Origin: a virus
Reading direction: 5' to 3' (one strand)
Length of the DNA stretch: 35,845 bases
Virus record (IMG/VR): IMGVR_UViG_3300042731_010956
Location: 1 to 35,845 of that record
In this document: positions 1-35,845 of the stretch, piece after piece
Layout of the letters: each line of letters begins with the position of its first letter
How positions within the stretch are numbered: position 1 is the first letter of the stretch
Translations under genes and position numbers: made by a program
Notes under the pieces: generated by a model
What the model saw: the letters and a program-made list of their open reading frames with translations, nothing else
Databases searched by the model: none
What the model was told of the DNA's origin: nothing

Positions 1-90
1 CTGAGAGAGAGGAAGAAGAAGAGGAGAGAGAGAAAGGACCGTTATGTGGATCCCTTTCGGGTAACCCATCGACATCACAAGGGAAATCAC
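1..90 (+). repeat. GA-rich leader repeat, copy A
   Basis: About 38 nt of almost pure purine run into AAGGACCGTT and then ATGTGGATCCCTTTCGGG, followed by a TAA. Copy B (minus strand, 19338-19421) shares the sequence through to the GGGAAATC at about 90, with two visible substitutions. Copy C (19600-19661) shares only the part up to TTTCGGG. The ATG has a good AAGGA Shine-Dalgarno site and would encode the hexapeptide MWIPFG. Each copy points toward a gene 70-210 bp downstream. It could be a leader peptide, a structured RNA or a purine-tract DNA element; the sequence alone does not decide. Confidence 0.6.
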
Positions 91-270
91 CCTTTTCGAT
101 GCCGGTACCATATACTTCACATGCGCCCCACCGATCCACCTTCGTTGTGCCCGCGTTGTAAGCTCAATGCGCGACGATGGTTACGGAAAGACCATACACT
201 CAACAGCATGCATGGGTATGATGGGTGGGGGCCGCGGGAACGAGCCCAGAGTGTCGGTGATAATGAGGGG

Positions 271-723
271 ATGCATGAGCGGCTGCCTAGAGCCGCCACC
301 GTTCCTCCGGGGCAACACCCAACGGATGGGGAGCCATCACCGGGCCAGGTGTTCATCCAACATACGTGGACGCGCTATGGGGCCGTCCTGGGAGCGATTG
401 TGGCGGCGTTTCTCAGCGGCGGGTACCTCACCCCCAGCGACAACGCGCAAGCCATTGGAGCGCTCAAGAGCGACGTCGAGCTGCGCTTCCAGAAACTGGA
501 GGGGCGGTTCGACACGATGTTCGACAAGATCAATGAGATCTCAAAGTTCAACGCCAGGATCCACGAAATGGAATCCAAGATCCAGCTCTTGGAGCACAAG
601 CTCAATAATCTCACGGACTGGCGTAAGGAGATGGATGTTCGATGGGCATCCGCGATGCACGATTGGACGAACCGATTTCAGCGCTTCAAGCGCAAGCAAA
701 GGAGTAACGATGATGATGAATGA
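271..723 (+). CDS. membrane-anchored coiled-coil protein (i-spanin-like layout)
   Basis: A 150-aa product with a short N-terminal tail, one hydrophobic segment at about residues 36-53 (GAVLGAIVAAFLSGGYL) and a charged, heptad-like helical region from about residue 65 to the end, finishing in a basic and acidic tail. One transmembrane segment plus a coiled coil is the layout of inner-membrane spanins and other phage membrane proteins, but I see no diagnostic motif. ATG 271 is preferred because GATAAT lies exactly 6 nt upstream, as in most genes here. ATG 121 in the same frame (4 nt after TATACT) would add 50 residues with a CPRC pair and is the main alternative. The 3' end overlaps the next small gene by 14 nt. 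Confidence 0.55.
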   Translation: MHERLPRAATVPPGQHPTDGEPSPGQVFIQHTWTRYGAVLGAIVAAFLSGGYLTPSDNAQAIGALKSDVELRFQKLEGRFDTMFDKINEISKFNARIHEMESKIQLLEHKLNNLTDWRKEMDVRWASAMHDWTNRFQRFKRKQRSNDDDE

Positions 724-829
724 CTACAAGAACCATGCCACCCCAACGGACCCCGATCCCGACTTCCCACCCCCGCCGCCGCCTCCCCCGCCCCCGCGCA
801 AGGAGAAGCCCGGTAAGCCGACCGACTGA
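710..829 (+). CDS. 39-aa proline-rich peptide overlapping the coiled-coil gene
   Basis: A small gene starting within three consecutive in-frame ATGs (710, 713, 716), with AGGAG at 700-704 as a well-placed Shine-Dalgarno site. The product is MMMNDYKN, an acidic stretch, ten consecutive prolines, then a basic tail ending GKPTD. It overlaps the end of the preceding gene in another frame. The arrangement recalls Rz/Rz1 pairs, where a proline-rich lipoprotein overlaps the inner-membrane spanin, but there is no signal peptide or lipobox cysteine, so a classical o-spanin is not supported. A run of ten prolines would normally need EF-P for translation. A terminator follows directly. Confidence 0.55.
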   Translation: MMMNDYKNHATPTDPDPDFPPPPPPPPPPRKEKPGKPTD

Positions 830-837
830 GTCATGAT

Positions 838-875
838 GCCCCCAATGAGATAGTCTCATTGGGGGCATTCTTTTT
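838..875 (+). terminator. intrinsic terminator after the coiled-coil/proline-rich pair
   Basis: A perfect 13-bp stem (GCCCCCAATGAGA at 838-850 and its complement at 854-866) with a 3-nt TAG loop is followed by ATTCTTTTT. It ends the upstream pair and insulates the gp25 promoter at 886. Confidence 0.9.
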
Positions 876-885
876 GACCCGATCC

Positions 886-891
886 TACAAT
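886..891 (+). promoter_or_regulatory. leaderless -10 box for gp25 gene
   Basis: TACAAT lies 6 nt before ATG 898. There is no clear TTG-type -35 at the usual spacing. Confidence 0.6.
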
Positions 892-897
892 TGCCTC

Positions 898-1278
898 ATG
901 GCACTCCGCAACCAGCAAACCGGCATCTCCAGCACCTTCCGACGCGGGGCCGCCGACATCGATTCCGAGACTGGCTCGACCTTGATTGCCGAGCACATCG
1001 GCCAGGTCCTAGGCACGCGACAAGGGGAGCTGCCGTGGAACGCACGGTTCGGATCACGGTTGCACACCTTGAAGTTTTTGCCCAATGACGATGGGCTCCC
1101 CGCCCTTGCCGGAGCCTTGGTCCAAGAAGCCCTCACGGAATGGATGGATTCTGTACAGGTCTTGTCCGTCGCCACGGAGGCCGTGGATGTTCAAGGCGAC
1201 GGCGATGGCCTACTCATCCGCGTCGTCTATCGTGAGAAGGTGACGGGGGTTACGGGCGCCGCTAGCGTCACCATCTAG
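898..1278 (+). CDS. baseplate wedge protein, GPW/gp25 family
   Basis: A 126-aa protein of the length usual for T4 gp25 and P2 gpW-type baseplate wedge subunits, which join the inner baseplate to the sheath/tube start and share a fold with type VI secretion TssE. The family pattern is visible: a terminal region running into GTRQGELPWNARFGSRLHTLKFLPND, here seen as ELPWNARFG followed by SRLHTLKF, then an amphipathic helix with EALTEWMDSVQV. The start at 898 is set by TACAAT 6 nt upstream. The 3' end overlaps the convergent gene at 1210 by 69 bp. It sits next to tail protein I, the usual baseplate neighbour. Confidence 0.85.
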   Translation: MALRNQQTGISSTFRRGAADIDSETGSTLIAEHIGQVLGTRQGELPWNARFGSRLHTLKFLPNDDGLPALAGALVQEALTEWMDSVQVLSVATEAVDVQGDGDGLLIRVVYREKVTGVTGAASVTI

Positions 1279-1857
1279 TGCGGGCGGATCAGAACACAAA
1301 ACCTCACCCACCCATGCAGTGTCCGTATCGCCCACGATGACAGCAAATGCCGAATAATGGGACAACCATCGGCTGAGTTCGAGGACATGCGTTACCTGCG
1401 GGCGCCCGCGCCAAGAGAATGTCCATCGTTCGCACGCCGTTGGGATTTCTCCGATACGGATCCCGATGTCATGCGTTGCGAACCCAGCTCGGTGCAAGTG
1501 GTGGTAGATGGCCTGAGTGATTTGCATCTCGGCGCCGGCATCGTTGGCATCGATATAGAGCTGGAGGTTCGTTCCAACGACAAAGCCGACCATCGTGTCA
1601 CCACCGACACTCTCGGCCATTGCGGCTTCTGAAACCGCTGCCAATATGGTCCGCATCACGACATCGGGCCGGACGTTCCAATTCGGTGGACCCAATGGAA
1701 CAGCAAGGGCGTCCGCGACCTCTACGGAACCTTCGATGCCTTGCTCAACGGCAGCATCGAGAGTCGTCGTCAACACGTCGCGGACGCCCGCGTGGTCGAT
1801 GAGCCATTCATACGCCCGGAGTCGAGCCACGGCGCGGTTGTGCCATTCAGAGACCAT
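1210..1857 (-). CDS. hypothetical protein downstream of tail protein I
   Basis: A 215-aa protein I do not recognise. Its ATG follows the tail protein I stop codon after a single base (TGA-G-ATG), so translation is probably coupled and the two are co-transcribed. The sequence is mixed helical and beta with a run GFVVGTNLQLYIDAND in the middle, and no membrane segment or signal. Position right after tail protein I is where phages often carry a baseplate or tail-fibre-connecting protein, but that is inference from position only. The last 69 bp run antisense to the end of the gp25 gene. Confidence 0.75.
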   Translation of the reverse strand: MVSEWHNRAVARLRAYEWLIDHAGVRDVLTTTLDAAVEQGIEGSVEVADALAVPLGPPNWNVRPDVVMRTILAAVSEAAMAESVGGDTMVGFVVGTNLQLYIDANDAGAEMQITQAIYHHLHRAGFATHDIGIRIGEIPTACERWTFSWRGRPQVTHVLELSRWLSHYSAFAVIVGDTDTAWVGEVLCSDPPALDGDASGARNPRHLLTIDDADE

Positions 1858-1858
1858 C

Positions 1859-3883
1859 TCAATTCATGATCCAGTTGATCCCCATTTCAGACACACCCAT
1901 TATCAAGGTGGTCACGACCGGGGGTGGTGGGGTGGGTTCATCGATTCTCAAGAAGTGGGTGTGCGCTGGCTTCATCAGTTCCGCGATGCTCGTGATTTGC
2001 TCTCTCTGTGCATCGGTCAATTCCACCGGTGAGACAATGTAGAACGAGTACTTGTCGTAAGATGAGCCGCTTCCCATGATGGTGGAAATCCCCATTTCGG
2101 ACACGCCCATGATCCAAGTCGTCTCAAGAAACGGACATACGACCTCGACGGAGATCCCAAGAAAGAACAGAATGGTTTGTTCGATCCCAACCTTGGTGCC
2201 CTTGAGCCGGTAGATGGCCACCAAGACCCGGATCAACTTGCGCTTTTCATTCTCGGACAAGACAAAGTTGAACGGATTCCCGAGATCGCACAACATGGCA
2301 TCGAGTACTGGCTCACTGGCGGTATCGGGGTCGAGTTGCAAAACCCATTCGTCGATGGAGCACAACAGGACGTCAACGATGTCTTGCAAGCTGTCGATGA
2401 ACCTCCGCAAGTCGCCGGCCGCATCGAGGGACCAGTTGTAGTCCGGGACAAAGTCTTGAACTCGGAAATCTCTGTCCGTGGGCGAGTTCGATGACGCCGG
2501 GGCGGTGTAGCGGATTGAGATCGGACCACTATCATTCCCGGACGTATCATCGACGGATTCGGCGGCGACTTCATAGATGCGACCCACCGAGGTTTCGGTG
2601 TCGATGATGAGCTTCACGGCACGCGTGGAGATGCGTACCACAGAGACCACGACGGGCGTTATTGCCGGCAACGTGACCGCGGTGTATGTCCAGTTCGCGG
2701 GATCCAGGGCGTCATCGGCGACGCCTTCGTTGAACGTGATCACGACTTCTGTCTTGCTCAGCGCCGTGAGAGATTCGATCCTTGGCCCGGTAAGGTCTTC
2801 GGTGACGAACTGGTATGTGATGGGACCGGCGCCGCCATTCAGCGGTGCCAAAAACATCACCGTGATCTCGGTTTGCTCCGGCAGGTCATCCACGGGGTCA
2901 ATGACGATCCCGATATGGTTCGGTCCAATCTGAGTCAGTGCCGACTCCGGGCCATCGAATGGGGCGACGAATGAGCCGGTGTCGATCGCGGTGAAATCGT
3001 CGCCATTGATGGACACGTTGATCGAGACATCGCCGATCGCGATGGGAGCATCCGCCACGGCTTCGAGAACGATGTTGTCGCCCACGGGATGGTCGCTATG
3101 TCCGGGCTCAGGGACGCGGTTGATCAGAGTGGTGGGCGACACCGTGAGGAACACGAGGTTGTCGAAGTACGCACCCGGTAGCTCCGCCAACATCAGGACG
3201 CCGGCATCGACCACACCATCGGCGTCCAGGAACGAGAGCTTCAGTGTGGTGGTCACGCTTGCCGGCAGACCATCGAGGTAGACAGCGATGTCGGTGTAGA
3301 CTTGGGCATCGCCGGACAAGATTTCGCGAGATACGATGACCCCCTCGACGTCGGCTTCAAGGATCCAGCGCGGGCGACGAAAGCCAAGGGTCGCCGTGCC
3401 CCCTACAACGATCTCAGATTGTTTGCCGCGCTGGGTGCTCACCACGGTGACGCGGTAATCTTTGCTGAGCCGCACGGAGTAGATCCCGGAGAGGTCACGG
3501 GCGAGTACATCGGCGACCTCCTGGCCGGTGGCGTTCGCGATGTCCACGAAGTCATCGGTCGAAAGGGTGACGACTTCGGTCTCCCCGTCGGAAGTGAATG
3601 TGATGGTCTCGGCGTCGGCGAGCGCGAACACCGGGGGTGTGGTGATGACAGGGACGGGGACGCCGATTGTGGCGGCGACCATCCGAAGCAGGTTGTTCGT
3701 CCCGCGGGCCAGCTCCTGGCTATAGGCGACCGTATCACCGGGTGTGAACAATGACGTCGTGTAGGGGCGATCGCCGCCGAGACTCAGGACATAGTCGCCA
3801 TCCGCTGGTGTGACCGACTCCGGGACGATACGCCCGTGTTCGAAGCCAATGCGATCGGGGAAAAATGTCGAGATGTCCGCCAC
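1859..3883 (-). CDS. tail protein I with N-terminal beta-rich (Ig-like) extension
   Basis: 674 aa. The C-terminal part (about residues 490-640) carries the P2 gpI / tail protein I pattern: FNFVLSENEKRKLIRVLVAIY, then RLKGTKVGIEQTILFFLGI, and later AELMKPAHTHFLRI. This family sits in the baseplate wedge and connects to fibres. The first ~480 residues are Thr/Val/Asp-rich and beta-like, including an Ig-like stretch with ESLTALSKTEVVITFNEGV, far beyond the ~200 aa of gpI alone. A motif MGVSEMGI(S/N)xIM occurs twice near the end. Translation starts at GTG 3883, fixed by TAAACT 7 nt upstream. The promoter is divergent from the gene at 3937. Confidence 0.85.
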   Translation of the reverse strand: MADISTFFPDRIGFEHGRIVPESVTPADGDYVLSLGGDRPYTTSLFTPGDTVAYSQELARGTNNLLRMVAATIGVPVPVITTPPVFALADAETITFTSDGETEVVTLSTDDFVDIANATGQEVADVLARDLSGIYSVRLSKDYRVTVVSTQRGKQSEIVVGGTATLGFRRPRWILEADVEGVIVSREILSGDAQVYTDIAVYLDGLPASVTTTLKLSFLDADGVVDAGVLMLAELPGAYFDNLVFLTVSPTTLINRVPEPGHSDHPVGDNIVLEAVADAPIAIGDVSINVSINGDDFTAIDTGSFVAPFDGPESALTQIGPNHIGIVIDPVDDLPEQTEITVMFLAPLNGGAGPITYQFVTEDLTGPRIESLTALSKTEVVITFNEGVADDALDPANWTYTAVTLPAITPVVVSVVRISTRAVKLIIDTETSVGRIYEVAAESVDDTSGNDSGPISIRYTAPASSNSPTDRDFRVQDFVPDYNWSLDAAGDLRRFIDSLQDIVDVLLCSIDEWVLQLDPDTASEPVLDAMLCDLGNPFNFVLSENEKRKLIRVLVAIYRLKGTKVGIEQTILFFLGISVEVVCPFLETTWIMGVSEMGISTIMGSGSSYDKYSFYIVSPVELTDAQREQITSIAELMKPAHTHFLRIDEPTPPPPVVTTLIMGVSEMGINWIMN

Positions 3884-3890
3884 AAAGTCG

Positions 3891-3896
3891 AGTTTA
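3891..3896 (-). promoter_or_regulatory. leaderless -10 box for tail protein I
   Basis: TAAACTCG, with the hexamer 7 nt before GTG 3883. No TTG-type -35 is seen. The same TAAACTCG occurs before the sheath operon at 32552-32557. Confidence 0.6.
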
Positions 3897-3900
3897 GATC

Positions 3901-3929
3901 TTGCGGGTTGCCGGCGGATGCGCTAGTGT
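3901..3929 (+). promoter_or_regulatory. leaderless sigma70-like promoter
   Basis: TTGCGG (3901-3906), 17-bp spacer, TAGTGT (3924-3929), then 7 nt to ATG 3937. It is back to back with the tail protein I promoter in a 53-bp gap. Confidence 0.75.
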
Positions 3930-3936
3930 AACGGTC

Positions 3937-5229
3937 ATGAACACGCAGAACTACACCATCACGATTCCCGCCGGCCGGAATGACGTCATCACCAAGACCG
4001 TGGGTCGCATCAATCGTCGCCGCGCCAAGGGGGGTGACCTCAACGCATTGACCATCACGACGTCTGACATCTACACCGTGTCGGGACTGTCGTGGGGGCT
4101 GCCTCGCGATGTCGCCGTGGTCGATGTCACGATCAGCGGCCTCGTGTGGCAGACCCATGAATGGACGGTTTTGGCCAAGGTCGAGCATGCCGGGGACACC
4201 GCGGTCATCAAGTCGATCCCGGCGATCGGTATCATCGCCAACGCGGCCCGCAACGCCGGGGTAGAGATGGGTGTCAACGACGCGGAATCCGCTATGGTTG
4301 CCATGGACCACATGATCGAGACCGGACACGAGTTCACCGGGGCTATGGCGCGAGCGCAGATGATGCTCCTTGCTGGGGTGGACTGGAATAAGGTCCGCTC
4401 CACGGCATTCTGTGACCACTGCCAGACGAAGCGTCGCCGGCACACCACATTCGTCCTACACAACGGCGATACGTCGTTACAGGTCGGCTCCACGTGTCTC
4501 ACGGACTTCGTGGATGATGGCGGCATGCTGGAAACCACGTTCAAGGACATCGCACGGATCGGCAAGGCCGTTGGCGAGATGCGGTACGTCGGCAACGACT
4601 ACCCCCATGTCGTGGAACGGGACGATTTCATGGCGCATGTCTGCGCCGCGGCCCGCGTCTATGGATGGGTGTCCGGCAAGGCGGCGTACGAGCGGAATCT
4701 CATTCCGACGGCGTCTCGCGCGATGGTGTCCTATTGGGGACAGGATCCGCTTATGGTGACCGATGATGACCGGGCTCATGCCGAGCGGATGGTCGCCGCG
4801 GTGGGTGAGATTCCCGCCGGCGGGAATGACTTCGAGGCCAATCTCATCGCCAGTCTCAAGGACGTCTACCTACAGGACCGTCACACCCGCATCGCGGCGG
4901 CGGCGTGGATCTGGTACCAGAAGCGTCAGGACGACGCCAGAAAGCGGAACGGATCCAAGCCTGCCGGGGAGCACGTCGGGATCGTCGGGCAGTACGCCAC
5001 CGGTGAGGTCACCTTGGAGAAGATCATCGACTTCGGTGAGAACGGCTACGGCGGATTCACCCGGTTGTTCGTGTTCCGTACCCAAGCGGGCGACAAGATG
5101 AGCTGGAAGACGTCGTCGTACCCGGAGATGACCAAGGGCGAGTGTTACACCATTCGGGCCAAGGTGAAGCAACATCGCGAGTTCCGCGGCGAGCCGGACA
5201 CGTGGGTGACGCATGTGAAGGTCGTGTGA
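3937..5229 (+). CDS. zinc-ribbon protein of unknown function
   Basis: 430 aa. A central zinc-binding-like segment at about residues 156-195 reads FCDHCQTKRRR, then a later GSTCLTDF with one further cysteine. The C-terminal ~70 residues look like a small beta-barrel (GDKMSWKTSS, then GECYTIRAKVKQH and TWVTHVKVV), reminiscent of OB-type domains. Proteins with this CxxC-plus-barrel layout are common as unknowns in large phages and plasmids; I know no established function. Residues IPAGGN at about 292 are encoded by a copy of the dispersed palindrome. It has its own leaderless promoter and ends just before the terminator of the convergent head operon. Confidence 0.8.
   Translation: MNTQNYTITIPAGRNDVITKTVGRINRRRAKGGDLNALTITTSDIYTVSGLSWGLPRDVAVVDVTISGLVWQTHEWTVLAKVEHAGDTAVIKSIPAIGIIANAARNAGVEMGVNDAESAMVAMDHMIETGHEFTGAMARAQMMLLAGVDWNKVRSTAFCDHCQTKRRRHTTFVLHNGDTSLQVGSTCLTDFVDDGGMLETTFKDIARIGKAVGEMRYVGNDYPHVVERDDFMAHVCAAARVYGWVSGKAAYERNLIPTASRAMVSYWGQDPLMVTDDDRAHAERMVAAVGEIPAGGNDFEANLIASLKDVYLQDRHTRIAAAAWIWYQKRQDDARKRNGSKPAGEHVGIVGQYATGEVTLEKIIDFGENGYGGFTRLFVFRTQAGDKMSWKTSSYPEMTKGECYTIRAKVKQHREFRGEPDTWVTHVKVV
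3965..3980. repeat. dispersed palindrome, degenerate copy
   Basis: TTCCCGCCGGCCGGAA, one base off the consensus. It lies near the start of the 3937 gene (IPAGRN) and may be a decayed site. Confidence 0.4.
4811..4826. repeat. dispersed palindrome
   Basis: Perfect TTCCCGCCGGCGGGAA inside the zinc-ribbon gene, read there as IPAGGN. It extends to 18 bp with the flanking A and T. Confidence 0.85.
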
Positions 5230-5236
5230 TTCCGAC

Positions 5237-5276
5237 AAAAAAAAAGAGCCGGCTCACCACCGAAGTGGCCCGGCTC
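5237..5276 (-). terminator. intrinsic terminator of the head operon
   Basis: On the minus strand GAGCCGG pairs with CCGGCTC. An inner CCAC/GTGG stem is capped by a TTCG tetraloop, and nine T follow. It lies just after the last head-operon gene and in the short gap to the convergent gene ending at 5229. On the plus strand it lacks a T-tract, so it is directional. Confidence 0.92.
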
Positions 5277-5338
5277 AACCCATACACCATCCAACCCTTA
5301 TGTCAGAACGGGCTCTCCAACCCGGTCATATCATGAGC

Positions 5339-5905
5339 TTACTTGCTCGCGGAATCGCCCTTGCGGGGACGCCCCCGTCCTCGCTTCGCTTTGGGCGCAC
5401 TCTCGGCAAGTGCCGGCGGGCTCAGCTTCGCGGGGGTACCCAGAGAGGGCATCGGGGGTGGCGGAGGATTCTCCACCGGAACCGCGGGGTTCAATTCCGG
5501 CAGCTCCTGCCGTTCGACGAGACGCTGACGTGCCTCGATCGACTTTGGAGTCAACCGCTTCAAGGCGTTGGGGCGCGCGATGGTACCCGGTCGCTCGACC
5601 TCGACGTTGCGCTGATACCAGCGCTCGATCGCCGTGGCTTCCTCGGGATTCCGGGCAACGTCGAACGCCAGCTTGTAGCGCCCGCGTCCCAGTCGTTCCG
5701 CAATCGTCACGCTGTAGCCACTCGTGGTGGTGTAGGCAAGATGTTTCGCGACGTCACCCTTGCAAACCACCCACTCCTGAGTCGAGGTGATCTTGCCGAA
5801 CCCGAGGATCGTGTAGGTCTTCATGTTCGGCTGGACCGGAGCAAACCGCACCCAGTAGTCGGCTTCGGGGGACCATTCTTCTAGGTCAGGATCAAAATTG
5901 TACAT
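5339..5905 (-). CDS. hypothetical protein with AT-hook-like tail, end of head operon
   Basis: 188 aa, last gene of the capsid operon. The N-terminal ~100 residues look folded (WVVCKGDVAKHL, then RLGRGRYKLAFDVA). The C-terminal third is low-complexity with a pentaproline run and ends in KRGRGRPRKG, matching the AT-hook core GRP flanked by basic residues, a minor-groove DNA-binding motif. Start ATG 5905 has GAGGAA 2 nt upstream. Being co-expressed with capsid genes, it could be a packaged or head-completion protein that contacts DNA; this is inference. Confidence 0.8.
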   Translation of the reverse strand: MYNFDPDLEEWSPEADYWVRFAPVQPNMKTYTILGFGKITSTQEWVVCKGDVAKHLAYTTTSGYSVTIAERLGRGRYKLAFDVARNPEEATAIERWYQRNVEVERPGTIARPNALKRLTPKSIEARQRLVERQELPELNPAVPVENPPPPPMPSLGTPAKLSPPALAESAPKAKRGRGRPRKGDSASK

Positions 5906-5937
5906 AGTTCCTCGTTGGTTGGAGTATGGGGATGATG

Positions 5938-6222
5938 TTAGCCGGCGATCGTGGAGGGCGACGCGCTAGCGACTACGGTGATGATGCCGTCAAGGGTGGC
6001 TCGGTAGTCGGTGTCGCTGACACCGGCGTCCAGATCCAGCTTGTCGGACAGCGCTTGCAGGGCCTGAAGAATCAAGCCCAGATCGGTCGAACTGTTGGCG
6101 AGGTCTCCCGCGGCGTCCCGAAGGATGGTCGCGAGATCCGACTCACCAGATCGCTTGACGACCTTGGTGCCGCGTTCAATGTTGTTTTGACCATCGAACG
6201 TGGTGGGGTAGATAGTAGCCAT
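5938..6222 (-). CDS. small hypothetical head-operon protein
   Basis: 94 aa, not recognised. The sequence is mostly predicted helical (LATILRDAAGDLANSS, then LGLILQALQALSDKL). Its initiation region resembles that of the gene upstream: both carry AGGAGGA and CTCAGTATGGC. Here an AGGAG-GAA-CTCCT inverted repeat could fold the Shine-Dalgarno sequence into a 5-bp hairpin, which might reduce its translation relative to its neighbour. Position after the major capsid gene suits a decoration or completion protein, without sequence proof. Confidence 0.75.
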   Translation of the reverse strand: MATIYPTTFDGQNNIERGTKVVKRSGESDLATILRDAAGDLANSSTDLGLILQALQALSDKLDLDAGVSDTDYRATLDGIITVVASASPSTIAG

Positions 6223-6237
6223 ACTGAGGAGTTCCTC

Positions 6238-6576
6238 CTACTTGGAAAGTACCGCGAGGCGGAAGGTCGTGGTGCTGAGGTCGGTCGTCGCGGCCACCTC
6301 GACTCGCGCCGGGTCCAGCACGATGAGGGTGTCGTTGGCCTGGTCATAGACCGGCTCGAACAGCGCTGGAGTACCGGCGGTGTTGCTGCCGACATCGATG
6401 ATCGCGATCACGGTGACGTTGTGACCCACCGCGGCCCGGACGAACGACTGGAACTCGGGGGTACCACCGGTGACGTAGTCGTCGTCCCCAGGGAACTCGA
6501 TGACGTCGCAGTAGACCTGGAGTTCTGGCGATTGATGCGCGCGCAGTGGCGCAGTAGCGGGAGTAGAAAGTGCCAT
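6238..6576 (-). CDS. hypothetical head-operon protein (decoration-like position)
   Basis: 112 aa, beta-rich, no membrane segment: ELQVYCDVIEFPG, then NVTVIAIIDVG and RVEVAATTDLSTTTFRLAVL. AAGGAGGA lies 6 nt before ATG 6576, a strong ribosome binding site suited to high expression. It directly follows the major capsid gene, where many phages encode a capsid cement or decoration protein, but I cannot match it to such a family by sequence. Confidence 0.75.
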   Translation of the reverse strand: MALSTPATAPLRAHQSPELQVYCDVIEFPGDDDYVTGGTPEFQSFVRAAVGHNVTVIAIIDVGSNTAGTPALFEPVYDQANDTLIVLDPARVEVAATTDLSTTTFRLAVLSK

Positions 6577-6588
6577 ACTGAGTCCTCC

Positions 6589-7548
6589 TTACAGGCTCTG
6601 AACCTGGATCGCCTTCACGACCGCGGTTTCTTCGATGTACTTGAAATCCGCCCGAACCGACGCAATCCAGGAGACGGTGTCCGCGCGGTTGTCCACTTCG
6701 CGAGTGATTTTGAAGCGGCGCCAGATGCCGACGCCAACATTCTGCAGTGCGGTGAGGATGACATTGGTCTCATCGAGACCGCCACCCAAGTTGCTCGGCC
6801 AGACATCGATCGGCATGAGGTTGATGCCGTGCCAGCGCACGGCGTTGTAGTTGGTCAGCTGGTCATCGCCCAACTCGGTGGCACGAGTGGCCTGGGTATT
6901 GCGGGCGTTCTGATCGGAGTTGTGATCCGTCATGAAGCGCTGCGCGGCACGGTTCTTGCGGAACTCCACCGGCATGGTCTGGATCATCGCGTTGGCGACG
7001 TTCTGATCGAACACGGAGCCCAGGGCGTTGGTGACGTTGGTGGTCGCGGAAACCAGCATACCGTCGAAGGTGCCCAGGAGATTGGTCGGATCGACGATAC
7101 TGGTATCACCGTTGACCACGACATCTTCGAGGTCGCGGGCGATGGCGCCGGACATCAGCTCCAGGAGAGTCGAGATGAACCGATCCCCCTCGATGTTGTC
7201 CTCCAGCACTTCCTGAGTAAGGTTGACCTCAGCCTTCATCAGCTGGGTGTCGAACTCCGCGACGGTGAAGTCCGGGGCACTGCGGTCGGCCTGGGACAGG
7301 GCCTGCCCCTCGACGCCACGGCGGAGGATCCGTTGCGCGAACCGCACCTTGTTGACGCGCTGCTTCTTGGCGCGCAGAACCTCGACATTGGCCGCACCCA
7401 AGAGCACGGATTCCTTCTGCATCAGGCGGACGAAGTTGTTCGCCTGAGCCGGGACAAGCTCACCCAGAGGATCCAGGATGTTGCTGAGACGGAGGTCGGC
7501 CTTCTTGATCGCTTCGGGCTCTCGCTGGGCCAGGTTGTTGATACTCAT
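6589..7548 (-). CDS. major capsid protein (HK97 fold)
   Basis: 319 aa, the usual size for an HK97-type capsid subunit. Family features: a basic E-loop-like segment (RVNKVRFAQRILRRG), a spine-helix-like region in which DNIEGDRFISTLLELMSG is followed by AIARDLEDVVVNGD, then a loop giving VVNGDTS and TNLLGTFDGML, and a C-terminal P-domain-like strand set ending VVKAIQVQSL. It lies downstream of protease and scaffold-like genes in the classical order. The ribosome binding site is GAGGT about 8 nt before the ATG. The N-terminus may be trimmed by the protease, but I cannot place a cleavage site. Confidence 0.85.
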   Translation of the reverse strand: MSINNLAQREPEAIKKADLRLSNILDPLGELVPAQANNFVRLMQKESVLLGAANVEVLRAKKQRVNKVRFAQRILRRGVEGQALSQADRSAPDFTVAEFDTQLMKAEVNLTQEVLEDNIEGDRFISTLLELMSGAIARDLEDVVVNGDTSIVDPTNLLGTFDGMLVSATTNVTNALGSVFDQNVANAMIQTMPVEFRKNRAAQRFMTDHNSDQNARNTQATRATELGDDQLTNYNAVRWHGINLMPIDVWPSNLGGGLDETNVILTALQNVGVGIWRRFKITREVDNRADTVSWIASVRADFKYIEETAVVKAIQVQSL

Positions 7549-7578
7549 ATTGCTATACCTCGTGGTAAGGGTTGTGGC

Positions 7579-8529
7579 CTAGCGGGCCAGTTCCGAGTCC
7601 CAGCCCAACGCGGGGACTTTGGCATCGAGTTCGGTGGCACGGGCATGCCGGGGGGCAGCATCCGCGGTGTCGATGGCATTGCTGGGTGCATGGGTGTTGA
7701 TCCGGCGCGCCGGGGCCGCTTTCGCAACCGGTCGGGCTTCCAGGGCATCCACACGCTGAGTAAGAGCCACCACATGATCGAGTGTAGAACTGAGACCGTT
7801 GTCGAACTTCGAGACGGTATCAGCAAGCGCGGCTGCGACATCGGCGCCGGGGATGTAGGCCGGGAGATTCCCGCCGGCGGGACTCGCGTCGTCCGACTTT
7901 TTGAACTTCCCGCCGTACATCTTCTCGTACATACCCGAGATCTCATCCGGCATGACGGTCTGCGCCAGCTCGTTCAGAAGCACGATGGCATCACGCAACC
8001 GAGACGCATTCATCTTGCTCATCTTGCGACCGGCCTTGGACACGTCGGCGTCGTCACTGGCATCTGCCTTTGCAGCCGGCTCGACGATCGAAGTCGCACC
8101 AAACGCGGTGGCCAGCTTCATGAAAATCCCGGCGATTTCCGCAAGCTCTTGTCCGATCGCGGAGTCCAGGGTGCCCCCCATGGGGTTGCCATCGACATTG
8201 GCTAGGATGTTGCACAGCTCATCGATGCGCATGTACAGCTCACCGAGGTAGGAATGCACCTGCTGGCGCCCATGCTCGGAAACCGTAAGCATCTTCGTGA
8301 TGGCGGCGCTGAAGTGTTGTCCCGCGACGAGAGCGGCGGTTGCGGCTGCCGATGCGGAACGGTCGATGACCAAGCTATCCCCGTCCACCTGTACGGGGGT
8401 CTCGGACTTGGTCAGATGAAACGGGTGGTCATTTGCGGGACGATCCACGATCGACACCTCCTGAACCGTGAGGTTCTTCAGTTTGTTCTGGGCCTTGCGG
8501 GCCCGGCGATTCGTTCGAGCTTTGTTCAC
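7579..8529 (-). CDS. capsid scaffold candidate with XkdF C-terminal signature
   Basis: 316 aa. It starts with a basic segment and NLTVQEVSIVDRPANDHPFHL, of which VQEVSIVDRPAN is the pattern normally at the end of the catalytic part of XkdF-type prohead proteases. A helical, Ala-rich middle and a predicted coiled coil (LDHVVALTQRVDALEAR) follow, then a C-terminal tail KVPALGWDSELAR. It therefore looks like the scaffold half of a protease-scaffold polyprotein expressed as its own gene. GTG 8529 overlaps the protease stop as GTGA and has AGGAGG 6 nt upstream. A dispersed palindrome at 7868 encodes SPAGGN within it. Confidence 0.75.
   Translation of the reverse strand: MNKARTNRRARKAQNKLKNLTVQEVSIVDRPANDHPFHLTKSETPVQVDGDSLVIDRSASAAATAALVAGQHFSAAITKMLTVSEHGRQQVHSYLGELYMRIDELCNILANVDGNPMGGTLDSAIGQELAEIAGIFMKLATAFGATSIVEPAAKADASDDADVSKAGRKMSKMNASRLRDAIVLLNELAQTVMPDEISGMYEKMYGGKFKKSDDASPAGGNLPAYIPGADVAAALADTVSKFDNGLSSTLDHVVALTQRVDALEARPVAKAAPARRINTHAPSNAIDTADAAPRHARATELDAKVPALGWDSELAR
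7868..7882. repeat. dispersed palindrome
   Basis: TTCCCGCCGGCGGGA inside the scaffold-candidate gene (minus-strand reading SPAGGN). Confidence 0.8.
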
Positions 8530-10040
8530 GCGACACCTCCTACGGGCTCGCGGGTTCCACGGCCCCCGATGGAAAAGCCAGTGATGTCGCCGGCTTTGAC
8601 GGCTTTCCAGAGGCCGTCATCGACGATCCGCTGGCACATCACCCAACTACCCTTGCGGATCACACGGCCGCCGACGTCGAAGTCCACGGGGGCGATGAAC
8701 GTCTCCAGGATCTTGGCCTTGCCGGTGATGATCTCCTCATGCTGGAGACCGATGGCACCGGAGTGCTCCATGTAGTCGTGTGCCGCCTTGCGGATGGTGT
8801 CCGCGGTGACGACATCACCCTGGAGGTCAACGGTGTCCGGTTCGAGGACGATGCCGTAGACGATGCGTTCCTCATCGGGACGATCGGCTTTGTGGATGCT
8901 GATTTCCTGCACCCGCTCCGCGAGGTCGGACACCGCCTTGCGGACGTCCACACCCAGAGACTGCAGGGTCGCAGCGTCGGCGGTCGCACCCTTGGCGAGT
9001 TCCCGTTGGATAGTGACCACGGCACGGGTTGCAACCCTGGCATCGTAGTCAGACCAACCGGCTCGCTTGGCGGCGATGCTGGAGACGTGTTCCGCAAGGT
9101 CCGCGACCCGCTCCGGGATGACCTCATTGTCCGCCCGCTGGAGAATCTCGACGGGTGAAAGGTTCTGTCGGCAGAGCAGGTTGGTGACGGCATCGGTATC
9201 CGCTTTCATCAACCATCGGACATCACCGTCATCGGGGATACCGCTTGCGAGATACACCGCGGCGTCACTGTGCTTGAGGGCATACAGCGTCGGAGCGTCA
9301 TAGCGCTTGAGAGCGGCGTCGAATGCGGGGGAGTCGGGATCAATCTGGACAAGCCAGTCTCGGGCGCCGGCTTCCGCGCGCCGTAGAGTTTCATCAAGTC
9401 CGAACAGGGACACGATGTTGGTGTCCATCACCAAGGGGTTCTCAAGACCGGCGACATCCGCGGCCAGGGTGAGATCCGACTTGAATGTAGGAACGACCGG
9501 GGCTCCAGGCTCCGGCGAAGGCAGGACCATCGCCGACGTCTCTTTGAAGACGACGCGGTGCAGTTCCTCACCGACGGTCTCGTTCCCGGACTTGACGGTC
9601 ACGATGCGGATGTTGCTTTCCGCGACAATGCCGGATTCGACGAGAGCGCGCCGAACCGCGAGTTTGTCTTCGGTAGCCTCGCACTTCCAGAACTGGTATC
9701 GACCGGGGATGTCGGCTTCAAGAGATTCCGGCATCCCCGATGACCCATCGTCCGGCAGGTAGTTCGCTGCCACGGCCTCCCACGTCAAGACATGGGGATA
9801 GGATTTCATGGTTTCGCCTCCAGGAATGACGGTCAGGGAGTAGCTAGACACCAGAGTCTCACCGGTCTCAGGGAACACGACGTGATGTCCATGATTGGGA
9901 ACATCGTCCGCCATCGAAGTGACGTATGTCTCGCCATTGGACCATGTCCCGGTGTGGACGTGCGACTGCCCCATCTCCGCGGCCGTCGTGTTCGTCGTTC
10001 CGTCAAATGGATCGACGAATGTGTGGACGTGCAAGCGCAC
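8526..10040 (-). CDS. prohead protease, XkdF/S78-like, with His-rich N-terminal repeats
   Basis: 504 aa from GTG 10040. The C-terminal ~110 residues match the XkdF-type phage protease: IVYGIVLEPDTVDLQGDVV, then GLQHEEIITGKAKILETF, and GSWVMCQRIVDDGLW with AGDITGFSIGGRG. In relatives I remember, ETF is usually ESx, so the nucleophile position may be altered (weak memory). The first ~70 residues hold three H-x-H/DGxT-like repeats (HVHTFVDPFDGTT, SHVHTGTWSNGET, HGHHVVFPETGET). ATG 9809 has GGAGG upstream, so a shorter product lacking these repeats is possible. It ends by GTGA overlap with the next gene. Confidence 0.85.
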   Translation of the reverse strand: MRLHVHTFVDPFDGTTNTTAAEMGQSHVHTGTWSNGETYVTSMADDVPNHGHHVVFPETGETLVSSYSLTVIPGGETMKSYPHVLTWEAVAANYLPDDGSSGMPESLEADIPGRYQFWKCEATEDKLAVRRALVESGIVAESNIRIVTVKSGNETVGEELHRVVFKETSAMVLPSPEPGAPVVPTFKSDLTLAADVAGLENPLVMDTNIVSLFGLDETLRRAEAGARDWLVQIDPDSPAFDAALKRYDAPTLYALKHSDAAVYLASGIPDDGDVRWLMKADTDAVTNLLCRQNLSPVEILQRADNEVIPERVADLAEHVSSIAAKRAGWSDYDARVATRAVVTIQRELAKGATADAATLQSLGVDVRKAVSDLAERVQEISIHKADRPDEERIVYGIVLEPDTVDLQGDVVTADTIRKAAHDYMEHSGAIGLQHEEIITGKAKILETFIAPVDFDVGGRVIRKGSWVMCQRIVDDGLWKAVKAGDITGFSIGGRGTREPVGGVA

Positions 10041-11501
10041 TTACTTGCTCGCTCCGAGGATCTGCGAGTCGTAGCCAAGGGCGGGCAACTTTTCGAAATC
10101 GCCGAACGCCTTTGCGACACCATCGACTGGGGCGAACTCGGCACCCGACGGACCAACCATCGGGATCACCGAGGTCGCATCCGGCCGACCGGGGTTGGCT
10201 TCGGTGCGGGCATTCGCTTCCCACGGAACGACCGCAACATCGTTGGTCGCGATGCCGTGGATTTCACGCTGCCGCAGCCGGGGATCATCGACATCGAACT
10301 GCGCGTCCGGGGCCAGCTCATCCTCTTGATTGTGATCGTCGATCACCGGGGGTACCGGATCGGGGTCGGTGAGCTTCATCTCCGGCTCAGCCATACCGCC
10401 GGGACCATAGGTCTCGGTGAATGAGCCTACGCCTTCAATCGAATCAAACGCCTTGCGGATGACATCGAGATCGGCGAGGGCTTTGGTCAGCCCGTCCTTG
10501 AGCCCCCCGTCCGCCGACTTCGCCAACGACGCCAGGGTCTCACGGAGACTGTCCAGGGTGGGTTTCGCCGGGGTAGCGGGCTCCGGCGCGAGGGCGGCCA
10601 GTTTGGCCTCGAAATTCAGTGGCATAGACTTCCTCCGGTATGCCGAGTCAACATCAGAGGCCCCATACAAAAGGTCCGCCGGCAGAAGGCAGTCCAATGG
10701 ATCCTCGGGATCAATCTCAGGGGTCATTCCCGCGGCGATCTGGGCCCGGACGATGCGCTCATGCACACACGCCCGGCTCAGGTCATCGGGGTAGATCATC
10801 GCGTTGCGCCAAGAATCCTCATCCTTGAAGCACTCGCGCGCCGTGTTGGCGTGGATGGCGTTGGGCCAGTCCTCGTGGCGTCCCGCCAGCGGGAAAATCA
10901 GGTTGACGGGATCGCCCCAGAGGTCCTCACACAGCGGCTCATCGCGCCGCGCGGCGGGCATGCCATCGAGTATCGCGATGTCTGGGTATCGGTCGTGGCG
11001 CTCGACAAGGGTGTAGAGCTTGTGCTCTGGGCTGTCGTCATGGGTTGGGATAGACGGAGATGGAACCGCGTCGCCGTAATGCATCTTTTCAACTCCCAGT
11101 TGTCGTTTGACTTGCGGACTCAGCAGACGATCTAGTGGGTCCTGCGGGTCGTAGCCGGGCTCGACGCCGGCATCGATCTCCGCTTGCACGATCCGGGTGT
11201 GGACGACCCCTTTAGTTTCGTCGCGCTCGTAAGCATCCGCCCCGTCCGGCCCTTTGAACCGCGACCGGGCATTTGACGACCGCTCACGGTCCGGCTCGGT
11301 GTCGCCGCGGTAGGCCAGCGGGAACCGGAGGTTGACGGGGTCACCCCATAGAGCTTCGTCGAGAGGGTCATCTTCCGCCGCGCTCAGCCCTTGGTCTTCA
11401 AGGACTTCGATCTCGGGGAACCCTTCGGCTCGCTCATCGGCGGCTTCTCGACGCTCCCCGATGTCCGCATCGGATTCGGGGATCTGCTTTGCAATTCGCA
11501 T
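10041..11501 (-). CDS. first head-operon protein with tandem LWGDPVNL domains
   Basis: 486 aa. A ~75-residue module occurs twice, at about 51-127 and 194-275: LWGDPVNLxFPL, then (N)AR or ARxxF, an RIVxAxIxAG helix and DPxDPLDxLL. It resembles a small helical domain I remember beside phage capsid and protease genes (DUF6582-like). Downstream come a helical ~70-residue segment (LDSLRETLASLAKSAD) and a C-terminal tail FEKLPALGYDSQILGASK that matches the tail of the scaffold candidate. ATG 11501 lies 7 nt after TATAAT, so the capsid operon begins here on a leaderless mRNA. Function unknown; a head-assembly role is inferred. Confidence 0.75.
   Translation of the reverse strand: MRIAKQIPESDADIGERREAADERAEGFPEIEVLEDQGLSAAEDDPLDEALWGDPVNLRFPLAYRGDTEPDRERSSNARSRFKGPDGADAYERDETKGVVHTRIVQAEIDAGVEPGYDPQDPLDRLLSPQVKRQLGVEKMHYGDAVPSPSIPTHDDSPEHKLYTLVERHDRYPDIAILDGMPAARRDEPLCEDLWGDPVNLIFPLAGRHEDWPNAIHANTARECFKDEDSWRNAMIYPDDLSRACVHERIVRAQIAAGMTPEIDPEDPLDCLLPADLLYGASDVDSAYRRKSMPLNFEAKLAALAPEPATPAKPTLDSLRETLASLAKSADGGLKDGLTKALADLDVIRKAFDSIEGVGSFTETYGPGGMAEPEMKLTDPDPVPPVIDDHNQEDELAPDAQFDVDDPRLRQREIHGIATNDVAVVPWEANARTEANPGRPDATSVIPMVGPSGAEFAPVDGVAKAFGDFEKLPALGYDSQILGASK
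10881..10894. repeat. dispersed palindrome, CA-centre variant
   Basis: TCCCGCCAGCGGGA inside the 10041-11501 gene. The centre is CA rather than CG, as at 16344 and 20363. The outer T is lost on one side. Confidence 0.65.
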
Positions 11502-11508
11502 GCCATCG

Positions 11509-11514
11509 ATTATA
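11509..11514 (-). promoter_or_regulatory. leaderless consensus -10 of the head operon
   Basis: TATAAT, the best -10 in the window, 7 nt before ATG 11501. No convincing TTG-type -35 is seen. Confidence 0.75.
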
Positions 11515-11554
11515 AGATGTGCATATAACGGGCCAAATCTTGCAAATCACGGGG

Positions 11555-11667
11555 GAAAAAAGTTCGAAGAATGTGTCGTTTTTTGTAGACGGGCGGAGTT
11601 AGCCTTGCTATAAAGAAAATCAAGGGGACGGAAGAAACCCCGCCACACCAAACACCGGACGCCAACA
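11555..11667 (+). promoter_or_regulatory. shared extended promoter/leader, copy 1
   Basis: Aligns with the region upstream of the gene starting at 23877 (minus). Conserved blocks are GAAAAAAG, CGAAGAA, GTGNCG, TTGTNG, GCTATAAA (TATAAA at 11609-11614), AATCAAGGGG and ACCCC. Exactly 37 nt separate CGAAGAA from TATAAA in both copies. GGGG and CCCC could pair in a leader hairpin. The leader is about 50 nt, unlike the leaderless genes around it. Confidence 0.75.
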
Positions 11668-12000
11668 ATGACCACTTTCAAGACCACCACCAGCAAGACC
11701 AACGGCCGCTTCTCCACCCATTGCGCATGGAACCAGGTCGCTTCTAGCTTCCACAACAACTTCAAGCCCGCCTTTCGCAGGACGGTTCGGAACGTCACGC
11801 CCACCGCGCCGGTTCAGATGGCGGTTGATGTCTCCGGCAATTACCCCGGAGTCGTGGGGGACCATGCGGTCATCGTTGCGACTGCAACGTCCACGATCAA
11901 CAACCAGACCGTTCGCATCGGCCTCACGCAAACCAATATGTCTCAGTTCGAAGACCGCGAGTCGGTGGCGACGTGGCTCGTCCTCGCGAATCAGTCCTAG
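11668..12000 (+). CDS. small hypothetical protein with special leader
   Basis: 110 aa, Thr/Asn-rich and probably beta-rich, with no signal peptide or membrane segment (MTTFKTTTSKTNGRF, then HAVIVATATSTINNQTVRIGL). I do not recognise it. There is no clear Shine-Dalgarno sequence (GGACGCCAACAATG). It is inserted between portal and capsid operons on the opposite strand and shares its long promoter/leader with the gene starting at 23877, so the two are likely co-regulated. Its TAG stop and the convergent gene's TAG share the tetranucleotide CTAG. Confidence 0.75.
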   Translation: MTTFKTTTSKTNGRFSTHCAWNQVASSFHNNFKPAFRRTVRNVTPTAPVQMAVDVSGNYPGVVGDHAVIVATATSTINNQTVRIGLTQTNMSQFEDRESVATWLVLANQS

Positions 12001-12428
12001 TCATCGGTGGCTGCCCATGTCGAGCGTTCCTTCTTGGGCTCGAAAACCTCGCCATCGAGGGTCACCCGGAGGGCATGGGGAAGCGTGTCAAGGGTCCGAT
12101 TCAAGGTCCAGTAGCAATCACCGCGCATGTCCCGGAACAGCTGGATACACAGCATGACACGGCGCCGGAGTTCATGCGCGGTGATCTGGAGTAGCTGTAC
12201 CTGATCGGTGTAGAATGACGCGACGATCGCCTTGAAGAAGCCGGCGAACACTTCCTTGGCCTCGCTGTCAGACCTTACGAGGTCCTGAAGTGAGCCGTAG
12301 AGGTCCTCGAATGCCTCGGGACCGATATGCTTGAGAGATTGCTGAAGGCGTGCCTTGAGGGCGGCCTGTTTGGGGTTGAGGATTGGGCCGGGATTCCCGC
12401 CGGCGGGACTGCTTGGATGGAGACTCAT
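11997..12428 (-). CDS. hypothetical protein downstream of portal
   Basis: 143 aa, mostly helical (AALKARLQQSLKHIG, then FEDLYGSLQDLV and VQLLQITAHELRRRV). Not recognised. It starts 5 nt after the portal stop; AGGAGG lies only 1 nt from the ATG, an unusually short spacing, so reinitiation from portal translation may matter more. The N-terminal SPAGGN is encoded by a dispersed palindrome. Position after portal suits a head-assembly or portal-associated role, which is inference only. Confidence 0.7.
   Translation of the reverse strand: MSLHPSSPAGGNPGPILNPKQAALKARLQQSLKHIGPEAFEDLYGSLQDLVRSDSEAKEVFAGFFKAIVASFYTDQVQLLQITAHELRRRVMLCIQLFRDMRGDCYWTLNRTLDTLPHALRVTLDGEVFEPKKERSTWAATDD
12394..12408. repeat. 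dispersed palindrome
   Basis: TTCCCGCCGGCGGGA at the 5' end of the gene after portal (minus-strand reading SPAGGN). Confidence 0.8.
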
Positions 12429-12433
12429 GCCTC

Positions 12434-14176
12434 CTATTTAGCAATAGACTCAAGCTCTTCTAGGTTCACCTTGAGGGCGCGGGCCATCATGACGCGCACT
12501 TCCTGCGGCGTGAACACGTCGGTCAATTTCTCGCCGATGGTGCTCAGAACCTTGGCCAGCTCCATGGGATCCGTGTGCTGGTTATCGACGGGATCGAGGT
12601 CCTCATTCAGGGCTTTGGAAAGCATGCGCCGGGCTTCGTTGATAGACAGCAAACCCGGCGACTTGTCCATCAAGTTCGCGATGGAATTGGTCAGCTCGAT
12701 GGGGTCTGAACTCGGCGCCGGGGAGTTGGTGATGAAGCGCCACCGCGTGAAGCCGGCTTGGGGGAGAACGGTGTCGGTGACGAATGTGTCGAATGTTTTG
12801 CGCTCATCTGAGAACACTTGCTCATCCGCGATTGCGACGGCGGCTTGTGCGGTGGCGCGGTTGGCGTCGCGGCTATCGCCCCGGAGAATGGGGGAAAGCC
12901 GCCAGCTGCGCCCGATCTTGTTGGCGTTCTCGCGGTCGTAGTCAGAGAACAGGGCGTCGGACTGTTGCGTCCCTGTGAGTGGTTGAAAGCTCACCGCCGC
13001 TTTGCCAGAACCGTTGGCTTGCATCGCGAGGCCGCCCTCAACGGCTTCGATCACGACAAGACCGTGGAACTTCGCGCGCCCCCGGGCCTGAGCCTCCCAG
13101 AGCTTCTCCAGGCGTCCTACGGTCTTCTTACCGAGTCGGCCACCGGTGACCAGAAGCATTCCCGCCGGGGGCTTGCTGTCGAAGTAGTCGAGGTTGACCT
13201 CATCGGCCGCCGTAGAGCCCAAGACGGATAGGCGGGTGCCAGCCCATCGCGGGACGCCATAGACGCTGAGGGAGTCGTAGATCGAGAAGTGAATGACCTC
13301 CGTCGCGGGAACAGCATCGGCCCCCTCGGTTCGGTGGAGTTCGTCCTCACTCTCATACACGACGCCGGTCTTGGACGATACCGTCCTGGGATCGCCGAAT
13401 TCCCGGAACCATACGGTATGCCCGCCGACCATCTGCACGAACCGCCGGACTTTGCGGGAATCGGTTTCGATGTCAACCGCGACTGGAGATGTTCGCACGA
13501 CGCGCGCCACATCAACCCGCTTCCCGTCACTACGGGCAAGGCGAAATTCGGGCGACCTGAGATGTCGGATACGCGTGATCGGTCCCAGGGGAATCGACGA
13601 CCCATCGCGACCGACCGCGGGGGCATCGTCGGTACCCCGCAAGATTTCCCAGTAGGCGTTGCCGGTAATCTCCAAGTCGAGGCGGGTGCGCTTCCGCAGC
13701 TCCGTCCAAGTGGTACCGATGCCAACCGATGCGAACCACCGGTCGAGATGGACACGCTCGATTCGTTGGTCCCGTGCAAGGATTTCCTTGGCGGCGGCGA
13801 TGTCATCGTCACTCGGGGTCGCCTCATCATACGTCAACCCATCATCGACGCCCTCGGTGATCAACGCCGTCTTGATGATCTCATCGGCTTCCGCGGACGA
13901 GAGGTCAACGAATGGCTCCAGGACGTGTCCCATAGCATCGATGTTCGCGACCATGGCCCCGATGGGGGGCCGGAGGTGAGCCGACGTCTGGTACACCTCC
14001 GCAAGACGCACGGGGTCGAAGCGCGGGTCCAAGAGTTGGGCGCTATGATTGAGCGCCGTCGTCGGCATGGCGTTGGACTGCGCCACCCCCGGGACGGAGT
14101 ACGCCTTGAAGACTTTGTCTCCGCCTAGGACGTAGCCGTTGACCTTGACCTCGTTGTCACCTTCTGCATTTCTCAT
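12434..14176 (-). CDS. portal protein (PBSX/XkdE-like)
   Basis: 580 aa. It forms the dodecameric DNA channel at the head vertex. Family pattern: LRPPIGAMVANIDAMGHVL near residue 70, then TRLDLEITGNAYWEILRG, VIHFSIYDSLSVYGVPRW, and NLDYFDSKPPAGMLLV, followed by a helical C-terminal region (INEARRMLSKALNEDLDP). Length and order fit phage portals of the PBSX/P2 type. ATG 14176 lies 6 nt after TAAAAC, so it is predicted leaderless. Unusually it is separated from the protease/capsid operon by two other genes, one of them on the opposite strand. Confidence 0.88.
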   Translation of the reverse strand: MRNAEGDNEVKVNGYVLGGDKVFKAYSVPGVAQSNAMPTTALNHSAQLLDPRFDPVRLAEVYQTSAHLRPPIGAMVANIDAMGHVLEPFVDLSSAEADEIIKTALITEGVDDGLTYDEATPSDDDIAAAKEILARDQRIERVHLDRWFASVGIGTTWTELRKRTRLDLEITGNAYWEILRGTDDAPAVGRDGSSIPLGPITRIRHLRSPEFRLARSDGKRVDVARVVRTSPVAVDIETDSRKVRRFVQMVGGHTVWFREFGDPRTVSSKTGVVYESEDELHRTEGADAVPATEVIHFSIYDSLSVYGVPRWAGTRLSVLGSTAADEVNLDYFDSKPPAGMLLVTGGRLGKKTVGRLEKLWEAQARGRAKFHGLVVIEAVEGGLAMQANGSGKAAVSFQPLTGTQQSDALFSDYDRENANKIGRSWRLSPILRGDSRDANRATAQAAVAIADEQVFSDERKTFDTFVTDTVLPQAGFTRWRFITNSPAPSSDPIELTNSIANLMDKSPGLLSINEARRMLSKALNEDLDPVDNQHTDPMELAKVLSTIGEKLTDVFTPQEVRVMMARALKVNLEELESIAK

Positions 14177-14182
14177 GCCATG

Positions 14183-14188
14183 GTTTTA
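14183..14188 (-). promoter_or_regulatory. leaderless -10 box for portal
   Basis: TAAAAC, 6 nt before ATG 14176. No TTG-type -35 is seen; it shares a 58-bp gap with the divergent promoter at 14200. Confidence 0.5.
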
Positions 14189-14199
14189 GCGGACGGAGG

Positions 14200-14228
14200 T
14201 TGCGACATCGGCGGAAGCGTGCTAGGGT
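14200..14228 (+). promoter_or_regulatory. leaderless sigma70-like promoter
   Basis: TTGCGA (14200-14205), 17-bp spacer, TAGGGT (14223-14228), 6 nt to ATG 14235. Confidence 0.75.
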
Positions 14229-14234
14229 AGGCCC

Positions 14235-14579
14235 ATGATTGAAAACACCGCGACAGATATCGACACATTCATCGCCGCCATACCTGTATCGGAATGGCGT
14301 CCACTTGACGTCCACACCGTGCGGGTGGATGGTTCCTACAAGCTCTTGGGCCCATGCTACAGTGCCATTTCCCAGTCGGATGATTGGGCCAAGCACGATC
14401 CGATTATCTTGGTCGGGCCACATTGGGTTGCAATCGTCACCTCGTTCCGTGGTGTGCATGACTTCGACGATTCCATCGAGTTCTACGCCACCGACAAGGC
14501 ATGGTCCACTGTGGGTGCTATCGTCGAGCCCAACACCGTACCGCTCCCTGATGTCGAATTTCCCGCCGGCGGGATTTGA
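14235..14579 (+). CDS. small hypothetical protein
   Basis: 114 aa, not recognised, without signal or membrane segment. Beta-like stretches (IILVGPHWVAIVTSF) suggest a compact globular fold. The last residues FPAGGI are encoded by a dispersed palindrome that runs to the stop codon and into the -35 box of the next gene. It starts the plus-strand accessory cluster divergent from portal. Confidence 0.75.
   Translation: MIENTATDIDTFIAAIPVSEWRPLDVHTVRVDGSYKLLGPCYSAISQSDDWAKHDPIILVGPHWVAIVTSFRGVHDFDDSIEFYATDKAWSTVGAIVEPNTVPLPDVEFPAGGI
14560..14574. repeat. dispersed palindrome abutting a promoter
   Basis: TTCCCGCCGGCGGGA, one base upstream of the TTGATA -35 box of the 14612 gene. Confidence 0.85.
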
Positions 14580-14604
14580 TACTTCTGGTTCAATCGTGTA
14601 TCAT
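14576..14604 (+). promoter_or_regulatory. leaderless sigma70-like promoter
   Basis: TTGATA (14576-14581), 17-bp spacer, TATCAT (14599-14604), 7 nt to ATG 14612. Confidence 0.8.
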
Positions 14605-14611
14605 CTCGTAC

Positions 14612-14950
14612 ATGTTTGGACCATTTCGTAAGAATGCCTACAAAGGCTCGACCATCACCATCGACGGGCAGACCTACGTCGGTAGCTCCGTTTCCATTGA
14701 CAACGGTGTCATCACGATTGACGGTAAAACCGTCGGCGAAACCGACAAGACTGGAGACATCGTCATCACTGGCAATGTCGGGTACATCAGCACAGACAAG
14801 AGTGTGCAAGTGACTGGCGATGTTGAGCGCATCGACGCCTGCGGATCGGTACAGTGTGGTGACGTTGGTGGAAACGTCACCGCAGATGGTAGCGTGATCT
14901 GTCGTTCCGTTGGTGGCTCCATCAACGCTGGCGGCTCCGTGATCTCGTAG
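14612..14950 (+). CDS. small beta-solenoid protein
   Basis: 112 aa built almost entirely of short glycine-turn beta repeats: TGDIVITGNVGYIST, VQVTGDVERIDACGSV, then CGDVGGNVTADGSV and GGSINAGGSVIS. This is the pattern of small right-handed beta-solenoids found in bacteria and phages, with loose resemblance to bactofilin-type repeats. The first ~25 residues carry two beta-hairpin-like ITIDGQT/ITIDGKT units. No signal peptide. Function unknown. Length and repeats argue for a self-associating or structural role. Confidence 0.8.
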   Translation: MFGPFRKNAYKGSTITIDGQTYVGSSVSIDNGVITIDGKTVGETDKTGDIVITGNVGYISTDKSVQVTGDVERIDACGSVQCGDVGGNVTADGSVICRSVGGSINAGGSVIS

Positions 14951-14979
14951 TTGTGTTCGTGCCCTTGCCACCCTATATG
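14951..14979 (+). promoter_or_regulatory. leaderless sigma70-like promoter
   Basis: TTGTGT (14951-14956), 17-bp spacer, TATATG (14974-14979), 7 nt to ATG 14987. Confidence 0.7.
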
Positions 14980-14986
14980 CACGGGT

Positions 14987-15589
14987 ATGAGCGAACCCAC
15001 GATCCCGCCCGAACCCATCTTCATCACTGTCGCCAACGGGCGCATCCCAAAGACAGTCACCAGCCGTCTTGAAAGTGCAGGTGAAGCCATTGGACGTCCC
15101 ATCGTTGTCATAGAAGCGGTGTCTTCTGGCCTCGCGATGCAAGGTCCACACCCCGTGGACATCAACGTCTATGGCGTCCACGACAGCCGGCGCTATGACC
15201 GGATTGACGATCTCGGCTTGCACGTCGCGACGGCGATCCTTGGGTCACGGCCGGGCTCACTCCCTGAGTGGGAAGCCCGTATCGATGCCATGATCGAAGA
15301 CGGATCGATCGGGGACAAGGTGGCGCACGCCAGGATCTCTCATCTCCAGGCCAAGGTTGATGCTTTGACCGAGATGGTTTCTGATTTGGGTGCAGTGGCA
15401 GTGCCGGCTATCGATCTCGATTCCGAGACGGTCGCCGCAATGACCCTGCACGATGCGGCGCGCGAGATCGTATTCCCGGAGCCCGATCCAGAATGGGATG
15501 ACCCGACACTCATCGATCCCCTGTCACCTACGAGTCCGTCACCACGTCGTGGGCTCAGCTACCTTAGTCGAACCACACACGATGACTGA
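14987..15589 (+). CDS. hypothetical protein
   Basis: 200 aa, not recognised. The start is MSEPTIPPEP at 14987 rather than the in-frame upstream TTG-like start, because TATATG with a matched -35 lies 7 nt before it. A central helical region (HARISHLQAKVDALTEMVSDLG) could form a coiled coil. The Asp/Pro-rich C-terminus looks disordered. It ends 2 nt before the stop of the convergent 15591 gene. Confidence 0.75.
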   Translation: MSEPTIPPEPIFITVANGRIPKTVTSRLESAGEAIGRPIVVIEAVSSGLAMQGPHPVDINVYGVHDSRRYDRIDDLGLHVATAILGSRPGSLPEWEARIDAMIEDGSIGDKVAHARISHLQAKVDALTEMVSDLGAVAVPAIDLDSETVAAMTLHDAAREIVFPEPDPEWDDPTLIDPLSPTSPSPRRGLSYLSRTTHDD

Positions 15590-15590
15590 T

Positions 15591-16001
15591 CTATGACGCG
15601 CGCATGATTTGCAGCTGTCGGAGTGCAACTAGCAGCTCCCAAAACTGGAACATGTCTTGCATGGTTTGATCCATCAACTGACGGTCCGACTTCAACAACT
15701 TCATGTGGTGCTCCGACAGAAGATCATGTACCCACGTGGACTCTATTGGTACGGAACGAGGCGGATTCATGACCCACCCCATGACCAGGGATAGGCGTCT
15801 TTGCAAGCGAACTTTGTAAATCCATCGCGTCTTCACTCGCAACAGGTACCATACCCATGCCCACGCCAGTTGCTTGGAACCCACCCCGGCGGGGTACATC
15901 GGACCAATACCAATGTCTCGGTGATTGCTGACATTCATCACTCGACGATACCTCACGGGGTCGTGCTCGGCCAAGACGTCGTACCACTTCACGCTAGACA
16001 T
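15591..16001 (-). CDS. hypothetical protein with C-terminal MFQFW helix
   Basis: 136 aa, rich in Trp and Arg (AWAWVWYLLRVKTRWIYKVRL), not recognised. The C-terminal helix QDMFQFWELLVALRQLQ is closely matched by a fragment encoded right after the HAM1 gene (17993-18046). ATG 16001 is preceded by an in-frame GTG; neither has a clear Shine-Dalgarno site or an adjacent -10. It lies 42 bp after the 16044 gene and may be co-transcribed with it. Confidence 0.65.
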   Translation of the reverse strand: MSSVKWYDVLAEHDPVRYRRVMNVSNHRDIGIGPMYPAGVGSKQLAWAWVWYLLRVKTRWIYKVRLQRRLSLVMGWVMNPPRSVPIESTWVHDLLSEHHMKLLKSDRQLMDQTMQDMFQFWELLVALRQLQIMRAS

Positions 16002-16043
16002 CACGCCACCGCCGGAACACCGAGCCGGGAATGTAGGTAGGTT

Positions 16044-16301
16044 TCATAGCAGTCCCAGTGCGGTGTAGTAGCAGTGCCACGCCTTGTAGATGACGTCGTT
16101 CATGTCTCGGGGCGGGTCATCCAACCTTGGGAGATCTTTGATCTCAATCCAGTACGGGTACACATCACGGTTCGGGCCGAACCGCCACATCGCTCGGCAG
16201 GTTCGGTCGGCGTCGCCGTTCCATGTTCTCAGACCGGACCAAATTGCAATGTGGTCCGAGTCCAGGCCATATAGTCGCGCAACGCGTTCATGTGATGTCA
16301 T
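16044..16301 (-). CDS. small hypothetical protein
   Basis: 85 aa, Trp-rich (LRTWNGDADRTCRAMWRFG), not recognised. Start ATG 16301 (MTSHERVARLYG) rather than the longer frame, because TACGGT lies 6 nt upstream with TTGCAT 16 bp before that. Confidence 0.7.
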   Translation of the reverse strand: MTSHERVARLYGLDSDHIAIWSGLRTWNGDADRTCRAMWRFGPNRDVYPYWIEIKDLPRLDDPPRDMNDVIYKAWHCYYTALGLL

Positions 16302-16307
16302 GGTGGA

Positions 16308-16335
16308 ACCGTAGCACATGGTCTGCCAAATGCAA
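16308..16335 (-). promoter_or_regulatory. leaderless sigma70-like promoter
   Basis: Minus strand: TTGCAT (16335-16330), 16-bp spacer, TACGGT (16313-16308), 6 nt to ATG 16301. Confidence 0.75.
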
Positions 16336-16343
16336 GCATGCCT

Positions 16344-16359
16344 TTCCCGCCAGCGGGAA
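16344..16359. repeat. dispersed palindrome, CA-centre variant
   Basis: TTCCCGCCAGCGGGAA, directly after the AAA+ ATPase stop codon and just upstream of the 16301 promoter. Confidence 0.85.
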
Positions 16360-17490
16360 TCATGATTCCTCTCTGAGCGGACGGACCTTCACGGAATGAC
16401 ACTTCATCCCATTCCGGGTCTCGATGTCGTCGAGGCGCAGTGCAGACTCATCCGTCCCGAAGTGCTTGACTCGAAGCGCGACCTCGTTCAAGGCAGCGAC
16501 GGACCATCCGCGGATGCAATCTCGGACCTCTGGAGACAGCTGGCTCAGCGGCTCCCTATCCGTAGGGTCGAACCCCGGGGACTCCATGTGGAATGTCTCG
16601 TCGATGCTGCCGGGGCGTACGAGAGAGCCGTCAAGAACCTTGTCGTCGGTCCCGTTGTTGGCGGTGAGAATGGTGAGGAGATAGGGCTCACGAAGCAAGC
16701 GGTAGTCCGATGTCCCCAGGGAAACTTTGTCCACGTCGTCGAGTATGAGAATGAGCTTCTTCGATGACACAACCCTCGGTACATCAGTTACCATGTTTCT
16801 ATTTTTGAGCATGGTCGCCCACACGATATGGTCCGCTCCAAGCGCGTCGGCGATGTACGTTGCAGCACAACTTTTTCCGACACCAGGACGCCCATGGATC
16901 AATATGGCCCGGCGAACGCCTGCATCAAAGAACGGTTTCGTCCGCGAAATGATGAGGTCCGCGGGTTCACTTTTGATCGGCGAAGGAATACTCGGAGGTA
17001 TATCTTGCCCGTATGTTGCCATTCCTCGCCAATTCATGTGACCTTCTATCCACCGGGGCACCGCCCTCGATACCAACTGGGCAAGAAGTTCATGCGCGCG
17101 CTCACTGTCATGAACTGGGACTAAGACGCTGTATTTTGGGACGCGGCTATGTAGTGCCTCTGCGTGACGAAATACCACACCATCAACGTCGATCGTTCCG
17201 TTCGAAGCCGCCCATCCGCGCCCAATGCTGAGAAACAGAAACGTACACAAATCGAATGAATATCTGACAGAGACGTAGCCGTCAGTTGCATTACGATCCG
17301 CCCACTTCCCCAGCTCCGTGACCGTTGTTGCAGCGGCCCCCACCACAGCAAGGGGTGACGGATTCTTGAGCGCCCACGCCCGTCCCAGGGTCTCAGCCGC
17401 CTTGAGCGCGGGGGCGGCGTTCTTGTTGGCATAGCGTACCCCGGCGGCTACGCCACGAGTGATCTTGGACTTGAGGAGATCGAGTTTCAT
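16360..17490 (-). CDS. AAA+ ATPase, BCS1-like
   Basis: 376 aa. The AAA core runs from about residue 185 to 310: Walker A GRPGVGKS near 200, Walker B LILILDDVDK near 247, sensor-1 LLTILTANN, and a second-region-of-homology-like LVRPGSIDETFHM, which recalls BCS1-type AAA proteins. The N-terminal half has a mildly hydrophobic Ala-rich stretch (SPLAVVGAAATTVTELG) and a beta-rich region, as in BCS1, where the N-terminal domain handles the substrate. Leaderless promoter TTGCAT/TACCAT. Its partner and substrate are unknown; no protease domain is fused. Confidence 0.8.
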   Translation of the reverse strand: MKLDLLKSKITRGVAAGVRYANKNAAPALKAAETLGRAWALKNPSPLAVVGAAATTVTELGKWADRNATDGYVSVRYSFDLCTFLFLSIGRGWAASNGTIDVDGVVFRHAEALHSRVPKYSVLVPVHDSERAHELLAQLVSRAVPRWIEGHMNWRGMATYGQDIPPSIPSPIKSEPADLIISRTKPFFDAGVRRAILIHGRPGVGKSCAATYIADALGADHIVWATMLKNRNMVTDVPRVVSSKKLILILDDVDKVSLGTSDYRLLREPYLLTILTANNGTDDKVLDGSLVRPGSIDETFHMESPGFDPTDREPLSQLSPEVRDCIRGWSVAALNEVALRVKHFGTDESALRLDDIETRNGMKCHSVKVRPLREES

Positions 17491-17496
17491 GGGGCC

Positions 17497-17525
17497 ATGG
17501 TAGCGCGAATCGGCACGGGATGCAA
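17497..17525 (-). promoter_or_regulatory. leaderless sigma70-like promoter for the AAA+ gene
   Basis: Minus strand: TTGCAT (17525-17520), 17-bp spacer, TACCAT (17502-17497), 6 nt to ATG 17490. Confidence 0.8.
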
Positions 17526-17528
17526 GCC

Positions 17529-17951
17529 CTACATTGTGACTTGGACAGTCACATATGGTGGCATCCGACGCTCTTCCAATGCAGCTGGCGGGGTTACACC
17601 ATTGACCAAAACCAGGGCGCTGGCCCGCATCCCGACGGGGATCTTCAGACCATCACCGTCGGACACGATGAATGTTGCCTCCGGCACTTGCTTTCGCAAA
17701 GGTTCGATAGCACCTGCCGGACCGTACACGATAACGCCATCACCCCTGCCTGCGGACCCGCCGAGTCGCTGTACGACACCTGCCACACCCTCGGAGTACT
17801 TGGGTGCCGGCTCGGGTGCCGGCTCGGGTTCGTCAACGACTACGCAGAGATTGGCATATTGCTCAAGATGAGCAATGGCCTTCTTCGAAAGGGTGCCCCC
17901 TTTGACGAGGAGGGTTGAACCGGGTGGGATGATCATGATTTCTTGAGACAT
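17529..17951 (-). CDS. hypothetical protein
   Basis: 140 aa from ATG 17951, chosen because TATAGG lies 7 nt upstream with TTGTGA 17 bp earlier. It contains an EPEPAPEPAP linker near the middle between two Val/Gly-rich beta-like parts (STLLVKGGTLSKKAI and DGVIVYGPAGAIEPL). Not recognised. A divided, linker-joined architecture suggests two small domains, perhaps diverged repeats, each starting near xxxVKGG/xVYGPAG. Confidence 0.7.
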   Translation of the reverse strand: MSQEIMIIPPGSTLLVKGGTLSKKAIAHLEQYANLCVVVDEPEPAPEPAPKYSEGVAGVVQRLGGSAGRGDGVIVYGPAGAIEPLRKQVPEATFIVSDGDGLKIPVGMRASALVLVNGVTPPAALEERRMPPYVTVQVTM

Positions 17952-17958
17952 ACCCACC

Positions 17959-17987
17959 CCTATAGCCCATCTGTCGCCGAATCACAA
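17959..17987 (-). promoter_or_regulatory. leaderless sigma70-like promoter
   Basis: Minus strand: TTGTGA (17987-17982), 17-bp spacer, TATAGG (17964-17959), 7 nt to ATG 17951. Confidence 0.65.
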
Positions 17988-18052
17988 CCGGCGGGCCCGC
18001 AACTCAATCGTCGCCAACAAGATGTCCCAGAATCGGAACATGCTCTGCGCGG
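17987..18052 (-). other. in-frame fragment after HAM1 stop, similar to the 15591 protein C-terminus
   Basis: Directly after the TGA of the HAM1-like gene the same frame stays open and reads QSMFRFWDILLATIEL before a TGA. This matches QDMFQFWELLVALRQL at the end of the 15591 protein (8 of 16 identical, most others conservative). It may be a gene remnant, a readthrough tail or a micro-ORF starting at its ATG; no ribosome binding site is evident. Confidence 0.45.
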
Positions 18053-18053
18053 G

Positions 18054-18680
18054 TCACCGCAAACCCTTACACCCCGACGCCCACACCTGGAGCTTCCTCA
18101 CGGCATCGGCGCGGTGACTGATCTCGTTCTTCAACTCCACCGGGATCTCCGCCCACGTCTTGCCACCGCTGCGTGCGGACACGAACACCGAGTCGTAACC
18201 CCAGCCGTCCGTCCCACGCGATGCGGTAGTGATTGCCCCATGCGCCACAGAGCGGCCGATGTAGGCTTCCTTTCCGTCTGGGCCCACCACTACCACCACG
18301 GCTTCGAAATAGGCGTAGCGGTCCTCTGGCGGCCACTCACGCATCATGTCGAGAAGGCGGATGGTGTTCCACTTTTCTGCCAGCGATGACTTGATGGGGA
18401 CGCGAACTTCTTTGGACTCCAGATCCAGTGCATGGAACCTCGCCGACCACGGGCCCGGCATGCCGTCAAGATTGGGGACCACGAGACCGCTATCCTCAGC
18501 CATCACCCATTCCCCGGGGGCCATCGCGGCGTAGGCGTGAGCTTTCTGGCGGGCGTTGCCGGCGATGGTGTCTGCGGTCTCCGGGACATCGGCGTCCAGG
18601 AACTTGACGTCAACTCCGAGCCCGACAAGCATGTCACCGAACTCTCGTCGCTTGTTGGGATTGGCGGTTCCGATGTACAT
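18054..18680 (-). CDS. non-canonical purine NTP pyrophosphatase (HAM1/RdgB family)
   Basis: 208 aa, the normal family length. It hydrolyses dITP, ITP and XTP to monophosphates, cleansing the nucleotide pool. Motifs in order: TANPNKRREF (substrate-binding S/TxNxxKxxE), GNARQKAHAYA, AEDSGLVVPNLDGMPGPWSARF, GWGYDSVF and ISHRADAVRKL, all expected positions occupied. ATG 18680 lies 3 nt after the stop of the upstream gene, so the two are co-transcribed. Phage copies are uncommon; possible uses are protecting DNA made with altered purines or tuning nucleotide pools during infection. The frame remains open after its TGA. Confidence 0.92.
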   Translation of the reverse strand: MYIGTANPNKRREFGDMLVGLGVDVKFLDADVPETADTIAGNARQKAHAYAAMAPGEWVMAEDSGLVVPNLDGMPGPWSARFHALDLESKEVRVPIKSSLAEKWNTIRLLDMMREWPPEDRYAYFEAVVVVVGPDGKEAYIGRSVAHGAITTASRGTDGWGYDSVFVSARSGGKTWAEIPVELKNEISHRADAVRKLQVWASGCKGLR

Positions 18681-18683
18681 GGC

Positions 18684-19259
18684 TCAGTCTTCTGTGTTGG
18701 CAACGAACTGGTGAAACATGGTCTCGATCTCATCGAGCTGCGCCCTCTGCTCCGAAACCTTGATCATGGCCCGCTGCGCGAGGTCACATTGCCGGATCTC
18801 GCCCGCAGTATATGTCATATATGTGCCGGGGACAGACCATTCGAACCAAGTATCATCGGGAACGCCGGGGTCTTCCATGAGCGTCTCGAATCGAACGTCG
18901 TAGATTCGTCCTTCACTTCCGGTGAGGTTGGGGAGACAGTCATACGCTTTCCCGCCGGCGGGAACCGGGGCCAGCTTGAGTCGCAGATCTCGGAAGACGG
19001 CTTCCGCGCTGCCAAGGGCGCGTTCGACCTCGTGTCCCGGAATCACGTCAATGGTCGTTCCGTTGACGGCTTGAACGATGGCATACACCCCTGGCCAACT
19101 CCATACGGCAATGGCCATCCGCTTCACCGCGTCCGACGCGGGGCCGAGGTCATCGATGAGTGCATTCACCGTTTCGTAATGGCCGAGACGAATGGTGTCG
19201 TCCGACATGTACTTCGGGAAGATTTTGTAGGCCGTTTGAAATGTTTGATTGGTGCTCAT
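18684..19259 (-). CDS. hypothetical protein upstream of HAM1-like gene
   Basis: 191 aa from ATG 19259, set by TACAAC 6 nt upstream and TTGACA 18 bp earlier. Not recognised. Residues about 50-62 read VWSWPGVYAIVQA, loosely matched by AWAGPGTYGIACG in the divergent gene at 19731, so the two could be distant paralogues (weak). VPAGGK at about 100 is encoded by a dispersed palindrome. It leads a two-gene operon with the HAM1-like gene. GA-rich repeat copy B lies upstream in the same orientation. Confidence 0.7.
   Translation of the reverse strand: MSTNQTFQTAYKIFPKYMSDDTIRLGHYETVNALIDDLGPASDAVKRMAIAVWSWPGVYAIVQAVNGTTIDVIPGHEVERALGSAEAVFRDLRLKLAPVPAGGKAYDCLPNLTGSEGRIYDVRFETLMEDPGVPDDTWFEWSVPGTYMTYTAGEIRQCDLAQRAMIKVSEQRAQLDEIETMFHQFVANTED
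18949..18964. repeat. dispersed palindrome
   Basis: Perfect TTCCCGCCGGCGGGAA inside the 18684-19259 gene (minus-strand reading VPAGGK). Confidence 0.85.
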
Positions 19260-19265
19260 GTCGGC

Positions 19266-19295
19266 GTTGTACCGCGATCGGTGGGGCAATGTCAA
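19266..19295 (-). promoter_or_regulatory. leaderless sigma70-like promoter
   Basis: Minus strand: TTGACA (19295-19290), 18-bp spacer, TACAAC (19271-19266), 6 nt to ATG 19259. Confidence 0.75.
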
Positions 19296-19337
19296 GCCTT
19301 GTGGTAGGGGGCGTCGGTGATGAGGGCGAAATGTGGC

Positions 19338-19421
19338 GATTTCCCTTGTGATGTCGATGAGTTACCCGAAAGGGATCCACATAACAGTCCTTCTCTCTTT
19401 TCCTCTTTCCTCCCGTCGCTG
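19338..19421 (-). repeat. GA-rich leader repeat, copy B (inverted)
   Basis: On the minus strand a purine tract is followed by GAAGGACTGTT, ATGTGGATCCCTTTCGGG, TAA and a further ~27 nt shared with copy A up to GGGAAATC. It points to the 19259 gene. With copy C it forms an inverted pair enclosing about 180 bp (19422-19599) in which I see no convincing gene; the minus strand there has an open frame rich in charged residues that I do not trust. Confidence 0.65.
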
Positions 19422-19599
19422 CGCTCCGTCCCGCGGGCCATCTCCGTGGCCCAGGTGATGTGGGTTCCCGTCTCGCGAGCCATGTCCTGTGAGCCGTCGT
19501 CCTCACATCTGTCCTTCTCACCCATGCGCCATCACATCGAACGGCGCCACGCGCCGGAGACTGGACCGATCAAGGGTGGGGACAAGAACTGAGATGACG

Positions 19600-19661
19600 A
19601 AGGAGGAGAAGAAGGGGAGAGAGGAGAGAGAAGAAGGACTGTTATGTGGATCCCTTTCGGG
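19600..19661 (+). repeat. GA-rich leader repeat, copy C
   Basis: Purine tract, GAAGGACTGTT, ATGTGGATCCCTTTCGGG, then diverges. Without the TAA, the mini-ORF continues to MWIPFGMSQQRRGFPGP before a stop. It points to the 19731 gene. Confidence 0.65.
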
Positions 19662-19693
19662 ATGAGCCAGCAACGACGCGGGTTTCCTGGCCC

Positions 19694-19723
19694 TTGACGC
19701 ATCCACCCACCGCGGGCTACCAT
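19694..19723 (+). promoter_or_regulatory. leaderless sigma70-like promoter
   Basis: TTGACG (19694-19699), 18-bp spacer, TACCAT (19718-19723), 7 nt to ATG 19731. Confidence 0.75.
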
Positions 19724-19730
19724 GACCGCC

Positions 19731-20291
19731 ATGAGCAATGACCAAACCATCCCCGCCGCCTTCCACGTGGTCTTCGATGATGACGTCGATCACATCGAGT
19801 TCGAGCACTTCGCCACCCGCGCCGACCTGCGAGCCCGCGTCAACCCGCCGGAGTATTGTGGCGGCCTTGAGCACGAGCGTGAGGCTAACATCGATGAGCT
19901 GGTTGACGAAGCATGGGCGGGCCCGGGCACCTACGGCATCGCTTGCGGACAACATGGGACTCAGCGGGTCTACAACGGCGGCTACATCCACGAGCGGCTC
20001 CGTGCTGTTGCTCGCGACGCCAAAGCGCACCTCGCGGAATTCTCGACATTCGTCACACCGGCGTACCGATTCCGCTTGTCGCCCCAGTGGGTGATGTGCG
20101 ATAGTCACCCCATGAACACCATCAAGACACTCGAAGACCTGATCCCCGAAGCCCTTCACCCCGAAGAGTACGCGGCCCTCGCCGTCCTCATCCTCGACCA
20201 AGCGGGCATCAACCTCGACGTTCTAAAGACCGTCACGTGCTTCTGTGACGACGCGGGGGTTGGGGACATCGCCAAAGAAATCGTCGAGTGA
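19731..20291 (+). CDS. hypothetical protein with possible internal start
   Basis: 186 aa from ATG 19731 (MSNDQTIPAAF), set by TACCAT 7 nt upstream. Not recognised; acidic overall. The C-terminal 59 residues (MNTIKTLEDLIPEALHPEEYA onward, here from MNTIKTLEDL) form a helical block beginning at an in-frame ATG at 20112 that has its own TTGTCG-18-GATAGT promoter and 6-nt spacing. The gene may therefore yield a full-length and a short C-terminal product, or be a fusion of two once separate genes. Confidence 0.7.
   Translation: MSNDQTIPAAFHVVFDDDVDHIEFEHFATRADLRARVNPPEYCGGLEHEREANIDELVDEAWAGPGTYGIACGQHGTQRVYNGGYIHERLRAVARDAKAHLAEFSTFVTPAYRFRLSPQWVMCDSHPMNTIKTLEDLIPEALHPEEYAALAVLILDQAGINLDVLKTVTCFCDDAGVGDIAKEIVE
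20076..20105 (+). promoter_or_regulatory. internal leaderless promoter candidate
   Basis: TTGTCG (20076-20081), 18-bp spacer, GATAGT (20100-20105), 6 nt to in-frame ATG 20112 within the 19731-20291 gene. Confidence 0.5.
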
Positions 20292-20362
20292 CGGGCGGCT
20301 GAGGGCGTCTGGTGGGATGTGACGTGCCCACGCGATGAGCTGGGTCTCAGTCGCTCGGAGAC

Positions 20363-20380
20363 TTTCCCGCCAGCGGGAAA
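20363..20380. repeat. dispersed palindrome, CA-centre variant
   Basis: TTTCCCGCCAGCGGGAAA, in the 154-bp gap between convergent genes ending at 20291 and 20446, where I see no gene. Confidence 0.85.
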
Positions 20381-20445
20381 TGGAAGTCTAGACACGCGGC
20401 GCAAGTCACACGCGTCTTGTCGAACGTCTGCACAGGGTGGGGCGA

Positions 20446-20754
20446 TCAGCTCACCGCTGATGCGACCATCGCTACGATGTTCTCCGGTGTCGTCCGCGTC
20501 GGTCCCTGAGCCGTCAGGCCGACACGCCTCACCACGTCCCGTTCGTAGGACGAATGATTCAAGTACCCGTCGGGGCGATAGCACTTCAGCTCATCGATCG
20601 AGAATGAACCGGGTCCATGAAGTGCCGTGGGTTCGATGACATGGATGTTCCATACGCGGCCAGTTGAAGAGGTCACCCAACCGTGACAGATGACGGTACA
20701 GCCATGCTTGACAAATTCTTGTTCGATGGAGCGAACTACCTGGGGATAGGTCAT
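20446..20754 (-). CDS. small hypothetical protein
   Basis: 102 aa, not recognised. It begins MTYPQVVRSIEQEF with a Cys pair region CTVICHGWVTSS and a likely alpha/beta fold. ATG 20754 has TACTGT 6 nt upstream and TTGACC 17 bp before that. Confidence 0.75.
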   Translation of the reverse strand: MTYPQVVRSIEQEFVKHGCTVICHGWVTSSTGRVWNIHVIEPTALHGPGSFSIDELKCYRPDGYLNHSSYERDVVRRVGLTAQGPTRTTPENIVAMVASAVS

Positions 20755-20760
20755 GTCAGG

Positions 20761-20789
20761 ACAGTATCATGGGCGCGATACGAGGTCAA
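20761..20789 (-). promoter_or_regulatory. leaderless sigma70-like promoter
   Basis: Minus strand: TTGACC (20789-20784), 17-bp spacer, TACTGT (20766-20761), 6 nt to ATG 20754. It overlaps the gap after the 20799 gene. Confidence 0.75.
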
Positions 20790-20798
20790 GGGCACCAA

Positions 20799-21383
20799 TC
20801 ACGATTCGGAGCCGACCCACCACCCGTCGGGCCCGCATCGCGCCACGAACTCTTCGTAGCCGGCATCGTCGAGAAGTGCGCGCAGCATTTGGTCGATCAG
20901 CCATTGCGTCTTGTGTCGAGTCTTCACGTTCCCATAACTGGCGGCCAGCTCGACGGCGGTAGCGATCCGCGCGGTGAGGGTATCACGGTCGGATTCGTCG
21001 GTCGTCCCGCGGCGGACGAAGAACACGCCATTCCATTCGTCGATCACCACTTGCGGGTCCGTCGATACCTGCCGGCTGCTGTGGGAGCATTCATTGCACT
21101 CGACGCGGTATGGTGCCGCCTCGAACCTGTAGAGGCCATCGCCGCCATCACCGCCCGTGAGCGTTTCGACGACGGGCTTGCCGGTACAGAAGGGGCACGG
21201 CTTGACGGCGGCCCGGATCGTTTCCAGGTCGGCTGCTCTGAGTCGGTCTTTGATCGCGTAGATGTAGACGTCGATGGCGGATTTCAGAGTGATCCTGAGC
21301 TTGCTGTCAATGTCCTGAGATTCGGATAGCTGGAACAGGTCGCGCTCGTGGTCTGTGAATTCTGCGAAGATGCGGTCTTTCAT
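20799..21383 (-). CDS. Lar-like zinc-ribbon protein
   Basis: 194 aa. Residues about 62-115 hold the Lar-type zinc-ribbon pattern: KPCPFCTGKPVVE, then YRVECNECSHSSRQ and VVIDEWNG, i.e. CPxC...CxxC followed by the typical xxxWN. The family is named for the Rac prophage restriction-alleviation protein, and many phage members have not been tested, so anti-restriction is a possibility, not a finding. The flanking helical parts are larger than in the ~65-aa founder. Start ATG 21383 (MKDRIFAEF) is set by TACGAT 6 nt upstream. Confidence 0.75.
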   Translation of the reverse strand: MKDRIFAEFTDHERDLFQLSESQDIDSKLRITLKSAIDVYIYAIKDRLRAADLETIRAAVKPCPFCTGKPVVETLTGGDGGDGLYRFEAAPYRVECNECSHSSRQVSTDPQVVIDEWNGVFFVRRGTTDESDRDTLTARIATAVELAASYGNVKTRHKTQWLIDQMLRALLDDAGYEEFVARCGPDGWWVGSES

Positions 21384-21389
21384 TGGGGT

Positions 21390-21419
21390 ATCGTATGATG
21401 GGGCGGAGGGTGGTGTCAA
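21390..21419 (-). promoter_or_regulatory. leaderless sigma70-like promoter for Lar-like gene
   Basis: Minus strand: TTGACA (21419-21414), 18-bp spacer, TACGAT (21395-21390), 6 nt to ATG 21383. Confidence 0.8.
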
Positions 21420-21486
21420 GTGAAGTTCGGCGGCTTCTACGGACGGCGTAGCGACGATCGCGTCTATGGGTGATGACGTCGGTCCC

Positions 21487-21492
21487 TATAAT
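21487..21492 (+). promoter_or_regulatory. -10 box for the fibre-like gene
   Basis: Consensus TATAAT with no good TTG-type -35, giving a leader of roughly 70 nt, unlike the leaderless genes. Confidence 0.65.
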
Positions 21493-21534
21493 GGATGCAT
21501 ACATCACCGGGCCGCCGAACCCACAACCCAGACG

Positions 21535-21562
21535 ATGTAGGGCTCACACCTACATGTAAGGA
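21535..21562 (+). promoter_or_regulatory. leader hairpin and Shine-Dalgarno of the fibre-like gene
   Basis: ATGTAGG (21535-21541) and CCTACAT (21549-21555) form a perfect 7-bp stem with a 7-nt loop, ending 3 nt before AAGGA (21558-21562), the ribosome binding site for ATG 21568. It could modulate translation or bind a repressor protein. Confidence 0.55.
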
Positions 21563-21567
21563 AGTGT

Positions 21568-22770
21568 ATGCAGCGTCGAATCACCTACTTTAAGCACCTT
21601 GTAACAGCCCCAGAGGCCAACGAATGGTTCGACCTCGCCGAAGAGGCGGACCGCAATCAGAACGTGGACGCCGACTACACCGGCATCTTCAGCGGGCTCA
21701 CCGTCACCCAGCAGGGGGCGCCCGACCTCACCGTCGAACTCGGAGCCGGCGTCGGCACCGACAAACAGGGGGCCCGCCTGGAGATCACTTCCCCGCAGAC
21801 CGTCGATCTCGAATTCGACTCCGACGGGATCCCCACGGCCGTCCTCGGGGGCGGCAACGAGAAGTGGATCACCATCTACCTCCGTGCCACCCGCGCCCTG
21901 TCCGATGAGCGCACCGATGGCAACGGGAACCCCGTGTTCTATGTCCAGGACGAAGCGACGGAGATCGTGGTCACCCAGGGGACGGAGGCCCTCATCGGAG
22001 CGGCCACCAAGCCCCCGGTGGATACCTCGGACATCATCGTCGCCGACGTGAGGATCGAGCAAGGGACGATTCAGATCGTGGATTCCTCGCCTCCGGTGGT
22101 TGCCGGGGGTATCGATGTCGAGACGCGACGGGACTTCGCCATCCGTGCGACATCGACGAACCTTGATATTGATGCCGGGACGGTGGTGGATGCCGTGGAT
22201 CAGCTGGTGACGGCGATCAGCACGAATGTTGACGTCATCGCCGGTCTCGATGCAACAGATATTGCGGCTGCGGCTGCGCCGCCACTTTCAGTTGGAACAG
22301 TGCGAACACAACTCGATGAACTAGCGGCGGCGAACACGAAGGTGATCATGGTGCCTGCAGTTCTAGCGGGTGACGCTGTACTCGGAACTGGCTCAGTGTC
22401 GTACGCGGATTCCAACAAATCGTTCGTCGCGAGTGCCGCGGGAACGACGATTCTGATCCCACTCACTGGTGTACAAGTTGGCGACGTGATCCAATCGTTC
22501 GAATTCTTCGTTGTAAAAAATTCTGGTGTCGGGACGTCTGATGGCCGTCTTGAGATCATTTCGTCGGCTGCCGCAACGACATCGTCGCTTTTTGCGTCAA
22601 CCGCGTCTGGAGCTGGCCCACAAAGCGCGTTGCTAGATTCCGGCGTCGATGGAGGGACATTCCCCTACACCGTGACAGCAACGGACGCGATATTTTTCAA
22701 TATTCAATCTGCGGATGCCGGCGACAAATTCTTGTTCGTCAAGGTCACCCTGGACCGTAGCGTGATCTGA
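21568..22770 (+). CDS. tail fibre / receptor-binding-like structural protein
   Basis: 400 aa. The N-terminus (MQRRITYFKHLVTAPEANEWF, shown here in part, then GIFSGLTVTQ, PDLTVELGAGVGTDKQGARLEI) resembles the virion-attachment end of phage fibre or baseplate-appendage proteins that begin with a statement of position and a Gly-rich beta region. A central helical linker (DAVDQLVTAISTNVDVI) leads to a beta-rich C-terminal domain. From about 22250 the DNA is visibly less GC-rich with different codon choice, as expected of an exchanged receptor-binding tip. No enzymatic motif. It is followed convergently by two lipoprotein genes. Confidence 0.7.
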   Translation: MQRRITYFKHLVTAPEANEWFDLAEEADRNQNVDADYTGIFSGLTVTQQGAPDLTVELGAGVGTDKQGARLEITSPQTVDLEFDSDGIPTAVLGGGNEKWITIYLRATRALSDERTDGNGNPVFYVQDEATEIVVTQGTEALIGAATKPPVDTSDIIVADVRIEQGTIQIVDSSPPVVAGGIDVETRRDFAIRATSTNLDIDAGTVVDAVDQLVTAISTNVDVIAGLDATDIAAAAAPPLSVGTVRTQLDELAAANTKVIMVPAVLAGDAVLGTGSVSYADSNKSFVASAAGTTILIPLTGVQVGDVIQSFEFFVVKNSGVGTSDGRLEIISSAAATTSSLFASTASGAGPQSALLDSGVDGGTFPYTVTATDAIFFNIQSADAGDKFLFVKVTLDRSVI

Positions 22771-22772
22771 AG

Positions 22773-23216
22773 CTAACGCACTGTCCATACATCCATACCG
22801 GTGATTAGCCGGTTGTCATGAAACACGTTCAGGTTCACTGATACGTTCGCAAATTCGGTCGGCTCCGGTACGTCAATTGGAATAGTGATCGGGCCGTTTC
22901 CGTCGAACGTGCCGGAGGCGATGCCGCTGAACTTTCCATTCTCAACGGCATTCGAATGGACCGTGTATTCGACGTGCCCATCACCCACGGTATAGAGAGT
23001 GATGGCGCATACAGAATCACTGATCGGGATACCCGTCGGTGTCCAGGTCACAGACTCCGTGTTGTTGAGTCGTAGGACCGCGTGATAGCGGGGATCGTAG
23101 GTGCCACCTCTTGCATCGACAATGGTCGAACGCATCGTGGGGATGCAATCGCCGTCAATGGGTGACGTAGGGGCGCAGGCCCCGAGAATGAGCGCAAAAA
23201 TTATCGTTGACTTCAT
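22773..23216 (-). CDS. lipoprotein beside the fibre-like gene
   Basis: 147 aa from ATG 23216 (MKSTIIFALILGACAPTS): a short signal peptide with lipobox LGAC, so the mature protein starts at Cys14. The mature part is beta-rich (SVTWTPTGIPISDSVCAI, then ITIPIDVPEP and ANVSVNLNVF) with two further cysteines. TATCAT lies 6 nt upstream with TTGACA 16 bp earlier. In phage T5 a lipoprotein encoded next to the receptor-binding protein blocks the receptor against superinfection; the same arrangement here makes that role a fair hypothesis, untested. Confidence 0.8.
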   Translation of the reverse strand: MKSTIIFALILGACAPTSPIDGDCIPTMRSTIVDARGGTYDPRYHAVLRLNNTESVTWTPTGIPISDSVCAITLYTVGDGHVEYTVHSNAVENGKFSGIASGTFDGNGPITIPIDVPEPTEFANVSVNLNVFHDNRLITGMDVWTVR

Positions 23217-23222
23217 GATGAG

Positions 23223-23250
23223 ATGATATGCACTACTCACCAGATGTCAA
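23223..23250 (-). promoter_or_regulatory. leaderless sigma70-like promoter for lipoprotein 1
   Basis: Minus strand: TTGACA (23250-23245), 16-bp spacer, TATCAT (23228-23223), 6 nt to ATG 23216. Confidence 0.8.
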
Positions 23251-23300
23251 CATGAGATGGCCGATTTCACTAGAAAATCATCGGCTACCTCGTACATACA

Positions 23301-23489
23301 TCACTTGCATCGCCACGGAACAGCGTCTGGACATGACACGTCTACCCATGGGACGTTCCCGTCCGACATGCCCGCATCCATCTCAGCCCCGGCATCAACC
23401 ATCCCAGCATCCGGCCCCGGCGACACCTTGCCATCGCACGCACCGAGACCAACAACCATCACAAACAGAGACACGATCATCCAACGCAT
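23301..23489 (-). CDS. small lipoprotein with Asp-Ala-Gly repeats
   Basis: 62 aa: a hydrophobic signal (MRWMIVSLFVMVVGLGAC) with lipobox GLGAC, then a repeat-like linker with PDAGMVDAG and MDAGMSDG, and a C-terminal cysteine pair (SCPDAVPWRC). Asp-Ala-Gly linkers after the lipid-anchored cysteine are common in myxobacterial lipoproteins, a hint about host type. TACGAT lies 6 nt before ATG 23489. It follows the other lipoprotein's promoter in tandem orientation but has its own -10 box. Confidence 0.75.
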   Translation of the reverse strand: MRWMIVSLFVMVVGLGACDGKVSPGPDAGMVDAGAEMDAGMSDGNVPWVDVSCPDAVPWRCK

Positions 23490-23495
23490 AGCGTG

Positions 23496-23501
23496 ATCGT
23501 A
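23496..23501 (-). promoter_or_regulatory. leaderless -10 box for lipoprotein 2
   Basis: TACGAT, 6 nt before ATG 23489; no clear -35. Confidence 0.55.
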
Positions 23502-23515
23502 TCGGTGCGTGGATC

Positions 23516-23626
23516 CTAGAACGGGATCTCGTCGGAGTCGTCAACCGGGGCCATTGGGGTGCTGGGGATGGCCTGGAGCGGGGATTCTGAAAGCTCGCCG
23601 GGGAGGTCGGTGTGTTCTTTGTTCAT
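23516..23626 (-). CDS. 36-aa peptide ending in an SSB-like acidic tip
   Basis: Begins MNKEHTDLPGELSE, has a Pro/Ser/Ala spacer and ends PVDDSDEIPF. The last nine residues match the C-terminal tip of bacterial single-stranded DNA-binding protein (acidic run followed by I-P-F), which recruits ExoI, RecO, RecQ, PriA and other partners, but no OB-fold precedes it. The ATG lies 2 nt after the stop of the upstream gene, with GAGGGA about 8 nt before it. A free tip could occupy SSB-partner pockets; alternatively it is a relic of a phage SSB gene. The tip is seen, the role is inferred. Confidence 0.6.
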   Translation of the reverse strand: MNKEHTDLPGELSESPLQAIPSTPMAPVDDSDEIPF

Positions 23627-23628
23627 GA

Positions 23629-23877
23629 TTACATTCCCTCTACGAGATCGAACATTTTGTTCAGGTTGGTGACGACGTCGTTGACGTCGGTGTAGGTTTT
23701 GTTGAACATCCACCCCCGGGTGGTTACCAGCACGTCTGCAACGTAGCTGTTGTGAACCGGCCACCCGGCTCGACGAACCGACACCTTGACATCCGACGTT
23801 CCAGTCCAATCAACGGCAAACGTGAACTTCGTGGGGGAAAGGTTGCTGAGAAGCGTAACGAGATTTGTGTGGGTCAT
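23629..23877 (-). CDS. small hypothetical protein with special leader
   Basis: 82 aa from ATG 23877 (MTHTNLVTLLSNL), with AGGA 8 nt upstream. Not recognised; it reads as a small alpha/beta protein (FTFAVDWTGTSDVKVSVRR, then VVTNLNKMFDLVEGM). It heads an operon with the SSB-tip peptide. Its ~110-bp upstream region matches that of the 11668 gene, although the proteins themselves show no clear similarity. Confidence 0.75.
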   Translation of the reverse strand: MTHTNLVTLLSNLSPTKFTFAVDWTGTSDVKVSVRRAGWPVHNSYVADVLVTTRGWMFNKTYTDVNDVVTNLNKMFDLVEGM

Positions 23878-23992
23878 TGTCTTGTCCTGTGTGTTCGTGT
23901 TGCTGGGGTCTCTGTCGTCCCCCTTGATTCTGTTTATAGCGAATCCATGACCTGGGATCAACAACTTTCGTCACTTTCTTCGGTCTTTTTTC
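23878..23992 (-). promoter_or_regulatory. shared extended promoter/leader, copy 2
   Basis: Minus strand: CGAAGAA, GTGACG, TTGTTG, then TATAAA (23938-23933), AATCAAGGGGG and GACCCC, in the same order and with the same 37-nt CGAAGAA-TATAAA spacing as 11555-11667. TTGATC 17 bp before TATAAA could also act as a -35 in this copy. Confidence 0.75.
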
Positions 23993-24048
23993 TAAGTGAC
24001 CGGAACCATTCGGGATTTTCTTATGGAAAACAGTCGAGTCCCACGTCT

Positions 24049-24076
24049 TTGCATCCCGCCCGCATCGTGCTAGCAT
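24049..24076 (+). promoter_or_regulatory. leaderless sigma70-like promoter
   Basis: TTGCAT (24049-24054), 16-bp spacer, TAGCAT (24071-24076), 7 nt to ATG 24084. Confidence 0.75.
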
Positions 24077-24083
24077 CCCCGCC

Positions 24084-24326
24084 ATGACCCCAGACCAGAA
24101 GCAAGCCATCACCCACCTCTGCGACCTCGTGGAGCGCGACGCCATTCCCCAGTTCTTCCGCGACGATTCCCGCCGGCGGGACTTGGTCGATGCCATTGCC
24201 GCGGCGCGGGCGGCGGCTCGAAAGATCGCGCTCCAGGAGATATCTGTAGTGGATGCCCCCTCACCGAGCGAGCCCGAACCACGCACCGGTGCATGCGTCA
24301 CTACCGGAGCGACACGGGTGGCCTAG
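24084..24326 (+). CDS. small hypothetical protein
   Basis: 80 aa, helical in its first 50 residues (DQKQAITHLCDLVERDAI, then LVDAIAAARAAARKIAL), with a disordered Pro/Glu/Thr tail. Not recognised. DSRRRD is encoded by a dispersed palindrome. It is divergent from the shared-leader operon. Confidence 0.7.
   Translation: MTPDQKQAITHLCDLVERDAIPQFFRDDSRRRDLVDAIAAARAAARKIALQEISVVDAPSPSEPEPRTGACVTTGATRVA
24167..24181. repeat. dispersed palindrome
   Basis: TTCCCGCCGGCGGGA inside the 24084 gene, here read in the frame DSRRRD rather than PAGG. Confidence 0.8.
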
Positions 24327-24368
24327 AAATCCGGCGCTACATAGGAGCCGGCTCGCGGCCGACACAAG

Positions 24369-24990
24369 TCATTTCGCGGCGACGAACTCCAAGGGGGCAC
24401 CGTCACCAAGCACCGTCACGACCCGCTCGTTGAGCACGGCGAGCGCGATGATGGCACCGGGCTCCAAGGGCCCGTCGAACTCTACCGCCCGTTGGTGGCC
24501 ATCACCCGCATCGCTAGCGTATACTGCTAGCGTATACCGCGAGTAGATGCCCGCCCGCGTTGAGGTCATTGACAACCGCTTTGCGAGCGGCGTAGAGGTG
24601 CATGCCCTGATACTTCACCGGGGAAGGGGCGATGAGTACGCCGCCGTCATGGATGTCGTACCTGCATACCACGCGATCCAGCTGCAACCCGAGGCGTTCC
24701 CCACGCGAACACCCGATGTAGCTTTCGTGAGCCGGGATTACGGCAACGGTACCGTCGTTATGTTGCATCGAGCGACCCGTGTCAGCGACGATGGGCGCCG
24801 TCATGTCGGACAATGGGATCTTGACGGTGAGCCCGACCACGTCGCGGTAACGGTCGTCGTCGGGGTGTACAGCGATGCCGGTGATGCCGAACACCATTTC
24901 CGGGTCGGTCATAGTTACAGGGACGACTTGGTCGGATGACGAACCGTTGACTGGGAACCCAATTTTCCACGCCGGGCGGGTATACCTCAC
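24369..24990 (-). pseudogene. gene downstream of the FtsH-like protease, split by a 13-bp tandem duplication
   Basis: Two overlapping frames read as one protein interrupted once. Frame 1 (GTG 24990 to stop 24514) runs to GGHLLAVYAS and then SIR-stop. Frame 2 continues as YASDAGDGHQRAVEF to a stop at 24369. At the junction GCTAGCGTATAC is present twice (24513-24524 and 24526-24537) separated by one T. Removing one 13-bp unit joins the frames into a ~203-aa protein reading LLAVYASDAGDGHQ. GTG 24990 lies 2 nt after the protease stop, so it is the operon's second gene. Function unknown; it could be a phase-variable or newly broken gene or a sequencing artefact. Confidence 0.75.
24513..24537. repeat. 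13-bp tandem duplication at a frameshift
   Basis: Two copies of GCTAGCGTATAC separated by T. Each contains the palindromes GCTAGC and GTATAC, which could promote slippage or looping. Confidence 0.85.
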
Positions 24991-24992
24991 CG

Positions 24993-27086
24993 TTACGCCC
25001 CCTTCTCGACGCGCAGCTCACCGTCGCCGCCGACCTCGTAGGACCCGTTGTTGAGTAGGACCTCGACCATGCCGGCGTGCTCCGCGGCGTAGGTTTCGAT
25101 CAGGCCCTTGGCGCGCGTGAGCTGCGCCTTGAGGATACCTTCGATCTCGGCGTGGCGGGCTTCACTGACACTCGCCGGGACGTTGGTGTCGCCAGTCATT
25201 GCGAGGCTTGCACCCATCCCCAGTTGAGTGACCATGGCGGTGGCCAGTCGCGTGGCGCGGGCGATGTCGTCGCTGGCACCGGCGCACACCACCTTGAGTA
25301 CAACCTCCTCAGCGGCCCGGCCACCGAGCATGGTGCATATCCGGTCGAGTAGTGCGGGCTTGGTCTGGACATACTTGTCCTTGGGGTCATCGAACGCCAC
25401 GTAGCCCAGAGCGCCGGAGACATCCCCCTCGATCGTCACACGGCTGATCGGCGGCGCGTGCTCCAGGTGCAGTGCGACGACGGCATGACCGGCTTCGTGG
25501 ACGGCGACGGTACGACGCTCCCCCTCGTTGAGATCCGGGCGATCGACCATCGAATCGAAGAGGGCGTCGATGTGTTCCTTCGTGGTCACCCCTTTGACGC
25601 GCTCGCGGATGCGGTAGCGAGCCAGGGCGCTACACAGGCCGGCGAGTGCAGCCCCGGTGTATCGGGTGCCGGTGTTGGGAGTTGGACCTGCGGTGCGCCG
25701 GACAAGAGTCGTCATGGCGTCGTCATCGATCTCCAGCTCTTGCTTGTCGTTGTACAGATTCAGGATCGCGCGGCGGGCGTCGTCATCGGGGTACCCGACA
25801 TAGATCTGATGTCCGAGCCGTCCGTCCCGAAGCAGGGCGGGGTCCAGGGATGACGGGAAGTTTGTGGTGCCGATGACGAACACCAGTTCATCCTTGCGGA
25901 ACCCGTCGAGTTCGGTGAGTAGCTGATTGACCATGGCGTGGGTGACCCCGTTGCCGCCGGAGTACATGTCCCGAGCCGGGGCGAGGCTATCGATCTCGTC
26001 GAACACGATCACTGCGGGTGCATTGCGGCGGGCTCGACGGAAAACCCGTCGGATGTTTTCTTCCGACTCGCCAACGAACTTGGACTTCAGCTCCGGGCCG
26101 TTGACGACGATGCAGACGCCATTGATGGCCGTGGCGAGCGCTTTGGCGAACAGCGTCTTGCCGGTGCCCGGGGGGCCATGTAGGAGGATGCCGCGGGGGA
26201 TCATCGATTCGGTCTTTTTGTACTCCACGGGGTCATCGATTTCGTCGAGCCGCTCCAGGAACGAGATGATCTCGTCGTTGAGCTTGTCCTTGACGTCTTG
26301 GTATCCGCCGATGTCGTCGTCGAGACCGATGTCGGGGCGCTCGACATCGGCGTCGGTGGCCGCTTCCGCGAGCTGGTCGTACGCCCCATCGGGATCGATG
26401 TACGGCGCCACGTTGACGGCGTCGAGGGCCTTGATCAGAGAAAACGGGTTGAGGCCCGACACGAGCTGGTGAAGGCCGAATGGGTCGAACCGATTCGGTG
26501 CCGCCGAGAACTTGCGGGCGTGCTCGCGGGTCACCAGTTGCGGCAACCGCTCACGGGCGATACCCTCGCAACGCTCATGGAGGCCAAAGATCTTCGACAA
26601 CGAATCCGGGATGACGATGTTCCGGTCCATGCACGCGAACCAGATCGCTTCCTCGGGGTTCTCGCCCACGAGCTGCGCGAACTGCCGAGCTTCCATGGTG
26701 AGGCTGCCGGAGCCGGACACCAACACACCGAGGAACGGGATCATGATGATCGGTGGCGAATCGTCCGCGGGCGGGTTGTTGATGGCCATTCGAATCTTTG
26801 CCATCATGACCTGAGACGGTGCGGCACCTTCCATCTCTGGTAGGGGTGCCGAGTCGATGTAGCGGATGCGGTCCGCGAGACTCTGGTCTTGATTCTTGAG
26901 ACGGTCCGAGATGATCTGTGATACGAACGTCGAGACCATCAAGTCCGTTGAGATCAAGACGTGCTGGCCGCGGACCAACGCATCCGCGGCGCGCGTCAGT
27001 TGGGGACCATAGCCGATCGTGACGGCGTCGATGGGTTCGAGTTCTGCCGGAAGGTCCCGCTCTTTGATGTAGCGTTTGTTACTCAT
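24993..27086 (-). CDS. FtsH-like AAA+ zinc protease without transmembrane segments
   Basis: 697 aa. AAA module at about 290-500: Walker A GPPGTGKT (~303), Walker B VIVFDEID (~360), sensor-1 VIGTTN and RDGRLGHQIYVGYPD. Peptidase M41 module from ~515: zinc site HEAGH (~529-533), then MLGGRAAEEVVLK and SDDIARATRLATAMVTQLGMG. FtsH normally has two N-terminal membrane helices and a periplasmic domain; here the first ~250 residues lack them and instead resemble a worn AAA domain (VLISTDLMVSTF where a P-loop would be, then IIMIPFLGVLV and RNIVIPDSLSKIFG). It is thus probably cytosolic. Leaderless, with the dispersed palindrome in its promoter spacer. Confidence 0.88.
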   Translation of the reverse strand: MSNKRYIKERDLPAELEPIDAVTIGYGPQLTRAADALVRGQHVLISTDLMVSTFVSQIISDRLKNQDQSLADRIRYIDSAPLPEMEGAAPSQVMMAKIRMAINNPPADDSPPIIMIPFLGVLVSGSGSLTMEARQFAQLVGENPEEAIWFACMDRNIVIPDSLSKIFGLHERCEGIARERLPQLVTREHARKFSAAPNRFDPFGLHQLVSGLNPFSLIKALDAVNVAPYIDPDGAYDQLAEAATDADVERPDIGLDDDIGGYQDVKDKLNDEIISFLERLDEIDDPVEYKKTESMIPRGILLHGPPGTGKTLFAKALATAINGVCIVVNGPELKSKFVGESEENIRRVFRRARRNAPAVIVFDEIDSLAPARDMYSGGNGVTHAMVNQLLTELDGFRKDELVFVIGTTNFPSSLDPALLRDGRLGHQIYVGYPDDDARRAILNLYNDKQELEIDDDAMTTLVRRTAGPTPNTGTRYTGAALAGLCSALARYRIRERVKGVTTKEHIDALFDSMVDRPDLNEGERRTVAVHEAGHAVVALHLEHAPPISRVTIEGDVSGALGYVAFDDPKDKYVQTKPALLDRICTMLGGRAAEEVVLKVVCAGASDDIARATRLATAMVTQLGMGASLAMTGDTNVPASVSEARHAEIEGILKAQLTRAKGLIETYAAEHAGMVEVLLNNGSYEVGGDGELRVEKGA

Positions 27087-27093
27087 ACCGGCG

Positions 27094-27123
27094 ACACTAG
27101 CATTCCCGCCGGCGGGAAATCAA
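27094..27123 (-). promoter_or_regulatory. FtsH-like gene promoter with palindromic operator in its spacer
   Basis: Minus strand: TTGATT (27123-27118), 18-bp spacer filled by TCCCGCCGGCGGGAATGC, TAGTGT (27099-27094), 7 nt to ATG 27086. A protein on the palindrome would exclude RNA polymerase. Confidence 0.8.
27103..27118. repeat. dispersed palindrome in a promoter spacer
   Basis: Perfect TTCCCGCCGGCGGGAA between the -35 and -10 boxes of the FtsH-like gene; the best-placed copy for transcriptional repression. Confidence 0.9.
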
Positions 27124-27125
27124 GG

Positions 27126-27710
27126 TCAAAGCACGCGGAATCGTCGGACGGCGTCGCGCCGCCATTGCCCCGCCCACATCGAGACATCCTTGGTCGAGAT
27201 CACGCCGACCTCTAGGTTGCGGGTCAAACTGGTCTGCGCCAGGTTCGCGGAACCGACGACCGCGACGAGACCATCGGCGACGATGAACTTGGCATGCAAG
27301 TTGGTTCCCGGCTTCGGTAACCATACGCGGGCGCCGAGATCACTGAGCCGTTGACCTTGTTTCCGGGCGACACCGCCGGCCCATACTTCGACATCAACGC
27401 CGCGGTCAATGGCATCGTTCACCAATGCATCAACCATGCCATCATCGCCGATTGAAAATGTCACGATCACGAGACGAGACTCCGCGGCGCGCAAAATCTT
27501 GCACACCGTGTAGCCGTAGTCCAGGCCGGCGACGACACGACCGTTGGCAAGCCGTGGCGCCCGCTTCGCGTAGACTGAGATTGCGCGATCCCATGGGGTG
27601 CCGCGAGCCGTGTCCTTGCACTCCGGGTACCTCGAACATCCTCGGAACGGCCGCCCCCTGAAGTCAAGCAAAATTCGGTCGGCACCGCACCCACATACCC
27701 AATCCGACAT
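27126..27710 (-). CDS. PLD-family nuclease with N-terminal zinc ribbon
   Basis: 194 aa. A topoisomerase-type zinc ribbon comes first (VCGCGADRIL, then FRGCSRYPECKDT, four cysteines). Then a single phospholipase-D fold: LHAKFIVAD, the HxKx4D motif with His at about 139, followed by VVGSANLAQTS and NLEVGV. Single-HKD proteins such as Nuc and BfiI act as dimers on phosphodiesters, so nonspecific or guided DNA cleavage is expected; the ribbon would bind the DNA. ATG 27710 has TACATT 7 nt upstream. It lies just after the FtsH-like gene's promoter region on the same strand. Confidence 0.85.
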   Translation of the reverse strand: MSDWVCGCGADRILLDFRGRPFRGCSRYPECKDTARGTPWDRAISVYAKRAPRLANGRVVAGLDYGYTVCKILRAAESRLVIVTFSIGDDGMVDALVNDAIDRGVDVEVWAGGVARKQGQRLSDLGARVWLPKPGTNLHAKFIVADGLVAVVGSANLAQTSLTRNLEVGVISTKDVSMWAGQWRRDAVRRFRVL

Positions 27711-27717
27711 ATCAATG

Positions 27718-27723
27718 AATGTA
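27718..27723 (-). promoter_or_regulatory. leaderless -10 box for the PLD nuclease
   Basis: TACATT, 7 nt before ATG 27710, within the gap shared with the divergent 27732 promoter; no clear -35. Confidence 0.6.
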
Positions 27724-27731
27724 GCTCAGGG

Positions 27732-27760
27732 TTGCCCTTTACGATGGATTCGTATAGGCT
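27732..27760 (+). promoter_or_regulatory. leaderless sigma70-like promoter
   Basis: TTGCCC (27732-27737), 17-bp spacer, TAGGCT (27755-27760), 6 nt to ATG 27767. Confidence 0.75.
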
Positions 27761-27766
27761 TACGGG

Positions 27767-28315
27767 ATGCATGTGTACAAGTACAAGCCCGGTGATAGGT
27801 TCAAGACTTCGCGAGGCCGGCTGTTCACAACCGAAACTCTCGTCGGTGGGCGAATCGTGTTGCGGATGTCCGTGGCTGGAACCATGATGGTCGCCGCGAC
27901 GTTCAATGGCGTCAGTGAGCTTGAGCGAGCCGTAGCCGGCGCCCGTGTTGTCCCGCACCCAGAGAGGGTCGGTACATGGAGGCGACCGTCAACGGCATCT
28001 GAGCGGCACCCATGGATGTTCCGTGAGTTCGTCGCCGCGGTGATGCATTCGGTGAGGGATGAGCCGGACCCCGAGGTTATCGAATTGGATGATACCGACG
28101 TGGTTCTTGATGGGGGAGGACGATTCAGTGATTCCCGCCGGCGGGAAATCGTGGATGCCGCCATCGCCGGGAAGGCAAAGTACGGCTCCGTCGCGCATTG
28201 GTACGACGTCCGAGGCAAACACCTCGGGGCCAGCAAGTCAACGATCTACCGGTGGCTCCGGGAACGAAAAGCGCGACCCCGACTACGAGTACTCGACGGA
28301 GGACTCAGTGGATGA
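27767..28315 (+). CDS. HTH-containing protein
   Basis: 182 aa. The C-terminal ~50 residues form a likely helix-turn-helix: REIVDAAIAGKAKYGSV, then AHWYDVRGKHLGASKSTIYRWLRER, where GASKSTIYRWLR is the recognition-helix pattern of resolvase- or transposase-like HTHs. The N-terminal part is beta-rich (KYKPGDRFKTSRGRL). DSRRRE just before the HTH is encoded by a dispersed palindrome. A DNA-binding role is likely, target unknown. It is a candidate, on the HTH alone, for a regulator acting on this element. Its end overlaps the convergent 28305 gene by 11 bp. Confidence 0.7.
   Translation: MHVYKYKPGDRFKTSRGRLFTTETLVGGRIVLRMSVAGTMMVAATFNGVSELERAVAGARVVPHPERVGTWRRPSTASERHPWMFREFVAAVMHSVRDEPDPEVIELDDTDVVLDGGGRFSDSRRREIVDAAIAGKAKYGSVAHWYDVRGKHLGASKSTIYRWLRERKARPRLRVLDGGLSG
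28132..28147. repeat. dispersed palindrome
   Basis: Perfect TTCCCGCCGGCGGGAA inside the HTH-protein gene (read as DSRRRE). Confidence 0.85.
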
Positions 28316-28952
28316 TGTCAATCCAAGAGCAGTTGTAAACCGGACTATGTGCCGTTTTAACAAGTATCTGTTTGACCGTGTCGATACTATAGACGGAGTA
28401 GTCGGCATCAGTGTCTCGATGTGTGACGACGATGGTCCTATAAATAGAATCGTCATCGATGATTTGAGACCGTGTTCCCGAAGGGACCGACGCGTCCCTT
28501 ACATATCCATACGAGAACATGGTGGATGATTGCGATACTTTGTATCGCCCCAGAAGGTCATCGCCGGCATACAACCCAACTGCCCATTGCGTCTCACCCC
28601 AGAGCATGGCGTCTTGTACGAGGTCATCCCGCCCGTTATCGATGAGCCAGTCGAATGTGGTGACCAACGTGTCCGGTGTGTTCCATCTCGACGATCCCGG
28701 GACATACGTGCCCCATCCGGTGGGTCTAACGTATATCGGAGAATGCGTGACAAGGTACCGAATGACTATGTGCAGAGGCCAATCCGTAGCCGACTCCAGG
28801 ACCGCCTTGGCACGCTTCTCCGGCCGTATGAGGGCAAGGGCTAGGGCGTCCGTCAGCGCCTTGGGTGACTTCGGGTCAAAGGGGTCCGTTGAGAGTCCCA
28901 GGAGATCAACCATGCTCTCGTAGATGCCGGCCATCAATGCGTCATCATTCAT
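28305..28952 (-). CDS. hypothetical protein
   Basis: 215 aa, not recognised, cytosolic-looking. A helical first half (LTDALALALIRPEKRAKAVL) is followed by an aromatic region (SPIYVRPTGWGTYV). ATG 28952 has TAGGTT 7 nt upstream and TTGATC 18 bp earlier. Base composition in the second half is lower in GC than its neighbours. Confidence 0.75.
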   Translation of the reverse strand: MNDDALMAGIYESMVDLLGLSTDPFDPKSPKALTDALALALIRPEKRAKAVLESATDWPLHIVIRYLVTHSPIYVRPTGWGTYVPGSSRWNTPDTLVTTFDWLIDNGRDDLVQDAMLWGETQWAVGLYAGDDLLGRYKVSQSSTMFSYGYVRDASVPSGTRSQIIDDDSIYRTIVVTHRDTDADYSVYSIDTVKQILVKTAHSPVYNCSWIDIIH

Positions 28953-28959
28953 GGGGGCG

Positions 28960-28989
28960 AACCTACCACAACGGGCGCGGTGAGATCAA
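28960..28989 (-). promoter_or_regulatory. leaderless sigma70-like promoter
   Basis: Minus strand: TTGATC (28989-28984), 18-bp spacer, TAGGTT (28965-28960), 7 nt to ATG 28952. Confidence 0.75.
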
Positions 28990-29023
28990 CTCAGACGATG
29001 TTCGATTTTTGTGTTCGACGGGC

Positions 29024-29052
29024 TTGACATGGCCAAGTGGCTCATGTAGAGT
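29024..29052 (+). promoter_or_regulatory. sigma70-like promoter
   Basis: TTGACA (29024-29029), 17-bp spacer, TAGAGT (29047-29052), 9 nt to ATG 29062; the closest match to a consensus pair in the window. Confidence 0.8.
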
Positions 29053-29061
29053 GGCTACACC

Positions 29062-29439
29062 ATGAACAAAAAATACCTCTACACGATCATCTCTACCCGC
29101 ATCGCGGAAGCGGGTATCACTTCCGTCATCTCACCGACCGATTCGTTGGGCTGCGGCTCACCGACCGGAATGATCGTCGAGTTCGAAAACGGGATGCACT
29201 TGTCGATCCAGTATCACTGGGGTAGCTACAGTAGTGTCGGTCGAAACACTGGCGGTGATGTGACCGTGGAAACTGCGGTAACACTACCCGGTGGCAAGTT
29301 CTGGGATCCGGCGACCAAGGCGCCGTGGGTTTCGTATCAAGGACACTTCGACCAAGTTCAAGGATGGCAGACCATCGATGACGTCGTGGCCCTCGCGCGG
29401 CTTGTCGCGCAGCAGCCCGCCGCTACTGAACCGGAATGA
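29062..29439 (+). CDS. small hypothetical protein
   Basis: 125 aa, not recognised. The N-terminus MNKKYLYTIISTRI is followed by a beta-rich Gly/Ser region (MIVEFENGMHLSIQYHWGS) and a helical C-terminus (IDDVVALARLVAQQ). Its last 17 bp overlap the end of the convergent tail tube gene. Confidence 0.75.
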   Translation: MNKKYLYTIISTRIAEAGITSVISPTDSLGCGSPTGMIVEFENGMHLSIQYHWGSYSSVGRNTGGDVTVETAVTLPGGKFWDPATKAPWVSYQGHFDQVQGWQTIDDVVALARLVAQQPAATEPE

Positions 29440-29929
29440 CGCGGGGGTAGTCGTAGCGCAGGACGACCGACTCGATGGTCTTGGCGTCCTCTTCGTTGTT
29501 CATCGACCCCAGAGTCACCGTTTTGGGATAGGCGTTGACCAAACGAATCCGCTTCCGCGGCGTGCCGTCCCGCTTGAGCTGCACGATATCGACGTCCCGC
29601 TTGTAGGCTTCGTCATCGAGACCAAGACCGGTACCGATGCCAGCACCGAGCGGGGAATCGACGTTGACATCGGTCGTGGTGATGAACCAGAAGTAGAGGT
29701 CGTCGTCGTTGTCGATGACCCCCCGCTCCAAGGTAACGTCGTCAACGGTCACGCGGCCCGGGGACTTGTACGCGATGGCGCGCCCGCCCTCCCAGTGATC
29801 GATGTCCTCGTGGGTCATTGTGATTTCCGACACGCTACGGAATTTCGCACGCGTCACGCCTTCGATCTGCACGATGAATCGGAAAGAATCGTGGAAGGTC
29901 GTCGCGGCTCCAGGTGAAGTGATGGGCAT
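29423..29929 (-). CDS. tail tube protein (T4 gp19-like)
   Basis: 168 aa, normal for contractile-tail tube subunits, which stack as hexamers inside the sheath. Family features: an opening DSFRFIVQIEGVTRAKFRSVS, here DSFRFIVQIEG then AKFRSVSEI, followed by WEGGRAIAYKSPG, VTLERGVIDNDDDLYFW, and late RIRLVNAYPKTVTLG with LRYDYP. Strong GAGGAG 6 nt before ATG 29929. It lies directly downstream of the sheath gene, the standard order. Confidence 0.9.
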   Translation of the reverse strand: MPITSPGAATTFHDSFRFIVQIEGVTRAKFRSVSEITMTHEDIDHWEGGRAIAYKSPGRVTVDDVTLERGVIDNDDDLYFWFITTTDVNVDSPLGAGIGTGLGLDDEAYKRDVDIVQLKRDGTPRKRIRLVNAYPKTVTLGSMNNEEDAKTIESVVLRYDYPRVIPVQ

Positions 29930-29951
29930 GTTGTCTCCTCTCCCCGTGGCG

Positions 29952-29969
29952 TTTCCCGCCGGCGGGAAA
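29952..29969. repeat. dispersed palindrome between sheath and tube
   Basis: TTTCCCGCCGGCGGGAAA, perfect to 20 bp with its flanking G and C, in the 48-bp gap between sheath stop and tube start; on RNA it would form a stable hairpin. Confidence 0.9.
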
Positions 29970-29977
29970 CCGTGGGG

Positions 29978-32182
29978 TTAGATCGTGGAGTCCGCCGACA
30001 AGCGTGAGAACTCGATGATGATGAAGTCCGCGGGTGTGGCGAACGCGAGGCCAATCTTGCCGTTCAACTCGCCGGCCTCGATCTTGTCCGGGGGGTTGAG
30101 TGCCTCCCCGAAGTTGACGATGTACGCGGTGGATGGATCCTTGCTCCGGAAGGCATCGATCTTGAGCTGCGAAAGCAAGAACTGTTCCACGACCCGCGTG
30201 ACCTCGATACGGAGGCTTTGGTCATTGGGGAAGTGCAAGAACGGGGTCAAGCCCTTGATGATGGTTTGCTCGATGAAAATCGCCCCGCGACGCTGAGCCA
30301 CCCGCGGGAAATTGCTATCGGCGCGCAAGGTCTTCGTCCCATTGATGTACACGACGCCGTCGTCGTTGATCGTGATGGGGTTGATCAGCTCGGGGTAGAC
30401 CTTGTCTTGAACCGCCCGCTCGCGGACCCGCGGTTCCTCGACGCCGACGACGCCCCGGAGTTGCCCGCGCTCGTTGTCACCCGCCGGGGACTGGTAGATG
30501 CCACCGGGAAACAGGTTGTCCGTGGCGGCATAGCGCCCGGCAACAGCACCACTCACCGGGATCGCGATGTTGGCGGCATTCCCAAACACCACCTCATCGG
30601 GATTGATGATGAGCGGGCGCGGCCAGTAGGTGATCACGAATTCGCTGAGCCCGGTGAGGGCGTTGGTCGCCTTGAAGTGAGTGACGACCTCATCCTCATT
30701 GAGACCCGCCGGCGGATCCAAGATCCCGAAGATGGCGCCGCCTCGAATCACCTCGCAGTATTCGACGATCCCATTCTGGAGTACCGCCGACGTCTGGCCA
30801 GGGACACACAAGATGGACGTCACAGTCTGGTCAAGTACCCGGAGACCGGTAGCACCATTGGCGCTGCGACCACCGAGAAAGTCGGTATCGGCAAGACCCA
30901 CGAGACCATCATCACCGCCGGTGAGTGGTCCCAGCAACCCGTTGGCGGGGCGGGTGTCCGCCGCTGCCAGTTCGAGGTCAGTCGCCGAGATGTAGTCGCT
31001 CGCGGTAAGCGCCGCCTCAACGAACCCGCTATTCAGGGGGTCCATGGTGAGATTGGCGAACCGTTCGAGAACGAGCCCGTTGTCTTCCACCGAGAGGTTG
31101 AAGAACTCGGCGTCCCCGTTGGTGGCATCTTCGATGCGCACCTGCAAGGTGTTGGCATACTCACCGTCGGTCTTGCCGTCAATCTGTACCGTTGGCGCCG
31201 CAGCACCGGACGTCCCGCTTACCGTAGCGGTGGTCCAACCCAAGGCGATCTGGATCGCGGAGCTGGCGACCTGAAGCGTGGACGCCGGGCCCGTGGTGTT
31301 GCTCTCCAGCCGCACCGCCCCGGAACCAAGGACCGTCACAGTGGTACCAGGAACATCGGCTTCGACGACCGTCTTGACCTCAGCGCCCGTCACGGCATCG
31401 ATATCCGCGACGTCACCGGTACCAACAGCAGCACCCGCCGGGAATGCGAACGCCGCCGCCGCGGTACCACCGGTAATCTCGACGCTTGACGCCGTGCCCC
31501 GAGTATCCGACGTGATGGTCACGACGCCACCGGCACCGCTGGCGAACGCCCCCGAGATCTTGGCATTGATGACCGCCGCGACCTCGGCCGATTTCGCGAG
31601 CGCGATGTTGGCGAACTCCGCGGTGAGGAACGTGATGGTCTGCGCCAGACCGCCGTCAACGCTTACGTCAAGGGTCTGAAGATCGGCGAGGACGTAGTCC
31701 TCGGAGTTGACCGACGTCTGGGCACCGGGCGCGGCATCGAACGTTGCGAGAACGGCACCGCCACCATCGACATCAATCGCAACCTGATCACCGGGTTCAA
31801 AGTCGAATGGTCCGGGATTGGTTCCGTCAATCACGGCGGCCGTGGGAGCACCGCTTGCCGTGAGCAGATTCAAGGTAGCGGCTGCGGACGTCTTGGTCGC
31901 CGGGTCAAGAACATCGGTGTAGTGAACCACCCGAGTGATGATGGCGCGTTGTCCGCCCCCGAGGAAGAACGCCAGGACCGATTGTGGGAGTTCGCTGTCG
32001 GTGATGAACCCACCGAAGATGCGCTCGAACTCATCGAAACCGACGACCTCGGTGGGCGTGAAAGGCCCGCGCTCCGTGACACCGACGAATCCGGCCACCG
32101 AAGTCTGGACGGGATCGAATGCTCGCCGTGTCGGCTGAGCTTCCCTGGCGTAGACACCAGGCGAAAGATATTGGTTCGACAT
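29978..32182 (-). CDS. tail sheath protein
   Basis: 734 aa, larger than the ~390-660 aa common in the family because of a Thr/Ala/Val-rich middle insertion (about residues 110-350) that would decorate the tail surface. The N-terminus is diagnostic: YLSPGVYAREA, VAGFVGVTERGPFTPTEV, then FERIFGGF and SVLAFFLGGGQRAIITRV. The C-terminal core has LRADSNFPRVAQRRGAIF, here in part, then FLLSQLKIDAFRSKDP and ADFIIIEFSRL. The ATG shares one base with the preceding stop (TGATG), with a GGGGGG ribosome binding site. It drives contraction around the tube encoded next. Confidence 0.93.
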   Translation of the reverse strand: MSNQYLSPGVYAREAQPTRRAFDPVQTSVAGFVGVTERGPFTPTEVVGFDEFERIFGGFITDSELPQSVLAFFLGGGQRAIITRVVHYTDVLDPATKTSAAATLNLLTASGAPTAAVIDGTNPGPFDFEPGDQVAIDVDGGGAVLATFDAAPGAQTSVNSEDYVLADLQTLDVSVDGGLAQTITFLTAEFANIALAKSAEVAAVINAKISGAFASGAGGVVTITSDTRGTASSVEITGGTAAAAFAFPAGAAVGTGDVADIDAVTGAEVKTVVEADVPGTTVTVLGSGAVRLESNTTGPASTLQVASSAIQIALGWTTATVSGTSGAAAPTVQIDGKTDGEYANTLQVRIEDATNGDAEFFNLSVEDNGLVLERFANLTMDPLNSGFVEAALTASDYISATDLELAAADTRPANGLLGPLTGGDDGLVGLADTDFLGGRSANGATGLRVLDQTVTSILCVPGQTSAVLQNGIVEYCEVIRGGAIFGILDPPAGLNEDEVVTHFKATNALTGLSEFVITYWPRPLIINPDEVVFGNAANIAIPVSGAVAGRYAATDNLFPGGIYQSPAGDNERGQLRGVVGVEEPRVRERAVQDKVYPELINPITINDDGVVYINGTKTLRADSNFPRVAQRRGAIFIEQTIIKGLTPFLHFPNDQSLRIEVTRVVEQFLLSQLKIDAFRSKDPSTAYIVNFGEALNPPDKIEAGELNGKIGLAFATPADFIIIEFSRLSADSTI

Positions 32183-32544
32183 CAGTTGCCCCCCTTATTC
32201 CGCTTCCGAGACTTCTTCACCGGGGATGCCTTTGGAGCCGAATCATCCGCGTCTGGGATGAACTCTGCGCGCACCCAACGGAGGCGAACCACGAGCCGCT
32301 TGAAGTCCGCGGTGTGCTGCCATTCGTCGGGTACCTCGACCGGCACGCCGGGATTCAGTCGGATCCCCACCGGGACGTGGACTTGCTCTCGACGGACACC
32401 CCGCTTTGCGGAACGGCCAGAGAGTGCCCTCTGTCGGGACTGTGTTTTGGTAGCCTGCGACCTGAGACGCTTTACGACGGTGGTCGCCGGCCCCGCCATT
32501 TCGATCGGTGCCGGAGGGCGCCGTACATTCGTCAGTCGGATCAT
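32182..32544 (-). CDS. basic hypothetical protein leading the sheath operon
   Basis: 120 aa, highly basic at both ends (VVKRLRSQATKTQSRQR and PVKKSRKRNKGGN) with a folded-looking middle (DFKRLVVRLRWVRAEF). Not recognised. It is the first gene of the sheath-tube operon and is translationally coupled to the sheath. ATG 32544 has TAAACT 7 nt upstream, with the same TAAACTCG as the tail protein I promoter. Possible roles are a tail chaperone or minor structural protein; nothing in the sequence settles it. Confidence 0.75.
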   Translation of the reverse strand: MIRLTNVRRPPAPIEMAGPATTVVKRLRSQATKTQSRQRALSGRSAKRGVRREQVHVPVGIRLNPGVPVEVPDEWQHTADFKRLVVRLRWVRAEFIPDADDSAPKASPVKKSRKRNKGGN

Positions 32545-32551
32545 GATGACG

Positions 32552-32557
32552 AGTTTA
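32552..32557 (-). promoter_or_regulatory. leaderless -10 box of the sheath operon
   Basis: TAAACT (within TAAACTCG), 7 nt before ATG 32544; no TTG-type -35. Confidence 0.6.
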
Positions 32558-32572
32558 CGGCACGGTATTTGC

Positions 32573-32578
32573 TATCAT
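32573..32578 (+). promoter_or_regulatory. leaderless -10 box for the spike gene
   Basis: TATCAT, 7 nt before ATG 32586; weak or absent -35; divergent from the sheath promoter. Confidence 0.65.
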
Positions 32579-32585
32579 CTCATGT

Positions 32586-33143
32586 ATGGAACCAACATTC
32601 GATGACCAAGGCGACCGCCTCGATCTGAACGGTGACTACGCCGCCGTCGTGTTCGACAATGAAGATCCCCGCGGCCTTGGTCGTATCCGTGCCACGATTG
32701 ATGGCATCGTCGATCAGCCGGCGACAGGATGGCTGTACCCAGCGGCGATGGGTGCCGGGCCAGGTATCGGAGCTTGGATGGTCCCCGAAAAGGGATCCGA
32801 TGTCGTAGTGAGATTCTTCCTCGGGAATCCCGATGAGGGTTACTACTACGGCGGTTCGTGGCCGACGACATCGGTACCTGCAGAAACCGAAGGCGGGTCA
32901 CCCCGGATCTGGGTGATTGCCAGGAAGCGATACGCCATCATACTTGATGACAAAAACGAGACCGCCGCATTGATCGATCGTGAAACCGGTGGCGGCTTCC
33001 GTCTCACACGCGACGGGTTGAAGGTGGACATCGGCGCCACCGCAGACCTATCGATCACCGCGGGTGGCAGCATCACCATCGACGCCCCCGTGGTGACGAT
33101 CAATGGGCGCGACGTGTTGACGTCAATCCTCCCGATCAGCTGA
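32586..33143 (+). CDS. baseplate spike protein, gp5/gpV-like
   Basis: 185 aa. The N-terminal ~90 residues match the OB-fold of central-spike and VgrG proteins: YAAVVFDNEDPRGLGRIR, GWLYPAAMGAG, then GAWMVPEKGSDVVVRFFLGNPDEG and YYYGGSW. The C-terminal part (DLSITAGGSITIDAPVVTIN) is a short beta-helix stem, as in gpV. It forms the membrane-piercing tip under the tail tube. No lysozyme domain is fused. Leaderless start at 32586; its end overlaps the convergent 33123 gene by 21 bp. Confidence 0.85.
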   Translation: MEPTFDDQGDRLDLNGDYAAVVFDNEDPRGLGRIRATIDGIVDQPATGWLYPAAMGAGPGIGAWMVPEKGSDVVVRFFLGNPDEGYYYGGSWPTTSVPAETEGGSPRIWVIARKRYAIILDDKNETAALIDRETGGGFRLTRDGLKVDIGATADLSITAGGSITIDAPVVTINGRDVLTSILPIS

Positions 33144-33467
33144 TTCGTCGAGGTCGTTCGGAATCCCGTCGCTTGCGTACCGGCGCAGATGATCGACGAA
33201 TTCCTCTGGCTTCAAGTTCAGCTGCAAGACGTTCCGAATAACGTACTCCACGGCATCGACGAACGTCTCGCGCAGTCCTTCTTCGATGATGGTGTCCGCC
33301 GTCACCGTACATTCCTCCTCGGTGGCGCCGAGCAGCTCATAAATATACTTCACCGCGATTCGGTCATGAGGGGCTTCAAGGGTGGGGGAAGCACGATCGC
33401 GGAAGATTTGCTGGACCCACAGTCCGGTCGGGGTGCTTGGCATTGGAAATGGCGTTGTGTCACTCAT
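33123..33467 (-). CDS. hypothetical protein, paralogue of the 33945 product
   Basis: 114 aa, helical. Shares with the 33945-34265 product the order NPFP/TPFP-like start, WVQQI or CVEQI, PHDRIAVKYIYELLG or PHGRIAALFIRAILG, and GLRETFVDAVEYVIRN or GLFETFRRNLRAILT. Not recognised beyond that. AAAGGA 6 nt before ATG 33467 gives a Shine-Dalgarno start. The promoter is unclear; TATAAC at 33509-33504 and an inverted repeat at 33534 lie upstream. Confidence 0.75.
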   Translation of the reverse strand: MSDTTPFPMPSTPTGLWVQQIFRDRASPTLEAPHDRIAVKYIYELLGATEEECTVTADTIIEEGLRETFVDAVEYVIRNVLQLNLKPEEFVDHLRRYASDGIPNDLDESADRED

Positions 33468-33531
33468 TGTCGTTCCTTTGATTTGGGCGCATCACTGCGC
33501 CGGGTTATATGGATCGTGTCACACGCGGGCA

Positions 33532-33948
33532 TCATTTGTCAAGTGACAAATCATCGATGTGCCAAAACTCGTCAATGATGGCCGAAATTGGGTGCCCGGT
33601 CTCGGCGTATCTGTCTACCAGTGCGACAACACATTCGCTGTGGTCTTGGTTCTGGCCAAGCGAGTCCGCTAGTGTCGCGAGGCGCAAGTATTCCGTGATG
33701 GACTCAATGACGTAGCTTCGGTGCGGCGCCAATGCGCGGATCCACCTGTAGACAGCGGCATCGGATGAATCCCCCATAAGCGCCATCATTAACATGGTCA
33801 TGAGACTCTGCTTCGGAACCTCGTGTGACGGCTTAGTCGATATCGTCTTCTTGACAGACAGACCCGTGGTGTCGATGTCGATGTCGATGGGAAGCTCGAA
33901 TTGAACCAGAGCTAGATTTTTGACTGCATAGAGATGCATATTACTCAT
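33532..33948 (-). CDS. hypothetical protein
   Basis: 138 aa, not recognised. N-terminal beta-like half (MHLYAVKNLALVQFELPID), C-terminal helical half (AVYRWIRALAPHRSYVIESI). Its ATG overlaps the end of the 33945 gene, so the two are coupled. The final codons lie in the inverted repeat at 33534-33551. Confidence 0.75.
   Translation of the reverse strand: MSNMHLYAVKNLALVQFELPIDIDIDTTGLSVKKTISTKPSHEVPKQSLMTMLMMALMGDSSDAAVYRWIRALAPHRSYVIESITEYLRLATLADSLGQNQDHSECVVALVDRYAETGHPISAIIDEFWHIDDLSLDK
33534..33551. promoter_or_regulatory. inverted repeat, operator candidate
   Basis: ATTTGTCA-AG-TGACAAAT, perfect 8-bp arms with a 2-bp centre, at the 3' end of the 33532 gene and about 70 bp before ATG 33467. 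It differs from the GC-rich dispersed palindrome. Confidence 0.55.
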
Positions 33949-34265
33949 AGCGAGTCGGCGTCTTCCTGATCCTGGAGGTACTCGATCAGATCTTCCGAAT
34001 CGTCAAGAACCGTTGGATTAGTCAGAATGGCACGAAGATTGCGTCGGAACGTCTCGAAAAGGCCACCAGCTGTGATTGCGTTGATTGTGCGCGCGCGGGC
34101 ATCATCGGTTTCCCCAAGGATAGCGCGGATGAATAAGGCAGCTATCCGTCCATGAGGGAGGTTCATAGCATCGGGGTCTGCGTGTTGAATCTGTTCGACA
34201 CACCATCCCACGATGGGATCAGACATGTCGATTGGGAATGGACTGTTCTCGGTTTCGTGGCTCAT
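33945..34265 (-). CDS. hypothetical protein, paralogue of the 33123 product
   Basis: 106 aa from ATG 34265 (MSHETENSPFPID), similar along its length to the 33123 product, with the acid-rich tail LIEYLQDQEDADSL replacing HLRRYASDG. Start supported by CAACGT 7 nt upstream and TTGACA 17 bp earlier. First gene of a probable three-gene unit with 33532 and possibly 33123. Confidence 0.75.
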   Translation of the reverse strand: MSHETENSPFPIDMSDPIVGWCVEQIQHADPDAMNLPHGRIAALFIRAILGETDDARARTINAITAGGLFETFRRNLRAILTNPTVLDDSEDLIEYLQDQEDADSL

Positions 34266-34272
34266 GCTCACA

Positions 34273-34301
34273 ACGTTGACACACGCCGCCCCGGATGTCA
34301 A
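34273..34301 (-). promoter_or_regulatory. leaderless promoter with weak -10
   Basis: Minus strand: TTGACA (34301-34296), 17-bp spacer, CAACGT (34278-34273), 7 nt to ATG 34265. Confidence 0.55.
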
Positions 34302-34335
34302 CGCTTGGGCCATACATTTTTGCGCGCGTCACCCG

Positions 34336-34365
34336 TTGACGAGTCCGCGAAAATCGTGCTACACA
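34336..34365 (+). promoter_or_regulatory. leaderless sigma70-like promoter
   Basis: TTGACG (34336-34341), 18-bp spacer, TACACA (34360-34365), 6 nt to ATG 34372. Confidence 0.7.
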
Positions 34366-34371
34366 GCTGCT

Positions 34372-35763
34372 ATGGGTACTTTCAACAAATATGACTGTCT
34401 CTTTGGGGCGATCCGCCCCGGGGACGACTCTGTCTGTATCATCCTTCGACCAATTACCATGGATGACCGGGTGCATCCTCTGGGTTCCGTCAAGATCTCT
34501 CCTGGCGACATGTTGCCATCGGGTGAATGGACTAGCGCAGTCCCCTACCGCGCCGTGGTTCCATGCTTTGGTAGGAACGGCTGCAACGGCATGGAAGAAT
34601 TCCACGAAGCCGGCGCCGCGTTGGTATACGCCAAAAAATTGGGCCTCAGTGGTGTCGCATCGCTTGTGAAGGTCGCTAGCAACGGCTTGGGTGATTACCC
34701 CGATTATCTACTTTCCGACGCCATGCGCAGCATCATGACCCCACCATGGGAGGCGCGGGCATCGACACTCGACCGGCTCCCAGACCTGGGGTTTGTTTCC
34801 GCTGGCCAATATCTCGGGAAACCGGTATGGCAACACCCATCATCGAAAGACCTTCGCATCATCGCCTACACCGGCAGTGACGAAGATCCCGGAATCGACA
34901 GATTCTTCTCAGAGTGGTTCACCCGTGATGCCACCCCAGATGCGGGGGCCATACTTGTCTTGAGACAAAGTGGTGATGGGTATGAAGTACACACACACAT
35001 CCGGGTCGCAAACTTCGGCCGACGGTGGAAAGACCTCACCGGATTCTATCTCGGTTTTCCAGAAGACCAACAGTTCGCGCTCGGTGTCTTGGCCCGCCTG
35101 AGTGCCACGTGGGTGCGTCGGGACACCTGGGATCTCCTATCGTCCCCCGACTTCCCCCGCACTTTCCGTACCAACGAACACGCCCGGCTTGATCGCATCG
35201 CCGAGCGTGTTGTCGCCCCGCCCTGCGACGTGAATGACTGGGAGCACGCCAAGTGGGTCAAGAACATCGGGGCATGGCCCCAACTGTTGGAGCATCTCCA
35301 TTTGGATCACTACATGGTTCAAGAAACATTCATCAATGATCCTGCCCCACTACAGGACCCACAGGTACGGGATGACCTCGCGCAGCTGTACACGTTCGAA
35401 GCTACGATGACCTATTCTCTGAGCCGTGCCCTACTCCCCGGCACCCATGCGTCGAGAGATTCGGATGGGCTCGATGCGGAATACGTTGCCGCCGAACACA
35501 TCTACCGTACCAGTGTGGAACGGTTGTACGCACTCAATTCCCGCTGGCAGGAATGGTCACCCAACATCGAGACAGAACCCGGGGAACAGGCCAGAGTTCG
35601 GCTCACACTGCCAAAGGTGTTTGGATACCCCGGCGGCCTCGTGGTCGAATGGGCTCAGTGCAACGACGATCCGATGATCATTCCGCCCGCGTTCATCAAT
35701 GGAATTGACGCGACAGCCGGAGACGTCATCGTGTGGGATGGCGTCCGGTTCAAGCCGGCGTGA
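34372..35763 (+). CDS. large hypothetical protein
   Basis: 463 aa from ATG 34372 (MGTFNKYDCLFGAI); the longer open frame upstream is rejected because TACACA lies 6 nt before this ATG. Not recognised. It has a central alpha/beta region (AGAILVLRQSGDGYEVHTHI) and a helical C-terminal half (LEHLHLDHYMVQETFI, then TYSLSRALLPG). No signal, membrane segment or nucleotide-binding motif is visible. A near-copy of the dispersed palindrome lies at 35538. Confidence 0.75.
   Translation: MGTFNKYDCLFGAIRPGDDSVCIILRPITMDDRVHPLGSVKISPGDMLPSGEWTSAVPYRAVVPCFGRNGCNGMEEFHEAGAALVYAKKLGLSGVASLVKVASNGLGDYPDYLLSDAMRSIMTPPWEARASTLDRLPDLGFVSAGQYLGKPVWQHPSSKDLRIIAYTGSDEDPGIDRFFSEWFTRDATPDAGAILVLRQSGDGYEVHTHIRVANFGRRWKDLTGFYLGFPEDQQFALGVLARLSATWVRRDTWDLLSSPDFPRTFRTNEHARLDRIAERVVAPPCDVNDWEHAKWVKNIGAWPQLLEHLHLDHYMVQETFINDPAPLQDPQVRDDLAQLYTFEATMTYSLSRALLPGTHASRDSDGLDAEYVAAEHIYRTSVERLYALNSRWQEWSPNIETEPGEQARVRLTLPKVFGYPGGLVVEWAQCNDDPMIIPPAFINGIDATAGDVIVWDGVRFKPA
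35538..35553. repeat. dispersed palindrome, degenerate copy
   Basis: TTCCCGCTGGCAGGAA; its reverse complement differs from the CA-centre form at one base. Confidence 0.4.
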
Positions 35764-35845
35764 GTTGGTCCCGGATCACGTCCCATCCGGTGTCCGGCAT
35801 CGTCTCCGCCGGTCCGCGGGTGTAGCGTCGCCACCTCCGCCCCTC
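35750..35845 (-). CDS. partial gene, C-terminus only
   Basis: The minus strand is open from the window edge to a TGA at 35752-35750, encoding about 31 residues rich in Arg and Trp (RRWRRYTRGPAETMPDTGW, then DVIRDQLTPA). It overlaps the end of the 34372 gene by 14 bp, as several convergent pairs here do. Too short to identify. Confidence 0.45.
   Translation of the reverse strand, partial: EGRRWRRYTRGPAETMPDTGWDVIRDQLTPA

Follow-up and report, generated by a model that had tools for sequence, protein, structure and literature searches.

Bacterial SSB proteins end in a short acidic C-terminal tip (SSB-Ct; ...DDDIPF in E. coli, ...DDDLPF in B. subtilis), and the contacts made by this tip link replication, restart, recombination and nuclease enzymes to ssDNA. 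The pockets of SSB partners recognise the carboxylate and the side chain of the terminal Phe together with Asp residues, and loss of this Phe from SSB is lethal in E. coli (PMC3594151). The tip also binds when separated from the rest of SSB. By ITC, E. coli SSB peptides of 15, 31 and 65 residues (P15, P31 and P65) bind RecO, PriA, chi and PriC; the acidic tip alone accounts for the binding, the linker and the DNA-binding domain contributing nothing. K for the E. coli tip is ~1.2e7 per M with RecO, against ~3e5 per M with PriA and with chi (PMC7145534). Small molecules blocking SSB/partner contacts, one of which mimics the Pro-Phe end, inhibit bacterial growth (PMC3594151).

SSB-like tips are also shared by phage RecT/annealases, primases, helicases, gp2.5- and gp32-like proteins, DUF669 and DUF3127 proteins. 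All of these carriers differ from the peptide described here in that their tip extends from a protein with a folded DNA-metabolism domain. No description of a phage-encoded free SSB tip was found in the open-access literature.

A 36-residue phage peptide ending in an SSB-type tip

The window, that is, the whole 35,845-nucleotide stretch analysed, is identical over all of its bases (1-35845) to bases 90863-55019 of IMGVR_UViG_3300037127_000056 (G001; 116,337 bp). It is therefore a fragment of that phage and not an independent isolate. G001 carries terminase, sigma-factor, ribonucleotide-reductase, thymidine-kinase and helicase genes; no tRNA genes were found. The features of the peptide in the window are:

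23516-23626, minus strand: peptide ORF MNKEHTDLPGELSESPLQAIPSTPMAPVDDSDEIPF, 36 aa, pI ~4.05, charge ~-7
23519-23542, minus strand: SSB C-terminal tip DDSDEIPF, abutting the TAG stop

The earlier note had described a 36-residue peptide that ends DDSDEIPF and has no DNA-binding domain. The ORF, its coordinates and its tip are all exact in the sequence, and the peptide has no Pfam match. At the extreme C-terminus of MNKEHTDLPGELSESPLQAIPSTPMAPVDDSDEIPF, acidic residues are followed by a hydrophobic residue, Pro and Phe with a free alpha-carboxylate, so that the conserved acidic SSB-type tip with its (I/L)PF ending is present, and no OB-fold ssDNA-binding domain was found by Pfam. Because this defining fold was tested for and is absent, the peptide, judged from its sequence, does not belong to the SSB family (PF00436 / phrog_44), though it would be SSB-Ct-like in its working.

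The likeness to the bacterial SSB-Ct includes the acidic run, the Ile-Pro-Phe end, the free carboxylate, a probably flexible, proline-containing linker before the tip and the same expected partner pocket. In contrast to bacterial SSB, the peptide has no OB-fold, ssDNA binding or tetramer, and the tip is encoded separately, as an independent gene. Closer in kind are the synthetic P15, P31 and P65 peptides (PMC7145534) and the MPTA-type inhibitors (PMC3594151), which are likewise free ligands without a DNA-binding domain and compete with SSB for its partners, P31 being the nearest in size (~31-36 residues). Those ligands are man-made; the phage peptide differs from them in its leader and would be produced in vivo. 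The predicted novelty is the use of a known short motif as a stand-alone phage gene.

AlphaFold gave the peptide no secondary structure at a pLDDT of 69 (a single-sequence model, which is weak evidence), and this acidic peptide is probably disordered. No similar chain was found in the PDB, tblastn against 50,697 phages returned no homologue, and a nucleotide search of the region in phages gave no match. No divergent homologue was found, the sole relative found being the identical G001. Likewise, searches for relatives via the neighbouring 82-aa gene, an FtsH-like protein and a 734-aa sheath-like protein returned G001 alone, identical to the window.

The transcription unit and its coding potential

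The peptide ORF lies within a predicted unit of small genes, whose features, together with further copies of its promoter-plus-leader element, are:

23874-24009, minus strand: promoter-plus-leader element, ~135 nt, common to three small-gene units
23961-23956 and 23938-23933, minus strand: sigma70-like TTGATC and TATAAA separated by a 17-nt spacer, then leader AGAATCAAGGGGGACGA
23629-23877, minus strand: 82-aa first cistron, MTHTNLVTLL...DLVEGM, an orphan
23636-23640, minus strand: Shine-Dalgarno-like GAGGG, 9 nt 5' of the peptide ATG, within the 3' end of the 82-aa gene
23301-23489, minus strand: small lipoprotein-like ORF, 62 aa, 3' of the peptide, codon use not phage-like
11546-11671, plus strand: element copy 2 (G001 79318-79193), 5' of a 110-aa ORF at 11668-12000
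G001 107384-107247, minus strand: element copy 3, 5' of a 68-aa orphan

The "special promoter" from which the peptide had been said to be co-transcribed is real as a predicted element, since the ~135-nt promoter-leader occurs three times in the phage and recurs before two other small genes. The two other copies are 78% and 71% identical to it (blastn), each 5' of a small gene, and the conserved blocks comprise GAAAAAAG..CGAAGAA, TTGATC-17-TATAAA and the leader AGAATCAAGGGGGACGA. The 110-aa and 68-aa orphans downstream of these copies are probably co-regulated and perhaps early. A second repeat, AGAAGGACTGTTATGTGGATCCCTTTCGGG, is distinct from the promoter-leader element; it occurs at window positions 20-61 and 19620-19661, near the starts of several genes, and in G001 also near g58, g59, g81, g82, g121 and g122. 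In addition, a palindrome, TTCCCGCCGGCGGGAA, is present in ~10 copies with small variations across the window, some of them within genes (4811, 7868, 12394, 14560, 18949, 20364, 24167, 27103, 28132 and 29953), and could serve as a binding site for a regulator of the phage or for a packaging/replication protein.

Co-transcription of the peptide with the 82-aa gene is probable, as only 2 nt separate the 82-aa gene stop from the peptide ATG, and no terminator-like site lies between them on the minus strand. Translational coupling of the peptide to the 82-aa gene is likely, its GAGGG lying within the end of that gene, and the 62-aa lipoprotein-like ORF probably follows on the same transcript. The 82-aa protein itself has no Pfam or PHROG match, and its AlphaFold model (mean pLDDT 47) is too poor for a fold assignment.

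An ORF of only 36 codons that is also an orphan might have arisen by chance, or be hardly used, and have a coincidental tip, especially as a six-frame reading of a 116-kb phage yields many ORFs. The peptide shows phage-like codon use (+0.21 per codon). Its coding score falls in the top 2.5% of 37-codon windows in non-coding frames, and among real coding windows it ranks at the 72nd percentile; put the other way, 2.5% of the non-coding-frame windows score equally well. Just 5' of the ATG, the same frame scores as clearly non-coding (-0.22 per codon); this switch at the ATG supports a start at 23626. The Shine-Dalgarno site, the abutting start and the conserved promoter likewise speak against an accidental ORF. 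As for the tip, the 116-kb contig has 1916 ORFs of 20 aa or more, of which a single one, the peptide, terminates in [DE][DE][ILVM]PF*, and this pentapeptide pattern occurs nowhere else in the contig's called genes. Even this loose pattern ended none of 146,098 ORFs in simulated sequence (60 third-order Markov simulations), and the expectation from amino-acid composition is ~7e-6 per gene. A tip by chance is unlikely. The peptide ORF looks like a real gene, and we consider a coincidental or barely used ORF quite improbable.

Alternatively, -1 frameshifting during translation of the 82-aa gene could yield a longer product with the tip at its C terminus: the -1 frame of that gene has no stop for 61 codons, and the peptide frame is open back to a TTG at 23809. 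Such openness is, however, met by chance in 68 of 425 comparable windows (16%) in other genes, the extension is strongly non-coding in its codon use, and no canonical slippery heptamer is present. We therefore reject the frameshift fusion, to which we give hardly any weight.

SSB genes and tips in this phage and in other viruses

A separate phage SSB with the same tip, for which the earlier note had suggested looking, was not found across the 116-kb contig. Searches with PF00436 and phrog_44, which detected their positive controls, gave no match in any frame at E<=10, not even an OB-fold remnant, and no ORF of the contig resembled any of 105 tip-bearing viral proteins. The absence of both the SSB family and any likeness to tip-bearing proteins leaves nothing to suggest that an SSB was split or has decayed. 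This bears on the idea that the peptide is the surviving tail of an SSB gene that the phage once had, to which the identity of its tip with that of SSB would lend itself; such a tail must also have acquired its own start codon and Shine-Dalgarno site and come to lie in an operon. We reject a split SSB and an SSB remnant on these grounds, the latter being very unlikely. Searches of the contig for DNA polymerases of families A, B and C likewise gave no match. G001 is possibly incomplete, so that these absences hold for the contig and perhaps not for the whole phage.

The lack of a detectable SSB or known DNA polymerase family in the contig means that host enzymes may be needed, and the 82-aa gene and the peptide lie 2 nt apart under one predicted promoter. 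On these points one could propose that the N-terminal 28 residues of the peptide bind the 82-aa or another phage protein, so that the tip brings host enzymes to phage DNA and the pair acts as a two-gene substitute for an SSB with its tip. However, the 82-aa protein belongs to no recognisable DNA-binding family, its model being too poor to judge, and the peptide bears no sign of a second binding motif. We regard this recruiting role, the chief rival of the decoy reading given below, as unlikely.

The phage bears most of an FtsH-MoxR-vWA "ternary" conflict system, the usual carriers of which are multicellular bacteria (PMC7159879); no statement that phages carry this system was found in the literature. 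Its components are:

24993-27086 (window), minus strand: FtsH-like AAA+M41 protein
27678-35458 (G001), minus strand: fvmX5, fvmX6, fvmX7, ivWA, MoxR ATPase and a radical-SAM protein

Ternary systems come with small C-terminal peptides, including acidic and FtsH-associated types, and peptide-processing partners have been described for them (PMC7159879). As an FtsH-like gene of this type lies 1.4 kb upstream and the contig also encodes ternary-system domains together with a radical-SAM protein, the peptide could be a precursor or signal peptide of the phage's own system. Against this, the remaining ternary genes are ~30 kb distant, no separate (zincin-like) processing metallopeptidase was found beside the peptide among the genes scanned, and such a role needs no exact SSB tip; it seems to us highly improbable. 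The lipoprotein style and the FtsH-ternary system together give a hint, by inference only, that the host is a multicellular bacterium such as a myxobacterium. Elsewhere in the window, a PLD-family nuclease-like protein (27126-27710, minus strand) begins with a zinc-ribbon-like segment similar to the one in topoisomerase I.

We also surveyed tips in other viruses. A broad scan of 2.9 million viral contigs looked for a ribosome site and an ATG 60-90 nt before a [DE][DE][DE][ILVM]PF end, and 88 distinct tip-bearing ORFs were tested among the matches listed. Among these, SSB was the commonest family (at least 12 by Pfam, more by PHROG), other carriers being annealases, primases, helicases, and gp2.5- and gp32-like proteins. 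Viral tips thus appear, among the matches listed, to sit mostly on SSBs and other DNA-metabolism proteins, and this distribution indicates that the motif is meaningful. The exact octapeptide DDSDEIPF had six matches in 84,980 genomes, three of them SSBs and one resembling DUF3127 proteins. A 330-aa Paracoccus protein (L135 5867-6859, minus strand), which has no Pfam match, ends exactly in DDSDEIPF and may be another non-SSB user of the tip.

Free-standing tips appear to be rare among viral contigs. D[DE]xD[DE]IPF behind a GAGG site matched nine contigs, with a free peptide in this phage alone and the other matches being tails of larger proteins, while a sister scan of 63 places gave no free tip. 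In two broader scans, 9 of 120 closed ORFs had at most 45 codons, and six of these nine were one and the same conserved 29-aa peptide. These four later scans list all of their matches, but free tips are under-counted by the approach, because all of the tip scans demand a particular ribosome-site motif. The 29-aa peptide, M(Y/V)PDMFLLSACLVTSLGLVCIYFEDDLPF, is present in at least eight viral contigs:

L043 7068-7157, minus strand: 29-aa peptide
L056 5834-5923, minus strand: 29-aa peptide
L077, L185, L187, L189, L193, L195: 29-aa peptide

Like the peptide of this phage, it is a stand-alone micro-protein with an SSB-like tip, but it is hydrophobic, probably membrane-spanning, ends in EDDLPF and is unrelated in sequence. 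Its substitutions are mostly synonymous (five, against one non-synonymous), for which reason it looks like a genuine second, unrelated kind of stand-alone tip. A further free-tip candidate of 23 aa, MRKEPKLYAGLPTLPINEDDIPF, was seen in L013 and had no phage match by DNA.

A putative decoy for the partners of SSB

We propose that the peptide is a phage-encoded, free-standing SSB-Ct ligand acting as a competitive decoy for the tip pocket of host enzymes, a reading to which we assign a probability of roughly 0.6. Without DNA binding, the peptide can only compete, which makes a decoy the simplest reading, and the putative titration of ExoI, RecO, PriA and similar proteins, suggested in the earlier note, is well grounded in published biochemistry, isolated SSB tips binding partners in ITC experiments (PMC7145534) and small molecules blocking SSB/partner contacts (PMC3594151). 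With its perfect tip, the peptide would essentially be a natural P31.

In the proposed mechanism, the sigma70-like promoter would drive the unit, probably early, and the peptide would be made through translational coupling to the 82-aa gene. The Ile-Pro-Phe-COOH end and the acidic residues of the unstructured peptide would then enter the SSB-tip pocket of host partners, candidates being RecO, PriA, Pol III chi, ExoI, RecQ and similar proteins. An enzyme whose pocket is filled by the decoy would not be brought to SSB-coated DNA and would thus be drawn away from the host's DNA-bound SSB. On E. coli affinities, RecO (Kd ~80 nM) would be saturated first, followed by PriA and chi (~3-4 uM). RecO-dependent gap repair would be hit first; the first expected effect is a loss of RecFOR-type gap repair and recombination, and restart (PriA) and chi contacts would be affected later. 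Free tips are weak on most partners, so the decoy would need high expression, and a disordered 36-mer may be short-lived, which speaks against the decoy reading. The scarcity of the exact octapeptide as an SSB ending, three cases in 84,980 genomes, also counts against it.

A counter-defence role for the peptide is also conceivable, because some defence systems sense phage SSB, AbpAB being given as an example in PMC10732053. More tentatively, and less likely than not in our view, phages may encode dedicated micro-proteins consisting of a free SSB tip, of which there would be at least two independent forms, soluble and disordered here and membrane-anchored in another phage group, as decoys that disconnect host repair, restart or defence enzymes from SSB during infection.

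If the decoy reading is true, a peptide competing for SSB contacts would be a compact tool for phage takeover, a probe for which SSB contacts matter in infection, and a natural counterpart to the antibacterial leads directed at SSB interactions. It would then be worthwhile to search for short C-terminal motifs encoded as micro-genes on their own, a class of gene that annotation pipelines tend to pass over.
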